A DNA stretch of 64,000 nucleotides from Pseudomonas sp. DY-1 (GTDB taxonomy: Bacteria > Pseudomonadota > Gammaproteobacteria > Pseudomonadales > Pseudomonadaceae): NCBI RefSeq assembly GCF_003626975.1, contig NZ_CP032616.1, forward strand, positions 3,844,001 to 3,908,000, read 5' to 3'. The stretch's first letter is position 1. The number at the start of each line of letters is the position of its first letter. The position numbers and the translations under genes were made by a program. This document shows, piece by piece, positions 1-64,000 of this stretch. The notes under the pieces were generated by a model that searched no databases, was not told the origin of the DNA, and saw nothing but the letters and a program-made list of their open reading frames with translations.

Positions 1-36
1 TGACATTAGCGAAACCCTCAGACTAGGCACGGGCGG

Positions 37-57
37 AGCCCCGTTTCGGGGCTTTTT
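37..57 (+). terminator. Rho-independent terminator at the left edge
   Basis: AGCCCC and GGGGCT form a 6 bp stem around a 5-base loop (37-52), followed by a run of T. It probably ends a transcript that enters from the left of the window; the gene itself is not visible. Confidence 0.75.
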
Positions 58-149
58 GTTATGTCCTGGTACGGCTAAACCAGGTGATACCAAATCTAGG
101 CAAAGGTCGTGCCTATCTTGATTGGTCATTCAATTAAAAATGGCGAGTT

Positions 150-335
150 TCATCCAAGGCCCGTGCCACTGGGCCTAGGTGAGAGCGACAGAATCATTCT
201 GTTTACGACTGCCCCGGCCCGTGCATTCCGGGGCCTGGGGCCTTAGGTAGCACTGGAGGTGTCAGCAAATGTCACCCCGCGCCGTAGGACACAATCGTCA
301 GTAACAGACGAATGGTTCACACCGTGACCATTCGG
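150..335. other. Intergenic stretch rich in inverted repeats
   Basis: No credible gene lies between 58 and 402. Four inverted repeats are visible: AGGCCC/GGGCCT (157-176), CAGAAT/ATTCTG with one base between (189-201), GCCCCGG/CCGGGGC (211-234), and CGAATGG..CCATTCG (309-334). The arms of the last continue inward as TTCAC/GTGA with a single bulge. The stretch could be a structured RNA, a set of regulator sites, or both; the sequence alone does not decide. Confidence 0.35.
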
Positions 336-402
336 TCTTACTCATTGCCACCGCTTTGCGCACCAGGACGGGGCAGCGGCGGGCAGGCTGGTCGATGAAG
401 GC

Positions 403-1779
403 TCAACACTCGATCGCGCTGACAGCCAGACCACCGCGCGAGGTTTCCTTGTACTTGTCGTGCATGTCGGCGCCGGTGTCACGCATGGTGCGGATCACCC
501 GGTCCAGCGAGATGAAGTGCTCGCCATCGCCGCGCAGCGCCATCTGCGCCGCGTTGATCGCCTTCACCGCGGCTATCGCGTTGCGTTCGATGCACGGCAC
601 CTGCACCAGCCCGCCCACCGGGTCGCAGGTCAGCCCGAGGTTGTGCTCCAGGCCGATCTCGGCGGCATTCTCCAGCTGCGCCGGGGTCGCCCCCAGCACT
701 TCCGCCAGCCCCGCCGCCGCCATCGCGCAGGCCGAGCCGACTTCGCCCTGGCAGCCCACTTCGGCACCCGAGATGGACGCGTTCTTCTTGCACAGGATGC
801 CCACCGCCGCCGCGCCGAGGAAGAAGTTCACCACGTCGTCCTCGGTGGCCTCGGGGTTGAAGCGCATGTAGTAGTGCAGCACCGCCGGGATGATCCCCGC
901 CGCGCCGTTGGTGGGCGCGGTGACCATGCGTCCGCCGGCGGCGTTTTCCTCGTTCACCGCCAGGGCGTAGAGGTTCACCCATTCCATCGCGCTCATGGTG
1001 CTGCCGATCACGTTCGGCTTGCCCAGTTCCTGCAGGCTGCGGTGCAGCTTGGCGGCGCGCCGGCGCACGTTCAGCCCGCCGGGCAGGATGCCTTCGTGGC
1101 CGAGACCATTGCTCACGCATTCCTGCATGGCGTCCCAGAGTTTCAGCAGTCCGGCGCGGATCTCCGCCTCGCTGCGCCAGGCCTTCTCGTTGGCCAGCAT
1201 CAGTTCGGCAATGCGCAGGTTGTGGCGCTGGCAGAGTTCCAGCAGCTCTTCGGCGCTGGAGAAGTCGTAAGGCAGCTCGGTGGTGTCCTGGTCGAGCTGG
1301 CCGGAGCGGGCCTGGGCCTCGTCGACCACGAAGCCGCCACCGATGGAGTAGTAGGTGTCGCGGTGCAGCTCACCCGCCTCGCCTTCGACGATCAGCGTCA
1401 TGGCGTTGGGGTGGTACGGCAAGTTTTCCTCGAGCAGCAGCAGGTCGCGCTGCCAGTCGAAGGCCACCGGGTGGCTGCCGCCCAACAGCAGTTCGCAGGA
1501 CGCCTGCAGCGCCTCGATGCGCGGGGCGATCTGCTTCGGGTCGACCCGATCCGGCCATTCGCCCATCAGCCCGACCAGGGTCGCGCGGTCGGTGCCGTGG
1601 CCGACGCCGGTGGCCGACAGCGAGCCGTACAGGCGCACCTCGACCCGCGTCACCTGCTCCAGCAGGCCGCGCTCGCGCAGCGCCGTGGCAAACAGCGCCG
1701 CCGCCCGCATCGGGCCCACGGTGTGCGAGCTGGAAGGGCCGATACCGATCTTGAACAGGTCGAACACGCTGATAGCCAC
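403..1779 (-). CDS. sdaB: L-serine ammonia-lyase (iron-sulfur type)
   Basis: Converts L-serine to pyruvate and ammonia in the cytoplasm with an oxygen-sensitive [4Fe-4S] cluster. The 458-residue length fits the single-chain SdaA/SdaB family. The N-terminus carries the family signature around [10 protein letters not shown], and C-terminal cysteines in [21 protein letters not shown] and PCIERN are the candidate cluster ligands. It starts at GTG (1777-1779), preceded by GGAG. In P. aeruginosa sdaB sits next to the cbc choline/betaine transporter genes, as here. Betaine catabolism runs through glycine to serine, so this enzyme plausibly closes that route to pyruvate. The sdaA/sdaB naming is by context. 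Confidence 0.93.
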
Positions 1780-1904
1780 GAGGCAACTCCGGTAAGGATC
1801 ACACTTGGCGCCATGATCGACATTTCAACGAAGCAAGGACTTCCCACACCGACTTGCTCGTATCCAAATACGTCGTGCCCGATGCACGGAACGGCCTGCC
1901 CTTG

Positions 1905-2004
1905 CGGGAGCGAATTCATTCGCGAAAGGTGTACGCAGTGACTCCACAAGGAAGAAAGGGGCAGGCCCAAGGCCTGCAATCGCGATTGAAATCGCTCCCA
2001 CAGG
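1905..2004. repeat. Pair of REP elements
   Basis: GCGGGAGCGAATTCATTCGC (1905-1924) and an inverted relative ATTGAAATCGCTCCCAC (1985-2001) face each other about 60 bases apart. This is the usual layout of Pseudomonas REP doublets. It lies between the divergent sdaB and binding-protein genes. Confidence 0.7.
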
Positions 2005-2194
2005 CGATCCCGCGCTCCCACCTGTTTCCTTGCATTACCCGCGACAGATAAGTTCTGAGTGCGACCGGGTCGGTAGTCAGGCGATGCGTCTGGCCCGCAT
2101 CATTCCCGCGCCCGGGGGCGGGGGCCTGCAGCAGTCCGACAGCCACGCGAGTCCGGAAAACGACAATAAATCCTGCTGTGGATGGACCCTTCCC

Positions 2195-3151
2195 ATGACT
2201 CGACCCACCACTCCCCTGCTGGCAGCGTCGCTGCTGGCTGTGTCCCTGTTCAGTGCCCAATCGACCCTGGCCGCCGCCGATCCAGAACGCTGTTCCACGG
2301 TGCATTTCGCCGACGTCGGCTGGAGCGACATCACCGTCACGACCGCCGTCACCCGCCACGTGCTGAGCGAGCTCGGCTACATCACCAAGGTCAAACGCCT
2401 ATCGGTGCCCGACACCTACAAGACGATGAGTGACGGCAAGATCGATGTCTTCCTCGGCACCTGGATGCCGGCAAGCGAAAACGACATCCGCCCCTACCTG
2501 GATAAAGGCACGGTGGAGAGTCTCGGCGCCAACCTCACCGGCGCCAAGTACACCCTGGCGGTAAACCAGGCGGCCTGGGAAGGCGGTGTCAAGAGCTTCG
2601 CCGACCTGGCGAAGTTCAAGCAGCAGTTGGGCGGCAGGATCTACGGCATCGAACCAGGTAACGACGGCAACAAGCTGATCCAGAAGATGATCGCGGGGAA
2701 CACCTTCGGCCTTGCCGACTTCAAACTGGTGGAGTCCAGCGAGGGCGGCATGCTGTCCCAGGTGAAGCGCGCCGAGCACCTCAAGCAATGGGCGGTGTTC
2801 CTCGGCTGGGAGCCGCACCCCATGAACAACCAGTTGCAGATGCATTACCTGGAGGGAGGGGACGACTGGTTCGGCCCGAATTACGGGGGCGCCACGGTCT
2901 ACACCACCGTGCGCAAGGGCCTGACACAGGAGTGCCCGAACCTGGGGCGACTGTTGAAGAACCTCAAATTCAGCCTGGCCATGGAGAACCACCTGATGGA
3001 GGCCATACTGAATCAGAGCACCAATCGTAGACGCGAAGCGAAGGCATGGCTGAAAGCCAATCCCGACACCCTGGCTGCCTGGCTGCAGGGTGTCACCGCG
3101 CGTGACGGCAGCGCGCTACCGGTGACCCTTACCCAGGCCAAAGCGCCGTGA
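2195..3151 (+). CDS. Choline/betaine ABC transporter substrate-binding protein (ChoX/CbcX-like, first of three)
   Basis: Periplasmic binding protein of the OpuAC family, 318 residues. I placed the start at ATG 2195 because it gives a clear Sec signal peptide ending near TLAAADPE; the ribosome site is weak. The aromatic-box positions known from S. meliloti ChoX are recognisable: GWSD, TWMP, AKYTLAV, GNDGN and LGWEPHPMN. It is clearly paralogous to the protein at 5690-6634, sharing IYGIEPGNDGN and GGDD.FGP.YG. It lies upstream of the ATPase gene but 416 bp away, so it probably has its own transcript. The ligand is likely choline or a related trimethylammonium compound. Confidence 0.85.
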   Translation: MTRPTTPLLAASLLAVSLFSAQSTLAAADPERCSTVHFADVGWSDITVTTAVTRHVLSELGYITKVKRLSVPDTYKTMSDGKIDVFLGTWMPASENDIRPYLDKGTVESLGANLTGAKYTLAVNQAAWEGGVKSFADLAKFKQQLGGRIYGIEPGNDGNKLIQKMIAGNTFGLADFKLVESSEGGMLSQVKRAEHLKQWAVFLGWEPHPMNNQLQMHYLEGGDDWFGPNYGGATVYTTVRKGLTQECPNLGRLLKNLKFSLAMENHLMEAILNQSTNRRREAKAWLKANPDTLAAWLQGVTARDGSALPVTLTQAKAP

Positions 3152-3567
3152 TGCGTCGCACCCTGCGATATCCATAGGCCATGTCGTCGCGCAACATATG
3201 AACGTCGCAAACCGACAATTGCCAAGGCCTCAAGGCTTTATCGTTGAGTCACCCGATTTCGTCGCTGTCGGTTCCCGTGGACCGGCAGACCGTGAGCACA
3301 CCGCTCCGGACCGAAGAACACAAGCGGCGACCTCCCCCCGAATAGAGGTCGGCCTAATAAGAAATTTCGGAAGTACGCGCACCTCCGGCCGAGGTGCTGA
3401 ACCCGCCCAGGGAATGGGTTTCGTAACACTGCCAGAGGGCTGCGAGGTTCTCGAAACATTGTTATCCACACAGGCAAGACAGTCGGCATCACCGGGCTGA
3501 GCGTCGTCGAGCGCCGGTTCTGGCTCCGTGTAGCTGTCCTGGATGTCTACTGAAGGGGAAATATCCC
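3152..3567. promoter_or_regulatory. 416-bp gap with two ACCTC/GAGGT inverted repeats
   Basis: No convincing gene. GACCTC (3329-3334) pairs with GAGGTC (3345-3350), and GCACCTC (3379-3385) pairs with GAGGTGC (3391-3397). The two palindromes use the same ACCTC/GAGGT core about 48 bp apart, upstream of the ABC ATPase gene. They may be activator sites or mRNA hairpins. In P. aeruginosa the cbc operon is controlled by GbdR, but I cannot match a GbdR site from memory. Confidence 0.35.
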
Positions 3568-4764
3568 ATGCAGTCTGGAAAGATCGTGGTTCAAAACCTC
3601 TACAAGGTTTTCGGGCAACAACCACAAGAAGCAATCGATTTACTCAAGCAGGGCTGGAGCAAGGAAAAGATCCTGGCTGAGCGCGGCGCCGTGATTGGCG
3701 TCAGCGACGTGTCTTTCAGCGTCAACGAAGGCGAGATCTTCGTGCTGATGGGCCTGTCGGGTTCGGGCAAGTCGACCCTGATCCGCTTGATCAACCGTCT
3801 TATCGAGCCAACCGCCGGTGACGTGTTCATCGACGGGCAGAACGTCGCCAAACTACCCACGTCGCAATTGATCGACCTGCGTCGCCGCGACATGAGCATG
3901 GTGTTCCAGTCCTTCGCCCTGATGCCCTCGCGCTGTGTGCTGGACAACGCGGCCTTCGGCCTGGAAGTAGCAGGCAAGAGCAAGAAGGAACGCGAGAAGC
4001 GCGCCATGGAAGTGCTGGAGCAGGTCGGCCTGGCCAGCTTCGCCCACAAGTATCCCCATGAACTATCGGGCGGTATGCAGCAGCGTGTGGGCCTGGCCCG
4101 CGCCCTGGCCGTGGACCCGTCGATGATCATCATGGACGAGGCCTTCTCCGCCCTCGACCCACTCAAGCGCCGCGAGATGCAGGATGTGCTGCTGGACCTG
4201 CAGAAGAAGCACAGCCGCACCATCATCTTCGTGTCCCACGACATCGAGGAAGCCATGCGCATCGGTTCGCGCATCGGCATCATGGAAGGCGGCAAGCTGA
4301 TCCAGGTGGGCACGCCCCAGGAGATCATCGAGAACCCGGCCAACGACTACGTGCGCAACTTCTTCAACACGGTCGATACCAGCCGCTACCTCACCGCTGG
4401 CCAGCTCAAGTCCGACAGCGTTCCGCTGTTCGTGCACAACGGCAAGGCGCCGGACGCACAGACGGTCTGCCAGAAGCTGCAGGCCCTGGACAAGCACTAC
4501 GCCTTCATCGTCGACGAGAAGAACAACTTCCGTGGTTCCATCAGCCTCGAGAAGATCGCGCTGCTGGTCGAGGGTGGCCGCACCCTGGACCTGGAGCAGA
4601 ACCTGCTCAAGCACATCGACCCAGTACCGGAAGACCTGCCACTCGACAGCGTCATCCAGCGCCTGGTGATCAACGAGGGGCCGATCCCGGTGGTCGACCA
4701 GAGTGGCCGCTATAGCGGTGCGATCAGCAAAGGCCGCCTGCTGAGCCGCCTGCGGGGAGAATGA
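3568..4764 (+). CDS. cbcV: Choline/betaine ABC transporter ATP-binding protein
   Basis: ATPase that powers uptake of choline, betaine or carnitine through the inner membrane; ProV/OpuAA subfamily, 398 residues. The N-terminal ABC domain shows Walker A GLSGSGKST (62-70), signature LSGGMQQR near 166, Walker B IIMDEAFSALDP near 188 and the H-loop FVSHDIEEA. The last 120 or so residues form the CBS-pair region typical of ProV. It starts at ATG with GAAGGGG upstream. The stop codon overlaps the permease start (ATGA at 4761), showing translational coupling. The symbol follows P. aeruginosa cbcXWV. Confidence 0.93.
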   Translation: MQSGKIVVQNLYKVFGQQPQEAIDLLKQGWSKEKILAERGAVIGVSDVSFSVNEGEIFVLMGLSGSGKSTLIRLINRLIEPTAGDVFIDGQNVAKLPTSQLIDLRRRDMSMVFQSFALMPSRCVLDNAAFGLEVAGKSKKEREKRAMEVLEQVGLASFAHKYPHELSGGMQQRVGLARALAVDPSMIIMDEAFSALDPLKRREMQDVLLDLQKKHSRTIIFVSHDIEEAMRIGSRIGIMEGGKLIQVGTPQEIIENPANDYVRNFFNTVDTSRYLTAGQLKSDSVPLFVHNGKAPDAQTVCQKLQALDKHYAFIVDEKNNFRGSISLEKIALLVEGGRTLDLEQNLLKHIDPVPEDLPLDSVIQRLVINEGPIPVVDQSGRYSGAISKGRLLSRLRGE

Positions 4765-5654
4765 CGATGAGCGAGAAACTGGATCTTGGCAGCTGGGTGA
4801 ATGACGTCGTCCAGCACCTGCTCGAAAACTACAGCGGCGCCTTCGAAAGCGTCGGCAACGTGGTCAGCGGCTTCTCCGAGCTGATCGAACGCTTCCTGAT
4901 GTGGCCGCCGGCCTGGGTGCTGATCGCCGTATTCGTCGGCCTCGGCCTCTGGCGCATCGGCGTCAAGTTCGCCCTGTTCACCGCCGCATCGTTGATCCTG
5001 ATCGTGCTGACCGGCTTCTGGGAGCAGACCGTGGTCACCCTCGGCCTGACCTTCTCGTCCACCTTGATCAGCCTGTTGCTCGGTATCCCGCTGGGCATCT
5101 GGGCGGCCAAGAGCGAGCGCGTCGCCGTGATCATCCGCCCGGTGCTGGACTTCATGCAGACCATGCCTGCGTTCGTCTACCTGATCCCGGCGGCCATGCT
5201 CTTCGGCCTCGGTCGCGTGCCCGGCATCATCGCCACGGTGATCTTCGCCATGCCGCCGGCGGTGCGACTGACCGCCCTGGGTATCCGCCAGGTGAACAAG
5301 GAAATCGTCGAGGCCGGTCAATCCTTCGGCTGCAACAGCTGGCAACTGCTATACAAAGTGCAGCTGCCGAATGCCATGCCGTCGATCATGGCCGGCGTGA
5401 ACCAGACCATCATGATGGCGCTGTCCATGGTGATCATCGCGTCGATGGTCGGCGCCGGCGGTCTGGGTAACGACGTACTCGCCAGTATCCAGCGCCTGGA
5501 CATCGGCCTGGGCTTCGAAAGCGGCATGGCCGTGGTACTGCTGGCGATCATCCTCGACCGCATCACCGAAAGCTTCGGTACCCGCCAGACATCGACCCGT
5601 GGCAGTGTCTTTGGCCGGCTCGGAGCCAAACTGCAGCGGCAGCAAGCGCACTAA
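4761..5654 (+). CDS. cbcW: Choline/betaine ABC transporter permease
   Basis: Inner-membrane permease of the ProW/OpuAB family, 297 residues with about six or seven hydrophobic segments. The cytoplasmic coupling loop EAGQSFGCNSWQLLYKV (an EAA motif) contacts the ATPase. A hydrophilic N-terminus of about 50 residues precedes the first membrane segment. Translation may begin at 4761 or at the in-frame ATG 4767; the GGGGAG box at 4755-4760 suits the second. It overlaps cbcV by 4 bp and is followed 35 bp later by a binding-protein gene, so these three form one operon. Confidence 0.93.
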   Translation: MTMSEKLDLGSWVNDVVQHLLENYSGAFESVGNVVSGFSELIERFLMWPPAWVLIAVFVGLGLWRIGVKFALFTAASLILIVLTGFWEQTVVTLGLTFSSTLISLLLGIPLGIWAAKSERVAVIIRPVLDFMQTMPAFVYLIPAAMLFGLGRVPGIIATVIFAMPPAVRLTALGIRQVNKEIVEAGQSFGCNSWQLLYKVQLPNAMPSIMAGVNQTIMMALSMVIIASMVGAGGLGNDVLASIQRLDIGLGFESGMAVVLLAIILDRITESFGTRQTSTRGSVFGRLGAKLQRQQAH

Positions 5655-5689
5655 GAACGCTTCACCTTTTCAATGTCAGGGAGTCGCTA

Positions 5690-6634
5690 ATGAAAAAAAT
5701 GAAGAAAGTCGCTGCATTGGGCCTGCTGGCCTGCGCGCTGGCCCAGGGTGCCTGGGCTCAGGAGCCGCAGAGCTGCAAGCAGGTTCGTTTCGCCGAGATC
5801 GGCTGGGCCGACATTGCCGCCACCACCGGCGTTGCCATGGTGCTGACCGAAGGACTGGGCTACACCCCGCGCAAGATCATGGCGTCTGTGCCCATCGCCT
5901 TCACCGGCGTGAAGAACAAGCAGATCGACGTCTTCCTCGGCTACTGGGCGCCCTCCATGGACGCGGTGATCGAGCCCTTCACCAAGGACAACGGCGTGAA
6001 GGTGCTGCCGACCCCCAACCTGGAAGGTGCCAAGTACACCCTGGCAGTTCCTACCTATGCAGCTGACGCTGGCCTGAAGAGCTTCCAGGACATCACCAAG
6101 TTCAAGGACCAGCTGGGCGGCAAGATCTACGGCATCGAGCCAGGCAACGACGGCAACCTGCTGATCGACAAGATGATCAAGGGCAACCAGTTCGGCCTGG
6201 GTGAGTTCCGTATGGTCGAGTCGTCCGAGGCGGGCATGCTGGTCCAGGTGCAGCGCGCGGTGAAGAAGAAGGAGCCAGTGGTGTTCCTGGGATGGGCACC
6301 GCACCCGATGAACACCCAGTTCGACATCACCTACCTGGCTGGCGGCGATGACGTGTTCGGCCCGGACTATGGCGCTGCCAAGGTCTTCACCGTGGTACCG
6401 CCGGACTACGAACAGCGTTGCGCCAACGTCGGCAAGCTGCTGAACAACCTGCAGTTCAATGTCGAAATGGAAAGCCAGCTGATGGAGAAGATCCTGGAGA
6501 AGGAAGATCCGGTGAAAGTCGCCACCGGCTGGCTCAAGGCCAACCCGGCCGTGCTCGACAAATGGCTGGCCGGCGTTACCACCTATGACGGCCAGGACGG
6601 CGCTGCTGCCGTGAAGAAACACATCGGCCTGTAA
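5690..6634 (+). CDS. cbcX: Choline/betaine substrate-binding protein (CbcX-like, second of three)
   Basis: Periplasmic binding protein, 314 residues. The signal peptide MKKMKKVAALGLLACALAQG is cleaved near AWAQE. ChoX-type ligand-box residues are present in GWAD, GYWAP, AKYTLAV, GNDGN and LGWAPHPMN. It follows the permease by 35 bp, after a strong AGGGAG site, so it is the cognate binding protein of the cbcVW pair. It differs throughout from its paralogue at 2195-3151, so it is not a recent copy. In P. aeruginosa CbcX binds choline and betaine; ligand preference here is inferred. Confidence 0.9.
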   Translation: MKKMKKVAALGLLACALAQGAWAQEPQSCKQVRFAEIGWADIAATTGVAMVLTEGLGYTPRKIMASVPIAFTGVKNKQIDVFLGYWAPSMDAVIEPFTKDNGVKVLPTPNLEGAKYTLAVPTYAADAGLKSFQDITKFKDQLGGKIYGIEPGNDGNLLIDKMIKGNQFGLGEFRMVESSEAGMLVQVQRAVKKKEPVVFLGWAPHPMNTQFDITYLAGGDDVFGPDYGAAKVFTVVPPDYEQRCANVGKLLNNLQFNVEMESQLMEKILEKEDPVKVATGWLKANPAVLDKWLAGVTTYDGQDGAAAVKKHIGL

Positions 6635-6639
6635 TCCCC

Positions 6640-6664
6640 GGGCTCCTTCACGGAGCCCATTTCC
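6640..6664 (+). terminator. Hairpin between the second and third binding-protein genes
   Basis: GGGCTCC (6640-6646) and GGAGCCC (6652-6658) form a 7 bp stem with a 5-base loop, followed by ATTTCC. The weak T-run suggests partial termination or an mRNA-stabilising hairpin after the second binding protein. Confidence 0.55.
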
Positions 6665-6783
6665 TTGCATTTCGCCAATCGTGGCCCGGCGACGGGTCAC
6701 GACGGGCACCGTCGCGAACCCGCCAGAGAACGGGCCATCGACCACGTAGTTGGCTGCCAATCCCACCTGATGGAGCAATACGT

Positions 6784-7641
6784 ATGCGCAAGTTGAAATC
6801 CCTGTACCTGAAAACCCTCGGCGTCGCCGCCCTTGCCCTCGGCATGGGCATGGCCAACGCCGCTGACAAACCAACCCTGAAGATCGGTTTCGTGAACGGT
6901 TGGGACGACAGCGTCGCCGCCAGCTATGTCGCGGGCGAAATCCTCAAAGAGAAACTCGGTTATGGCGTCGAACTGAAGCCCGTCGAGCCGGCGATCATGT
7001 GGCAAGGCGTGGCCCGTGGCGATCTGGATGCCACCCTCTCGGCCTGGCTGCCCGCCACCCATGGCGAGTACTTCGAAAAGCTGAAGGACAAGGTCGTGGT
7101 GCTGGGCTCCAACTACAAGGGCGCCAAGATTGGCCTGATCGTCCCTGACTACGTGCAGGCCAAGTCCATCGAAGACCTGAACACCTACAAGGCCGACTTC
7201 GACGGCAAGATCACCGGTATCGACGCTGGCGCGGGTGTGATGCGCCGCACTGAGGATGCGATCAAGCAATACAACCTCGACATCAAACTGATGCCCAGCT
7301 CCGGCCCGGCCATGGCCACCGCCCTTACCCGCGCCGAGAAAGCACAGAAGCCGATCGTCGTGACCGGCTGGATTCCGCACTGGATGTTCGCCAAGTGGAA
7401 GCTGCGTTTCCTGGAAGACCCGAAGAAAGTCTATGGCGATGACGAGCACGTCGACACCGTGGTCAACCCTGGCCTGGAAGCCAAGGCCGCCGATGCCACC
7501 GCCTTCCTGAAGAAATTCTCCTGGAGCGGCGAAGAAGTGGGGGCCGTGATGCTGGCCATCCGCGAAGGCGCCAAGCCGGAAGCCGCTGCCAAGGAATGGA
7601 TCGCCAAGAACCCGCAGCGCGTGGAGGAGTGGCTGAAGTAA
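6784..7641 (+). CDS. Glycine betaine-binding protein of the OpuAC family (BetX-like, third of three)
   Basis: Periplasmic binding protein of 285 residues with signal peptide MRKLKSLYLKTLGVAALALG ending at ANAAD. It belongs to a different branch from the two ChoX-like proteins. Its likely aromatic cage comes from NGWDD, LSAWLPATH and GWIPHWMFAKW, which resembles compatible-solute binders such as ProX/OpuAC and P. aeruginosa BetX. It lies 150 bp after cbcX behind a hairpin and is followed by a terminator, so it may be read with the operon or from its own promoter. The proposed ligand is betaine or a relative; family assignment is firmer than ligand. Confidence 0.85.
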   Translation: MRKLKSLYLKTLGVAALALGMGMANAADKPTLKIGFVNGWDDSVAASYVAGEILKEKLGYGVELKPVEPAIMWQGVARGDLDATLSAWLPATHGEYFEKLKDKVVVLGSNYKGAKIGLIVPDYVQAKSIEDLNTYKADFDGKITGIDAGAGVMRRTEDAIKQYNLDIKLMPSSGPAMATALTRAEKAQKPIVVTGWIPHWMFAKWKLRFLEDPKKVYGDDEHVDTVVNPGLEAKAADATAFLKKFSWSGEEVGAVMLAIREGAKPEAAAKEWIAKNPQRVEEWLK

Positions 7642-7659
7642 GCCACGCTCGCGCAGTCC

Positions 7660-7698
7660 AAACGCCCTCGCCGGCCCTGCCTGCGGGGGCGTTTTGCT
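7660..7698 (+). terminator. Terminator after the transporter operon
   Basis: AACGCCC (7661-7667) can pair with GGGGCGTT (7686-7693), followed by TTGCTTT. The loop is long and can itself fold through GGC/GCC. It ends the cbcVW-cbcX-betX transcript. Confidence 0.6.
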
Positions 7699-7798
7699 TT
7701 CAGGGAGTCCTGTGGGGTGAAATCATTCGTCAAGGGCGGCGAAGCTGCCCCTTTCAATCCCAGAGAGCAGGCCGTCCCTTCCCCCGATCAACCCGCTC

Positions 7799-7830
7799 GA
7801 TTGATCGATCAATCAAATTCCCCCTAGACT
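7799..7830 (+). promoter_or_regulatory. Promoter and 16-bp palindromic operator of the first betI
   Basis: GATTGATCGATCAATC (7799-7814) is a perfect palindrome. It contains a possible -35 box TTGATC (7801-7806), then 18 bases and a -10 box TAGACT (7825-7830). The core TTGATCGATCAA differs from the operator of the second betI (TTGAACGTTCAA) at one position per half-site. Confidence 0.65.
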
Positions 7831-7870
7831 GCGCGCTTCCAATTCCCACGCAAAATGGTGGAAGTACCCG

Positions 7871-8464
7871 ATGCCCAAGGTCGGAATGCAGCCGATCCGT
7901 CGCTCGCAGTTGATCCAGGCCACCCTCGAAGCCGTCGACCAGGTGGGGCTCGGCGATGCCAGCATCGCCTATATCGCCCGCATCGCCGGCGTCTCAAATG
8001 GCATCATCAGCCACTATTTCCAGGACAAGAACGGCCTGCTGGACGCGACCATGCGCCACCTGATGGGGGCCCTGAGCAGCGCCGTACGCCAGCGACGCGC
8101 CGCCTTGCGCGAAGACACCCCCCGCGCGCACCTGCGTGCGATAGTCGCCGGCAACTTCGACGACAGCCAGGTCAGCGGCCCGGCCATGAAGACCTGGCTG
8201 GCCTTCTGGGCCGCCAGCATGCACCAGCCTTCCCTGCGTCGACTGCAGCGCATCAACGACCACCGGCTCTATTCCAACCTGTGCTGCGAACTGCGCCGTA
8301 CCCTGCCCCAGGACCAGGCGCGTTCCGCCGCCCGCGGCCTGGCGGCGCTCATCGACGGTCTGTGGCTACGCGGCGCCCTCTCGGGTGATGGTTTCAATAT
8401 CGAGCAGGCATTGCAGATCGCCTACGACTACCTGGACCAGCAACTGGCCAAGGCCGAGAGCTGA
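7871..8464 (+). CDS. BetI-family TetR repressor, paralogue 1
   Basis: TetR-type repressor of 197 residues, the usual BetI length. BetI represses choline-oxidation genes until choline is present. The N-terminal helix-turn-helix, including recognition stretch [18 protein letters not shown], is identical to that of the second BetI at 10461-11054. Over the whole chain the two are roughly three quarters identical in an ungapped eye alignment; differences cluster in the ligand-binding half. The start at ATG 7871 has GGAAG upstream. It is the only gene on its strand before convergent betT, so it is monocistronic. It may respond to another ligand, or cross-regulate with the second BetI. Confidence 0.9.
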
Positions 8465-8467
8465 TCC

Positions 8468-8562
8468 CTGAATTCGTTCGCGATGGGCAGCGCAGCTGAC
8501 CCATTCAACATACCGGGGCAGACCTTCGGCCTGCTTGGCGATTGAAATCGCCCTACAGGACA
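8468..8562. repeat. REP doublet between betI and betT
   Basis: CTGAATTCGTTCGCGATGGG (8469-8488) and GGCGATTGAAATCGCCCTAC (8537-8556) are degenerate REP-type elements between the convergent genes, with GGGCAGACCTTCGGCCTGC-like sequence between them. A close relative of this whole unit occurs at 52335-52440. Confidence 0.55.
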
Positions 8563-8573
8563 AGCGCCCAGGC

Positions 8574-8610
8574 GTCATAAAAAAGCCCGGTCCAGAGACC
8601 GGGCTTCTTC
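8574..8610 (-). terminator. Terminator of betT
   Basis: AAGCCCGG (8583-8590) pairs with CCGGGCTT (8599-8606). On the minus strand it is followed by a run of T (the complement of the A-run at 8579-8584), which places it at the end of betT. It may also stop transcripts from the convergent betI. Confidence 0.8.
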
Positions 8611-8630
8611 ATTGCAGAGTTGTTGGCCGA

Positions 8631-10229
8631 TCAGGCCGCTTCGCCATGCAACTGGACGACTTTCGGGTGCTTCGGCGCTTGCTCCAGCGCCGCCACGTCG
8701 GCCTTCATCTGCTTGAGCAGGGCGAACATGTAGAGCAGCAGCACTACCGAGAACGGCAGGCCCGCCAACACGACCACTGTCTGCATCGCCGTGAAGTTGC
8801 CGGCGAACAGCAGGCCGATGGTCGCCAGGGTCACCACTACGGACCAGAAGATACGCAGCCAGTTGGGCGCGTCTTCGTCCAGGTCGCCTTCCTCGCGAGA
8901 CAGGTTGGCCAGCATCACCGAGCCGGAGTCGGCAGGCGTGAGGAAGAGCACGAAGCCAACACAGATCGACAGGCCGATCACCGCCTTGGACCAGGGGTAA
9001 TGCTCCAGCAGCAGGTAGATGGACATGGCCGGCTGCTCCAGCGCGGCTTTGCCGAGATCCGCTGCGTTCTGGTTCATCACCAGGTCGATGGCACTGTTAC
9101 CGAATACCGACAGCCAGGCCAGGGTGAATCCCAGCGGAATCAGAAGCACGCCGCTGACCAGTTCGCGCACGGTGCGCCCACGGGAGATACGAGCCACGAA
9201 CATGCCGACGAAGGGCGCCCAGGAAATCCACCAGGCCCAGTAGAAGAGGGTCCACAGGCCCATCCACTCTTCGCTTTTGCCGGACTGTCCGGTGTAGACG
9301 TAGAGGTCGAAGGTCTTCAGCACCAGGCCGTTGAGGTAGTCACCGAGGTTCTGCACGAAGCCGTTGAGCAGGTGCAGCGTCTCGCCGGCCAGCAGCACGA
9401 ACACCAGCAGGCCGCTGAACAGGATGATGTTCAGGTTGGACAGGCGGCGGATGCCTTTCTCGATCCCGGATACCGCGGCCAGGGTGGCTACCGCGCTCAT
9501 CACCAGGATCACCGCCAGCAGTGAGCCCTGGCTATGGGGCAGGCCGAACAGGTATTCGAGGCCGGAGGACACCTGCAGCGAACCGATACCCAGGTTGGTC
9601 ACCAGGCCCAGCAGGGTCACGAAGATGCCGAAACAGTCCACTGCATTACCCACCGCGCCCTTCATACGGCGCTCGCCAAACAGTGGGTAGAGCGCCGAAC
9701 GCAGCGCCAGGGGCTTGTTGTGACGGTAAGCGAAGTAGCCAACCGCCAGGCCCACCAATGCATAGATGGCCCAGCCGTGCACACCCCAGTGAAGGAAGGT
9801 CAACTGCAATGCCTGGCGCGCGGCGGCCTGGCTGCCCGGCTCGCCTTCCGGCGGGTTGTAGAGGTGGTCGATGGGTTCGGACGCCGCGAAGTACAGCAGC
9901 GAAATGCCGATGCCCGAGGAAAACAGCATGCCGGCCCAGGCGCCGTAGCTGAAGTCCGGACGGCTGTCGTCAGCACCCAGGCGCAGGTTGCCGTAGCGGG
10001 AGAAGGCGACATAGAGGACGAAGAACAGGTACGCACCGATGGCCAGCATGTAGTACCAGCCGAAGCTGCGCGACAGCCAGGCCTGGGCCTTGCCGAGCAC
10101 GCTGCCGGCGCCCTCGGGGAACGCAATCAAGGCAACCGTGAGAAGCATGATCAGCGCAGTGGAGCCGAAGAACACGACCGGGTTCAGGCGCACCTTCTCA
10201 TGATTTTTTGTTGTTGGAGCTTTACTCAT
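8631..10229 (-). CDS. betT: BCCT-family choline/betaine transporter
   Basis: Secondary transporter that couples Na+ or H+ entry to uptake of choline or related quaternary amines. It has 532 residues with about 12 membrane segments. The BCCT signature region is visible in FYWAWWISWAPFVGMFVARISRGR, quoted here only for its tryptophan-rich W.WW..W core. The C-terminal tail after the last membrane segment is short. E. coli BetT and P. aeruginosa BetT1 are over 650 residues with a long cytoplasmic tail linked to osmotic control, so this belongs with the short forms. ATG 10229 (MSKAPTTK) is preferred over upstream codons that would add a non-membrane leader. It is divergent from the canonical betI. 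Confidence 0.9.
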   Translation of the reverse strand: MSKAPTTKNHEKVRLNPVVFFGSTALIMLLTVALIAFPEGAGSVLGKAQAWLSRSFGWYYMLAIGAYLFFVLYVAFSRYGNLRLGADDSRPDFSYGAWAGMLFSSGIGISLLYFAASEPIDHLYNPPEGEPGSQAAARQALQLTFLHWGVHGWAIYALVGLAVGYFAYRHNKPLALRSALYPLFGERRMKGAVGNAVDCFGIFVTLLGLVTNLGIGSLQVSSGLEYLFGLPHSQGSLLAVILVMSAVATLAAVSGIEKGIRRLSNLNIILFSGLLVFVLLAGETLHLLNGFVQNLGDYLNGLVLKTFDLYVYTGQSGKSEEWMGLWTLFYWAWWISWAPFVGMFVARISRGRTVRELVSGVLLIPLGFTLAWLSVFGNSAIDLVMNQNAADLGKAALEQPAMSIYLLLEHYPWSKAVIGLSICVGFVLFLTPADSGSVMLANLSREEGDLDEDAPNWLRIFWSVVVTLATIGLLFAGNFTAMQTVVVLAGLPFSVVLLLYMFALLKQMKADVAALEQAPKHPKVVQLHGEAA

Positions 10230-10388
10230 TTGGAAATACCAAGGCAGTGAAAGCAGGCGCCCACAGGGCGCAACGACAGACCCGCGCCCGCGACCGGCGA
10301 CGGGTGGCAACCCCCGGCCGAAGGCCTGAAATCAGGTGCGGCGAACTGCCGCATCCCGTTCCATGGTGCGCAGCTTATTCTTTGTTGT

Positions 10389-10417
10389 TTGAACGTTCAA
10401 TAAAAATAAAGTAGGCT
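10389..10417 (+). promoter_or_regulatory. BetI operator and promoter of betI-betB-betA
   Basis: TTGAACGTTCAA (10389-10400) is a perfect 12-bp palindrome. Its left half is also a good -35 box TTGAAC, followed by exactly 17 bases and TAGGCT (10412-10417) as the -10. A bound repressor dimer would cover the -35 element. It lies in the gap between divergent betT and betI and could also act on betT. Confidence 0.75.
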
Positions 10418-10460
10418 GATTTTCGACCTACCGGAATGGTTCCGGAAGCGGAGGAAACCC

Positions 10461-11054
10461 ATGCCAAAAGTCGGAATGCAGCCCCTGCGGCGCACCCAAC
10501 TGATTCACGCCACACTCGAGGCGGTGGACCAGGTAGGCATGGGCGACGCCAGCATTTCCTACATTGCGCGGCTCGCCGGGGTTTCCAACGGAATCATCAG
10601 TCACTACTTCCAGGACAAGAACGGACTGCTGGAAGCCACCATGCGCTTCCTCATGAACGATCTGCAGGACGCAGTGCGCAAGCGCCGCAAAGCCATGCGC
10701 GACGACAGTGCGCGCGGCTACATCCGTTCCATCATCGACGGCAACTTCGACGAGACCCAGGTCAACGGCCCGGCCATGAAGACCTGGCTGGCCTTCTGGG
10801 CCAGCAGCATGCACCAGCCGTCCCTGCGCCGTTTGCAACGCATCAACGACCTGCGCCTCTACTCGAACCTCTGCTGGCAGTTCCGCCGCGAACTCGATGT
10901 GGAAAGCGCCCGTACTGCAGCGCGTGGCCTGGCCGCCCTAATCGACGGCCTCTGGCTGCGCGGCGCGCTCTCCGGCGAAGCCTTCGAAACCGAGCAGGCC
11001 CGCCGGCTCGCCTACGAATTCCTTGATCAACAACTGACCAAGCAGGCGGCCTGA
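10461..11054 (+). CDS. betI: Choline-responsive repressor BetI (canonical copy)
   Basis: TetR-family repressor of 197 residues at the head of betI-betB-betA, the standard position for BetI. It has an N-terminal helix-turn-helix and a C-terminal ligand domain. [20 protein letters not shown] and [19 protein letters not shown] are typical of BetI. The start at ATG 10461 has a strong GGAGG. betB begins 43 bp after the stop, so the genes are co-transcribed and the operator at 10389-10400 gives autoregulation. The relationship to the second copy at 7871-8464 is described there. Confidence 0.95.
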
Positions 11055-11097
11055 GCCGCCCGCCTTGCGCATACAACACCTAGAGAGGACAACCACC

Positions 11098-12570
11098 ATG
11101 GCCCGATTCGAAGAACAGAAGCTCTACATTGGCGGCCGCTACGTCGACTCCACCAGTGGCGCCACCTTCGAGACCATCAACCCGGCCAATGGTGAAGTCC
11201 TGGCCAACGTCCAGCGCGCCGGCAAGGAAGACGTCGAACGCGCCGTCGCCTGCGCCATCGAAGGCCAGAAGGTGTGGGCCGCGATGACTGCCATGCAGCG
11301 TTCGCGCATCCTGCGCCGCGCCGTGGATATCCTGCGCGAGCGCAATGACGAACTGGCCGAACTGGAAACCCTGGACACCGGCAAGCCGCTGGCCGAAACC
11401 CGCGCCGTGGACATCGTCACCGGCGCCGACGTGATCGAGTACTACGCCGGTCTGATCCCCGCCATCGAAGGCGAGCAGATCCCGCTGCGCGAAACCAGCT
11501 TCGTCTACACCCGCCGCGAGCCCCTGGGCGTGGTCGCAGGTATCGGCGCCTGGAACTACCCGGTACAGATCGCCATGTGGAAGTCCGCCCCGGCCCTGGC
11601 CGCTGGCAACGCGATGATCTTCAAGCCCAGCGAAGTCACCCCGCTGACCGCCCTGAAACTGGCCGAGATCTACACCGAAGCCGGCGTGCCGGACGGCGTA
11701 TTCAACGTGCTGACCGGCAGCGGCCGTGAAGTCGGCCAGTGGCTGACCGAGCACCCGCAGATCGAGAAAATCTCCTTCACCGGCGGCACCTCAACCGGCA
11801 AGAAGGTGATGGCCAGCGCCTCCAGCTCCTCGCTGAAGGAAGTCACCATGGAACTGGGCGGCAAGTCGCCGCTGATCATCTTCGAAGATGCCGACCTCGA
11901 CCGCGCCGCCGACATCGCCGTAATGGCCAACTTCTTCAGCTCCGGCCAGGTCTGCACCAACGGCACCCGAGTGTTCGTGCCGCGCGCCCTGCAGGCCCGC
12001 TTCGAGGACAAGGTGGTCGAGCGCGTGAAGCGCATCCGCCTGGGCAATCCGGAAGACGCCAACACCAACTTCGGCCCGCTGACCAGCTTCGCCCACATGG
12101 AAAGCGTGCTCGGCTACATCGAAGCCGGCCGCAAGGAAGGCGCACGCCTGCTGATCGGCGGCGAGCGCGTCACCAGCGGTGAATACGCCAAGGGCGCCTA
12201 CGTGGCCGCGACCGTGTTCAGCGACTGCACCGACGACATGACCATCGTCCGCGAGGAAATCTTCGGCCCGGTGATGAGCATCCTGGTCTACGACACCGAA
12301 GAAGAAGTGATTCGCCGCGCCAACGACACCGACTACGGCCTGGCCGCTGGCGTCGTGACCCGTGACCTGGCCCGCGCCCACCGTGTGATCCACAAGCTGG
12401 AAGCCGGCATCTGCTGGATCAACACCTGGGGCGAGTCCCCCGCCGAAATGCCGGTGGGCGGCTACAAGCAGTCCGGTGTCGGCCGCGAGAACGGCCTGAC
12501 CACCCTGGCCCACTACACCCGCATCAAGTCCGTACAGGTCGAGATGGGCGACTACTACTCGGTGTTCTGA
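11098..12570 (+). CDS. betB: Betaine aldehyde dehydrogenase
   Basis: Oxidises betaine aldehyde to glycine betaine with NAD(P)+; second step of choline oxidation. The 490-residue length equals that of the well-studied P. aeruginosa enzyme. The catalytic cysteine is Cys286 in GQVCTNGTR and the general base is Glu252 in MELGGKSP, both at the numbers known for the family. The start ATG 11098 has GAGAGGA upstream; an in-frame upstream start at 11065 would add an unlikely leader. It sits between betI and betA. Confidence 0.97.
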
Positions 12571-12587
12571 CCGACGCCAGCGCCCAG

Positions 12588-12611
12588 GCGGCCCGGAGCA
12601 TACCGGGCCGC
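12588..12611 (+). other. Hairpin between betB and betA
   Basis: GCGGCCCGG (12588-12596) and CCGGGCCGC (12603-12611) make a perfect 9 bp stem with a 6-base loop. There is no T-run, so it is more likely an mRNA-stability or processing element, or a REP remnant, than a terminator. It would allow different betB and betA levels. Confidence 0.55.
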
Positions 12612-12671
12612 ACCATAGAACAAGATGCCGTGCCCCGGAGGCGACTCCGGTTTTTCTAGCAGGTAAGCCAC

Positions 12672-14360
12672 ATGTCCCAAGAATTCGATTACATCATCGT
12701 CGGCGCCGGTTCCGCCGGTAACGTGCTGGCCACGCGCCTGACCGAAGACGCCGATGTCAGCGTCCTGCTGCTGGAAGCCGGCGGCCCGGACTACCGCCTG
12801 GACTTCCGTACCCAGATGCCCGCCGCCCTCGCCTATCCGCTGCAGGGTCGCCGCTACAACTGGGCCTACGAGACTGATCCGGAGCCCTACATGAACAACC
12901 GCCGCATGGAGTGCGGCCGTGGCAAGGGCCTTGGCGGTTCCTCGCTGATCAATGGCATGTGCTACATCCGCGGTAACGCCCTGGACTTCGACGGCTGGGC
13001 CAAGGCCCCGGGCCTGGAGGACTGGACCTACCTGGACTGCCTGCCCTACTTCCGCAAGGCGGAAACCCGCGACATCGGCCCGAACGACTTCCACGGTGGC
13101 GACGGCCCGGTGAGCGTGACCACGCCCAAGACCGGCAACAACCCGCTGTTCCACGCCATGGTCGAGGCCGGCGTGCAAGCTGGCTTCCCGCGTACCGACG
13201 ACCTCAACGGCTACCAGCAGGAGGGCTTCGGCCCCATGGACCGTACCGTGACCCCGGAAGGCCGTCGTGCTGCCACCGGTCGCGGCTACCTGGACCAGGC
13301 GCGCAACCGCCCCAACCTGACCATCGTCACCCACGCCCTTTCCGACCGCATCCTGTTCAGCGGCAAGCGTGCCATCGGCGTTGCCTACCTCAAGGGCAAC
13401 AGCGACACCCCGATCACCGCGCGTGCCCGCCGCGAAGTGCTGGTGTGCAGCGGCGCCATCGCCTCGCCGCAACTGCTGCAACGTTCCGGCGTCGGCCCTG
13501 CTGCCCTGCTGCGCGATCTCGACGTTCCGGTCGTACATGACCTGCAAGGCGTAGGCGCCAACCTGCAGGACCACCTGGAGCTGTACCTGCAGTACGCCTG
13601 CAAGGAGCCGGTGTCGCTGTTCCCCGCCCTGCAATGGTGGAATCAGCCGGCCATCGGCGCACAGTGGCTGTTCCTCGGCACCGGTCTGGGCGCCAGCAAC
13701 CAGTTCGAAGCCGGTGGTTTCATCCGTACCCGCTCGCAGTTCGAGTGGCCGAACATTCAGTTCCACTTCCTGCCGGTAGCGATCAACTACAACGGCAGCA
13801 ATGCGGTGAAGGAACATGGCTTCCAGGCCCACATGGGTTCCATGCGCTCGCCGAGCCGTGGTCGCATCCACCTGAAGTCGAAGGACCCGCGCCAGCACCC
13901 GAGCATCCTGTTCAACTACATGTCCCACGAACAGGACTGGCAGGAGTTCCGCGACGGTATCCGCATCACCCGCGAAATCATGGGCCAGCCCGCACTCGAC
14001 CCGTACCGTGGCCGCGAGCTGAGCCCGGGCGCGAACCTGAAGTCCGATGCCGAGTTGGACGAGTTCATCCGAACCCACGCCGAAACCGCCTTCCACCCAT
14101 CCTGCTCCTGCAAGATGGGCACCGACGACATGGCTGTGGTGGACGGCCAGGGCCGCGTGCATGGCATGGAAGGCCTGCGGGTGGTGGACGCCTCGATCAT
14201 GCCGGAGATCATCACCGGCAACCTCAACGCGACCACGATCATGATCGCCGAGAAGATCGCCGACCGAATCCGCGGGCGCAAGCCGTTGCCGCGCAGCACC
14301 GCCGACTACTACGTGGCGGGCGACAAGCCGGTGCGCGGAACCCCGGTTCGCAAGCTGTAA
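12672..14360 (+). CDS. betA: Choline dehydrogenase
   Basis: FAD-dependent GMC oxidoreductase that oxidises choline to betaine aldehyde, passing electrons to the membrane respiratory chain. It has 562 residues, the usual size. The dinucleotide-binding motif [11 protein letters not shown] is at 10-20, the GMC signature [15 protein letters not shown] near 77, and the catalytic histidine in [10 protein letters not shown] near 475. The start ATG 12672 follows CAGGTAAG. It is the last gene of betI-betB-betA and is followed by a strong terminator. Confidence 0.97.
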
Positions 14361-14378
14361 GGCACCTGCGCAACAACG

Positions 14379-14413
14379 AAGGCCCCTGGTGCAGCGCACC
14401 AGGGGCCTTTTCG
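14379..14413 (+). terminator. Terminator of the bet operon
   Basis: AAGGCCCCTGGTGC (14379-14392) pairs with GCACCAGGGGCCTT (14396-14409) around a 3-base loop and is followed by TT and CGTTT. It is a long, near-perfect stem ending betA transcription. Confidence 0.9.
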
Positions 14414-14429
14414 TTTCGGGTCAATTTCC

Positions 14430-14493
14430 CTTGTGCGAATTCATTCGCGATCCGCGTGGCATCCCATTGCGGTTGAAACCGCTCCCACATCGG
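14430..14493. repeat. REP doublet
   Basis: TTGTGCGAATTCATTCGCGA (14430-14449) faces GGTTGAAACCGCTCCCAC (14471-14488), the same opposed layout as at 1905-2004. It lies between the convergent betA and torT-like genes. Confidence 0.65.
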
Positions 14494-14510
14494 ATTCCTG
14501 TTCGGCAACC

Positions 14511-15542
14511 CTACTCCGGCAGGTCCTGCCGAATCATCCAGTGCCCGCTGGGCGGCATCAGGCGGCTGATGTCGAATCGCTGAAGGCTGTCCTTGTCGAT
14601 GACTTCGATTCGCGGGCTGACCCGCTGCGGCGACTGTTTGCCCTCCAGCGCACGGATCGCCAGATCCACTGCGACCCGTGCCTGGATAACCGGCGAGTCA
14701 GTGGGCGAGGCGAGGACCGTGCCGTCGGCGATTTCTTCCAGCACCCGCTCCGTGGCATAGAGCGAAACCACCTGGGCCTTGTAGCGGCTGCCGCCAGTAC
14801 GCACCAGGTGGCCAGCAAAGGCCGCGGCCTCGGCATTGCCAAGGATGTAGTCGAGTCCGGGCTCACGCGCGAGTAACTGGCGCACCAGCACCGCCTGGGT
14901 GGAGCGGTCCACCGGGCCGTAGCCACCGCTTATCAGCGTCACCCCAGCCTGCGAGCCGAACTCTTTCAGCCCACGTTCGGCATCAGCGACCCAACCGGCA
15001 TCCTCAGGACCCGGCAACCAACCCACGCGCACCGGTCGCCCGCCGCTGTGATCACGGATGTAAGCCATGGCCGCCTTGGCCATATCGGCAAAATCCACCT
15101 GGGACATCGCGGTGATGCCCGGGCAGTCGATGCGGTTGATCAGGTCGATCACCGGGACCTTGTCGCGATGCAGCAGGGCGATCTCGTCGCACAGCCCCTT
15201 GGCACCGATTGCGGCGATCACATACGCATCGGCGGCGAGCTGGATGCAGCGGGTCAGTTGCGCGCGCTGCATGTCCGGGAACTGGTAACCGCCGGCCTCG
15301 TAAACGCCGAGCTGTATGCCCTGGCGCTGCGCTTCCTCATCCAACCCCCAGGCCACGCCCCACCAGTAACGGTCCATGCCGTGGGGCAACAGGGCACAAA
15401 TGCGCCAGGGCTTGCTCGCGCCGGTGAGCGGCCGGTAGCTGGCATCGCGTCCATCCACCTCGACCTGCAACGGAAACCACTCCGCGGCCAGGCAAGGGGC
15501 GGCGCTCATCAAGCTCAGCAGCAGCGCACAGAGGGTCCGCAT
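14511..15542 (-). CDS. TorT-like periplasmic sensor/binding protein
   Basis: Periplasmic protein of the TorT/LacI-type binding fold, 343 residues. I chose ATG 15542 because MRTLCALLLSLMSAAPCLA is a clear signal peptide and AAGGA precedes it. In E. coli TorT binds trimethylamine N-oxide and activates the sensor kinase TorS. Features consistent with TorT are WFPLQVEV, LPHGMDRYWWGVAWGLDEEA and the C-terminal MPPSGHWMIRQDLP. No torS, torR or reductase gene is nearby, and the neighbours concern choline and betaine, so the ligand may be another methylated amine. The family call is good; the signalling partner is unknown. Confidence 0.75.
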   Translation of the reverse strand: MRTLCALLLSLMSAAPCLAAEWFPLQVEVDGRDASYRPLTGASKPWRICALLPHGMDRYWWGVAWGLDEEAQRQGIQLGVYEAGGYQFPDMQRAQLTRCIQLAADAYVIAAIGAKGLCDEIALLHRDKVPVIDLINRIDCPGITAMSQVDFADMAKAAMAYIRDHSGGRPVRVGWLPGPEDAGWVADAERGLKEFGSQAGVTLISGGYGPVDRSTQAVLVRQLLAREPGLDYILGNAEAAAFAGHLVRTGGSRYKAQVVSLYATERVLEEIADGTVLASPTDSPVIQARVAVDLAIRALEGKQSPQRVSPRIEVIDKDSLQRFDISRLMPPSGHWMIRQDLPE

Positions 15543-15688
15543 GGAGACATTCCTTCCATGGTATGGGTTGGGAGGTTCGGATACTGGCAAGCCTAGCAGC
15601 CGTCGGCCAGTACGCCGTGATCCTTCGCGGGTGGAAAGGGAAGCGGCCGGCGCCTAAAGTGCGCAGGGTCCCGTAAGTAAGGATCGAC

Positions 15689-17104
15689 ATGGCCGAGCCC
15701 GTCTCCCTCGATGCCCGCACCACCCGCATGCTGCCCTGGCTGGTGGCGGTGGCCTTCTTCATGCAGGCCCTCGACGGCACCATCCTCAACACCGCCCTGC
15801 CCGCCATGGCCCGCGACCTTGCCGAAGACCCGCTGCGCATGCAGTCGGTGATCATCGCCTACATGCTGACCGTGGCCCTGCTTATTCCGGCCTCCGGCTG
15901 GATCGCCGACCGTTTCGGAACACGCCGGGTGTTCTTTGGCGCCGTGCTGCTGTTCAGCCTGGGCTCGTTGTTCTGCGCGCTGTCCTCGAACCTGCCGCAA
16001 CTGGTGGGCGCTAGAGTGGTGCAAGGCCTTGGCGGCGCGCTGATGATGCCGGTGGGCCGGCTGGTCGTGCTGCGCGCCTATCCACGCACGGAGCTGGTGC
16101 GGATCATGAGTTTCATCACCCTGCCCGGCCTGGTCGGTCCGCTCATCGGTCCGACCCTGGGCGGCTGGCTGGTGGAATACGTCAGCTGGCACTGGATCTT
16201 CCTGATCAACATCCCGGTGGGCCTGGTCGGCGGACTTGCCGCGTGGCGCTTCATGCCCGACCTGCGCTGCAGCGGATCGGTCCGGCTGGACCTCTTCGGC
16301 TTCCTGCTCTTCGGCACCGCCATGGTGCTGATCACCATCGCCCTGGAAGGCCTGGGTGAGCTTCACCTGCCCCATGTGCGGGTGATGCTCCTGCTGCTCG
16401 GCGGCCTGGCCTGCCTCGCCGTCTACTGGCTGCATGCGGTGCAAGTCGAGCGGCCGTTGTTCGCGCCTTCGCTGTTTCGCACCCGGACCTTCGCCGCCGG
16501 CATTCTTGGCAACCTTTTCTCGCGTCTCGGCAGCGGCGCCTTGCCCTTCCTCACACCGCTGCTGTTGCAGGTCGCGCTGGGTTACCCACCAGCCCAGGCA
16601 GGGATGACCATGATCCCCCTGGCGCTCTCGGCCATGGCCGCCAAGCCCCTGGCCAAGCCCTTGCTGGACCGCCTCGGCTATCGCCGCCTGCTGCTCGGCA
16701 ACACGGTGCTGCTGGGGGCGATGATCGCCAGCCTGTCGCTGATCGACGCCAATACACCCTACCCGCTGCTGCTCCTGCACCTGGGAGTACTGGGAGCGGT
16801 GAACTCGATGCAGTTCACGGCGATGAATACCGTCACCCTGCTGGACCTCGACGACCACCAGGCCAGCAGCGGCAACAGCTTGCTGTCCGTGGTGATGCAG
16901 CTGTCCATGAGCCTCGGCGTAGCGGTGGCGGCGGCGTTGCTCGGCGGCTTTGGCAAACCCGACGCGCCCAGCGTGCTGGAGGCCTTCCAGGCGACCTACT
17001 TGTGTGTTGGTGTACTGACCCTGCTGGCGGCGGCAATCTTCTTCCAGTTGCCGCCCGATAGCGGGCGTGCGGTGCGCCGCGTGCACCGCGATATCGACGA
17101 GTGA
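15689..17104 (+). CDS. MFS drug/proton antiporter of the DHA2 family (MdtD/EmrB-like)
   Basis: Inner-membrane transporter of 471 residues with about 14 hydrophobic segments, as in DHA2 exporters. DGTILNTALPAMARDL in segment 1 and the loop sequence GWIADRFGTRRVF (MFS motif A) are characteristic. It probably exports small toxic compounds; no substrate can be read from sequence. The start ATG 15689 is preceded by GTAAGGATCGAC. It is likely read alone or into dbpA 60 bp downstream. A TetR or MarR regulator, often beside such pumps, is absent. Confidence 0.85.
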   Translation: MAEPVSLDARTTRMLPWLVAVAFFMQALDGTILNTALPAMARDLAEDPLRMQSVIIAYMLTVALLIPASGWIADRFGTRRVFFGAVLLFSLGSLFCALSSNLPQLVGARVVQGLGGALMMPVGRLVVLRAYPRTELVRIMSFITLPGLVGPLIGPTLGGWLVEYVSWHWIFLINIPVGLVGGLAAWRFMPDLRCSGSVRLDLFGFLLFGTAMVLITIALEGLGELHLPHVRVMLLLLGGLACLAVYWLHAVQVERPLFAPSLFRTRTFAAGILGNLFSRLGSGALPFLTPLLLQVALGYPPAQAGMTMIPLALSAMAAKPLAKPLLDRLGYRRLLLGNTVLLGAMIASLSLIDANTPYPLLLLHLGVLGAVNSMQFTAMNTVTLLDLDDHQASSGNSLLSVVMQLSMSLGVAVAAALLGGFGKPDAPSVLEAFQATYLCVGVLTLLAAAIFFQLPPDSGRAVRRVHRDIDE

Positions 17105-17164
17105 CGGGGGAGGCGCGCAGGAGCCTGCTAAACTGCGCGCCATTTAGACTTTCAGGCCCGCCCC

Positions 17165-18544
17165 GTGACCACCACCGCCTTCTCTTCCCTGCCCCTCTCC
17201 GAGGCCACCCTGGCCAACCTGGAGACGCTGGGCTACCGCGACATGACGCCGATCCAGGCCCAGGCACTGCCGTTGATCCTCAAGGGCAAGGACCTGATCG
17301 CCCAGGCCAAGACCGGCAGTGGCAAGACCGCTGCCTTCGGCATTGGCCTGCTGGAGCCGCTCAACCCGCGCTTCTTCGGCTGCCAGGCACTGGTGCTCTG
17401 CCCCACCCGCGAGCTGGCCGATCAGGTGACCAAGGAAATCCGTCGCCTGGCTCGTGGCCACGGCAACATCAAGGTGCTGACCCTCTGCGGCGGCGTCCCG
17501 TTCGGTCCCCAGGTGGGCTCCCTGGAGCATGGCGCCCACGTCATCGTCGGCACCCCTGGCCGTGTCCAGGAGCACCTGCGCAAAGGCACTCTGGTGCTCG
17601 ACGGCCTCAACACCCTGGTGCTCGACGAAGCCGACCGCATGCTCGATATGGGCTTCTACGACAGCATCGCCGATATCATTGGCCAGTTGCCGGCGCGTCG
17701 GCAGACCCTGCTGTTCTCCGCCACCTACCCAGCCGGCATCGCCCAACTGGCCAAGACCTTCATGCGCGAACCGCAGCAGGTGAAGGTCGAAGCCCTGCAC
17801 GACGACAGCCAGATCGAGCAACGCTTCTACGAAATCGACCCGCGTCAGCGCATGGATGCCGTACTGCGTCTGTTGCAAAGCAACCGTCCGCAGTCCTGCG
17901 TCGCCTTCTGCCATACCCGCCAGCAGTGCCAGGAACTGGAAGCCCATCTGCGCGACAACGGCATTTCCGTACAGTCGCTGCATGGCGACCTGGAACAGCG
18001 CGAGCGCGACCAGGTGCTGGCCCTGTTCGCCAACCAGAGCTGCAGCGTGCTGGTGGCCACCGATGTCGCCGCTCGAGGCCTGGACATCGCCGGCCTGGAA
18101 GCGGTGATCAACGTCGAGCTGTCCCGCGACCCGGAAGTGCATATCCACCGCGTCGGCCGCAGCGGCCGCGCTGGCGAGAAGGGCCTGGCCCTAAGCCTGG
18201 TGGCGCCGGCCGAAGCCAACCGCGCCCAAGCCATCGAAGACCTGCAGCAAGCTCCGCTGAGCTGGCAGCGCCTCGATGAATTGATCGTGAAGAACCGCGA
18301 TCCCCTGCTGCCGCCCATGGCCACCCTGTGCATCAATGGTGGCCGCAAGGAGAAACTTCGCCCCGGCGACATCGTCGGCGCCCTCACCGGCGAGGCGGGG
18401 ATTCCGGGCAGCCAGGTGGGCAAGATCGCCGTCTTCGACTTCCAGGCTTTCGTCGCGGTCGAGCGCGGGATTGCCAAGCAAGCGCTTAAACGCCTCAGTG
18501 AAGGCAAGATCAAGGGACGCACCTACAAGGTTCGCATCCTCTGA
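17165..18544 (+). CDS. dbpA: ATP-dependent RNA helicase DbpA
   Basis: DEAD-box helicase that acts on 23S rRNA (hairpin 92) during large-subunit assembly; 459 residues. It starts at GTG 17165. Motifs in order: Q-motif near MTPIQAQALP, Walker [44 protein letters not shown] and HRVGRSGRAG. The C-terminal 75 or so residues (after LPPMATLCINGGRKEKLRPGD) form the DbpA-specific RNA-binding domain, which separates it from RhlE. An inverted repeat GCGCGC lies in the short gap upstream. Confidence 0.95.
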   Translation: MTTTAFSSLPLSEATLANLETLGYRDMTPIQAQALPLILKGKDLIAQAKTGSGKTAAFGIGLLEPLNPRFFGCQALVLCPTRELADQVTKEIRRLARGHGNIKVLTLCGGVPFGPQVGSLEHGAHVIVGTPGRVQEHLRKGTLVLDGLNTLVLDEADRMLDMGFYDSIADIIGQLPARRQTLLFSATYPAGIAQLAKTFMREPQQVKVEALHDDSQIEQRFYEIDPRQRMDAVLRLLQSNRPQSCVAFCHTRQQCQELEAHLRDNGISVQSLHGDLEQRERDQVLALFANQSCSVLVATDVAARGLDIAGLEAVINVELSRDPEVHIHRVGRSGRAGEKGLALSLVAPAEANRAQAIEDLQQAPLSWQRLDELIVKNRDPLLPPMATLCINGGRKEKLRPGDIVGALTGEAGIPGSQVGKIAVFDFQAFVAVERGIAKQALKRLSEGKIKGRTYKVRIL

Positions 18545-18611
18545 CCTGCGTCGGAATCCGACCTCTGCGAACCATTCGCAGCGCAGTCGTTCCGACGTGC
18601 AGGAGGCCTTG

Positions 18612-19355
18612 TCAGGGGCTGGACAGGCCGTGGCGGGCGAAGATGGACTGATAGGTGCCGTCTTCGCGCATGGCCTCCATGGCCTGGTCGAACTCCTCCA
18701 CCAATTGCCGATGCCGTGGGTGGCTACGGCGCACCAGGATGTGCAAGCCATTCTCGCTGAGCGGCCGGGGCAGGAACTCCAGCTGGTCGCGAATGCCCGC
18801 CAGCTCTCCATTGAGGTAGAAGCGCGCTACCAACTCGTCTTCCAGGGTCAGTTGCACACGCCCGGCGGCAAGCATTCGTGCCCCCATCTGGAAGTTCTTC
18901 ACCGGCACCTTGCTCAGTCCCGCATCGGCATCGAAGCTCGGCAGATAGCTATAGCCACGCACCACGGCAATGCTCTGGTGTTTCAGATCGGCCGACGACT
19001 GGAACAGGAAATCGCTGCCCTTGCGCTTGAGGAAGAGGACGCGATTGGTCAGGTACGGCTTGGAGAACTCACCGTAGCCCGCTCGCTCCTCGCTGTACCA
19101 GGCATTGACGATCAGGTCGTAATCGCCCACCTGGACTCCGCGTAGGGCGCGAGCCCATGGCACCTGGACAAACTCGGGGCGGTGCCCGGCGCGCTTGAGC
19201 GCGGTGCTCACCAACTCGCTCGCAAGTCCATTGCCCGGCAGACTGGCATCGGTGAAGGGCGGCCAGACATCGGCGGCCATGCGCAAGGTTTCAGCAGGGG
19301 CACTCGCGGTGGCGAGAAGCAGGGCGAAGAAGGCAAAACCACAGCGTCGTCTCAT
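18612..19355 (-). CDS. Orphan periplasmic family-3 solute-binding protein
   Basis: Amino-acid-type binding fold (SBP_bac_3), 247 residues. The start ATG 19355 was chosen because MRRRCGFAFFALLLATASAP is a signal peptide ending near PAET. LRMAADVWPPFTD and GLASELVSTAL are typical N-terminal features. No permease or ATPase gene is adjacent, so it may feed a remote transporter or act as a sensor. Related orphan proteins lie at 26596-27486, 28476-29231 and 58914-59675. Confidence 0.8.
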   Translation of the reverse strand: MRRRCGFAFFALLLATASAPAETLRMAADVWPPFTDASLPGNGLASELVSTALKRAGHRPEFVQVPWARALRGVQVGDYDLIVNAWYSEERAGYGEFSKPYLTNRVLFLKRKGSDFLFQSSADLKHQSIAVVRGYSYLPSFDADAGLSKVPVKNFQMGARMLAAGRVQLTLEDELVARFYLNGELAGIRDQLEFLPRPLSENGLHILVRRSHPRHRQLVEEFDQAMEAMREDGTYQSIFARHGLSSP

Positions 19356-19582
19356 GCAAAGGCATCCGAGAACAGGTCTGGCCGGCAGGTAGCCAAGACT
19401 GCACGAAAACTTCGGCAGCGACCAGATACCCGGTACTTCCGTGCCTGATTCAGCGACCCCGCAATGTGACTCGCGCCGCGCTCCAGCATCGAATGCGACA
19501 GGGTGGCTGACAGCGCCACCCGCTGCCCTTAGGCTGTACCCGGCAGCACAGCCGTACACGGACATTCGCCCACAAGGCCCCT

Positions 19583-21760
19583 ATGCCCTCGACCCGATTC
19601 ACTCAAACGCTGCGCCGCCTCTGGGCGCTGGACAAGTTCAGCTACAGCCTGCGCGTCTTCGTCGCCCTCACTGGGAGCATGGCGCTGTGCTGGCAGCAGG
19701 ACCGCCTGGACCTGCTGATTCCACTCTTCCTCGGCATCATTGCCAGCGCCCTGGCAGAAACCGACGACAGCTGGCAGGGGCGCCTGACGGCACTGCTGGT
19801 GACCCTCGGCTGCTTCAGCGTCGCCTCGCTGTCCGTGGAACTGCTGTTCCCCTATCCATGGGTCTTCGTCGGCGCCCTGGCCGTGGCCAGCTTCGGCCTG
19901 ACCATGCTCGGCGCCCTTGGCGAGCGCTACGCCACCATCGCCTCAGCGACGCTGATCCTCTCCATCTACACCATGATCGGCGTCGACCAGCGCGGCGGTG
20001 TGCTCACCAACCTCTGGCAGGAACCCGCCCTGCTGGTGGCCGGCGCCGCCTGGTACGGCCTGCTCTCGGTACTCTGGCAGGCGCTCTTCACCCACCAGCC
20101 GGTGCAGCAGAGCCTGGCCCGGCTGTTCCGCGAGCTGGGACAGTACCTCAAACTGAAGTCAGCGCTGCTGGAACCGGTGCGCCAGCTCGACGTGGAAGCC
20201 CGTCGGCTGGAACTGGCGCGGCAGAACGGCAAGGTCGTGGCCGCACTGAACGCAACCAAGGAGATCATCCTGCACCGGGTCGGCAACGGCCGGCCCGGCC
20301 CCAAGGTCAGCCGCTACCTCAAGCTCTACTTCCTGGCGCAAGACATCCACGAGCGCGCCAGCTCCTCCCATTACGCCTATAACGAGCTGGCCGAAGCCTT
20401 CTTCCATAGTGACGTACTCTTCCGCTGCCAACGCCTGCTGCGCCAGCAAGGCGGCGCCTGCCAGGCACTGGGCCGCGCGATCCAGATGCGCCAGCCCTTC
20501 GACTACCTGGACGGAGCCCAGGCCCTGGAAGACCTGAACAAATCCCTGGAGCACCTGCGCATCCAGAGCAATCCGGCCTGGCGCGGCCTGCTGCGCTCGC
20601 TCAACGCGCTGGCGCGCAACCTCGGCACCCTTGACCGCCTGCTGATCGATGCCAGCAACCCCGACGCCCTCGCCGAAGCCCAGGACGCCAGCCTGCTGGA
20701 TCGCTCGCCGAAAGGACTGAAAGACGTCTGGGAACGCCTCAGGCAGAACCTCACCCCCACATCCCTGGTGTTCCGCCACGCGCTGCGCATGGCCTTGGCC
20801 CTGACCGCCGGCTATGGCGTGCTGCACCTGATCCACCCCGAGCAGGGCTACTGGATCCTGCTGACCACGGTATTCGTCTGCCAGCCCAACTTTGGCGCCA
20901 CCCGGCGCAAACTGGTACAGCGGATCGTCGGCACTCTGCTCGGCCTGGCGCTGGGTTGGGCGCTGTTCGACCTGTTCCCCAGCGCCCTGGTGCAATCGGT
21001 CTTCGCGGTGGTCGCCGGGGTGATCTTCTTCGCCACCCGCGCCACTCGCTACACCCTGGCCACGGCCGCGATCACGCTGATGGTGCTGTTCTGCTTCAAC
21101 CAGATCGGCAACAGCTACGGCCTGTTCCTGCCACGTCTGGTGGACACGCTGCTCGGCGCGCTGATCGCCGGCCTGGCGGTGATCTTCATCCTGCCCGACT
21201 GGCAGGGTCGCCGGCTCAACCAGGTGGTGGCCAACACGCTCGCCTGCAACAGCCGCTACCTGCGGCAGATCATGCAGCAGTACGCCATCGGCAAACGCGA
21301 CGACCTGGCCTACCGCCTGGCCCGACGCAACGCCCACAACGCCGACGCGGCGCTGTCCACCACCCTCTCCAACATGCTCATGGAGCCGGGCCACTTCCGG
21401 AAGGAAGCGGACATCGGCTTCCGCTTCCTGGTGCTTTCCCACACGCTGCTGAGCTATCTCTCCGCGCTCGGCGCGCACCGCAGCGAAACCCCCGGTGAAG
21501 CCCTGACGCCGACCATCAATGAAGCCGCCGAACAGATTGCCGAAAGCCTCGACTGCATCGCCCAGGGCCTGACCGACCGTCGCCCGATCAGTATCCATCG
21601 CGACGAGGAGGATGCACTCGCCAAGGCCCTGGAGCAGCTTCCGGAAGACATGGACGACCGCCCACGCCTGGTGCAGACCGAGCTGGGACTGATCTGTCGG
21701 CAGCTAGGGGCGCTGCGGACCCTGGCGGCGCATCTGCTGAATGAGGGGAAGGTGGCGTAG
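19583..21760 (+). CDS. yccS: YccS-type inner-membrane protein (FUSC family)
   Basis: Membrane protein of 725 residues with two blocks of about five hydrophobic segments (roughly 20-170 and 395-530), each followed by a long cytoplasmic region; this is the YccS/YhfK architecture related to aromatic-acid efflux proteins. The first cytoplasmic part contains the YccS domain and the second the FUSC-like region. Function is not established; export of aromatic or phenolic acids is a family guess. No membrane-fusion partner gene is adjacent. Confidence 0.85.
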   Translation: MPSTRFTQTLRRLWALDKFSYSLRVFVALTGSMALCWQQDRLDLLIPLFLGIIASALAETDDSWQGRLTALLVTLGCFSVASLSVELLFPYPWVFVGALAVASFGLTMLGALGERYATIASATLILSIYTMIGVDQRGGVLTNLWQEPALLVAGAAWYGLLSVLWQALFTHQPVQQSLARLFRELGQYLKLKSALLEPVRQLDVEARRLELARQNGKVVAALNATKEIILHRVGNGRPGPKVSRYLKLYFLAQDIHERASSSHYAYNELAEAFFHSDVLFRCQRLLRQQGGACQALGRAIQMRQPFDYLDGAQALEDLNKSLEHLRIQSNPAWRGLLRSLNALARNLGTLDRLLIDASNPDALAEAQDASLLDRSPKGLKDVWERLRQNLTPTSLVFRHALRMALALTAGYGVLHLIHPEQGYWILLTTVFVCQPNFGATRRKLVQRIVGTLLGLALGWALFDLFPSALVQSVFAVVAGVIFFATRATRYTLATAAITLMVLFCFNQIGNSYGLFLPRLVDTLLGALIAGLAVIFILPDWQGRRLNQVVANTLACNSRYLRQIMQQYAIGKRDDLAYRLARRNAHNADAALSTTLSNMLMEPGHFRKEADIGFRFLVLSHTLLSYLSALGAHRSETPGEALTPTINEAAEQIAESLDCIAQGLTDRRPISIHRDEEDALAKALEQLPEDMDDRPRLVQTELGLICRQLGALRTLAAHLLNEGKVA

Positions 21761-21790
21761 GAGAGTCATCCGCCGCCTGCACCACATGCC

Positions 21791-21829
21791 TTGTGGGAGC
21801 GAATTCATTCGCGAATGCTTTCCCACAAG
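21791..21829. repeat. REP element upstream of the RAYT gene
   Basis: TTGTGGGA (21791-21798) pairs with TCCCACAA (21822-21829) and encloses GCGAATTCATTCGCGAA. This is a full REP-type imperfect hairpin 105 bp before the transposase start, the position expected for a RAYT target. Confidence 0.8.
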
Positions 21830-21934
21830 TCGTAGGGGTTCATCCGTTCGCTACATTCAGTGAATTCCCAGCTTCGGCAGGCGCCGGCTTCTGCCACGGA
21901 CTTTTACAGTCTTTGCCTTCGACATCAGGACGCA

Positions 21935-22390
21935 ATGGACATGCCGAGCAAGGACCTCAGGGCGGGCAGAATTTCTCTGCCCGGCCAGATCTACCACATC
22001 ACCACCACTACGGAAGGCCGACGGCCCCTGTTCAGGGACTTCACCCACGCCCGAATCGCCATCGCCGAGCTACGTCGCTTGCATGAGCAGAATGTGATCA
22101 ATTCATTGGCCTGGGTACTGATGCCTGACCATCTGCATTGGCTGTTTCAACTCAGGGGACCCATCTCCCTTTCGACCGTCGTCAAGGTCTTCAAGGGGCG
22201 GTCCGCGAGACAGCTCGGAATGCAGTCGGGCATTGACGGCGTGGTCTGGCAGCCCGGGTTCCATGGCCACGGTTTGCGGCGGGGCGAGGATGTGTTGAAG
22301 GTCGCTCGCTATATCGTGTCCAACCCTTTGCGGGCAGGATTGGTGGCCCACATCGGCGACTACCCCTTCTGGGACGCACACTGGCTCTGA
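21935..22390 (+). CDS. REP-associated tyrosine transposase (RAYT)
   Basis: Single-strand DNA endonuclease of the Y1/IS200-like family that processes REP elements; 151 residues from ATG 21935 (an AGGA box lies 4 bases upstream; ATG 21941 is a second option). The HUH metal-binding pair is visible in MPDHLHWLF and the catalytic tyrosine is the Y of VARYIVSNPLRAGLV. It is flanked by REP elements on both sides (21791-21829; 22404-22497). RAYTs are usually single-copy domesticated genes rather than mobile elements. Confidence 0.9.
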   Translation: MDMPSKDLRAGRISLPGQIYHITTTTEGRRPLFRDFTHARIAIAELRRLHEQNVINSLAWVLMPDHLHWLFQLRGPISLSTVVKVFKGRSARQLGMQSGIDGVVWQPGFHGHGLRRGEDVLKVARYIVSNPLRAGLVAHIGDYPFWDAHWL

Positions 22391-22403
22391 ATGGAACCGA
22401 GCT

Positions 22404-22497
22404 CGTGGGGGCGAGTTCATTCGCGATGCGGGCCACTGGCCAGTCTCATCCTGCCGAATTCATTCGCGGTTTTCGCGAATGAATTCGCTCCTACAGG
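22404..22497. repeat. REP cluster downstream of the RAYT gene
   Basis: A degenerate unit at 22404-22427 is followed by a near-ideal unit in which GAATTCATTCGCG (22456-22468) and CGCGAATGAATTC (22474-22486) form a perfect 13 bp stem with a 5-base loop. Together with 21791-21829 it brackets the RAYT gene. Confidence 0.8.
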
Positions 22498-22518
22498 AAA
22501 ACGCCCTGAAACCCCGGG

Positions 22519-23934
22519 TTACGCCCCCATCAACTCCTTGATCGTCTCCCCCACCTTCCGCACCGCCGCTTCGATCGCCGGGGTCGGCTTGGAGGAGTAG
22601 TTCATCCGCAGGCAGTTCCGGTACTTGCCGGAGGCGGAGAAGATGCTGCCGGCGGCGATCTGTACGCCTTTGGGCAGCAAGGCGCGGTTCAGGCGCAAGG
22701 TGTCGAAATCCTCGGGCAGCTCCACCCACAGCATGAAGCTGCCCTGGGGCCGGCTGGCGCGGGTGCCTTCGGGGAAATAGCGCATCACCCAGTCAATCAT
22801 CTGGTCGCGGCTGTGTTGGTACTGGCTGCGCATGCGCCGCAAGTGCGGTTCGTAGTGGCCCTTGCCGATGAACTCGGCCAGCGCCAGTTGCGGCTGGGTC
22901 GCCGTGGCGCCGGTGGAGATGTACTTCATGTGCAGCACGCGGTCGAGGTAGCGGCCGGGGGCGATCCAGCCGACGCGGATGCCCGGTGCCACTGTCTTGG
23001 AGAACGAACTGCAGAGCAGCACACGGCCGTCGTCGTCGAAAGACTTGATGGTGCGCGGACGCGGGTACTGGTAAGCGAGGTCGCCGTACACGTCGTCTTC
23101 CAGGATCGGCACGTCGTAGCGCTGGGCCAGCGTGACCAGGGCGCGCTTGCGTGCCTCCGGCATGATGTAGCCCAGCGGGTTGTTGCAGTTCGGGGTGAGC
23201 TGGATCAGCTTGATCGGCCACTGTTCCAGGGCCATTTCCAGCGCCTCCAGGCTGATGCCGTTGAGCGGGTCCGTGGGCAGCTCAAGGGCCTTCATGCCGA
23301 AGCCCTTCAGGGTCTGCATGGCGCCGTGGAAGCTCGGCGAATCCACCGCGACTATGTCACCCGGCTCGCACGTGGAGCGAATCGCTACCGACAGCGCCTC
23401 GTGGCAGCCAGTGGTGATGACGATATCGCTGGCGGGGATCTGGCAACCGGAATCCAGCGCCAGGCGCGCCACCTGTTCACGCAACGCCTCGGTGCCGTAG
23501 ATGCTGTCGTAGTAGAGGCCGCTGCCGTCCTGGCGTCGGCTGATCTGGCCGAGGCTGCGCAACAAGGGTTTCAAGGTCGGGCTGGTGATGTCAGGCATGC
23601 CGCGACCGAGTTGCAGGACGTTGTCCTTGGCGCTGCGCTTGATCAGATCGAGCACGTCGTTCCACTGCGATACATCCACCGGCCGCTGCGGCGCGCGGCT
23701 CATCGCCGGCAGCGCGGGTGTCTGACGGCGCGGCGGCACGAAGTAGCCGGACTTCGGCCTGGGTTCAGCCAGTCCGCCATCCTCGAGAATCCGGTAGGCC
23801 TGCTGCACCGTGCTCAGGCTCACGCCGTGCTCCAGGCTCAGTGCACGCACCGAAGGCAGGCGGTCGCCGGGGCGGTAATAGCCCTGTTCGATGCGCTCGC
23901 CAAGAGTTTCGGCCAGTTTGATGTAGAGCTTCAT
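22519..23934 (-). CDS. MocR-type regulator (GntR helix-turn-helix fused to an aminotransferase fold)
   Basis: PLP-dependent transcription factor of 471 residues. The start ATG 23934 is set by AGGAG 6 bases upstream. The N-terminal 75 residues are a GntR winged helix (GYYRPGDRLPSVRALS, VSLSTVQQAYRILEDGGL). After a linker of about 40 residues comes a fold-type-I aminotransferase domain with a PLP-lysine motif in SSFSKTVAPGIRVGW. MocR proteins control metabolic genes in response to PLP or an amino compound. It is divergent from the DUF1127 gene, with three repeats of ATCTGTAT between them, so that gene is the likely target. Confidence 0.92.
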   Translation of the reverse strand: MKLYIKLAETLGERIEQGYYRPGDRLPSVRALSLEHGVSLSTVQQAYRILEDGGLAEPRPKSGYFVPPRRQTPALPAMSRAPQRPVDVSQWNDVLDLIKRSAKDNVLQLGRGMPDITSPTLKPLLRSLGQISRRQDGSGLYYDSIYGTEALREQVARLALDSGCQIPASDIVITTGCHEALSVAIRSTCEPGDIVAVDSPSFHGAMQTLKGFGMKALELPTDPLNGISLEALEMALEQWPIKLIQLTPNCNNPLGYIMPEARKRALVTLAQRYDVPILEDDVYGDLAYQYPRPRTIKSFDDDGRVLLCSSFSKTVAPGIRVGWIAPGRYLDRVLHMKYISTGATATQPQLALAEFIGKGHYEPHLRRMRSQYQHSRDQMIDWVMRYFPEGTRASRPQGSFMLWVELPEDFDTLRLNRALLPKGVQIAAGSIFSASGKYRNCLRMNYSSKPTPAIEAAVRKVGETIKELMGA

Positions 23935-24018
23935 GACAGTCTCCTGAATCGGAGTTAACACGCAGCAGGACCATTACAGATGGGTGCTGAACTGGGGATT
24001 CAGATAGAAAATCACGCA

Positions 24019-24056
24019 ATCTGTATGAAGAAAATATACAGATCGTGAATCTGTAT
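24019..24056. promoter_or_regulatory. Three ATCTGTAT boxes between mocR and DUF1127
   Basis: ATCTGTAT at 24019-24026 and 24049-24056 are direct repeats 30 bp apart (about three helical turns). ATACAGAT at 24036-24043 is the same box inverted between them. Direct plus inverted boxes in a divergent gap are typical of MocR operators. The two strands' promoters must lie in or beside this AT-rich segment. Confidence 0.75.
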
Positions 24057-24118
24057 TGTGAAATTGCCGACGGACATCATGTTCTCACCCCGATCCACCA
24101 CAGGGCATGAGGAACGCA

Positions 24119-24355
24119 ATGATGAACGGCCTGAGCGATGTACGCCTGACTCTCCACGCACGGGAACTGGAACAGGAGCAGCGCACGCCTGTATCCCTCG
24201 CATCCGCCCTGTCGGGCAATCGCTGGGACCGTTTCTGGATGCGCCTGCACACCCGTCGCAAGCTGCTGGAACTGGATGACCACGCCCTGCGGGACATTGG
24301 CCTGACCCGCGAACAAGCGCTGGATGAGGCCCTCAAACCCTTCTGGAGAGTCTGA
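24119..24355 (+). CDS. Small DUF1127 protein
   Basis: Small basic protein of 78 residues. AGGA (24110-24113) lies before ATG 24119; ATG 24122 is also possible. The C-terminal half is the DUF1127 (YjiS-like) motif: RRKLLELDDHALRDIGLTREQALDEALKPFW. Members have been linked to phosphate, carbon and RNA metabolism in other bacteria, with no settled mechanism. It is divergent from mocR and shares its operator region. Confidence 0.85.
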   Translation: MMNGLSDVRLTLHARELEQEQRTPVSLASALSGNRWDRFWMRLHTRRKLLELDDHALRDIGLTREQALDEALKPFWRV

Positions 24356-24375
24356 GGGCCGGCCCGGCTGCTTCC

Positions 24376-26403
24376 TCAGGCGAGACGGAAGCGGCCGGTG
24401 TTCTGGGTCAGGGCGTGGCTGCCCTGCTGCAGCTGCTGGGCGGCCACCTGGACGGACTGCGCGCCCTGCAGCAACAGGTTGGCGGCCTGGTCCACCTGCT
24501 GGATGCTGCCGCTCACCTCGTCCGCCGTGGCGGCCTGCTGCTCGGAAGCGGTGGCAATCTGCGCCAGGCGATCACTCACCCGCTGCACCGCCTCGGCGAT
24601 CCCGGAAAGGTCGGCGCCCATGGCCAGCACGTTATCCACGTCGGTTGCGGCCTGGCCGAAGGCGGCCTCGATCTGTGCCACGGTCTCGCCCACCACGGTC
24701 TGCAACGCTGCGACCGTTTGCGCGATCTCGGCGGTCGAGTCCTGGGTACGCCGGGACAAGCTGCGCACTTCGTCCGCCACCACGGCGAAGCCACGCCCCT
24801 GCTCGCCGGCCCGCGCCGCTTCGATAGCGGCGTTCAGCGCCAGCAGGTTGGTCTGCTCGGCGATGCCCTTGATCACATCCACCACCTGGTTGATCTGCCG
24901 GGTCTGCTCGCGGAGCTGCTGCAACGCAGCCACGCTGTTGCCCAGGTTGCTGCTGAGCTGATTCATGCTGGCGCTGGTGCGCGCGCTGCGCTGGTTGCTC
25001 TGCATGGCGATCTCACGTGTGTGCAGCGCATCACGGGCGGCGTCCTCGCAACTCGAAGCGACGCTCTGGGCAGTTGCAGCCAACTGGGTGGCGGCAGCGG
25101 CAATCTGGCTGACCTGGCCCTGCTGCTGTTCCACTGATACCAGCGTATTCCGCGCCTGGTTGCTGAGCTGCTCGACCGTGCCGCCCAGCTGTTCGCTTTC
25201 GCGATTCACCCCCAGCAACGACTCGCGCAATTGCGCCAGGGCTGCGTTGAGGGCCTCGGCAATGCCCGCGAGGTCGTCGCGCCCATGGACCCTCGCCGTG
25301 ACCCTGAGATCACCGCCGCGCAGCCCTTCGGTCGCTTCGGTGATGCTCGCGGTGCCCCGGCGGATGGACTGGTTCAGGCACAGGAGCATGTACAACGCCA
25401 GCAGCGTCAGCGCCGCGAACCCCCCCATCACCTCCGTCATGCTGCCCAGCGCTTGTTCGCGATACTCGCCCAGGCGCGACGCCATGCGTGCCTGCAGTGC
25501 CTGCTGCAAGTCCTGCAGGCGACCGTTCAGTGCGTCCACCAGACTGACGAACTGCGCAGGTGTCAGGGTGAAAGGCGTTGACTCGAAGACCTGTTTGTCC
25601 ACCCCGGCGAGGAAGCCGGCCATGCCTTCGTCCGCTGCGGCGAACGGCGCTTCCAGCGCGCTCATGTCACCCGGCGCCAGGGCCAGCGCCTTGCGGGCCT
25701 TGCGCAACTGGCGCGCGGTGTCCCCCAGGGCGCGACGCAGGTCGCGCAGAGCCACCCGGCTCTGCAGGGTGAAGTGCTGCGCCACCAACGCCCCATGGCC
25801 GTTACTGGCGAAGCTGCCCAGGGTTTCCTGCAGGCGCGGTTGCACGCTGGTGAGCTGCTCCATCATCAGATAGGTGTCGAGCCAGGGATCGAGGATCAGC
25901 CCGGAATCGGTGGCAACCTGTTCGCGCAGTGCCTGGAGCACCTGCAGGATGCCCTGGTAGCGCTCCAGCCCGTCGGGAAGCGCCAGGGACAGTACCCCGT
26001 CCAGCTTCACCTGACCGGCACGCCCCTGGAGCTCATCGAACAGCACCTGGCTCTGCCCGGCGATGCCTTCCACCTTGAGCTGCACCGCCACCTGATCCAG
26101 CGCCTTGGCCAATGCGGCGGCACGCTGTTCCAGCGCCGGGCGCGCGCGCTCGTCGCCACCCTTGAGGCGCGCCAGCAGGAAGCGCTGGCCATCGAGTTCA
26201 TGCTGCACGACGGAAAGGGCCTGCACGACTCGCAAGCCGCTCAGTTCGCCGTCCACGACCCCGAGGCGATCACGGTAATCACCAACTATCACGGACAGGG
26301 CATAACCCAGGGGCAGGATGAACAACAGGAAGAGCAACTGGAACTTGCGGGCGAAACTGAAGCGCTCGAGTAGGCGTACCCCTGGCGTGAGCAAAGCTGT
26401 CAT
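24376..26403 (-). CDS. Methyl-accepting chemotaxis protein
   Basis: Transmembrane chemoreceptor, 675 residues. ATG 26403 (MTALLTPG) is chosen; an upstream in-frame codon at 26565 would add an unlikely 54-residue leader. A membrane segment at about 20-40 is followed by a large helical periplasmic domain (about 45-340), a second membrane segment, a HAMP-like region and the cytoplasmic signalling domain. That domain's conserved tip reads [20 protein letters not shown] then [15 protein letters not shown]. There is no CheR-binding pentapeptide at the C-terminus. The ligand is unknown. A binding-protein gene starts 193 bp upstream on the same strand and could supply a ligand complex. Confidence 0.9.
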
Positions 26404-26595
26404 TGCGACCCCTCGTCTGGTTCCGGTCACCCGTGCCAGGCGGGAGGGTGTCTCCCGGGCAATGTGTCCGGCCTTTCGTTCTTTTTGTGGAGGACTCCCC
26501 TGGGAACGGGGATTAACCGCCGGAGAATAGTAGCTTTGTGCTATTGCACAGAAGAGGCCGGTCACGATCTCGACCGAGGATGTCGCGCGGCTGTA

Positions 26596-27486
26596 TCAGG
26601 GCCAGGGCTTCCAGTCCCGAGACGGCTTGTTCAATGGAGCCTGCAGCCGCTGGAAGCCAGGTTGCGCCTGGAGCTTGCGCAAGGCTTCGGTCAGGCGCTT
26701 GTCCACGTGGCTGCCACGCGGCGTATCCGGTACCAGCCACCTCACCGGATAGAGGCCGAAATCCTGGGCGCGCAGTTGTTCACGCAGTCCCAGGCGATCG
26801 ATTTCGTGCTCGGTCTCGTTCACGGCGAAGACGTAGCCATCGATGCGGCCGCGCACCAGCTTCTGCAGGCTGGCCTCGATGCTGTTGCCAGACAGCGCCG
26901 GAAAGCCAAGCCAGGGCGCATGGGCGCGATCAGTCTCGACCTTGTAGGGAAAGGCCAGGCTGCGCAGGGCCGGTGTCACGGTCGGCGCGGCGAGCTGCTC
27001 CTGTAGCTCATCCACGCGCCAGCTGTGTCCCAGCAGCGGCATCAGTTGCGCCTGCTGGCCGGCATCGAGACCGCTTGCGGCCAGCCGCTCGCTACTGAGC
27101 GCATGGGCCGGATCAAGCAACTGGGCGACGCTCAGGCTATTGGCACGCCGGGTGAACAGACCGAATCGAACCTCCCAGAGCAGGCCCGAGCCATAGCGCA
27201 ACCCAGCCGGCAAACGCGGCAGGTTGCCGAGAAACGGCACCTGGAACTCGCACTGACCGTTCTGCAGCAGGTGAAAGGTGCGTGCGAAAGGGATGATCTG
27301 CAGCTCGAAATCGATATCCGGGAGCTGCTGGTCCATGGCTCGAACCAGGTCCAGCAGTGGTCCGGTGCCATCCGCTTCGGCCAGTCCGGGGACTTCAGCC
27401 ACGGCCACTCGCCATTGCTCGGCAGCCGCGACGGTGCCGGCCCAGCACAGGCACAATCCGAGGCACAGCAACGAGAGTCGGCGCAT
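26596..27486 (-). CDS. Orphan periplasmic family-3 solute-binding protein
   Basis: Binding-protein fold of 296 residues with signal peptide MRRLSLLCLGLCLCWAGTVA. It is a divergent member of the SBP_bac_3 group: the usual PP(F/Y) motif after strand 1 is not clear, while LPDIDFELQIIPFARTFHLL resembles the family pattern around the first lobe. No permease genes are adjacent. It lies between the chemoreceptor and HDOD genes, all on the minus strand. It is as likely a sensory co-receptor as a nutrient transporter component. Confidence 0.7.
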   Translation of the reverse strand: MRRLSLLCLGLCLCWAGTVAAAEQWRVAVAEVPGLAEADGTGPLLDLVRAMDQQLPDIDFELQIIPFARTFHLLQNGQCEFQVPFLGNLPRLPAGLRYGSGLLWEVRFGLFTRRANSLSVAQLLDPAHALSSERLAASGLDAGQQAQLMPLLGHSWRVDELQEQLAAPTVTPALRSLAFPYKVETDRAHAPWLGFPALSGNSIEASLQKLVRGRIDGYVFAVNETEHEIDRLGLREQLRAQDFGLYPVRWLVPDTPRGSHVDKRLTEALRKLQAQPGFQRLQAPLNKPSRDWKPWP

Positions 27487-27530
27487 GAAACACCCCAGGG
27501 CAGCAGTACGCCTGAGTATAGGTGCGCCCT

Positions 27531-28403
27531 CTATCGCAGCAGGCTGACCATGCGCTGGATCGCATCCTGGTGCGCGGACACCAGGGCCAGACCACCGTCG
27601 GCGTCCAGGGCATCCAGCGGAGGCGCCAGCTTACGGTAGGCGGCCAACTGCTCGATGGCTGGCAGCCGGGCCTGTCGCCCCTCATCGCGCAGGGCGTGGT
27701 AGAGCCCCAGGTTTACCAGATCGATCAGGCTGAGCCGGCCGCCACTGTCGACGTCCCACTGCCTGACGCTGCGCACGACGTCGATGTAGCTCTGATCCAC
27801 CGCCCATTTCTTCAGCACGATCACACTCAGGGACTGGCCGTACTCCTGGCAGAGACGTGCGTAGACCTCTGGGCTCGGGACCTGGCTGGCGTCCTTGAAG
27901 GCGGAGAGCACCGCCAGATCGCCGACATCACAGAGCAGGCTGGCCAGCATTGCGTGGTCTGGCGAGGTGAAACCCAGGGGGCGGGCAAGCACCGCACTGA
28001 TGGCGGCATGACGTGTAAGCCGTCCCCAGACACCGATGAACAGTTGCTTGTGGGCGGCGCTGTGGAGGGTGAAGAGACTTTTCAGGCTGTGGATCAGGGT
28101 GATGCGATCCACCTCCTGCAGGCCGAGCAGACGGATCACATCTTCCAGCGTCCGCGGCGGCGTGCTGGAGCGGAACATGATGCTGGAGGCGTGCTTCATC
28201 AGCAGCGCGCTGAGTGCCGGGTCCTTGCTGATCACCTGCTTCAAACGCGCGACGGATACGTTCGGGTCGGCCAGGGCGCGGCGGATGTCCAGGGTGATCA
28301 TTGGCAGGCTGGGGAGTTGCTCCTCGCCATTCATCAGCTGCGTGACCACCTTTCGGTAGATCGAGTAATCCGACTCTGCTGCGCTCAACACGGTTCTCCC
28401 CAT
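27531..28403 (-). CDS. HDOD-domain signalling protein
   Basis: Cytoplasmic protein of 290 residues built around one HDOD domain, a catalytically inactive relative of HD phosphohydrolases. LPSLPMITLDIRRALADPNVS, then VARLKQVISKDPALSALLMK, then LGLQEV match the family. HDOD proteins act in bacterial signalling, often with chemotaxis or c-di-GMP circuits. There is no receiver, GGDEF or EAL domain. It starts at ATG 28403, 72 bases before the next gene on its strand ends. Its location near a chemoreceptor is suggestive only. Confidence 0.85.
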   Translation of the reverse strand: MGRTVLSAAESDYSIYRKVVTQLMNGEEQLPSLPMITLDIRRALADPNVSVARLKQVISKDPALSALLMKHASSIMFRSSTPPRTLEDVIRLLGLQEVDRITLIHSLKSLFTLHSAAHKQLFIGVWGRLTRHAAISAVLARPLGFTSPDHAMLASLLCDVGDLAVLSAFKDASQVPSPEVYARLCQEYGQSLSVIVLKKWAVDQSYIDVVRSVRQWDVDSGGRLSLIDLVNLGLYHALRDEGRQARLPAIEQLAAYRKLAPPLDALDADGGLALVSAHQDAIQRMVSLLR

Positions 28404-28475
28404 TTTTTGTGGCCGCAGTGTAGCTATGCGCCATCACGGCGCCCATGGGAGTCTGATGCCAATCGGACGGATTGC

Positions 28476-29231
28476 TCAGGGCAGCGGCACGCCATAGGGC
28501 CTGGCGAGATCCTTCAGCCGACCATCGGCACGCATCTGTTTCAGCACACGACCGATGTCGTCGCGCAGCTGTCGGTGGGATTCCCCCCTGGGCAAGGCGA
28601 AGTAGCCGACCTGGGTATCGATCACCGGCGTGAGCTTTCTCACCTTGCCGGAGATGCCCAGCTCCACTATGCGCGGCCGGGAATCGCGCTCGTTGCTCGC
28701 GGCCAGGTCGGCGCGGCCCGCCATCAGCAGCCGGAACGCCAGTTCGACCGAGGGCGTTACATGCAGGTCCAGCTGGCCGCGCATGGCCTCGAATCGCTCG
28801 CCGTAGATCCAGCCATGGATGATGGCGATCCGTTGTCCCTTCAGGCTTGCCAGGGTGCCGTCCCAGGCGGAGGACGTCTCACTGCGCGCGTAGAACACCA
28901 CGCTGTCGCGATAGAAGCCGGGCTCGGCAAACTGGAAGCGAAGCTCCCGTGCGGCGGTCCGATAGGGGCCGATCAGCACATCGGCGCGGCCCTCCTCCAC
29001 CAGCTTCTGGGCGCGCGCCCAGGGGTAGCTTTCGAAGCGCACCTGATCGCCCAGGTCGCTGGCGATCGCACGCATCACGTCGATGCCCAGACCACTGGGT
29101 GCGCCCTTGGCATCGAGGACATAGATTCCGGGGAATTCGGTGCCGACCGCGAGCAGTTCACGGCCATCGGCGAAGGGGATCAGGCCCAGCACCCAGAGAA
29201 TGACGCAGAGGGTACGAAATCTCGGACGCAT
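28476..29231 (-). CDS. Orphan periplasmic family-3 solute-binding protein
   Basis: SBP_bac_3 fold of 251 residues. ATG 29231 is selected for its signal peptide (MRPRFRTLCVILWVLGLIPF). ELLAVGTEFPGIYVLDAKG, SGLGIDVMRAIASDLG and the lobe-2 phrase YPWARAQKLVEEGRADVLIGPYR are typical of the family. No transporter membrane genes are beside it. It is the third minus-strand signalling or binding gene in this block. Confidence 0.8.
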   Translation of the reverse strand: MRPRFRTLCVILWVLGLIPFADGRELLAVGTEFPGIYVLDAKGAPSGLGIDVMRAIASDLGDQVRFESYPWARAQKLVEEGRADVLIGPYRTAARELRFQFAEPGFYRDSVVFYARSETSSAWDGTLASLKGQRIAIIHGWIYGERFEAMRGQLDLHVTPSVELAFRLLMAGRADLAASNERDSRPRIVELGISGKVRKLTPVIDTQVGYFALPRGESHRQLRDDIGRVLKQMRADGRLKDLARPYGVPLP

Positions 29232-29368
29232 GTCCGCGGGCCTCGGTCGGCTGCTACCTATGAGCCTAGTCGGGCAGACATTGCTTTTCATGCCCCCGTG
29301 CGCTGGAGCCGAACACCGATGCTGGATCGATGGCGCGTGATCCGATCAAAGCGACGAGCCAGCTCCGG

Positions 29369-29863
29369 TCAGGTCGGCAGTTCTCGCCAGGTAAGGTAGA
29401 TACGCAGGTCGAACTCCAGCTGGTGGTAGCCAGGCAGCATGTGCTCGCAGAGCTGGTAGAAGGCCTTGGTGTGATCGCGCTCCTTCAGGTGCGCCAACTC
29501 GTGGACCAGGATCATCTGCAGGAACTCCGGAGCGGCTTCCTTGAACAGCGAGGCGACGCGGATTTCCTTCTTCGCCTTGAGCTTACCGCCCTGAACCCGC
29601 GATATCGCGGTGTTCAGGCCAAGGGCCTTGTGCACCACATCGAGCTTGTTGTCGTAGAGCACCTTGTCCGGCGCCGGAGCGTTGCGCAGGTGCTCCTGCT
29701 TCAGGGCCATGGCGTAGCTGTACAGCGCCTTGTCGCTCTGCACCTCATGCCGTCCCGGGTAACGCCGCTCCAGGTAATCACCGAGACGGCCGGTGGCGAT
29801 CATTTGCGCGACCTGGTCCTGGAGGCTGGCCGGGTAGCCACGGAGGTACTTGAGACTGGTCAT
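29369..29863 (-). CDS. YgjP-type metal-dependent hydrolase (DUF45)
   Basis: Small zinc-peptidase-like protein of 164 residues. The zinc site is visible as HELAHLKERDH (HExxH with a third ligand downstream in FYQLCEHMLPGYHQLE). Related YgjP/M48-like proteins are cytoplasmic and of uncertain substrate. It is read alone, with a 137-bp gap to the next minus-strand gene. Confidence 0.8.
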   Translation of the reverse strand: MTSLKYLRGYPASLQDQVAQMIATGRLGDYLERRYPGRHEVQSDKALYSYAMALKQEHLRNAPAPDKVLYDNKLDVVHKALGLNTAISRVQGGKLKAKKEIRVASLFKEAAPEFLQMILVHELAHLKERDHTKAFYQLCEHMLPGYHQLEFDLRIYLTWRELPT

Positions 29864-30389
29864 GACGAAACAGGCGGAAATTGAAGGCGCGACAGTCTAC
29901 CCGAGCAGGGCGAACCGCGAGCGTCTCCCGACCAGTCGACTGCCTCCCGAAAAGTTCCCAGGGGCTTTGCGACGCAGTTCAAGGTTCCAGCAAATTCCCC
30001 CTCGAGCGCACCACAGACATCGCTGATAGCACCGAGCCAGAGCCTTTCAAAAAACCGGCGCGGCTGATCAGAAAATTTCCTTATCCATCAAGGCCGGTCA
30101 TTTCCGGCCGTTTTCTGCTGCCCACGGAAAGGCAATATCGCAATGCTGGCCAATGCCAGATTAGACGTATTCTTGACGCCAATATGCCGACAATCGGTAA
30201 CTGACAAAGGCACCAGCGCCTTCGTATAAAGCGCTCGCGAGACGGCCAAACGCCTTCGGACGAAACGGCGGGCAACTGCCACCTGCAACCTCACTTTTGG
30301 TTCGAGCGACATTGGCCGGAACACTGTCCTGCATTCGTGTGACGTGGACTCGCAGCGCCCGACCGGAAGCTTCTTTCGAGAACTCCGTG
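29864..30389. other. 526-bp gap with an unpaired terminator-like hairpin
   Basis: No convincing gene is seen. It is more AT-rich than its surroundings. GGCCGG (30092-30097) and CCGGCC (30104-30109) with TTTT at 30111-30114 look like a plus-strand terminator. No plus-strand gene ends here, since the gene on the left is on the minus strand. It may end a small RNA or be the remnant of a lost gene. Confidence 0.35.
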
Positions 30390-31061
30390 ATGATCGACCT
30401 CTCCACCTGGAACCTGACCCTTCCCGTAGGCGTACCCGCTGTCACCATCGAAACCCCGCTACTGGTGGGCGGCTACCGCGACTACTACTTCCAGAATGAC
30501 GGCGCCACCGTGCGCTTCTGGGTACCGGTAAACGGCAGCACTACTGCCAACGCCGTCTACCCACGCAGCGAACTGCGCGAAACCTATGCCGATGGCAAGC
30601 TGCGCAACTGGACCTACCCCAGCGCCGACAACCTGCTCAGCGCCAACCTTGCGGTCAGCCAGGTACCCTCCACCGGCAAGCTGGTAATCGGCCAGATCCA
30701 CGCCTACGGCAGCACCAGCCCCATGCTCAAGCTGGAGTACCAGTTCAAGACCAAGACGCAGACCGCCAACATCGTCGCCAAGGTGCGCAACTCCCCCGAC
30801 GACGAAACCAGCGTGGTGATCCCTTTGCTCAGCGGCATCCCGCTCAACCAGCGCTTCAGCTACGTGATCGACCTGACACCCAACGGCCTGCTCAGCGTCA
30901 TGGTCAATGGCAGCCTGTGGAGCCAACAGCTCTCCACAGCCTGGGCGCCGAAACCGCTGTACTTCAAGGCGGGGGTGTATGCGCAGGACAACGAGGGATA
31001 TGAGACGGAAGCGGGAGCGGCGACCTTCTACAGCCTGAAGATCGAGCATCGGGCGCCTTGA
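30390..31061 (+). CDS. Alginate lyase, polysaccharide lyase family 7
   Basis: Cleaves alginate by beta-elimination; 223 residues, a single PL7 domain. The three family motifs are present: RSELRE, QIH (in GQIHAYG) and YFKAGVYAQ, which supply the catalytic Arg, Gln, His and Tyr. ATG 30390 begins MIDLSTWNLTLPVG, the normal PL7 start, with no signal peptide. Either the enzyme is intracellular or it leaves by a non-Sec route, as suggested for the similar P. aeruginosa PA1167. It is a lone gene with no other alginate-related genes nearby. Confidence 0.92.
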   Translation: MIDLSTWNLTLPVGVPAVTIETPLLVGGYRDYYFQNDGATVRFWVPVNGSTTANAVYPRSELRETYADGKLRNWTYPSADNLLSANLAVSQVPSTGKLVIGQIHAYGSTSPMLKLEYQFKTKTQTANIVAKVRNSPDDETSVVIPLLSGIPLNQRFSYVIDLTPNGLLSVMVNGSLWSQQLSTAWAPKPLYFKAGVYAQDNEGYETEAGAATFYSLKIEHRAP

Positions 31062-31063
31062 GC

Positions 31064-31215
31064 CCCCTCCCCCCTGGCCCCTCTCCCTGAAGAGGAGAGG
31101 GGTGACTCGCGCCTGAATGCATGCAGACGCCGGAAACTGGGCGTGATGCCGAACTCAAACGACGGCCTTGGCACAAACTGGCGCCCCTCTCACTCAGGGA
31201 GAGGGGCTGGGGGTG
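31064..31215. repeat. Intergenic CCCCTCTCCCT repeat pair
   Basis: CCCCTCTCC and GGAGAGGGG form a hairpin at about 31078-31102. A second hairpin CCCCTCTCAC / AGGGAGAGGGG occurs at about 31183-31207, followed by CTGGGGGTGACGG. GC-rich repeats of this kind occur in many Pseudomonas and Xanthomonas intergenic regions. The second copy overlaps the 3' end of the lipoprotein gene at 31194-31649. Confidence 0.6.
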
Positions 31216-31649
31216 ACGGGCTCGACGCACCGCGCCAGCGCCTTCGGATCGAGCAACGAGCAGGGATCACCGCCCAGATAGCTGCGATACACCCTCAGCA
31301 GATCCCCTTCGCTGATCCGGCAATCGCCTGCCGGGCACTGGCTGGCGAACTCGAAGCGCCCAGCGGGCGGGTCGGCCAGGCGGATCTTCAACGACGGCCA
31401 GCCGGACGGTTTCGCCGCCGACGGCGTGAACAACCAGACGCCCTTGCGCTGCACCAGGGCGCCGCCGGCTTCGGCATAGTCGAAGACGAACATCAGGGTG
31501 CGCGATGTCTTGGTGGTGCAGTCGGTGCGATCCAGGCATTGCTGCGGATCGCTGGATACCGGCTCGGGCGGCGGCGCAGGGGCCACCGGCGGCTGGCCGG
31601 CGCAACCCGTGAGCAGCAGGGCGAAACCCATCATCAGGGGCAGGCGCAT
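31194..31649 (-). CDS. Outer-membrane or periplasmic lipoprotein of unknown function
   Basis: Lipoprotein of 151 residues. ATG 31649 is preceded by AGGAG. Signal peptide MRLPLMMGFALLLTGCAG with lipobox LTGC gives a mature protein starting at Cys16. A proline-rich tether follows, then a compact domain with several cysteines (CLDRTDC, CPAGDC, C..L). The last residues VTPSPSP are encoded by the GC-rich repeat at 31183-31207, so the original stop may have been lost. It follows the fba terminator. No function is recognised. Confidence 0.8.
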   Translation of the reverse strand: MRLPLMMGFALLLTGCAGQPPVAPAPPPEPVSSDPQQCLDRTDCTTKTSRTLMFVFDYAEAGGALVQRKGVWLFTPSAAKPSGWPSLKIRLADPPAGRFEFASQCPAGDCRISEGDLLRVYRSYLGGDPCSLLDPKALARCVEPVTPSPSP

Positions 31650-31674
31650 CGGAAACTCCTGTTGCCGGATACGA

Positions 31675-31699
31675 AAGAGCCCCGCATGGCGGGGCTCCT
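31675..31699 (-). terminator. Terminator of fba
   Basis: GAGCCCCGC (31677-31685) pairs with GCGGGGCTC (31689-31697). On the minus strand it is followed by TTTCG. It lies 20 bases after the fba stop and separates fba from the lipoprotein gene. Confidence 0.8.
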
Positions 31700-31716
31700 C
31701 GTGAAGCACGACGGGA

Positions 31717-32781
31717 TCAGTTGACCTTGGCGGCCAGCTCGCCCTTGGCGTAACGCTGGAACATGCCTTCCAGGGAGACCGGCTTGATCTTGGAGGCGTT
31801 GCCGGCAGTGCCGAAAGCTTCGTAACGGGCGATGCAGATGTCGCGCATGGCTTCGACAGTCTTGGCGAAGTATTTGCGCGGATCGAACTCGGCCGGGTTC
31901 TTGGCCAGGAAGCTACGGATGGCACCAGTGGAGGCCAGACGCAGGTCGGTGTCGATGTTGACCTTGCGCACGCCGTACTTGATGCCTTCGACGATCTCTT
32001 CGACCGGCACACCGTAGGTTTCCTTAATGTCGCCGCCGAACTCGTTGATGATCGCCAGCCAGTCCTGCGGAACGGAGGAAGAACCGTGCATCACCAGGTG
32101 GGTGTTGGGGATGCGCTTGTGGATTTCCTTGATGCGGTCGATGGCGAGGATGTCACCGGTCGGCGGCTTGGTGAACTTGTAGGCGCCGTGGCTGGTGCCG
32201 ATGGCGATGGCCAGGGCGTCCACCTGGGTCTTCTTGACGAAGTCGGCAGCCTCTTCCGGGTCGGTCAGCATCTGGCTGTGATCCAGGATGCCTTCCGCGC
32301 CAACGCCATCTTCCTCGCCGGCCTGGCCGGTTTCCAGGGAACCCAGGCAACCCAGTTCGCCTTCCACGGACACGCCGCAGGCGTGGGCGAAGGCAACGGT
32401 CTGCTGGGTAACGCGGACGTTGTACTCGTAGTCGGACGGGGTCTTGCCGTCTTCACGCAGGGAGCCGTCCATCATCACGGAAGAGAAGCCCAGCTGAATG
32501 GAGCGCTGGCAGACGTCGGGGCTGGTGCCGTGGTCCTGGTGCATGCACACCGGGATGTGCGGGAATTCTTCGATGGCAGCCAGGATCAGGTGGCGCAGGA
32601 AGGGAGCGCCGGCATATTTGCGAGCACCCGCGGAGGCCTGCACGATCACCGGGGAATCGGTCTTGTCGGCCGCTTCCATGATGGCGCGCATCTGTTCCAG
32701 GTTGTTGACGTTGAAAGCCGGAACGCCGTAGCCGAATTCGGCGGCGTGGTCCAGCATCTGGCGCATGCTGATGAGTGCCAT
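31717..32781 (-). CDS. fba: Class II fructose-1,6-bisphosphate aldolase
   Basis: Zinc enzyme that cleaves or forms fructose 1,6-bisphosphate; glycolysis/gluconeogenesis in the cytoplasm. It has 354 residues, the usual length for Pseudomonas class II aldolases. [14 protein letters not shown] contains the metal-binding histidine and aspartate, LDHSQ and GTSHGAYKF further active-site residues, and VNIDTDLR the phosphate-binding stretch. It starts at ATG 32781 after GGGAGAC. Order fba - small lipoproteins - pgk - epd - tktA is the conserved Pseudomonas arrangement. Confidence 0.97.
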
Positions 32782-32821
32782 GGTGTTTCAGTCTCCCGAT
32801 TGGGTGGGCTGTCAAATTACA

Positions 32822-32844
32822 AAGCCTGCCGCAGGGGCAGGCCG
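32822..32844 (-). terminator. Terminator between mliC and fba
   Basis: GCCTGCC (32824-32830) and GGCAGGC (32836-32842) form a 7 bp stem. On the minus strand TTTGTAATTT follows. It ends the mliC transcript upstream of fba. Confidence 0.65.
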
Positions 32845-32903
32845 GGTTCAAGTTCCCGGGGAGGAGCGGTCATCCGCCAACCCCGGGGGAAATCAAAAAC
32901 GGG

Positions 32904-33221
32904 TCAGAGGGCCTTGCAGCCGCGACCGATCAGATCATCGGTCGCCACCCAGTAGACCAGGCCTTCATCACCCTTGGTGTGGAAAGCCAGGTTGCCGTCG
33001 CTGTAGAGCGCGCCGGAGCCCGAGGGTTCCCGCTTCAGGCGGTGGACGATGTCACCACCACCCAGGCGCAGGTCGATGCTCTCCTGAGTCGCATCACTGA
33101 AACGCCACAGCACTTCGGCCTGGCTGTCGCAGACCCAGCGGGCCCAGTCGTCGCTGGGGGCCTGCTGACCAGCGCAACCCGCCAACAGCGCGACGCCCGC
33201 GAAGGCGAACCATCCTTTCAT
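32904..33221 (-). CDS. mliC: C-type lysozyme inhibitor lipoprotein, MliC family
   Basis: Small lipoprotein of 105 residues from ATG 33221 (AAGGAG upstream). Signal and lipobox read MKGWFAFAGVALLAGCAG. The mature part has the MliC/PliC fold signature: W.CDSQAEVLW near the start, then REPSGSGALYSDGNLAF and TKGDEGLVYW, with a late cysteine. MliC in the outer membrane or periplasm inhibits C-type lysozymes from animals. It is next to a second tiny lipoprotein gene on the same strand. P. aeruginosa mliC may not be in this position, so orthology is by family only. Confidence 0.85.
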   Translation of the reverse strand: MKGWFAFAGVALLAGCAGQQAPSDDWARWVCDSQAEVLWRFSDATQESIDLRLGGGDIVHRLKREPSGSGALYSDGNLAFHTKGDEGLVYWVATDDLIGRGCKAL

Positions 33222-33267
33222 CCACGTCTCCTTGGGGGATGGCTCCGGCCATCCGCGCACCGCTCCG

Positions 33268-33462
33268 TCATGGGCAGTGCTGTTGTCCTTCATCGCTCAT
33301 AGTGGGGTCGCCACTGGCCTGAGCCTCCACCCGCTGGTCGTCCTGGTTGCTCGGGACTATCACCTGGGGCGGGCTGATCACTTCACAGGTGCTGGACGGC
33401 TTGCCACCGGCACAACCCCAGAGTCCAGCACAGAGAATCAGCAGAATCGCAGCGTAGCGCAT
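33268..33462 (-). CDS. Tiny lipoprotein
   Basis: 64 residues from ATG 33462, with GAGGAG 8 bases upstream. MRYAAILLILCAGLWGCAGG is a signal peptide with lipobox LWGC. The mature part of about 47 residues is rich in polar residues with no recognised domain (SSTCEVISPPQVIVPSNQ). It ends 46 bases before mliC and is probably co-transcribed. Similar small lipoproteins are found here in other Pseudomonas. Confidence 0.75.
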   Translation of the reverse strand: MRYAAILLILCAGLWGCAGGKPSSTCEVISPPQVIVPSNQDDQRVEAQASGDPTMSDEGQQHCP

Positions 33463-33580
33463 GGCAGGCACTCCTCTTTGCATCCCCTATCAAGGGACCA
33501 CGGGGGCCTGCCATGGTTTAGGCCTTTTACACCAGCGACACTGATCTTCACGGCCTCGCGAGCTAGAAAAGAGCAAGGCG

Positions 33581-33636
33581 AAAATGGCTGAAGACGCGGA
33601 GTTTACGACTGTAAATGAGCAGTCTGAAGCCATTTT
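33581..33636. repeat. Palindromic repeat unit between pgk and the lipoproteins
   Basis: AAAATGGCT (33581-33589) is mirrored by AGCCATTTT (33628-33636), with GTTTAC / GTAAAT forming an inner stem around 33601-33616. It is AT-richer than nearby coding DNA and does not resemble the REP units, so it is probably a different dispersed repeat family. Confidence 0.55.
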
Positions 33637-33667
33637 CAACGCAGCTATTCCGACGCGCAGCAGGCCG

Positions 33668-34831
33668 TTACGCCTTGGCGCGCTGCTCCAGCACTTCCAC
33701 GGCGGGCAGCACCTTACCTTCGACGAACTCCAGGAAAGCGCCACCGCCGGTGGAGATGTAGGAGATCTGCTCGTTCACGCCGTACTTGTCGATCGCGGCC
33801 AGGGTGTCGCCACCGCCGGCGATGGAGAAGGCCGGGCTTTCAGCGATGGCCTGGGCCAGGACTTTGGTGCCGTTGCCGAACTGGTCGAACTCGAATACGC
33901 CGACCGGACCGTTCCAGAGGATGGTCTTGGAGGACTTCAGCAGCTCGGCGAACTGGGCAGCGGTCTGCGGACCGATGTCCAGGATCATGTCGTCGTCGGC
34001 GACGTCGGCAATGGCCTTGACGGTAGCAGCGGCGCTCTCGGCGAACTCCTTGGCAACCACCACGTCAACCGGCAGCGGCACGCTGACCTTCGCGGCGATG
34101 GCCTTGGCGGTGTCCACCAGGTCGGCTTCGTACAGGGACTTGCCCACCTTGTAGCCGGCGGCAGCGAGGAACGTGTTGGCGATGCCGCCACCAACGATCA
34201 GTTGGTCGCAGATCTGCGACAGGGAATTCAGAACGTCCAGCTTGGTGGAAACCTTGGAGCCGGCAACGATCGCGGCCATCGGACGGGCCGGGTTACCCAG
34301 GGCCTTGCCCAGGGCGTCCAGCTCGGCGGCCAGCAGCGGGCCGGCCGCAGCGACCTTGGCGAACTTGGCCACGCCGTGAGTGGAGCCCTCGGCGCGGTGG
34401 GCGGTGCCGAAGGCGTCCATCACGAAGACGTCGCACAGCGCCGCGTATTGCTGCGCCAGCTCATCGGCGTTCTTCTTCTCGCCCTTGTTGAAGCGCACGT
34501 TCTCGAACAGCACCACCTGGCCGGGGGCAACGTCGACGCCGCCCAGATAGTCGGCCACCAGCGGCACTTCACGGCCCAGGGCCTTGCTCAGGTAGTCAGC
34601 CACCGGCTTCAGGCTGTTCTCTTCAGAAAACTCGCCTTCGGTGGGACGGCCCAAGTGGGAGCAGACCATTACCGCCGCGCCCTTCTCCAATGCCAGCTTG
34701 ATGGTCGGCAGGGAGGCAAGGATGCGCGCATCACTCTTCACGACGCCGTCCTTCACCGGCACGTTGAGATCCTCACGGATCAGCACGCGCTTACCCTGGA
34801 GGTCGAGGTCGGTCATTTTCAACACGGTCAT
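33668..34831 (-). CDS. pgk: Phosphoglycerate kinase
   Basis: Transfers phosphate between 1,3-bisphosphoglycerate and ADP; cytoplasmic glycolytic enzyme. It has 387 residues, typical of the bacterial enzyme. [15 protein letters not shown], then SHLGRPTEG, mark the substrate-binding N-domain. GGGIANTFL and [12 protein letters not shown], then [13 protein letters not shown], mark the nucleotide C-domain. It starts at ATG 34831 after GAAGGA. epd ends 28 bases before the start, so the two are read together. Confidence 0.97.
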
Positions 34832-34859
34832 GGGGTCAGTCCTTCACGGGGGCTGGTAG

Positions 34860-35909
34860 TTAACGAGAAGCAGCGGAAACCCGCAGATAGTGGTCTGCGG
34901 TATCGAGCATACGGTTGGCGAAGCCCCATTCGTTGTCGAACCAGGCCAGCAGGTTGACCAGGCGCGGGCCGGACACACGGGTCTGGCTGCCGTCGACGAT
35001 GGCGGAATGGGGATCGTGGTTGAAATCGCAGCTGGCGTGGGGCAGCTCGGTGTAGGCCAGGAGACCTTTCAGCGGACCGCTTTCGGCGGCTTCGCGAAGC
35101 ACACGATTGATTTCAGCGGCCGACGTGTCGCGGGCAGTCTGCAAGGTGATGTCCAGGCAGGACACATTCACCGTCGGCACCCGGATCGCCTTGGCCTGAA
35201 TGCGCCCGGTCAACTCAGGCAGCAGGCGCTCGATACCACGGGCGAGCCCGGTGGATACCGGAATCACCGACTGGAAGGCGGAGCGGGTGCGGCGCAGGTC
35301 TTCGTGGTGGTAGGCGTCGATCACGGGCTGGTCGTTCATCGCCGAGTGGATGGTAGTAATGGAGACGTACTCCAGACCCACGGACTCGTTGAGAAGTTTC
35401 AGCAGCGGTACGCCGCAGTTGGTGGTGCAGGATGCGTTGGACACCAGTTTCTCGGTGCCGGTCAAGCTGTCCTGATTGACGCCAAAGACGATGGTGGCGT
35501 CGATGTCCGACTCGTTGGACATCGGCTGGGACAGCAGCACACGCGGCGCGCCGGCAGCGAGGAAACGCTCGGCCTGCTCGCGGTGCGTGTACTGGCCGGA
35601 GCACTCCAGCACCAGATCCACGCCCAGGGCGGCCCAGTCGATGCCCTCAGGCTCGGCGTGGCGCAGCACCTTCACGCAGTCGCCGTTGATGTGCAGGCAA
35701 TCGCCGTCCACGCGGACTTCGCCAGGGAAGCGGCCGTGGGTGGAGTCGAAGCGGGTCAGGTATTCGATGCTGGCCTGATCGGCCAGGTCGTTCAGCGCGA
35801 CGATCTCGAAGCTCGCCCCGCCACTACGCTCGTGGAGCGCGCGCAGCACGCAACGGCCAATGCGGCCGTAGCCGTTGAGGGCGACTTTGAAGGGGCGGTT
35901 GCTTGGCAT
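34860..35909 (-). CDS. epd: Erythrose-4-phosphate dehydrogenase
   Basis: Oxidises erythrose 4-phosphate to 4-phosphoerythronate with NAD+, feeding pyridoxal phosphate synthesis. It is a GAPDH-family protein of 349 residues. The NAD fold opens with VALNGYGRIGRCVLRAL and the catalytic cysteine lies in SNASCTTNC. Position between tktA and pgk and overall length favour Epd over GAPDH. It starts at ATG 35909; the ribosome site is weak. Confidence 0.92.
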   Translation of the reverse strand: MPSNRPFKVALNGYGRIGRCVLRALHERSGGASFEIVALNDLADQASIEYLTRFDSTHGRFPGEVRVDGDCLHINGDCVKVLRHAEPEGIDWAALGVDLVLECSGQYTHREQAERFLAAGAPRVLLSQPMSNESDIDATIVFGVNQDSLTGTEKLVSNASCTTNCGVPLLKLLNESVGLEYVSITTIHSAMNDQPVIDAYHHEDLRRTRSAFQSVIPVSTGLARGIERLLPELTGRIQAKAIRVPTVNVSCLDITLQTARDTSAAEINRVLREAAESGPLKGLLAYTELPHASCDFNHDPHSAIVDGSQTRVSGPRLVNLLAWFDNEWGFANRMLDTADHYLRVSAASR

Positions 35910-35944
35910 GGTGCGCTCGCAGGGCCGGAAAGGAAGAAGAAACC

Positions 35945-36000
35945 CCGTAGGAGCGAGCCTGCTCGCGAAACAAACGCTTCGCGAGCAAGCTCGTTCCTAT
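35945..36000. repeat. REP-type hairpin between tktA and epd
   Basis: GGAGCGAGCCTGCTCGCGAA (35950-35969) is mirrored by TTCGCGAGCAAGCTCGTTCC (35978-35997). It is a long imperfect inverted repeat with a different core (GCCTGCTCGCGA) from the GAATTCATTCGC type seen elsewhere in the window. Confidence 0.75.
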
Positions 36001-36007
36001 TAACGGG

Positions 36008-38008
36008 TCAGACGTCGAGCAGTTCTTCGGCGGTGGCGACGATGTTGTCGACGGTGAAACCGAAGTGTTCGAACAGTGCAGCGGCCGGCGCCGACTCACC
36101 GAAGGTGGTCATGCCGATCACGCGACCTTCCAGGCCGACGTACTTGTACCAGAAGTCCGCATGTGCAGCTTCGATGGCGATACGCGCGCCAACCTGTACC
36201 GGCAGCACGGCCTGCTTGTACGCGGCGTCCTGCTGGTCGAACAGGCTGGTGGACGGCATGGACACCACGCGCACCTTGCGACCGGCGGCGGTCAGAGCCT
36301 CGAAGGCCTGGACAGCCAGGCCCACTTCGGAGCCGGTGGCGATCAGGATCAGTTCCGGTTCGCCGTCGCTGTCCTTCAGCACATAGCCGCCACGGGCGAT
36401 GTTCGCGACCTGGTCAGCGTCGCGAGCCTGGTGGGGCAGGTTCTGGCGGGAGAAGATCAGCGCGCTCGGGCCATCATTGCGCTCGATGGAGGACTTCCAG
36501 GCCACGGCGGATTCCACCGCGTCGGCCGGACGCCAGGTGTTCAGGTTCGGGGTGCAGCGCAGGCTGGCCAGTTGCTCCACCGGCTGGTGAGTCGGGCCGT
36601 CTTCGCCCAGGCCGATCGAGTCGTGGGTGTAGACGAACAGCACGCGCTTCTTCATCAGCGCAGCCATGCGCACGGCATTGCAGGCGTATTCCATGAACAC
36701 CAGGAAGGTGGCGCCGTAGGGAATGAAACCGCCGTGCAGGGCGATGCCGTTCATGATGGCGCTCATGCCGAACTCGCGAACGCCGTAGAACAGGTAGTTG
36801 CCAGAGGCATCCTCGGCGGACACGCCCTTGCAGCCCTTCCACAGGGTCAGGTTGGAGCCGGCCAGGTCAGCCGAGCCGCCGAGGAATTCCGGCAGCAGCG
36901 GGCCAAAGGCATTCAGGGCGTTCTGGCTGGCCTTGCGGCTGGCGATGGTTTCGCCCTTGGCGGCCACCTCAGCGATATAGGCATCGGCCTTGGCGGAGAA
37001 GTCGGCCGGCAGCTGGCCCTTGATGCGGCGCTGGAATTCAGCGGCCAGTTCCGGATGGGCGGCGGCGTATGCCTTGAAGCGCTCGTTCCACTCAGCCTCG
37101 CGAGAGGCGCCGGCGGCCTTGGCGTCCCACTCGGCGTAGATGTCGGCCGGGACTTCGAAGGGCGCATGGTTCCAGCCCAGGGCGGCGCGGGTCAGGGCGA
37201 TCTCGTCGTTGCCCAGCGGGGCACCGTGGCACTCTTCCTTGCCCTGCTTGTTCGGCGAGCCGAAGCCGATCACGGTCTTGCAGCAGATCAGGGTCGGACG
37301 GTCGCTGGACTTGCGCGCGGTCTCGATGGCGGTCTTGATCTCATCGGCGTCATGGCCGTCGACGTTGCGGATCACCTGCCAGCCGTAGGCTTCGAAGCGC
37401 TTCGGAGTGTCGTCGGTGAACCAGCCGTGGACTTCGCCATCGATGGAGATGCCGTTGTCATCGTAGAAGGCGACCAGCTTGCCCAGACCGAGTGTGCCGG
37501 CCAGTGCGCAAACTTCGTGGGAAATGCCTTCCATCATGCAGCCATCACCGAGGAACACATAGGTGTTGTGGTCGACGATGTTGTGGCCGTCACGGTTGAA
37601 CTGGGCAGCCAGGGTCTTTTCGGCGATGGCGAAGCCAACAGCGTTGGCGATGCCCTGGCCCAGCGGACCGGTGGTGGTCTCGACGCCGGCGGTATAGCCG
37701 TATTCCGGGTGGCCCGGAGTGCGACTGCCGAGCTGGCGGAAGTTCTTCAGGTCTTCGATGGTGAGGTCGTAGCCGGTCAGGTGCAGCAGCGAGTAGTTCA
37801 GCATCGAGCCGTGGCCGTTGGACAGCACGAAGCGGTCACGGTTGGGCCATTCGGGGTTGTTCGGGTTGTGCTGCAGGTAATCCCGCCAGAGCACTTCGGC
37901 GATATCGGCCATCCCCATGGGGGCGCCGGGGTGGCCGCTGTTGGCTTTCTGCACAGCATCCATGCTTAGGGCACGAATGGCATTGGCACGCTCACGACGG
38001 CTGGGCAT
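36008..38008 (-). CDS. tktA: Transketolase
   Basis: Thiamine-diphosphate enzyme moving two-carbon units between sugar phosphates; pentose phosphate pathway. It has 666 residues, the standard length. The TPP motif is [10 protein letters not shown] near residue 155, with HTYVF just before it. Further conserved stretches are [17 protein letters not shown] at the N-terminus and [15 protein letters not shown] and [20 protein letters not shown] in the pyrimidine domain. It starts at ATG 38008 with AGGAG upstream and precedes epd by 98 bp. Confidence 0.97.
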
Positions 38009-38112
38009 CGCTTATCTCCTGCAGGTCTGAATAGACGGCTAATCGAAAAAAGGCCGCTATTTTCGCCCAGCCGGCAGGTCGCGGGCAATCACAGATGGTC
38101 GCTGTTCACCGG

Positions 38113-39246
38113 TCAGTTGCGCGAAAGTCCTCCCGCAGCCGCAAGGCAGGGCGCCTGGAACAGCTCTCCGTGCCAGAGTCCGGCCAGTGTCCGCGCCATC
38201 ACTTGCAGCCAGATCAGCGCCAATCCGAGCGCCAGCGCCGCGCCAATCGGCCCGAAGAAGTCCATGCCGGTGCGCCGCTGGAGTTCAAAGGTGGCCAGGG
38301 TGAACACCGCCAGGGGGAAGGTGAAGCCCCACCAGCCCAGGTTGAATCGCATGTCCTGGCGCAGGTGGCGACGGGTGCAGAACAGCGCCATCACCAGCCA
38401 CCAGAGCGCGGCGCCCCACAGCAGCAGGCTACCCAGCAGGCCAAGATCACGAGCGAGTTCCGCCACGCCCGCCAGTGGCGTGTCGGCAAAGGCAGCGGGC
38501 ATGGCCTTGCCCAGGCTCAACAGCCCGAGGCAGCCAGTGGCCAGCGGCCCGACTGGCAGCCAACTGGTGGCGGCGAATTCGCTGCCCGGCAGCTTGTGCA
38601 GGGCCAGGCGCAGCAGCACCAGGGTGATCAGCGAGAACGCCAGGCTAAGGGACACGCCCCATAGCAGGTAGCCGACCACCAGCATCTGCCGCGCTGCTTC
38701 CGGAGCAAGATGCGGCGCCAGCACCCCGGCTGCGGCGGCGGCCACTTCCGGCGCGACGATGGGCAGCAGCCAGACTGCAGTGAGCTTCTCCAGGGCGTGA
38801 TCCTGGCGGGTGAACATCAGGTAAGGCACCAGCAAGGCTGCGCCCAGGGCCAGCACCACATCCAGCCACCAGAGGCCATGGGCAAGGGCGATCACCTGGG
38901 AGCCCCAGTGCGGCGCGCCAAACAGCACCAGGCCATTGATCAAGGTCGCCAACCCCATGGGGATGGCGCCGAGGAACATCGACTGCACCGGGTGCAACAG
39001 CATGGGCCGCACGGTGTCGCGGAACAGCAGGACGCGGGCAAGGAACAGCAGGGCGAAGCCGCCAAAGAGCACGGCGTTGAACAACCACAGGCCTTCCGCA
39101 AGCTGCGCCTCGATCGCCCCGCCCCAAGGCAGTGCCGCCACCACCAATGCCAGCGCGCCAGTACCCATGGTCATGGCAAACCAGCTGGGCGTGAACTGAC
39201 GAACGAAGGCGAAGGGTTCGGCAAGACGGGTGAAGGGGCGAGGCAT
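38113..39246 (-). CDS. TDT-family transporter (TehA/SLAC1/sulfite exporter-like)
   Basis: Inner-membrane protein of 377 residues with about ten hydrophobic segments. FTPSWFAMTMGTGALAL near residue 20 is the recognisable start of the tellurite-resistance/dicarboxylate transporter family. Members export sulfite, tellurite-linked compounds or malate, or act as anion channels. Its start codon is 111 bases from a divergent LysR gene with a clear operator between, so it is the likely regulated target. In most Pseudomonas I recall, tktA and the ArsR gene are direct neighbours, so this pair looks like a local insertion. Confidence 0.85.
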   Translation of the reverse strand: MPRPFTRLAEPFAFVRQFTPSWFAMTMGTGALALVVAALPWGGAIEAQLAEGLWLFNAVLFGGFALLFLARVLLFRDTVRPMLLHPVQSMFLGAIPMGLATLINGLVLFGAPHWGSQVIALAHGLWWLDVVLALGAALLVPYLMFTRQDHALEKLTAVWLLPIVAPEVAAAAAGVLAPHLAPEAARQMLVVGYLLWGVSLSLAFSLITLVLLRLALHKLPGSEFAATSWLPVGPLATGCLGLLSLGKAMPAAFADTPLAGVAELARDLGLLGSLLLWGAALWWLVMALFCTRRHLRQDMRFNLGWWGFTFPLAVFTLATFELQRRTGMDFFGPIGAALALGLALIWLQVMARTLAGLWHGELFQAPCLAAAGGLSRN

Positions 39247-39313
39247 CGCGGACTCCGGTCGGGTGATCCCGTGGCGGGATGAATGTCGGAGCCAGAGTAG
39301 GGAGCGCTGTGCT

Positions 39314-39330
39314 ATATGAAAAATACATAT
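39314..39330. promoter_or_regulatory. LysR-type operator between the TDT and lysR genes
   Basis: ATATG (39314-39318) and CATAT (39326-39330) are inverted arms 7 bases apart, inside a longer partial symmetry GCT..AGC. The T-N11-A pattern is the classical LysR binding box. It lies 28 bases before the lysR start and about 68 before the transporter start. Confidence 0.65.
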
Positions 39331-39357
39331 TCAGCATCTTTGGCATGCCTTTCATCT

Positions 39358-40239
39358 ATGAATCTTCATCACCTCAAGGTCTTTCTCGCGGTCGCCGAGA
39401 GCGGCAGCGTCAGCGCCGGTGCAGCACGCCTATTCATCAGCCAGCCGGCGGTGACACGGGAAATCCGTGACCTGGAAGCCAGCATCGGCCTGCCACTGTT
39501 CGATCGACGCCCGCGCGGAGTGAGTCTGACCGAAGGCGGCCAGCGGCTGCTGCATTACGCCCAGCGCATCTTCGCCCTGGAGGAAGCAGCCGAGCGCGAC
39601 CTGCGCGGTTTCGCCAGCCTGGACGATGGCGAACTGCGCCTGGGGGCCAGCGCCACCCTGGGCAGCTACCTGCTGCCGGAGTTGATCGAGGGCTTCCACC
39701 GACTGCACCCCTGCGTGGCGATCGACCTGTCCGTGAGCAATACCCGCGAGGTGGCCGCGCAACTGGAGGACGGCAGCATCAGCCTGGGATTCGTGGAAGG
39801 CGCCTTCGATGAGCAGGCCTTCGCCAGCCACCTGCTGGACCGTGACCGCCTGCTCCCGGTTGCCGGACCGGCGCACCCATTGGCCGGGCGCAGTGGACTC
39901 GACGCACGGGAGCTCGCCGGTCAGCCCCACTACCTGCGCGAGGAAGGCTCAGCCACCCGCGCCAGCGTCGAGCAGGCCTACCGCGAGCGCGGCATAGAAG
40001 TGCGCGCGCGCATGTCCATCGGCAGCACGGAAGCGCTCAAGCGGCTGGTGCAGGATGGCCGTGGCATTGCCTGGCTCTCGCCGCACATGGTTCGCGAGGA
40101 ACTGGCCAGCGGCCGTCTGGTACGCCTGGAGGTAGCGGACCTGCGTATCGAGCGCTCTTTGCATGCCATCTGGCGGCCGAAGCAGAACCTGAGCCCCGCC
40201 CCGGCCGCTTTCCTCGATCTGGTGCGAAAAGCCGACTAA
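39358..40239 (+). CDS. LysR-family regulator
   Basis: LTTR of 293 residues from ATG 39358 (MNLHHLKVFLAVAESGS); the upstream in-frame start would overlap the operator. The N-terminal helix-turn-helix reads SAGAARLFISQPAVTREIRDL. The C-terminal effector domain follows, beginning near GELRLGASATLGSYLLPELIEGF. It is divergent from the TDT transporter, which it probably controls, perhaps in response to sulfur or an organic anion. Confidence 0.9.
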   Translation: MNLHHLKVFLAVAESGSVSAGAARLFISQPAVTREIRDLEASIGLPLFDRRPRGVSLTEGGQRLLHYAQRIFALEEAAERDLRGFASLDDGELRLGASATLGSYLLPELIEGFHRLHPCVAIDLSVSNTREVAAQLEDGSISLGFVEGAFDEQAFASHLLDRDRLLPVAGPAHPLAGRSGLDARELAGQPHYLREEGSATRASVEQAYRERGIEVRARMSIGSTEALKRLVQDGRGIAWLSPHMVREELASGRLVRLEVADLRIERSLHAIWRPKQNLSPAPAAFLDLVRKAD

Positions 40240-40250
40240 CCGTCGATCAC

Positions 40251-40307
40251 CCAATATCAAAACTTTTTGATATTGGCATTGCGACGACCGGGACCGGGGG
40301 CTAGACT
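40251..40307 (+). promoter_or_regulatory. Perfect 12-2-12 palindrome and promoter upstream of the ArsR gene
   Basis: CCAATATCAAAA (40251-40262) and TTTTGATATTGG (40265-40276) are exact inverted copies with 2 bases between. TTGCGA (40279-40284), 17 bases and TAGACT (40302-40307) make a plausible promoter directly adjoining the palindrome. A bound ArsR dimer would block the -35 side. Confidence 0.8.
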
Positions 40308-40316
40308 GCGCCACCT

Positions 40317-41318
40317 ATGAGCCTGCGCGTACCCCAGATCCGTCATGACGACAGCGACGAGCTGGCCGCCCTGTGCAAGGCCGGCGGTGATCCGCTGCGC
40401 CTGAACGTGCTGCGGGTGCTGGCCAACGACTCGTTCGGAGTGCTGGAGCTGGCGCAGATTTTCGCCACCGGCCAATCCGGCATGAGCCACCACCTCAAGG
40501 TGCTGTCCCAGGCAGGCCTGGTGGCCACCCGGCGCGAAGGCAACGCGATCTTCTATCGCCGCGCCCTGGCGCAGAACGAGCGGATCGGCGGCATGTTGCA
40601 CGCGGCCCTGCTGGCCGAAGTGGACGAGCTGGAGCTACCGACAGACATCGCCGGGCGCATCACCGAAGTGCATGCCCAGCGCGAAGCGGTCAGCCGCGAC
40701 TTCTTCGCCCGTGCGGCGGAAAAATTCCAGGCGCAGCAAGACCTCATCGCAGGATTGCCGCAATACCGTGACAGCGTGCTGGCATTGCTTGACGCACTGG
40801 GTTTCGAATCCGGCTCCACCGCCCTGGAAGTCGGCCCCGGCGACGGCGGTTTCCTGCCGGATCTGGCACGGCGATTCAGCCAGGTCACGGCGCTGGACAA
40901 CAGCCCGGCCATGCTGGAACTGGCGCGCATGCGCTGTAACGAAGAAGGCCTCGGTAACGTAGAACTGCGACTGACCGATGCCCTGAATGACGAGCAGGCG
41001 GCCGCCGACTGCGTGGTGCTGAACATGGTCCTGCACCATTTCGCGGCGCCGGCCGATGCGATGAAACAATTGGCCCAGCGAGTGCAGCCTGGCGGCGCGC
41101 TGCTGGTGACCGAGTTGTGCAGCCACAACCAGAGTTGGGCCAGGGAGGCCTGCGGCGATCTATGGTTGGGCTTCGAACAGGACGACCTGGCCCGTTGGGC
41201 CAATGCCGCGGGGCTCACGCCCGGCGAGAGCCTCTACATTGGCTTGCGAAACGGCTTTCAGATTCAGGTGCGGCACTTCGCCAAACCGGATTCACGAAGC
41301 GAACTCACCCACCGGTAA
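40317..41318 (+). CDS. ArsR-family regulator fused to a SAM-dependent methyltransferase fold (SahR-like)
   Basis: Two-domain protein of 333 residues. The N-terminal 100 residues are an ArsR winged helix (LCKAGGDPLRLNVLRVL, FGVLELAQIFATGQSGMSHHLKVL) without a clear metal-binding CVC motif. The C-terminal part is a class I methyltransferase fold with SAM motif LEVGPGDGGFLPDL. metK follows after 19 bp. Proteins of this kind (SahR) control SAM-cycle genes in response to S-adenosylhomocysteine in several proteobacteria; I infer that role here. No Shine-Dalgarno is visible, and the -10 is about 10 bases from the ATG, so the transcript may be leaderless. Confidence 0.85.
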   Translation: MSLRVPQIRHDDSDELAALCKAGGDPLRLNVLRVLANDSFGVLELAQIFATGQSGMSHHLKVLSQAGLVATRREGNAIFYRRALAQNERIGGMLHAALLAEVDELELPTDIAGRITEVHAQREAVSRDFFARAAEKFQAQQDLIAGLPQYRDSVLALLDALGFESGSTALEVGPGDGGFLPDLARRFSQVTALDNSPAMLELARMRCNEEGLGNVELRLTDALNDEQAAADCVVLNMVLHHFAAPADAMKQLAQRVQPGGALLVTELCSHNQSWAREACGDLWLGFEQDDLARWANAAGLTPGESLYIGLRNGFQIQVRHFAKPDSRSELTHR

Positions 41319-41337
41319 CGAATAGGAAAACCGATAG

Positions 41338-42528
41338 ATGAGCGAATACTCCCTGTTTACCTCCGAATCCGTGTCCGAAGGCCATCCGGACAAGATCGCC
41401 GACCAGATTTCCGATGCCGTCCTCGACGCCATCATCGCCCAGGACAAGCACGCTCGCGTTGCCTGCGAAACCCTGGTCAAGACTGGCGTTGCGATCATCG
41501 CCGGTGAAGTCACCACCTCCGCCTGGGTCGACCTGGAAGAGCTGGTGCGCAAGGTCATCATCGACATCGGCTACGACAGCTCCGACGTCGGCTTCGACGG
41601 TGCCACCTGCGGCATCCTGAACATCATTGGCAAGCAGTCCCCCGACATCAACCAAGGTGTTGACCGCTCCAAGCCGGAAGACCAGGGCGCCGGTGACCAG
41701 GGCCTGATGTTCGGCTACGCCAGCAACGAAACCGACGTGCTGATGCCTGCCCCGATCTGCTTCTCCCACCGCCTGGTGGAGCGTCAGGCCGAAGCGCGCA
41801 AGTCCGGCCTGCTGCCGTGGCTGCGTCCGGACGCCAAGAGCCAGGTCACCTGCCGCTACGAAGGCGGCAAGGTCGTCGGGATCGACGCCATCGTGCTGTC
41901 GACCCAGCACAACCCCGACGTGAAGTACTCCGACCTGCGCGAAGGCGTGATGGAGCTGATCGTCAAGCACGTGCTGCCGGCCGAGCTGCTGCACAAGGAC
42001 ACCCAGTTCCACATCAACCCGACCGGCAACTTCGTGATCGGCGGCCCGGTGGGCGACTGCGGCCTGACCGGTCGCAAGATCATCGTCGACTCCTACGGCG
42101 GCATGGCCCGTCACGGTGGCGGCGCATTCTCCGGCAAGGACCCGTCCAAGGTTGACCGTTCGGCTGCCTACGCCGGCCGTTACGTGGCCAAGAACATCGT
42201 CGCCGCCGGTCTGGCCGAGCGTTGCGAGATCCAGGTGTCCTACGCCATCGGCGTGGCCCTGCCGACCTCCATCTCGATCAACACCTTCGGCACCGGCAAG
42301 ATCAGCGACGAGAAGATCGTCCAGCTGGTTCGCGAGCACTTCGACCTGCGTCCGTACGCGATCACCAAGATGCTCGACCTGCTGCACCCGATGTATCAGC
42401 CGACCGCGGCCTACGGCCACTTCGGTCGCAATCCCTATGAAATGACCTACGGCGAAGACACCTTCACCGCGTTCACCTGGGAGAAGACCGACAAGGCCGA
42501 AGCCCTGCGCATCGCCGCCGGCGTCTAA
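41338..42528 (+). CDS. metK: S-adenosylmethionine synthetase
   Basis: Forms S-adenosylmethionine from methionine and ATP; cytoplasmic tetramer, 396 residues. [16 protein letters not shown] (15-30) and [12 protein letters not shown] carry metal and ATP residues, and [19 protein letters not shown] is the catalytic loop. The start ATG 41338 follows AGGAAAACC. It is co-transcribed with the upstream ArsR/methyltransferase gene and ended by a strong terminator. Confidence 0.98.
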
Positions 42529-42546
42529 GCCCTGACCGATCTGCAG

Positions 42547-42574
42547 AAAGCCCCGCCTCGTGCGGGGCTTTTTG
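42547..42574 (+). terminator. Terminator of metK
   Basis: AAAGCCCCGC (42547-42556) and GCGGGGCTTT (42562-42571) form a 10 bp stem with a 5-base loop, then TTTG. It is a textbook intrinsic terminator. Confidence 0.92.
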
Positions 42575-42684
42575 TTGGGCAACCGGGGCGATCCCGAATG
42601 CCCACAACCAACCACGCCCGAACGGACAAGCGATTCAGCGCCTGCTGACAAATCCCGCTCCTAGACTGGCCGCCTTCCCGATGA

Positions 42685-44816
<2,132 letters not shown>

Positions 44817-44982
44817 CGACAGGATCACGGGTAGGACTGGAGGCGGGCGACAGTATCCCCACCTGTCCGGCAAATACCAAGCCTGGCGACAGTTTGTCGC
44901 AGAACATGGAATTGGAGATCCGCGCCGTAGCGACGCGCTTCTCCAGCCACAATCAGGTCGTTCGCAGCCAAGGAGAAAACCG

Positions 44983-45090
44983 ATGAAGCGACACCTTTCC
45001 CGCCCGCTCGCCCTGATCGCCAAACGCCAGGCCAAGCTGGAGGAGGTGCCAGCCGAGCTGGCCGCCGCGCAAGAGGCCTGGGACCGCTGA
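44983..45090 (+). CDS. 35-residue small protein of unknown function
   Basis: A short gene below the usual length cut-off. ATG 44983 follows a strong AAGGAG (44970-44975) with 7 bases between, and the stop is TGA at 45088-45090. The product begins MKRHLSRPLALIAKRQAKLEE and is a basic, then acidic amphipathic helix-like peptide with no signal or membrane segment. It stands alone between a minus-strand cytochrome gene and a convergent MAPEG gene. No family is recognised; the ribosome site is the main evidence. Confidence 0.55.
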   Translation: MKRHLSRPLALIAKRQAKLEEVPAELAAAQEAWDR

Positions 45091-45099
45091 CCGCGGGGA

Positions 45100-45486
45100 T
45101 CAGACGGAAACGACGAACACTGCCGCGATCAAGCTCATGCCGGCGAACCACACCACGGAACGCAACGCAGCCCAGTCGGCCAGGTAGCAGATGAAATACA
45201 GCACGCGGCTGGCGATGAAGGCGACAGCGAGCATATCCAGAGTGTCCTGGCTGGCGGTGCCGGCCAGGTGGCCGATGATCACCGCCGCAACGAACGCCGG
45301 AGTGACTTCGAAGGCATTGAGCTGCGCGTTGTGGGCGCGCTTGCGCCAGCCATCGAGACTGGCGAGAAACGAGCGCGGATCGTGGTTCTGGCGGAAACCG
45401 AAATCACCCCCGGTGAACTTGGCCGCGGCGGTGGACAGGTAGGGCAGGAACAGCGCGATCAGTACGCACCAGTAGGCAAGGGTCAT
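45100..45486 (-). CDS. MAPEG-family membrane protein
   Basis: Inner-membrane protein of 128 residues with four hydrophobic segments, the usual MAPEG size. FRQNHDPRSFLASLDGWRKRAHNAQLNAFE matches the conserved loop of the family, quoted here only for the RAHNAQLNAFE core. Bacterial members are related to eukaryotic glutathione-dependent membrane enzymes, but their reactions are mostly unknown. It starts at ATG 45486. Its stop lies 9 bases from the convergent 35-residue gene. Confidence 0.85.
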   Translation of the reverse strand: MTLAYWCVLIALFLPYLSTAAAKFTGGDFGFRQNHDPRSFLASLDGWRKRAHNAQLNAFEVTPAFVAAVIIGHLAGTASQDTLDMLAVAFIASRVLYFICYLADWAALRSVVWFAGMSLIAAVFVVSV

Positions 45487-45591
45487 GGCAGCTCCGTGAG
45501 GGTCGGGTCAGGCGGCGAGCCTGCCCTCCCCTTTCACACACAGCCATGGCCGGCCGTTCGCAATGATCGGCACCTCGGCCAATGGCGCGGC

Positions 45592-45981
45592 CTATTCCTT
45601 GAACTGGTCCTTGATGTAGGTGATCTCCCGCTTGCCATGGGGCGCCGGCAAGCCATCTTCGCCAATGTTGACGAAGACCATCTTGTCGATGGTCAGGATG
45701 CTCTTGCGGGTGATCTTGTTACGCACTTCGCAACACAGGGTGATCGAGGTGCGGCCGAACTCGGTGGCGGTGATGCCCAGCTCGATGATGTCGCTCTGGC
45801 GCGCCGAGCTGACGAAGTTGATCTCGGAGATGAACTTGGTGACCACGCGCTGGTTGCCGAGCTGGATGATGGCGTAGATGGCCGCTTCCTCATCGATCCA
45901 CTTCAGCAGGCTGCCGCCGAACAGCGTGCCGTTGGGGTTGAGGTCTTCGGGCTTGATCCATTTACGCGTATGGAAGTTCAT
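45592..45981 (-). CDS. Acyl-CoA thioesterase, hotdog fold (YciA-like)
   Basis: Hydrolyses acyl-CoA to free acid and CoA; 129 residues, one hotdog domain. ATG 45981 is set by AAGGAGG 7 bases upstream. The family motif around the active site reads DLNPNGTLFGGSLLKWIDEEAA, with the catalytic Asp in W.DE. SARQSDIIELG and FGRTSITL follow. Substrate range is not deducible. It is divergent from ahcY, with about 330 bp of regulatory DNA between. Confidence 0.88.
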   Translation of the reverse strand: MNFHTRKWIKPEDLNPNGTLFGGSLLKWIDEEAAIYAIIQLGNQRVVTKFISEINFVSSARQSDIIELGITATEFGRTSITLCCEVRNKITRKSILTIDKMVFVNIGEDGLPAPHGKREITYIKDQFKE

Positions 45982-46091
45982 GCAACGTCCTCCTTGTGTG
46001 GGATGGAATGGATCATGAACGGCCATCCACCGCTTGTCGCGGCAAGGCTTTCAATGGCTGCGATAGGTGCTCGTCGGGGCGACGGAAAGCC

Positions 46092-46158
46092 TTGGGCTTG
46101 CCCGCCAGCGTCGCTATAATCCGCAGGTTTTCCAAACGACCGGCACAGCCCGGTCGTT
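46092..46158 (+). promoter_or_regulatory. ahcY promoter and leader hairpin
   Basis: TTGGGC (46092-46097), 17 bases and TATAAT (46115-46120) form a strong sigma-70 type promoter. The transcript would start near 46127 and immediately encode a hairpin AACGACCGG / CCGGTCGTT (46135-46143 and 46150-46158) before the riboswitch aptamer. Confidence 0.7.
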
Positions 46159-46167
46159 CCCGCCTCC

Positions 46168-46290
46168 CTTCCGAGGGGCGCTGCAGCAAGTGGTGCCTGT
46201 TTCGAATCAGGCTCCGCCTGTCAGGCTCGGAAGGGGCGTAGACCCGGTCGGCAACCCGCTGATCGACAAACGCATCAACGGCGCCCATTC
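46168..46290 (+). ncRNA. S-adenosylhomocysteine (SAH) riboswitch
   Basis: Conserved blocks of the SAH riboswitch appear in order: CCGAGGGGCGCTGCAGC (46171-46187), GGCTCGGAAGGGGC (46224-46237), and CAACGGCGCCCATT (46276-46289). CCGAG of the first pairs with CTCGG of the second. The closing block forms the pseudoknot side (GGCGC / GCGCC). It ends 26 bases before the ahcY start. SAH binding is expected to raise ahcY expression. Confidence 0.93.
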
Positions 46291-46315
46291 GCACACTACG
46301 AATGGAGACTCACGC

Positions 46316-47725
46316 ATGAGCGCTGTCATGACGCCTGCCGATTTCAACGACTTCAAGGTCGCCGACATTTCCCTGGCCGCCTGGGGCCGCCGCGAGCTGA
46401 TCATCGCCGAATCCGAAATGCCCGCCCTGATGGCCCTGCGCCGCAAGTACGCCGGCCAGCAGCCCCTGAAAGGCGCGAAGATCCTCGGCTGCATCCATAT
46501 GACCATCCAGACCGGCGTGCTGATCGAGACCCTGACCGCCCTGGGCGCCGAAGTGCGCTGGTCGTCCTGCAACATCTTCTCTACCCAGGACCAGGCCGCT
46601 GCCGCCATCGCCGCCGCCGGTATCCCGGTCTTCGCCTGGAAGGGCGAGACCGAGCAAGAGTACGAGTGGTGCATCGAGCAGACCATCCTCAAGGACGGCC
46701 AGCCGTGGGACGCCAACATGGTGCTGGACGACGGCGGTGACCTGACCGAGATCCTGCACAAGAAATACCCGCAGATGCTGGAGAAGATCCACGGCATCAC
46801 CGAAGAAACCACCACTGGCGTGCACCGTCTGCTCGACATGCTCAAGGCCGGCACCCTGAAAGTCCCGGCGATCAACGTCAACGACTCGGTGACCAAGAGC
46901 AAGAACGACAACAAGTACGGCTGCCGCCACAGCCTGAACGACGCCATCAAGCGCGGCACCGACCACCTGCTGTCGGGCAAGCAGGCACTGGTGATCGGCT
47001 ACGGCGACGTGGGCAAGGGCTCGGCCCAGTCCCTGCGCCAGGAAGGCATGATCGTGAAGGTTTCCGAGGTCGACCCGATCTGCGCCATGCAGGCCTGCAT
47101 GGACGGCTTCGAAGTCGTTTCCCCGTACAAGAACGGCCTGAACGACGGCACCGAAGCCAGCGTCGACGCCGCGCTGCTGGGCAAGATCGACCTGATCGTG
47201 ACCACCACCGGCAACGTCAACGTGTGTGACGCCAACATGCTCAAGGCCCTGAAGAAGCGCGCTGTGGTCTGCAACATCGGCCACTTCGACAACGAAATCG
47301 ACACCGCCTTCATGCGCAAGAACTGGGCCTGGGAAGAAGTGAAACCCCAGGTGCACAAGATCCACCGCACCGGCAATGACGGCTTCGACCCGCTGAACGA
47401 GGACTATCTGATCCTGCTGGCCGAAGGCCGCCTGGTTAACCTGGGCAACGCCACCGGCCACCCGAGCCGGATCATGGACGGTTCCTTCGCCAACCAGGTG
47501 CTGGCGCAGATCCACCTCTTCGAGCAGAAGTTCGCCAACCTCTCGGCTGACCAGAAGGCCCAGCGCCTGACCGTGGAAGTGCTGCCGAAGAAGCTGGACG
47601 AAGAAGTGGCCCTGGAAATGGTCAAGGGCTTCGGCGGCGTGGTCACCCAGCTGACCCGCCAGCAGGCCGACTACATTGGCGTGACCGTGGAAGGCCCCTT
47701 CAAGCCGGACACCTACCGCTACTGA
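46316..47725 (+). CDS. ahcY: S-adenosylhomocysteine hydrolase
   Basis: Breaks S-adenosylhomocysteine into adenosine and homocysteine, relieving product inhibition of methyltransferases. It has 469 residues, the length of the P. aeruginosa enzyme. NAD+ is bound by [15 protein letters not shown] (226-240). [19 protein letters not shown] contains the substrate lysine and aspartate. It starts at ATG 46316 after ATGGAGACTC; an upstream in-frame start would read through the riboswitch. metF follows 94 bp later on the same transcript or after a hairpin. Confidence 0.97.
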
Positions 47726-47733
47726 TGGTCCGG

Positions 47734-47796
47734 GTGGACGGGCCCGTCCCGTTCACCCCCGTTTTCAGCCTGGCGGAGGGTAAGCCCTCCGTCTCT
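47734..47796 (+). other. Hairpins between ahcY and metF
   Basis: GGACGGGCCCGTCC (47736-47749) is self-complementary and GGAGGG / CCCTCC (47775-47791) forms a second small stem. There is no convincing T-run after either. They may set relative metF levels or mRNA stability. Confidence 0.4.
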
Positions 47797-47819
47797 AGCT
47801 CCCGAGCCTGGAAAGACCC

Positions 47820-48665
47820 ATGTCCCAAGAACGCCGTTACAGCTTCGAGTTCTTCCCCGCCAAGACCGAAGCCGGGCACGAAAAACTGATGGCCACCGCC
47901 CGCACACTGGCCAACTACCAGCCGGATTTCTTCTCCTGCACCTATGGTGCCGGCGGCTCCACCCGCGACCGTACCCTGCAGACCGTGCTGCAGCTGGACG
48001 GCGAGGTGAAGGTGCCTACCGCCCCGCACCTGTCTTGCGTCGGCGACAGCAAGGCCGAACTTCGTGCCCTGCTGGCCCACTACAAGGACGCCGGTATCCA
48101 GCGCATCGTCGCCCTGCGCGGCGACCTGCCATCGGGCATGGGCATGGCCAGCGGCGAGCTGCGCTTTGCCAACGAACTGGTGGAGTTCATCCGTGCGGAA
48201 ACCGGTGACCACTTCCATATCGAAGTCGCCGCCTACCCGGAAGTCCACCCCCAGGCGCGCAGCTACGAGGCCGATCTCGCCAACTTCGTGCGCAAGGTCA
48301 AGGCCGGCGCCAGCAGCGCGATCACCCAGTACTTCTTCAACGCCGACAGCTACTTCTACTTCGTCGAACGTGCTCGCAAGCTGGGTGTGGATATCCCGGT
48401 GGTACCGGGCATCATGCCGATCACCAACTACAGCAAGCTGGCCCGCTTCTCCGACGCCTGCGGCGCGGAAATCCCGCGCTGGATCCGCAAGCAACTGGAG
48501 GCTTATGCCGATGACGTGCAGAGCATCCAGTCCTTCGGCGAGCAGGTGATCACCGAGATGTGCGAACAGCTCCTCCAGGGCGGCGCCCCTGGCCTGCACT
48601 TCTACACCCTGAACCAGGCTGAACCGAGCCTGGCGGTCTGGAAGAACCTCAACCTGCCGCGTTGA
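47820..48665 (+). CDS. metF: 5,10-methylenetetrahydrofolate reductase
   Basis: Reduces methylene-THF to methyl-THF with FAD, supplying methyl groups for methionine synthesis from the homocysteine made by AhcY. It is a TIM barrel of 281 residues, a typical bacterial length. YSFEFFPAKTEAGHEKL opens the protein, followed by FSCTYGAGGSTRDRT and ALRGDLPSG. It starts at ATG 47820 after GGAAAG. A strong terminator follows the stop. Confidence 0.96.
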   Translation: MSQERRYSFEFFPAKTEAGHEKLMATARTLANYQPDFFSCTYGAGGSTRDRTLQTVLQLDGEVKVPTAPHLSCVGDSKAELRALLAHYKDAGIQRIVALRGDLPSGMGMASGELRFANELVEFIRAETGDHFHIEVAAYPEVHPQARSYEADLANFVRKVKAGASSAITQYFFNADSYFYFVERARKLGVDIPVVPGIMPITNYSKLARFSDACGAEIPRWIRKQLEAYADDVQSIQSFGEQVITEMCEQLLQGGAPGLHFYTLNQAEPSLAVWKNLNLPR

Positions 48666-48684
48666 GTTCTGCGTAGAAGACAAG

Positions 48685-48713
48685 AAGGCCGGGCACTGTC
48701 CCGGCCTTTTTAT
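48685..48713 (+). terminator. Terminator of metF
   Basis: AAGGCCGGG (48685-48693) and CCCGGCCTT (48700-48708) form a 9 bp stem with a 6-base loop followed by TTTATTT. Confidence 0.92.
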
Positions 48714-49049
48714 TTATGTACAAGCGATTTGAATCGCGAATGAATTCGCTCCCACAATCGGTGCCGGTTTCGCCAGTACGCCGCATCACCCTCACATCCT
48801 GCTTATCGGGATAACCCCCGGTTATTTGCGGCCAGCGCCCACCAGATCGGTGTTTCCGGGTTTCTGCTCCCTCCCCGTCGCTTCCCGCACGTCCACCATC
48901 CTCACCTTTGGCTATGGGCATAAGGATTATTCAGAGGTCAGGACGCCACCGCCTTACCTAGGATGCCCCCGCACCTGTCATCAGGCTGCAAAGAAGCGTG
49001 TGCCCGGCGGGTCTTTCCGCGGGCCTTCTTTGACCAGGCGGAGAGCATC
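48714..49049. promoter_or_regulatory. Leader region of the DUF1302 gene with a REP unit
   Basis: A REP element AATCGCGAATGAATTCGCTC (48732-48751) is followed by a small symmetrical site ATAACC-CCC-GGTTAT (48811-48825), a candidate operator. No other gene is visible. The promoter of the DUF1302/DUF1329 pair should lie in this stretch. Confidence 0.5.
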
Positions 49050-50879
49050 ATGAAAAGAACAACAAAAGGCGCGGGGACCATGTATCCCAGCGTTCTGGCC
49101 CTGGCTGTAGCACTCTCGAGCGCGCAACCTGCACAAGCCGCCAGTTTCAATATCGGGGAAATCGAGGGACGTTTCGACTCGTCGCTGTCCATCGGCGCCA
49201 GCTGGGCGATGGACGAGGCCGACGCTGCCTTCATCGGCAAGGCCAACGGTGGAACCGCGTCGACCCGCACCAGCGACGACGGACGACTGAATTTCAAGAA
49301 GGGCGAAACCTTCTCGAAGATCTTCAAGGGCATCCATGACCTCGAACTCAAGTACGGCGACACCGGCGTCTTCCTGCGCGGCAAGTACTGGTACGACTTC
49401 GAGCTGAAGGATGAGCACCGCCCGCTCTACGACATAGACGACAGCGGCCGCGACAACGCGGCCAAATCATCCGGCACCCAGCTGCTGGACGCCTTCGTCT
49501 ACCACAACTACCTGATCGATGACCTGCCGGGCAGCGTGCGTGCCGGCAAACAGGTGGTGAGCTGGGGCGAAAGCACCTTCATCGGCAACGGTATCAACGC
49601 CATCAACCCCACCGACGTTGCCTCGTTCCGTCGACCGGGCTCGGAGATCAAGGAAGGCCTGATCCCGGTGAACATGCTCTACGCCACCCAGGGCCTGACC
49701 GAGAACCTCTCGGTGGAAGGCTTCTACCAACTGGAGTGGGACAAGACCGTTCTGGACAACTGCGGCACCTTCTTCGGCAGCGACACCGCGCCCCAGGGTT
49801 GCAACCTCGGCATGACCACTTTCGGCACCGACTTCGATCGTGACCCTGCACGCTATGGCTGGGTACCGCGCGAGGCCGACGACGACGCCCGCGACGGCGG
49901 CCAGTTTGGCGTGGCCCTGCGCTGGCTGGTACCGGAGCTGAACGACACCGAGTTCGGCTTCTACGCGCTCAACTACCACAGCCGCACCCCGGAGAGCGTG
50001 TGGACCGTGGGCCGCCCCAGCCTGGCCGCCATCAACGGCGCGCCAGGCCCGGCGACTGCACGCTACCACCTGGCCTACCCCGAAGACATCCGCCTCTACG
50101 GCATCAGCTTCGCCACCACCACCCCGGATGGCACCGCGTTGTCAGGCGAGATCAGCCACCGGCCGAACATGCCGCTGGCGCTCAATGGCACCGATGTTTC
50201 CACCGCGGCCAGCGTTGGCCAACTGACGGACCTGCTGCGCCTCAAGGGCCTGGCAATCTTCGATACCGACTGGGCCGACACGGCGCCCGGCAGCCCGGTG
50301 CAGGGCTACAAGCGCATGCCCTTCACCCAGGCCCAGGTCACGGCGATACACAGCTTCGACCAGGTGCTGGCCGCGGACCGCCTGAACATCGTCGGCGAGG
50401 TGGGCTTCAGCCATATCGGCGACCTCGGCTCCACCGACGGTACCGACCTGCGCTTCGGCCGCAGCAGCGTCTACGGCATGGGCTCGCTGGCGGGGGCCGG
50501 CACCGCGACCATCCCCGGTGTGGGCACGCTGCGCGGCAACCAGCTGTGCACCCGCCTGCTTAACACCGCTAACCCCGACCAATGCACCGACAAGGGTTTC
50601 TATACCCAGAACTCCTGGGGTTACCGCCTGCGCGCGCAACTGGAGTTCAACGACGCCATCGCCGGTGTGAACCTAAAGCCCAACCTGGCCTTCGCCCATG
50701 ACGTCGAGGGCTACGGCCCGTCCTTCACCGAAGGCAACAAGTCGGTGAGCGTCGGCCTCGACGCCGACTACCTGTCCACCTACACCGCCAGCCTGAGTTA
50801 CACCGACTACTTCGGCGGCGACTTCAACACCAACACCGACCGCGACTTCCTCGCCTTCAGCGTCGGCGCGAGCTTCTGA
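49050..50879 (+). CDS. DUF1302 family outer-membrane protein
   Basis: Large exported protein of 609 residues. ATG 49050 is preceded by GGAGAG and gives signal peptide MKRTTKGAGTMYPSVLALAV ending near AQAAS. The body is rich in alternating beta-type segments and aromatic residues, ending in a phenylalanine (FSVGASF), as outer-membrane barrels do. DUF1302 proteins usually sit beside DUF1329 and often MMPL-type exporters, and are linked to transport of lipids, sterols or terpenoids. Here the partner gene begins 11 bp downstream. Substrate unknown. Confidence 0.85.
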   Translation: MKRTTKGAGTMYPSVLALAVALSSAQPAQAASFNIGEIEGRFDSSLSIGASWAMDEADAAFIGKANGGTASTRTSDDGRLNFKKGETFSKIFKGIHDLELKYGDTGVFLRGKYWYDFELKDEHRPLYDIDDSGRDNAAKSSGTQLLDAFVYHNYLIDDLPGSVRAGKQVVSWGESTFIGNGINAINPTDVASFRRPGSEIKEGLIPVNMLYATQGLTENLSVEGFYQLEWDKTVLDNCGTFFGSDTAPQGCNLGMTTFGTDFDRDPARYGWVPREADDDARDGGQFGVALRWLVPELNDTEFGFYALNYHSRTPESVWTVGRPSLAAINGAPGPATARYHLAYPEDIRLYGISFATTTPDGTALSGEISHRPNMPLALNGTDVSTAASVGQLTDLLRLKGLAIFDTDWADTAPGSPVQGYKRMPFTQAQVTAIHSFDQVLAADRLNIVGEVGFSHIGDLGSTDGTDLRFGRSSVYGMGSLAGAGTATIPGVGTLRGNQLCTRLLNTANPDQCTDKGFYTQNSWGYRLRAQLEFNDAIAGVNLKPNLAFAHDVEGYGPSFTEGNKSVSVGLDADYLSTYTASLSYTDYFGGDFNTNTDRDFLAFSVGASF

Positions 50880-50890
50880 GGCCCCTGCAC

Positions 50891-52264
50891 ATGAGATTGA
50901 ACATGATCGATTCACGACTCCTGCGCGCCGGCTGCATCGGCCTCGGCCTGATCGCCACCCAGGCATTGGCCGCAGTGCCGGTCGACCAGGTCACGCGCCT
51001 CGGCGCCGACCTCACGCCCATAGGCGCGGAGAAGGCCGGCAATGCCGATGGCAGCATCCCGGCCTGGACCGGTGGCCTGGCCAAGGACGCCGGCACCCGC
51101 GATGCCGATGGTTTCCTTTCCGACCCGTATGCCGCCGACCAGCCGCTGTTCACCATCACTGCGCAGAACGCCGAGCAGTACAAGGACAAGCTGACCCCAG
51201 GCCAGTTGGCCTTGTTCAAGCGCTACCCGGACAGCTACCGGATTCCGGTGTACCCGACCCGTCGCTCCATCAGCCTGCCCCAGGGCTACCTGGACGCCAG
51301 CCGCGAGAATGCCACCCACACCCAGCTGGCGGAAAACGGCAACGGCCTGCAGAACTACAAAAGCGGCGGCCTGCCCTTCGCCATCCCGAAGGACGGCCTG
51401 GAGGTGATCTGGAACCATATCGGCCGCTACCGGGGGCTGTCCCTGCAGCGCCAGGTGGTGCAGGCCTCGCCCCAGGCCAATGGCGCCTACACGCCGAGCC
51501 TGGTCAAGCAGCAGTTGGCCTACCCGGTGGGCCTCTCCGATTACTCGCCCACGGAGATGGAGAACATCCTCTACTTCTACCGCGAGGAATTCCTCTCTCC
51601 GGCGCGCTTGGCCGGCGGTGTGCTGCTGATCCACGAGACCATCAACCAGGTCAAGGAACCGCGCATGGCCTGGCAGTACAACGCCGGCCAGCGCCGCGTG
51701 CGTCGCGCGCCGCAGATCGCCTACGACAGCCCCGGCGCCGAAGGCATGCGTACCCTGGACGACTTCGACATGTTCAATGGCGCGCCGGATCGCTTCGACT
51801 GGAAGCTGGTGGGCAAGCAGGAGCTGTACATCCCCTACAACGCCTACAAGCTGGGTTCGCCCAAGCTGAAGTACAGCGACATCATCAAGCCCGGCCACCT
51901 CAATCCTGAGCACACTCGCTATGAGCTGCACCGTGTCTGGCATGTGACCGCGACCCTGAAGCCGGGCCAGCGCCACATCTATTCGCGACGCGATCTCTTT
52001 ATCGACGAAGACAGCTGGCAAGCCGCCGAAGCAGACGCCTACGACGGTCGCGGCAACTTGTGGCGCGTTTCCGAAGGTCATACCAGCTTCTTCTATGACC
52101 AGCAGATGCCCCTGTTCAACGCCGAGACCCACTACGACGTGCAGTCTGGTCGCTACGCGGTGAATGCTCTCTACAACGAAGAGAAGAACGCCTACCAGTT
52201 CGGCATCAACTACAGCCGCAAGCAGTTCACTCCCAACGCCCTGCGCGCCACGGGTATCCGCTGA
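50891..52264 (+). CDS. DUF1329 family periplasmic/outer-membrane protein
   Basis: Exported protein of 457 residues that starts at ATG 50891 (a second ATG lies at 50903). The signal peptide LLRAGCIGLGLIATQALAAV precedes the mature domain. The conserved DUF1329 elements are GNADGSIPAWTGG near residue 45 and the long barrel-like second half (FRWKLVGKQELYIPYN-type segment, RVWHVTATLKPGQRHIYSRR). The fold is related to lipoprotein-carrier LolA/LolB. It forms an operon with DUF1302, and the two probably move a hydrophobic compound across the periplasm. Confidence 0.85.
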   Translation: MRLNMIDSRLLRAGCIGLGLIATQALAAVPVDQVTRLGADLTPIGAEKAGNADGSIPAWTGGLAKDAGTRDADGFLSDPYAADQPLFTITAQNAEQYKDKLTPGQLALFKRYPDSYRIPVYPTRRSISLPQGYLDASRENATHTQLAENGNGLQNYKSGGLPFAIPKDGLEVIWNHIGRYRGLSLQRQVVQASPQANGAYTPSLVKQQLAYPVGLSDYSPTEMENILYFYREEFLSPARLAGGVLLIHETINQVKEPRMAWQYNAGQRRVRRAPQIAYDSPGAEGMRTLDDFDMFNGAPDRFDWKLVGKQELYIPYNAYKLGSPKLKYSDIIKPGHLNPEHTRYELHRVWHVTATLKPGQRHIYSRRDLFIDEDSWQAAEADAYDGRGNLWRVSEGHTSFFYDQQMPLFNAETHYDVQSGRYAVNALYNEEKNAYQFGINYSRKQFTPNALRATGIR

Positions 52265-52334
52265 TTTGCATCGTGCTCCACCTTGGCGGCCCTCGGGCCG
52301 CCTTTTTCTTGACCGGATCGGGCCATGGGCACCT

Positions 52335-52440
52335 TGTAGGGGCGATTTCAATCGCCAGGCAGGCCGAAGGTCTGCCCTTGAATACTGCTGGGGGCATCTA
52401 CGCCACCCTTGGCGAATGAGTTCGCCCCTACGGGAGAAGC
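52335..52440. repeat. REP doublet downstream of DUF1329
   Basis: TGTAGGGGCGATTTCAATCG (52336-52355) and CGAATGAGTTCGCCCCTACG (52413-52432) face each other, with GGCAGGCCGAAGGTCTGCC between. The same unit with the same central segment occurs inverted at 8468-8562. Confidence 0.65.
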
Positions 52441-52551
52441 GAATCCGCGAACGCTCTGCACAGCCGCACCGGCTGAAACGTCTCTTTACAGCACCCGGCC
52501 CACTTTTTGCCTTACAGTCGGCCCCACCACCGAACTCATCCGGGCCCATTC

Positions 52552-53478
52552 ATGAAGTTGCACCAGCTCCGCGCCATTGTCGCGATCTGCGAGAGTGGCA
52601 GCATCCAGGAAGCCTCGCGGCTGCTCCACATTTCCCAGCCCGCCCTGTCCAAGGGCATCAAGGAACTGGAAGCCGAACTCGGCGTACCTCTGCTGGTGCG
52701 TTCCAACCGCGGCATCACCCTCACCGAATTCGGCGAGCGCCTTGTACGCCGCGCGCGGCTGATCCTGGAAGAGGTGCGCCGCGCACGTGACGAGATCGAA
52801 ACCCTCAAGGGCGTCATGGACGGCAAGGTCTCCATCGGCGTTTCTCCGGTAACGCCCGGCGCCCAGTTCATCGCCAGCCTCAACCGCTACCGCAAGCGCT
52901 ACCCCAAGGTGCAGGTGCAGATCCACGAATTGCGCCCCTCCAAGCTGATGGAGGGCCTGCGCGAAGGCCTGCTGGATCTGGTGCTTACCTCCCTGCCCGC
53001 CTCCCGCAGCAGTGACGGCTTCCACTGGACCGAACTGTTCACCCAGCCGACGGTGCTTGCCGTGCGCAAAGGCCATCCGCTGCGCCATGTGCGCACCCTG
53101 AACGAGTTGCGCGACCAGGAATGGCTGCTGCAGGACTCACTGGAGCAGTCACGGGTCGGCTGGATGTTCGAGAACTATCAGGTGGAGCCGCCGGAGCGGA
53201 TCATCGAATGCGCCTCGGTGGTGTTGTTCTCCGAACTGGCGCTGAATACCGATGCGATCAGCTATTGGTCGCTGCGGGTCCTCGACCATGTGCGCAAACT
53301 CGGCCAGGAACTGGAGATCATCGATCTGGTGGAACAGGTGCCGCCGATGAACATCTCGCTGGTGTGCCGCGACCAGGAACTGATGACGCGCGAAGCCCAG
53401 GCGCTCACCGACGAGCTGGTCTACGCCTACAAGAACCCCGCTGCCAAGGCCGGCCAGTCGCTGAACCCCACCTCCTGA
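52552..53478 (+). CDS. LysR-family regulator of the adjoining M20-MFS-CapA-DUF2817 cluster
   Basis: LTTR of 308 residues from ATG 52552 (MKLHQLRAIVAICESGS). The helix-turn-helix is IQEASRLLHISQPALSKGIKEL. The effector domain begins near GKVSIGVSPVTPGAQFIASL. It is on the same strand as the next genes, with 145 bp between, rather than divergent. Its C-terminus carries a polar tail after LVYAYKNP. It is the likely activator of the following genes. The inducer is unknown. Confidence 0.88.
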   Translation: MKLHQLRAIVAICESGSIQEASRLLHISQPALSKGIKELEAELGVPLLVRSNRGITLTEFGERLVRRARLILEEVRRARDEIETLKGVMDGKVSIGVSPVTPGAQFIASLNRYRKRYPKVQVQIHELRPSKLMEGLREGLLDLVLTSLPASRSSDGFHWTELFTQPTVLAVRKGHPLRHVRTLNELRDQEWLLQDSLEQSRVGWMFENYQVEPPERIIECASVVLFSELALNTDAISYWSLRVLDHVRKLGQELEIIDLVEQVPPMNISLVCRDQELMTREAQALTDELVYAYKNPAAKAGQSLNPTS

Positions 53479-53623
53479 GGCAATCCGCCTCGTCCCACCG
53501 TGCTGCCGTCGCCGCAGTGCGTGCATAACCAAAGCCGATACGCATGCCCAGAGGTGATTATCCCGGCCACCCTGGGCTGCGGCATGCTGCGCGCCATGCT
53601 GAACACGACAACAAGGGCAAACC

Positions 53624-54805
53624 ATGCAGCTGATCCCACAGATCCTGGCCTGGCAGGATGAATTCGCGCAGATTCGGCGCCAGATCCACCAGCATCCCGA
53701 ACTTGGCTTCGAGGAACGGATCACCAGCGAATTGGTGGCCGGCTACCTGCGCCAGTGGGGCTATGAAGTTTTCGCGGGCGTCGGCGGTACCGGCGTCGTC
53801 GGCGTGCTGTGCAACGGCAGCAGTGCGCGCAGCATCGGTATCCGCGCCGACATGGACGCCCTGCCGATCCAGGAAGAAAGCGGCGTCCCCCATGCCAGCT
53901 GCGAAGCCGGCAAGATGCACGCGTGCGGCCATGATGGGCACACCACCATCCTGCTTTGCGCAGCACGCTACCTCGCCGAAACCCGCCGGTTCGACGGCAC
54001 CCTCAATCTGATCTTCCAACCCGCAGAGGAAACTCTGGGTGGTGCGCGACGCATGATCGAAGACGGCCTGTTCGAGCGCTTCCCCTGCGATGCGGTCTAC
54101 GCACTGCACAACATGCCGGGACTCCCGGTGGGGGCTTTCCTGACCCAGCCCGGCGCCATGAGCGCGTCGTCCGACGTGGCGACCATCCGCCTGATCGGGG
54201 TCGGTGGACACGGCGCCATGCCACACAAGGCCCGCGATCCCATCGTCGCTGCCGCCGAGTTGTTGCTGGCGCTGCAAACCATCGTCGCGCGCAACGTGCC
54301 AGCCGGCGAAGTGGCCGTGGTCACCGTCGGCGCCATCCAGGCCGGTGAGGCCCATAACGTGATCCCGGATGTGGCCACGCTGAAGCTCAGCGTTCGCTCC
54401 ACCCATCCGGATATCCGCAAGCTGCTGCGCCAACGTATCAGCGAGATCAGCCAGGGCGTCGCCCAGGTCCATGGCATCGAGTTGGACCTGGACTACGAAG
54501 AGCGCATCGGCGTGCTGATCAATACCCCAGCCGAAACCGCACTGCTGCAACAGGTGGCGCGTGAGCTGGTGGGTGAGGAGGCGGTGCTGACGAGCGTTCC
54601 CAGCGGTTATCTCGGCAGCGAGGATTTCGCCTCCATGCTGGAAGTGCGGCCCGGCTGCTACATGGTGCTGGGTAACGGCAACAGCGGGCCGAGCGGCTGC
54701 ATGGTCCACAACCCCGGCTACGACTTCAACGACGCCGCCATCCCTTTCGGCGCCAGCCTCTGGGCACGCCTGGTGGAAACGAGCCTGAACGAGGCAAACG
54801 CATGA
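53624..54805 (+). CDS. M20 family metallo-amidohydrolase (hippurate hydrolase-like)
   Basis: Cytoplasmic zinc enzyme of 393 residues, splitting an amide bond of an N-acyl amino acid or peptide. It belongs to the M20D group: IRRQIHQHPELGFEE, IRADMDALPIQEESG, MHACGHDGHT and LIFQPAEETLGGA carry metal ligands and the catalytic glutamate. The dimerisation domain (SASSDVATIRLIGVGGHGAMPHK) is present. No signal peptide. The stop codon overlaps the MFS start (ATGA at 54802), so the two are translationally coupled: the substrate is probably imported, then cleaved. Confidence 0.9.
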   Translation: MQLIPQILAWQDEFAQIRRQIHQHPELGFEERITSELVAGYLRQWGYEVFAGVGGTGVVGVLCNGSSARSIGIRADMDALPIQEESGVPHASCEAGKMHACGHDGHTTILLCAARYLAETRRFDGTLNLIFQPAEETLGGARRMIEDGLFERFPCDAVYALHNMPGLPVGAFLTQPGAMSASSDVATIRLIGVGGHGAMPHKARDPIVAAAELLLALQTIVARNVPAGEVAVVTVGAIQAGEAHNVIPDVATLKLSVRSTHPDIRKLLRQRISEISQGVAQVHGIELDLDYEERIGVLINTPAETALLQQVARELVGEEAVLTSVPSGYLGSEDFASMLEVRPGCYMVLGNGNSGPSGCMVHNPGYDFNDAAIPFGASLWARLVETSLNEANA

Positions 54806-56091
54806 ACGCCCCTTCCGACAGCAGCCGCCCGCTGGTGGTAGCGCTGCTGATGACCGTGATGGTCATCAGCGTGCTCGACAAGAGCATCTTCGCCTTCGCC
54901 GGCCCGCAGATCATCGACGAGCTGAAGCTCTCACCCGAGCAGTTCGGCTTCATCGGCAGCGCATTCTTCTTCCTCTACTCCATTTCCGGCGTGCTGGTGG
55001 GCTTCCTCGCCAACCGCCTACCGAGCCGCGGCATCCTCGCCGGCATGTCGGTGGTGTGGATGGCCGCCCAATTGTTGACTGCCCTTTCCAGCAGCCTCTT
55101 CGCCCTGGTGGCGAGCCGCATGCTGCTTGGCGCCGGCTGCGGCCCAGGCACCGCGGTAACCCAGCACGCCTGTTTCAAATGGTACGACCGGCGTGAGCGA
55201 GTCCTTCCCGCTGCCTTGATCCAGGTGGCGATCATGCTCGGAGCCATCCTCGGCGCACTCTCGCTGCCGCTGCTGATCCAGCACCTGGGCTGGCGCTCCG
55301 GCTACCTGATCCTCGCCACCATCGGTCTCGTCTGGCTGGTGCTGTGGTTGATGGTGGGCCGCGAGGGCGGGCACGATGACGCCGAGAACGAACCGGGCCA
55401 TGGCGCCGTGTCCTACCGCCACCTTTTGCTGAACCGAACTTTCGTCTTCATCACCCTGGCCGGCTTCTGCACCTACCTGCCCACGGCACTGATCTACAGC
55501 TGGGTTCCCACGTATCTGCAAAAGGGCCTGCACATGAGCCCAATGCAATCCGGCTACGTGGTAATGGCAGCCACTGTCGGGGTGATCGTCCTCAACCTGG
55601 TGGTTTCCGGCCTCTCCCAGCGCGCCCTCAAGCGTGGCGCCAGTGTGCGGGTGGCCATGGCCCTGCCGCCAGTGGTGGCCTGCCTGATCGGTGGCGTCGC
55701 CCTCAGCTTGATGGGCTTCTTCGAACAGGGCCTGCTCGCCACGCTAGGCCTCTACCTGCTGGGCGGGATCGTGGTGAACCTGCTGCCCGCCTTCGCCAAC
55801 TCCATCGTCGCCTACATCGCCCCAGCCCGACAGCGCGGCAGCATGTTGGCCATCCACATCGGCCTGATGACCAGCGCCGGCATGCTCGCCCCCCACGTAG
55901 TCGGCCAGGCCATCGGTTGGGAAGGCGGCGATCTGGTCCTCGGCTTCGAGTTGGCCGTCGGCCTGTTCGGTACAGCCCTGCTGGCCGGAGGCCTGCTGGG
56001 CCTGTTTCTGATCGACCCCGAGCGCAGCCGCCAGAAACTCGCCGCTCGCGCAGCCCAATCCCCCAACGCCCCGGCCCCGTGCCAGGCCTGA
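54802..56091 (+). CDS. MFS transporter, ACS-type
   Basis: Inner-membrane permease of 429 residues with 12 hydrophobic segments. It resembles the anion:cation symporter (phthalate/hexuronate permease) branch: DKSIFAFAGPQIIDEL in segment 1, SRMLLGAGCGPG in segment 4 and VPTYLQKGLHM after segment 7. It probably imports an organic anion. It is coupled to the M20 gene by a 4-bp overlap, with the CapA-like gene 16 bp downstream. Confidence 0.88.
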   Translation: MNAPSDSSRPLVVALLMTVMVISVLDKSIFAFAGPQIIDELKLSPEQFGFIGSAFFFLYSISGVLVGFLANRLPSRGILAGMSVVWMAAQLLTALSSSLFALVASRMLLGAGCGPGTAVTQHACFKWYDRRERVLPAALIQVAIMLGAILGALSLPLLIQHLGWRSGYLILATIGLVWLVLWLMVGREGGHDDAENEPGHGAVSYRHLLLNRTFVFITLAGFCTYLPTALIYSWVPTYLQKGLHMSPMQSGYVVMAATVGVIVLNLVVSGLSQRALKRGASVRVAMALPPVVACLIGGVALSLMGFFEQGLLATLGLYLLGGIVVNLLPAFANSIVAYIAPARQRGSMLAIHIGLMTSAGMLAPHVVGQAIGWEGGDLVLGFELAVGLFGTALLAGGLLGLFLIDPERSRQKLAARAAQSPNAPAPCQA

Positions 56092-56107
56092 GTCAGGAAA
56101 TCGCTCC

Positions 56108-57580
56108 ATGTATCAACGTGTCAAAGCCCCGCAGCAGCGGCCCGCCACCCTCGAGTTGCAACCCACCTGGCGCGAGGCCGAGGTCGAAGACGGCTTCTGC
56201 GTGGTCGCCGTTGGCGACATCATCATCACCCACGCCATCGCCCAGAAGCTCAAGCGCAAGTCGCCGGAGTTGCTGGCAATCCTCGGCCGGGGCGATGTGG
56301 TGGTCGGCAACTACGAAGGCTCGGCCATCGACCTGAAGACCTACGACGGCTACCCGGAAGCCGAGTCCGGCTTCGCCTGGCTGATCAGTGACCCGGACGC
56401 CCCGGCGGACCTCGCCGCCCTGGGCTTCAACCTGATGGCCCGCGCCAACAACCATGCCCTGGACTGGGGCGCGGCAGGCATGCGCATGACCAATGAGCTG
56501 CTGGATGCCGCCGGCATCGCCCACGCAGGAACCGGCGCCAGTCTCTCCGCCGCTCGCGCCCCGGCCTTCGTCAACACGGACTGCGCGCGGGTGTCACTGA
56601 TCTCCTACGCAACCACCTTCGAAGCCAATTCACCGGCCAACGATGGCCTCGGCGTGGTGCCGCCGCGTCCCGGCCTGAACCCGCTGCGCACAACGCCCCA
56701 TCGACTGGTATCGGCCGAAGACTTCGCCGTACTCAAGCGCCTCAATGACCAGGAAGCGTTCCAGGACCATTACCTGCTCAAAGCCCTCTACGGCCAGCAC
56801 AGTGTGCACCTGGGGATGGCACTGCACTACCGCGTCGACCCAAGCGCCGCGCCGGGCTCCCTGCGCATCCACTACGAGTGCGACAAGCGCGACCAGGCGG
56901 ACATCCTGCTGAACCTGCGCCAGGCCAAGCAAACCTCCGACTTCACCATCGTCGCCCAGCACACCCACGAGCCGGACAACTTCACCTCCTCAGTGCCCAA
57001 TTACCTGCCGGCACTGGCCCGCAGCCTGGTGGACAACGGCGCCGACATGCTCTGCGGCCATGGCCCGCACCAGATCCGCGGCATCGAGGTCTACAACGGC
57101 AAGCCGCTGCTCTACTCCCTGGGCAATTTCTGCTTCATGGACAACAGCCAGCAGGTGATTGCCCGTGACGAGTGGGAAGAAATGGAATGGATGGCCGCCG
57201 AGGCCATCGTCGGCCCCAAGGGCATCACCAACCCGCGCATTTCCACTCCGGCCGAATTCCTCGAGTGGAAGCGCGTGGTGGGCATCTTCAGTGAGCCGAT
57301 CTGGTTCGAAAGCGTGGTTGCCGAATGCCGCTTCAACGCCGAAGGCCGCCTCAAGGAACTGCTGCTACACCCCATCGAACTGGGCTTCGAAGGACGTGAC
57401 GCCGAGCGCGGCATTCCGCGCCTGGCCTTCGACAGCGAGGACAACCAGCAGCAGGCACGGCGCATCCTCGAGCGCCTGCAGGTGCTGTCCGCGGAATTCG
57501 GTACACGGATCGAGATCGACACCGTGGAGTTCGGCCAACGCATCAGCAGTATTGGCCGGGTGCTGATTCCGACAACCTGA
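56108..57580 (+). CDS. CapA/PgsA-family metallophosphatase-like protein
   Basis: Calcineurin-like fold related to poly-gamma-glutamate proteins CapA and PgsA, 490 residues against 330-400 for most members. Metal-site motifs are VVAVGDIIITHAI, VGNYEGSAI, ARANNHALDWG, AQHTHE and CGHGPHQIRGIEVYNGK, followed by LLYSLGNFCF. No signal peptide or membrane segment is seen, unlike surface CapA, so it is probably cytoplasmic. A C-terminal extension of about 130 residues follows the core. AGGAA precedes ATG 56108. The neighbours imply peptide or amide metabolism rather than capsule synthesis. Confidence 0.85.
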   Translation: MYQRVKAPQQRPATLELQPTWREAEVEDGFCVVAVGDIIITHAIAQKLKRKSPELLAILGRGDVVVGNYEGSAIDLKTYDGYPEAESGFAWLISDPDAPADLAALGFNLMARANNHALDWGAAGMRMTNELLDAAGIAHAGTGASLSAARAPAFVNTDCARVSLISYATTFEANSPANDGLGVVPPRPGLNPLRTTPHRLVSAEDFAVLKRLNDQEAFQDHYLLKALYGQHSVHLGMALHYRVDPSAAPGSLRIHYECDKRDQADILLNLRQAKQTSDFTIVAQHTHEPDNFTSSVPNYLPALARSLVDNGADMLCGHGPHQIRGIEVYNGKPLLYSLGNFCFMDNSQQVIARDEWEEMEWMAAEAIVGPKGITNPRISTPAEFLEWKRVVGIFSEPIWFESVVAECRFNAEGRLKELLLHPIELGFEGRDAERGIPRLAFDSEDNQQQARRILERLQVLSAEFGTRIEIDTVEFGQRISSIGRVLIPTT

Positions 57581-57724
57581 TCGACTCGCGCCACATCTGG
57601 CGGCCCACCCGGCCTCCGGACGCCCTCCAACCCTGATTCGCTGTCGCCAGGCGCCGGCCACAAGCCGGTGCCCGGGCACGGCTGCGCCCGTGAACGACCA
57701 AGGGCGCCTGACCCGGAACCTGAA

Positions 57725-58801
57725 ATGGACCTGACCTGTTTCTCTCGCGATTACGCGGAGGCCCGCGAAAAATTCCTCGAAATCTGCCACCAGCGCCGCC
57801 TCACCGTGGAATCCCATAACCACCCGATGCAGGGTCGCGACAATGAGCAACTTGCACTGGATGTGGCCTTCAGTGGCCCGCGCGACGCCACCAACCTGCT
57901 GGTGATCAGCAGCGGCTGTCACGGCGTCGAGGGATTCTGCGGCTCGGCGATCCAGATCGACCGTCTGCGCGACGGAGACTGGAACGAGCGCTGCCGGCGC
58001 GACAACCTCGCCGTGCTTTACCTACACGCACTCAATCCCTACGGCTTCTCCTGGTTGCGGCGGGTGAACGAAGACAACGTCGACCTGAATCGCAACTTCG
58101 TCGACTTCGGCCAACCGCTGGCGGACAACCCCGATTACCGGGCGGTGGCCCCCTGGCTGATGCGGCCGGGGCTGCTGAGCGACTTGCGTCTGGTGGGCTA
58201 TGCACTGCGTCATGGCAGGAAAAGCCTGCAGGCCGCTATTTCACGGGGCCAGCACAGTGACCCGCATGGCCTGTTCTTCGCCGGCGCCCGCCCAACCTGG
58301 AGCAACCTGACCCTGCGCCGGGTACTGCGCGAACACGCTCGCCAGTGCCGGCGTATCGCCTGGATCGACGTGCATACCGGGCTCGGACCACAGGGCGTCG
58401 GCGAGCGCATCTACAAAGGCCGCCAGCGTGCCGAAGACATCGCCCGCGCACGCCATTGGTGGGGCGAGCAAGTCACCAACAGCGCCGAAGGCAACTCGGT
58501 GTCGGCCCGACTCAACGGCACGCTCGACCAGATGGTGATGAGCGAATGCGCCCAGGCCCAGTACAACGGCCTGACCTTGGAATACGGCACGCTGCCCGGA
58601 CGCAAGGTCCTCTCCGCACTACGTGCCGAGCAGTGGCTGCAAAACCACCCGAATACCGCTCCGGCGGTCCACCAGCGCATCAAGGAGCGCCTGCGCGGTG
58701 CGTTCTATCCGCAGCGGGACGGTTGGAAGCGCGAGGTGCTCGACCAGGCGCGCGAAGTGCTCGACCAGGCCCTGGCCGGGCTGGCCAGCCCCCTGGGTTG
58801 A
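57725..58801 (+). CDS. DUF2817 zinc-carboxypeptidase-like protein
   Basis: 358 residues from ATG 57725 (MDLTCFSRDYAEAREKFLE); a longer in-frame start adds a proline-rich leader with no ribosome site. The M14-like zinc ligands are visible in ISSGCHGVEGFCGSAIQ (His and Glu) and in AWIDVHTGLGPQG. HALNPYGFSWLRRVNEDNVDLNRNF and EYGTLPG complete the family pattern. It lies 144 bp after the CapA-like gene on the same strand. Two hydrolases of amide type in one cluster suggest stepwise breakdown of an unusual peptide. There is no export signal. Confidence 0.85.
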   Translation: MDLTCFSRDYAEAREKFLEICHQRRLTVESHNHPMQGRDNEQLALDVAFSGPRDATNLLVISSGCHGVEGFCGSAIQIDRLRDGDWNERCRRDNLAVLYLHALNPYGFSWLRRVNEDNVDLNRNFVDFGQPLADNPDYRAVAPWLMRPGLLSDLRLVGYALRHGRKSLQAAISRGQHSDPHGLFFAGARPTWSNLTLRRVLREHARQCRRIAWIDVHTGLGPQGVGERIYKGRQRAEDIARARHWWGEQVTNSAEGNSVSARLNGTLDQMVMSECAQAQYNGLTLEYGTLPGRKVLSALRAEQWLQNHPNTAPAVHQRIKERLRGAFYPQRDGWKREVLDQAREVLDQALAGLASPLG

Positions 58802-58913
58802 TGGCGACTGTAGCCGCCTTCGTGATCGCCCCAGTGGCGAAGGCGGTCACAGCTTCGGCGCATTGACCTTCGACTTACTACCCATCGCGCTTGCGGCCAC
58901 GTAATCTGGCCAC

Positions 58914-59675
58914 ATGCTAGTACTTCGCATAGTCCTTCTCACCCTGCTCGCATGTCTCGGCTCAGCCGCCCTGGCCGAGCCCCTGCGCATTGTCAGCGAA
59001 CCCTGGGCGCCCTACATATTCGAAGAAGAAGGCCAACTCCGTGGCCTGGATTACGAGGCCAGCGCCATCGTTTTCCAACGCATGGGCATCGAGGTCCAGT
59101 GGAGTCTGATGCCCTGGAAGCGCTGCCTGATGGAATTGGAAAACGGTCAGGCCGACGCGGTGCTGGACATCTTTCGCAATCAGGAACGCGAGTCGCAGAT
59201 GGTCTTCCCCGCAGAACCGCTGTCGGAAGTGGAGTTCGTGCTGTTCTATGCGCGGCAACGACCCTACCCGTTCCAGCGCCTGGCCGATCTTCGGGGCCTG
59301 AAGATAGGTGTTTCCCCCGGTTACTGGTACGCCGACCAGGCTTTTCGTACCTCGCCACTGTTCACCCGCGAACCGGCGCCGACCCACGAGGCCAATCTCG
59401 GCAAGCTGGTGCGCGATCGGGTCGATCTCGTGGTCAACGACCGCCGCGCCGGCCTATACCTCGTCCACCAGATGGGCCTGGAAACGCAGATCGCCAGTCA
59501 TCCCAGGGCGATCAGCCGCGACCGCTTGTACCTCGCTTTCCGCCGTCAATCGCAACTGGAAAGCCTGGCCGCGCCCTTCGGCGAAGCACTCAGGCGTTTC
59601 AAGCAGGAACCGGCGTACGCACAGCTCGTGGCCCGTTACCGCGAACCGGGCCAGGAAATCTCCAGCAACCGTTGA
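58914..59675 (+). CDS. Orphan periplasmic family-3 solute-binding protein
   Basis: SBP_bac_3 fold of 253 residues with signal peptide MLVLRIVLLTLLACLGSAAL ending near LAEPL. LRIVSEPWAPYIFEEEGQLR, then GLDYEASAIVFQRMGIEVQW, are family-typical. WKRCLMELENGQADAVLDIFR follows. It is 112 bp after DUF2817 on the same strand and could be the periplasmic sensor of that cluster, or independent. No ABC genes are adjacent. Confidence 0.82.
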   Translation: MLVLRIVLLTLLACLGSAALAEPLRIVSEPWAPYIFEEEGQLRGLDYEASAIVFQRMGIEVQWSLMPWKRCLMELENGQADAVLDIFRNQERESQMVFPAEPLSEVEFVLFYARQRPYPFQRLADLRGLKIGVSPGYWYADQAFRTSPLFTREPAPTHEANLGKLVRDRVDLVVNDRRAGLYLVHQMGLETQIASHPRAISRDRLYLAFRRQSQLESLAAPFGEALRRFKQEPAYAQLVARYREPGQEISSNR

Positions 59676-59856
59676 GCGCCGCGATGGCTGTACATTCTCG
59701 AGGAGCTGTTATACTCGGCGCTCCGTCAGGCATACGCCCGGATGCTGAGCCACCCTAGAGCCAGCAGGACCGGTCGGGATCGCGAGCCATCGCTGCGATT
59801 CGAGCCAGACAAGATCACCCTTTCGGGCCAGCCCCTAGAACTACACAGGATCTCCC

Positions 59857-61830
59857 ATGTCCTTTGCTTCCCTCGGTCTCTCCGAGGCATTGGTCGGCGC
59901 TGTCGAAGCCGCCGGCTACGCCCAGCCCACCCCCGTGCAACAGCGGGCGATTCCCGCCGTGTTGCAAGGTCGCGACCTGATGGTCGCGGCCCAGACTGGC
60001 ACCGGCAAGACTGCCGGTTTCGCGCTGCCGATTCTCGAGCGCCTGTTCCCCAACGGTCACCCAGACAAATCCCAGCGGCACGGCCCGCGCCAGACGCGTG
60101 TACTGGTCCTGACCCCAACCCGCGAACTCGCGGCCCAGGTCCATGACAGCTTCAAGCTCTATGCCCGTGACCTGCATCTGGTCAGCACCTGCATCTTCGG
60201 CGGCGTCGGCATGAATCCGCAGATCCAGGCCGTTTCCAAGGGCGTGGACATCCTGGTGGCCTGCCCCGGCCGCCTGCTCGACCTGGTTGGCCAGGGCGCC
60301 GTCGACCTCTCCCATGTGGAGATCCTGGTGCTCGACGAAGCCGACCGGATGCTCGACATGGGCTTCATTCACGATGTGAAGAAAGTCCTCGCCAGGCTGC
60401 CGTCCAAGCGCCAGAACCTGCTGTTCTCGGCGACCTTCTCGAAAGACATCGTCGACCTCGCCAACAAGCTGCTACACGATCCCGAACGCATTGAAGTGAC
60501 GCCGCCGAATACCACGGTGGAGCGCATCGAGCAGCGCGTGTTCCACCTGCCAGCCGGCCACAAGCGCGCCTTGCTGGCGCACCTGATCACGGTCGGTGCC
60601 TGGGAACAGGTGCTGGTCTTCACCCGCACCAAGCACGGCGCCAACCGCCTGGCCGAGTACCTGACCAAGCACGGTCTGCCCGCCGCGGCGATCCACGGCA
60701 ACAAGAGCCAGAACGCTCGCACCAAGGCCCTTGCAGACTTCAAGGCCAACGACGTGCGTATCCTGGTGGCGACCGATATCGCTGCCCGCGGCCTGGACAT
60801 CGACCAACTGCCCCATGTGGTCAACTTCGAACTGCCCAACGTCGAGGAAGACTATGTGCACCGCATCGGCCGTACCGGCCGTGCCGGCCGCAGTGGTGAA
60901 GCCATCTCCCTGGTTGCCCCGGACGAAGACAAGCTGCTCAAGGCCATCGAGCGCCTGACCAAGCAGAAGATCCCGGCCGGCGATACCCAGGGCTTTGACC
61001 CAGCGACTGTCGAAGCCGAACGCCCCGAAGCCCGGGCGCCGCGCCCCGAGCGCCAGCCGCGCGCCGACAAGCCCAAGCGCGAAGGCAAGCCGCAGCAAGC
61101 GTCCCAGGGTCCCAGTGAGGCCAAGGAAGCTGGCGACGACTCCGAAGCCAAGCCGCGCAAGAGCCGCAACCGCCGCAGGGGCAAAGGCAAAAGCCAGGAA
61201 CAGCAGGGCCAGGGCCAGGAGCAGAAGGCCGCAGCCCCGCAGCAACAACCCAAACAGGCACGTCCGCAACGCCCGCCGCAGCCGGCGGCTGATCGTGACC
61301 CTGAAGAATTCCTCGACGACGACGTGGACAACTTCGGCAATCGCGCCGACTACGTCAGCCCCTACCCGCCCAAAGGCCAGAACCAGGGTCGCAATCAGCG
61401 CCGTGGCGGCCAGGGCCAGGCTCAAGGCCAAAAACAGGGTCAGAAGCAGGGCCAGGGCCAGGGACAAGCCCAGGGCCGCAGCGGCCAGGGGCGTGGGCAA
61501 GGCCAGGGTGAGAACCAGGGCCGGCGCCAAGGAGGTGGTGGTCAGGGCAGCGGCCAGAAGCAACAAGGCCAGAAGCAAGGCCAGCAGCGTCAGGGCAAGC
61601 CCGCCAACAAGACTCGCGGCAACGGCCAGCGCCGTGGTGAAGATCAACTGGTATCCCGTGGTCGCGACGAGCCAGCGGTTCAGGATCCTCGCGCCAACAA
61701 ACCGGCTCCGAAGATCATCATGAAAGAGTCCCGCGCCGACCGTTTCCCAACGCCGGAGCAGTTGGACGAGCTGCAGCAGAGCAACCGCCCGCGCGGTGAG
61801 AAACCAGCATTGCTGACCCGCAATCGCTGA
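59857..61830 (+). CDS. rhlE: DEAD-box RNA helicase RhlE
   Basis: RNA helicase of 657 residues. Core motifs: Walker [48 protein letters not shown] and [11 protein letters not shown], all within the first 380 or so residues. The remaining 270 residues are a highly repetitive, basic Gln/Gly/Arg-rich tail with runs such as GQGQ and QGQKQGQ, probably disordered RNA-binding sequence. Pseudomonas RhlE proteins act in ribosome assembly, RNA decay and cold growth. It starts at ATG 59857. A terminator follows. Confidence 0.95.
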
Positions 61831-61846
61831 GTCCCTCCTGCTCATG

Positions 61847-61877
61847 AAAACGCCGGCCCAGTGCCGGCGTTTTCGTT
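61847..61877 (+). terminator. Terminator of rhlE
   Basis: AAAACGCCGGC (61847-61857) pairs with GCCGGCGTTTT (61863-61873), followed by CGTTT. It is a perfect 11 bp stem with a 5-base loop. Confidence 0.92.
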
Positions 61878-61904
61878 TCCGGGGGTTCGTGCATTTTCGG
61901 CAGG

Positions 61905-62000
61905 AGGGGTTTCAACCGCAATGCAGGTCAAAGGCCTGCCTGCACGAATCGGCGGAGCTGCCTCACGTCGATTTCGCGGATGATTTCGCTCCCACAACGC
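61905..62000. repeat. Degenerate REP doublet downstream of rhlE
   Basis: GGGGTTTCAACCGCAATGCAG (61904-61924; quoted core GTTTCAACCGCAATG) faces CGGATGATTTCGCTCCCAC (61977-61995), the same opposed arrangement seen in other intergenic gaps. Confidence 0.5.
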
Positions 62001-62043
62001 CGGGTATCCGAACGCCCGCACGTCCCATGGTGAGCCGGACAGC

Positions 62044-62070
62044 AAAACGCCGGCTGTGAGCCGGCGTCCT
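62044..62070 (-). terminator. Terminator of yceI
   Basis: AAAACGCCGGC (62044-62054) and GCCGGCGT (62060-62067) form a stem. On the minus strand it ends in TTTTG, 24 bases after the yceI stop. Confidence 0.8.
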
Positions 62071-62090
62071 GATACTGCGGGAAAGCGAGC

Positions 62091-62666
62091 TTAGGAACGC
62101 ACACCCTCGAAGGAGATGATCAGCTCGGCTTCCTGGGAGGCCGGGCCGAGGTCCTTCTGGATGGCGAAGTCCTTCAGCTTGATCGTGGTGGTGCCTTCGA
62201 AACCGGCACGGTAGCCGCCCCACGGATCGTCGCCCTGGCCAACGAACTTGGCCTTGATCACGACGGGCTTGGTCACGCCGTTCAGGGTCAGGTTGCCGGT
62301 CACGTCGGCAGTGCCCTGGCCGGTGGACTTGACCGAGGTCGACTCGAAGGTGGCGGTGGGGTTCTTGCTAACGTTCAGGAAGTCGCCGCTCTTGATGTGC
62401 TTGTCACGCTCGGCGTGGTTGGTATCAACGCTGGCGGTCTTCAGGGTGACCTTGATCTTGCTGGCCTCGGGGTTCTTCTCATCGAAGCTGAAGGTGCCGT
62501 CGAAATCCTTGAAGGTCCCGTAGATGTAGCTGTAGCCCAGGTGGCCGATCTTGAAGTTGACGAAGGCGTGCTGGCCTTCCTTGTCGATCACGTAGTCGGC
62601 GGCCATGGCCTGGCCAGCGAACAGTGCGGCACCGAGGGTCAGGGCAGCGAAGGTTTTCTTCAGCAT
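62091..62666 (-). CDS. yceI: YceI family periplasmic protein
   Basis: Lipocalin-like protein of 191 residues that binds a long lipid or isoprenoid chain. Signal peptide [21 protein letters not shown] is cleaved before AADYV; the motif is quoted only to its first 20 residues. The mature start [21 protein letters not shown] is typical. The next gene (cytochrome b561) ends 31 bp upstream on the same strand, the usual YceI/b561 pairing, which suggests a quinone-linked role. A P. aeruginosa relative (PA0423) has been described as a secreted protease; I see no protease motif. Confidence 0.93.
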
Positions 62667-62697
62667 CGGTGAATCTCCTTGTTGAAAGGTTGCAGCA

Positions 62698-63252
62698 TTA
62701 TTTGGCGGCGCGTCCGAGCATGCGGGTCAGGGTCGCGTCGCGGTCGATGAAATGGTGCTTGAGAGCGGCCAGGGCGTGTATACCGGCGAAAATCAGCAGG
62801 CCCCAGGCAAGGTATTCGTGGATGGCGCCGGCGACATCTTCCTGGTCAGGAATGGCGGTGAGGGTGGCGGGCACTTCGAACAGGCCGAACACGGCAATGC
62901 CACGGCCCTCGGCGGTGGAAATCAGGTAACCGGAAATCATCAGGGCGAAGAGGCCGACGTAGAGCACCAGGTGACCGACCTTGGAGCCCAGGCGGGTCAT
63001 CGGGCCATGGTTGGGCAGTGCCGGCGGCGGCGGGCTGATGAAGCGCCAGGCCAGGCGCGCAACCATCACCAGGAACAGCAGGATGCCGATGCCCTTGTGG
63101 ATATCAGGAGCGGTCTTGTACCAGCTGCTGTAGTAGTTCAGACCGACCATCCACAGGCCCAGGGCGAACAGACCGACGAAGACGATGGCCACACCCCAAT
63201 GCAGAAGAACACTGACCAGGCCGAAGCGGGACGGAGAGTTACGCCATTGCAT
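62698..63252 (-). CDS. Cytochrome b561
   Basis: Inner-membrane di-heme cytochrome of 184 residues with four hydrophobic segments. ATG 63252 ([11 protein letters not shown]) is chosen because AAGGA precedes it by 9 bases. Conserved histidines lie in [36 protein letters not shown] and [11 protein letters not shown], the usual heme ligands of the CybB family. It moves electrons from quinol, perhaps to or from YceI-bound substrate. It is paired with yceI. Confidence 0.92.
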
Positions 63253-63486
63253 GAAATGAATCCTTGGAAACACAGGCTGGGTGAACGCGACTGATAAAGC
63301 CTAGCGGCTAATCTATCGAATTAAAGCGGAAAATTTCGCTTTGAAATATCGAGCAATACGATCATTTATAACGAATGGATCTTTGCAGGATTTTGTCGAA
63401 GGAACTGACTGAAAGTTCGTCAGCCGCTGCCGAAAGGCGCGGCGGAGGGGACCGGCGGCGGAAAGACCCGCCGCCAGAGGTGCAAC

Positions 63487-64000
63487 TCAGTTGAACAGGC
63501 GGGAGAAGAAGCCCTTCTTCTCTGCCGTGGCAGCCGCCTTGGGCGTCGCTACAGGCTTGGCTTCGGCCACGGTTTCGACCGGACCCACGGCCTTGCCGGC
63601 CTTGAGGTCGGCCACCTGGGTGGCGGCGCGCTGGCCGCTGCGCAGGGCCCCTTCTAGGGTCCCTGGATACAGCGCATCGGTATGCTCGCCAGCAAATACC
63701 ACGCGCCCCAGAGGCTGCTCCCACATGCGCCAGTAGAGGCTGATTTCGCCCGGCCCATAGGCCAGGTAGGCGCCACCGGCCAACGCATCCTTGCCGTAAC
63801 GACGCAGTTCGAAGCCCTTGAACTGTTCGCGGGCGCCTGGGAAATGCTTGTCGAAGCGGATCAGCACCTGATCGACCATCTGCCGGTCGCCGAAAGCCTG
63901 CATCAGGCGGGCGTTGTCGCCGGACAGGTTGATCAGCAGGTTGGCGCCGCCCTTCAGGGCCGGCTCGACCCAGAGCATACCCAGCCCCTGGTCGCTATAG
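63487..64000 (-). CDS. FAD-dependent amine oxidase (C-terminal part, runs off the window)
   Basis: Only the last 170 or so residues are in the window; the gene enters from the right edge. The segment VVFAGEHTDALYPGTLEGAL followed by RSGQRAA is the FAD-binding C-terminal motif of monoamine oxidases. A short Ala/Lys-rich linker and the basic end KKGFFSRLFN follow, probably a membrane or partner anchor. In other Pseudomonas an amine oxidase lies at this position after cytochrome b561. Substrate unknown. Confidence 0.85.
   Translation of the reverse strand, partial: YSDQGLGMLWVEPALKGGANLLINLSGDNARLMQAFGDRQMVDQVLIRFDKHFPGAREQFKGFELRRYGKDALAGGAYLAYGPGEISLYWRMWEQPLGRVVFAGEHTDALYPGTLEGALRSGQRAATQVADLKAGKAVGPVETVAEAKPVATPKAAATAEKKGFFSRLFN

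Follow-up and report, generated by a model that had tools for sequence, protein, structure and literature searches.

Genes of the CapA (PGA_cap) family are commonly annotated as capsule synthesis genes, and the locus of Pseudomonas sp. DY-1 described here raises the question of what such a gene does between a transporter gene and a carboxypeptidase-like gene, where that annotation is misleading. The features of the window, i.e. the whole stretch of 64,000 nucleotides that was analysed, that bear on this question are:

48963-50879, + strand: DUF1302 protein, outer-membrane barrel family (PF06980, 558 bits)
50891-52264, + strand: DUF1329 protein, predicted partner of DUF1302 (PF07044, 500 bits; hydrophobic N-terminal segment)
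52285-52302, + strand: terminator-like hairpin 3' of the DUF1329 gene (consensus scan)
52552-53478, + strand: LysR-type regulator (PF03466 and PF00126)
53523-53564, + strand: conserved 42-nt box between the LysR and M20 genes
53624-54805, + strand: M20D amidohydrolase, optional member (ATG start, 393 aa; TIGR01891)
54802-56091, + strand: MFS transporter, anion:cation symporter type (ATG start, 429 aa; PF07690, 157 bits)
56108-57580, + strand: CapA-like (PGA_cap) protein, MslH type (490 aa; PF09587, 161 bits)
57581-57724, + strand: intercistronic block with conserved hairpins, 5' of the DUF2817 gene
57725-58801, + strand: DUF2817 protein, putative M14-type metallocarboxypeptidase (358 aa; PF10994, 409 bits)

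A sequence-only reading had described four genes following a LysR gene on one strand, the M20 gene coupled by 4 bp to a permease gene, as a candidate undescribed uptake-and-breakdown cassette. The coordinates confirm the arrangement: the M20 and MFS genes overlap by 4 nt, the gaps between MFS and CapA and between CapA and DUF2817 are 16 and 144 nt, and an alternative GTG start of DUF2817 is open at 57668. When co-occurrence was checked across genomes, the four families were found together well beyond the source genome, which supports the proposed cassette, with its membership amended: M20 is optional, the PGA_cap gene is swapped between lineages, and the DUF1302-DUF1329 pair also belongs. Gene order and orientation recur across many species at 55-95 % protein identity, so the cassette is more than a chance association, and the order MFS-CapA-DUF2817 is identical in Mitsuaria and Aquabacterium. 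The LysR protein shows 73-95 % identity in the Pseudomonadaceae loci that carry it inside the unit, is 36-38 % identical and also divergent in the two betaproteobacterial loci, and is absent from the G247 and G273 stretches. Full-length CapA occurs in 3 of 18 genomes of the genus; relatives of the window protein were found in 10 of 398 genomes of the phylum (E ≤ 1e-30) and in 2 of 399 genomes of the order of the Mitsuaria genome, that genome counted (E ≤ 1e-60), and type B CapA in 3 of 318 genomes of the class of a Sphingomonas genome (E ≤ 1e-90), in varied contexts.

The 42-nt box is likely to be the LysR operator/promoter, as predicted from its position and conservation. A matrix built on the window's own site plus seven related loci gives it 65 bits (next site in the window, -3.6). 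Of 16 related loci scanned, the 14 with a hit each have a single copy at the equivalent position, preceding MFS in loci that lack M20; the seven loci of the matrix are among these, and the box is absent from both betaproteobacterial loci. A shared operator 5' of DUF1302 was rejected, the matrix giving only -10.1 bits there. The scan for sigma-70-like promoters found no site inside the cassette and carries little weight, because the region upstream of M20 was also without one. The intercistronic block is conserved in nine Pseudomonadaceae loci, the window counted; compensatory change was seen in 2 of the 19 predicted pairs of its hairpins, and it has no Rfam match.

The DUF1302-DUF1329 pair, just upstream, is part of the system: DUF1302 accompanies the cassette in g1, g9 and most g14 loci mapped, and DUF1329 is also conserved across mapped loci. 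The pair is probably a separate transcription unit, judging from the hairpin after DUF1329, although the consensus scan, with 6 sites against 3.7 expected, is weak alone. The consecutively numbered PP_0765 and PP_0766 of P. putida belong to the same two families, are described in PMC10866462 as essential on Tween 20, and are modelled there as a transport barrel, DUF1302 with DUF1329; that pair is thus tied to the use of Tween 20, whereas the pair in the window is tied to the LysR-MFS-peptidase cassette.

The CapA-like protein is a putative cytosolic epimerase of amide-linked residues, of the type of MslH, the lasso peptide C-terminal Trp epimerase of MS-271 biosynthesis. The two proteins have about 30 % identity and share the predicted fold over the whole length, calcineurin-like with G- and C-domains, as well as all eight metal and catalytic residues (D37, E70, N115, H116, D119, H285, H287 and H321): the Ca ligands E44, N87, H259 and H261 of MslH correspond to E70, N115, H285 and H287, and its dyads H88/D91 and H295/D11 to H116/D119 and H321/D37. 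The hydrophobic pocket for the C-terminal Trp is mostly different. By sequence alignment only, G60 and L64 of MslH are retained, G61, I319, Y345 and L355 are replaced by F89, D345, L385 and G392, and L348 is gapped; a substrate other than that of MslH is expected. With 197 bits against the cut-off of 700 for the MslH equivalog NF038314 of NCBIfam, the protein is, by this score, not MslH itself.

The protein had been described as lacking a signal peptide, and hydropathy alone agrees: no 19-residue segment exceeds 1.6, and the highest value, 1.57 from residue 30, falls on what is modelled as a core beta strand. That no membrane segment was found is another point in common with MslH. It had also been described as about 100 residues longer than usual through a C-terminal extension. 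The greater length stands (about 120 aa more than four canonical PGA_cap proteins of 363-370 aa, three from the same genus and one from G157), but the extension does not, the extra residues being mostly internal, in the MslH G- and C-domains. The G-domain spans 92 residues compared with 19-27 in two canonical rows measured. PgsA/CapA (YwtB) belongs to the same PGA_cap superfamily, and the four dyad residues occur in the canonical proteins compared; the window protein differs from it in having HxH (HTH-E in every type A row) where the five canonical proteins compared have HWG, in its additional G- and C-domains, and in having no membrane segment by hydropathy, a membrane anchor being typical of PgsA. 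No domain of a synthetase partner (PgsB/PgsC) was found among the eight genes scanned. Ogasawara et al. 2019 (Org. Lett.), cited in PMC9266682, names peptide epimerisation in poly-gamma-glutamate in its title. A further likeness is the link of PgsA to D/L composition: according to PMC6029982, the D/L ratio of B. subtilis poly-gamma-glutamate is 75/25 with PgsA and 5/95 without, which its authors ascribe to interaction with a racemase or to conformational change, not to epimerisation.

The PF10994 match and the predicted M14 carboxypeptidase fold bear out the description of the DUF2817 protein as M14-like. Its putative site consists of H66, E69, R112, N122, R123, H217 and E286. From motif roles in carboxypeptidase A numbering, we take H66, E69 and H217 as the probable HxxE + H zinc ligands, E286 as the probable catalytic Glu and N122 and R123 as the probable N-R carboxylate clamp; these six are invariant in 46 rows. 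Identity with the M14 metallocarboxypeptidases (A/B/T) is 11-16 % among the matches listed, and the protein, with no signal peptide by simple hydropathy, is apparently cytosolic, unlike them; its Pfam name is still DUF2817. It may alternatively be a deacylase, as Foldseek matches include succinylglutamate desuccinylase/aspartoacylase-like entries (3fmc). The partnership of CapA with DUF2817 is specific to the cassette. DUF2817 as a general partner of the CapA family was rejected: it was absent at E ≤ 1e-20 from 17 of the 19 genomes that have relatives outside the cassette, and the other two have DUF2817 of 35-39 % identity.

The M20 protein exceeds the TIGR01891 threshold (350 bits, cut-off 153.75), has no signal peptide by simple hydropathy, and its best solved relative (1xmb, E 1e-69) is ILL2, which is homologous to IAA-amino acid hydrolase. 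It was rejected as the key enzyme, since 4 of the 14 genomes searched (those of L061, L062, L063 and L067) have no homologue at E ≤ 1e-40 and yet retain MFS-CapA-DUF2817. The "organic-anion permease" is indeed an MFS protein, its nearest solved relative being the D-galactonate transporter (E 4e-11, residues 9-185), but the anion label comes only from matches to Pfam OATP and NCBIfam TIGR00893, both of which fall below their cut-offs.

The exchange of PGA_cap genes argues for a functional link. Among 298 genomes of the family, which are related and hence not independent samples, 28 have DUF2817 of at least 55 % identity, and all 21 genomes with MslH-type PGA_cap (E ≤ 1e-30) are among them. Of the other seven, three carry PGA_cap of a third type in the cassette; the remaining four lack the gene at that place, and in two of them a weak PGA_cap match occurs elsewhere in the genome. 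The core can thus work without PGA_cap. The cassette PGA_cap proteins form three separate lineages in the tree (a single clade of types A and B was rejected, p-AU 2.4e-57), and the G141 locus, nested among type B loci, bears type C, which suggests that the step matters and the exact gene does not. The loci without PGA_cap, only four, form one separate MFS clade while their DUF2817 proteins are scattered (1 vs 3 changes, one MFS branch being long and the scatter being equalled in 81 of 500 shuffles); this would tie PGA_cap to the imported compound.

The reading that we prefer, with a probability of about one in two, is a LysR-controlled catabolic cassette that imports an amino-acid conjugate, inverts its alpha-carbon with PGA_cap and removes the residue with DUF2817. 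The substrate would be an anionic conjugate with the amino acid amide-linked through its nitrogen and a free alpha-carboxylate, such as an N-acyl-amino acid or short peptide. It would pass the outer membrane via DUF1302/DUF1329, or a porin in betaproteobacteria, and the inner membrane via the MFS carrier. The cytosolic MslH-type protein would then use metal-assisted acid/base chemistry to invert the terminal residue at its alpha-carbon, from the D (or wrong-handed) to the L form, and the M14-fold enzyme would cut off the L residue, with the M20D hydrolase assisting in some species; MslH and M14 carboxypeptidases both act at the carboxy-terminal residue. What the analysis shows is which genes are there and how they are conserved, the predicted folds, the residues of the active sites and the swapping of PGA_cap lineages; we infer the direction of transport, the epimerisation, the order of steps and the handedness.

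The same cassette could instead use PGA_cap as a metal-dependent hydrolase, a phosphoesterase or amidase, of the imported compound, which we consider unlikely. In type C, HWG replaces the HxH metal motif and the G- and C-domains are missing, so the common step might not be MslH chemistry; the four dyad residues are retained. MslH catalyses reversible epimerisation of a C-terminal peptide residue (PMC10406935), which favours the epimerase reading. Its preferred substrate is a large precursor, acted on with the aid of a helper protein (PMC9266682); a small imported molecule is unlike this, which counts against that reading, as do the altered Trp pocket, the low NF038314 score and the four cassettes that lack PGA_cap.

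Processing or recycling of the cell's own peptide or signal, not of a nutrient, would agree with the biosynthetic role of MslH and the built-in regulator, but is quite improbable given the outer-membrane pair or porin with the MFS carrier, the patchy distribution in the genus, which fits an accessory catabolic trait, and the result of the domain scan of eight genes, which turned up no lasso-type ligase or protease; CapA here adjoins an importer and a carboxypeptidase-like gene. Breakdown of imported gamma-linked glutamyl compounds, e.g. poly-gamma-glutamate fragments, which the sequence-only reading drew from the CapA family name and two amide hydrolases, is a poor candidate. A gamma-glutamyltranspeptidase gene does adjoin two acidobacterial relatives (L084 and L088), but the CapA protein belongs to the MslH type, not the PgsA type, and is apparently cytosolic, nothing found in the cassette indicates a gamma linkage and no gamma-glutamyl enzyme was recognised among those eight genes; gamma-PGA breakdown is therefore unsupported as the default. 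Neighbours with unrelated jobs, associated by shared descent only, are conceivable in related Pseudomonadaceae genomes with a 144-nt gap that could hold a promoter, but are hardly tenable and already largely excluded by the shared order in Mitsuaria and Aquabacterium and by three PGA_cap lineages at one cassette, the promoter scan adding little.

The preferred catabolic epimerase reading shares its logic, epimerisation of an N-acylated residue followed by hydrolysis of the L form, with N-acyl/N-succinyl-amino acid racemases, enolase-fold enzymes that together with L-specific M20 hydrolases serve D-amino acid use. The cassette differs in its calcineurin-like fold, M14-type enzyme, dedicated import and optional M20. 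The literature search returned no paper on that racemase route, and a weak search of open-licence papers, partly with loose terms, found none on catabolic roles of PGA_cap, on what DUF2817 does or on how MslH relatives are used. If the preferred reading is correct, DUF2817 would gain a function, DUF1302/DUF1329 a physiological partner, soil bacteria a new D-residue-conjugate route, and biocatalysis candidate epimerases.

PGA_cap proteins at large might be epimerases of amide-linked residues, the cassette being a catabolic use in which three lineages, MslH-like and canonical, occupy one slot of one pathway by virtue of sharing the reaction; this is possible but doubtful. If true, the cassette would be, to our knowledge, the first peptide-level-epimerase route for bacterial use of D-terminated peptides or conjugates, and a genetically simple system to settle the role of CapA/PgsA. 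Besides this peptide-epimerase-like CapA within an import-and-hydrolyse cassette, many relatives in other phyla lie near transporters and amide hydrolases, which favours the preferred reading. Within 7 kb of relatives outside the cassette, an amide hydrolase was found at 25 of 43 loci, a peptide transporter at 20 and either at 30, five of the 43 being one repeated cluster; 13 had neither, only clustered neighbours being annotated. The same families were found at none of seven canonical PGA_cap loci, a small and imperfect control. By eye, a carbon-nitrogen-hydrolase-like gene was seen at three of these control loci (L192, L195 and L196) and a permease-like gene at a fourth (L193), both outside the counted families.

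The four genes that the sequence-only reading had placed behind a LysR regulator, coding for an M20 amidohydrolase, an MFS permease, a CapA-like protein and a DUF2817 protein, were all found with that regulator at the claimed coordinates on the + strand. In the window, the M20 and MFS genes overlap by 4 nt, MFS is separated from CapA by 16 nt and CapA from DUF2817 by 144 nt, and the order upstream is metF, then DUF1302 and DUF1329, then LysR. The cassette imports and hydrolyses an amide-linked amino-acid compound with a probability of about 0.75, and there is roughly an even chance that CapA, the only PGA_cap match in this genome, is an epimerase in that route. The kind of enzyme behind CapA is already known. 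Limited literature searches turned up no precedent for its proposed catabolic use, nor for a cassette in which three PGA_cap lineages have been exchanged. Epimerisation by MslH, the lasso peptide enzyme that is the closest known counterpart, is described as reversible in two papers (PMC10406935; PMC9266682). Poly-gamma-glutamate of B. subtilis is given in a third as 5/95 D/L without pgsA versus 75/25 with it, for which its authors suggested a racemase interaction or a conformational change (PMC6029982).

The non-coding features of the cassette were as follows.
52285-52302, terminator-like hairpin closing DUF1302-DUF1329
53523-53564, 42-nt box between LysR and M20
57581-57724, hairpin-bearing GC-rich block in the CapA-DUF2817 gap

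Because of the terminator-like hairpin, DUF1302-DUF1329 is probably a second, separate transcription unit, and the break in genome G094 (L047 and L186), where DUF1329 and LysR lie about 53 kb apart, is as expected if there are two units. In another type B genome (G173) the halves sit on two contigs. P. putida needs the DUF1302/DUF1329 genes PP_0765/PP_0766 on Tween 20 (PMC10866462).

The box occurs at the equivalent position in 14 of 16 other scanned loci, being absent from both betaproteobacterial ones, and precedes MFS where M20 is lost; since the matrix was built from the window and seven of these loci, their own scores are not independent evidence. No sigma-70-like promoter was found anywhere across 52200-59000, a result that speaks neither for nor against promoters inside the cassette. 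The hairpin block (fold z-score -2.3, no Rfam match) is kept in nine Pseudomonadaceae loci, with compensatory change in two pairs, and the corresponding gap is only 14 and 4 nt in the two betaproteobacterial loci. A CACCTTTGGCTATGGGCATAAGGATT-like element lies upstream of DUF1302 (about 48895-48936) and, as low-scoring matches to the box matrix, also in L038, L060, L061 and L063. A proV RNA (3260-3406) and a SAH riboswitch (46167-46293) were matched in Rfam and are usual for the neighbourhood.

Full-length CapA was found in 3 of 18 genus genomes and in 21 of 298 family genomes (E<=1e-30), seven with type A (78-100 % identical) and 14 with type B (about 31 % identical), the latter all with a DUF1302 gene adjoining CapA and 12 with the whole unit on one fetched stretch. 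DUF2817 at least 55 % identical is present in 28 of the 298, including all 21 with CapA. When these 28 were mapped, PGA_cap was of type A within the operon (7), type B divergent from DUF1302 (14), a third, more canonical type C (3; G141, G247, G273) or absent from the cassette (4; G208, G213, G231, G287), G208 and G213 having a weak match elsewhere; M20 is part of the unit in 22.

When named genomes were scanned separately, 54 loci were obtained. Eleven are close, and four of these eleven are the same stretches as loci of the family set. Two close loci are betaproteobacterial, with a divergent LysR followed by porin-MFS-CapA-DUF2817. Four are from Pseudomonas and lack M20, with no homologue in their genomes (E<=1e-40); in two (L062, L067) a 5' M20 remnant, apparently left by internal deletion, lies between LysR and MFS behind an intact box.

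In a 56-row PGA_cap tree, in which long branches were flagged, type A grouped with Herbaspirillum and Streptomyces proteins (100/97), MslH was the next branch outside type B (99/96), and type C paired with a canonical protein, distant from the rest. Constraining types A and B together was rejected (p-AU 2.4e-57). G141 has type C as its sole PGA_cap match, yet its MFS and DUF2817 sequences fall within the type B genomes on their trees. The loci without PGA_cap, only four and one with a long branch, form one clade in the MFS tree (SH-aLRT 100, quick method) and need three changes on the DUF2817 tree (equalled by 81 of 500 shuffles), which suggests that PGA_cap presence goes with transporter specificity.

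Among 43 loci with other relatives from the named-genome scan (27-49 % identical), annotated clusters placed an amide or peptide hydrolase within 7 kb in 25, a transporter in 20, both in 15 and neither in 13; only clustered neighbours were counted, labels came from a Pfam scan of one member per cluster (OppB by eye), and one betaproteobacterial cluster supplied five loci. That cluster (L070, L072, L078, L096, L103), comprising an Opp-type transporter, N-formylglutamate amidohydrolase, class A beta-lactamase-fold protein and CapA relative, is a candidate second catabolic unit. The counted families occurred in none of seven canonical PGA_cap loci, five being one shared locus; by eye, a gene resembling carbon-nitrogen hydrolases was present in three of the seven and a permease-like gene in one. 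PGA_cap proteins of 540-574 amino acids were seen in L149 (3689-5413; first ~190 residues without Pfam match at E<=1e-5), L146 (10351-12000) and L147 (2957-4606). In the alphaproteobacterial L185 (9039-11564), a CapA relative directly adjoins, as judged by eye, an enolase-superfamily-like (mandelate racemase/muconate cycloisomerase) gene and an ABC transporter. Another pairing of DUF2817 with an importer is found in L152, L153 and L155, where a second DUF2817 (56-57 %) adjoins, by eye, an amino-acid-permease-like transporter, with a LysR (59-60 %) in L152 and L153.
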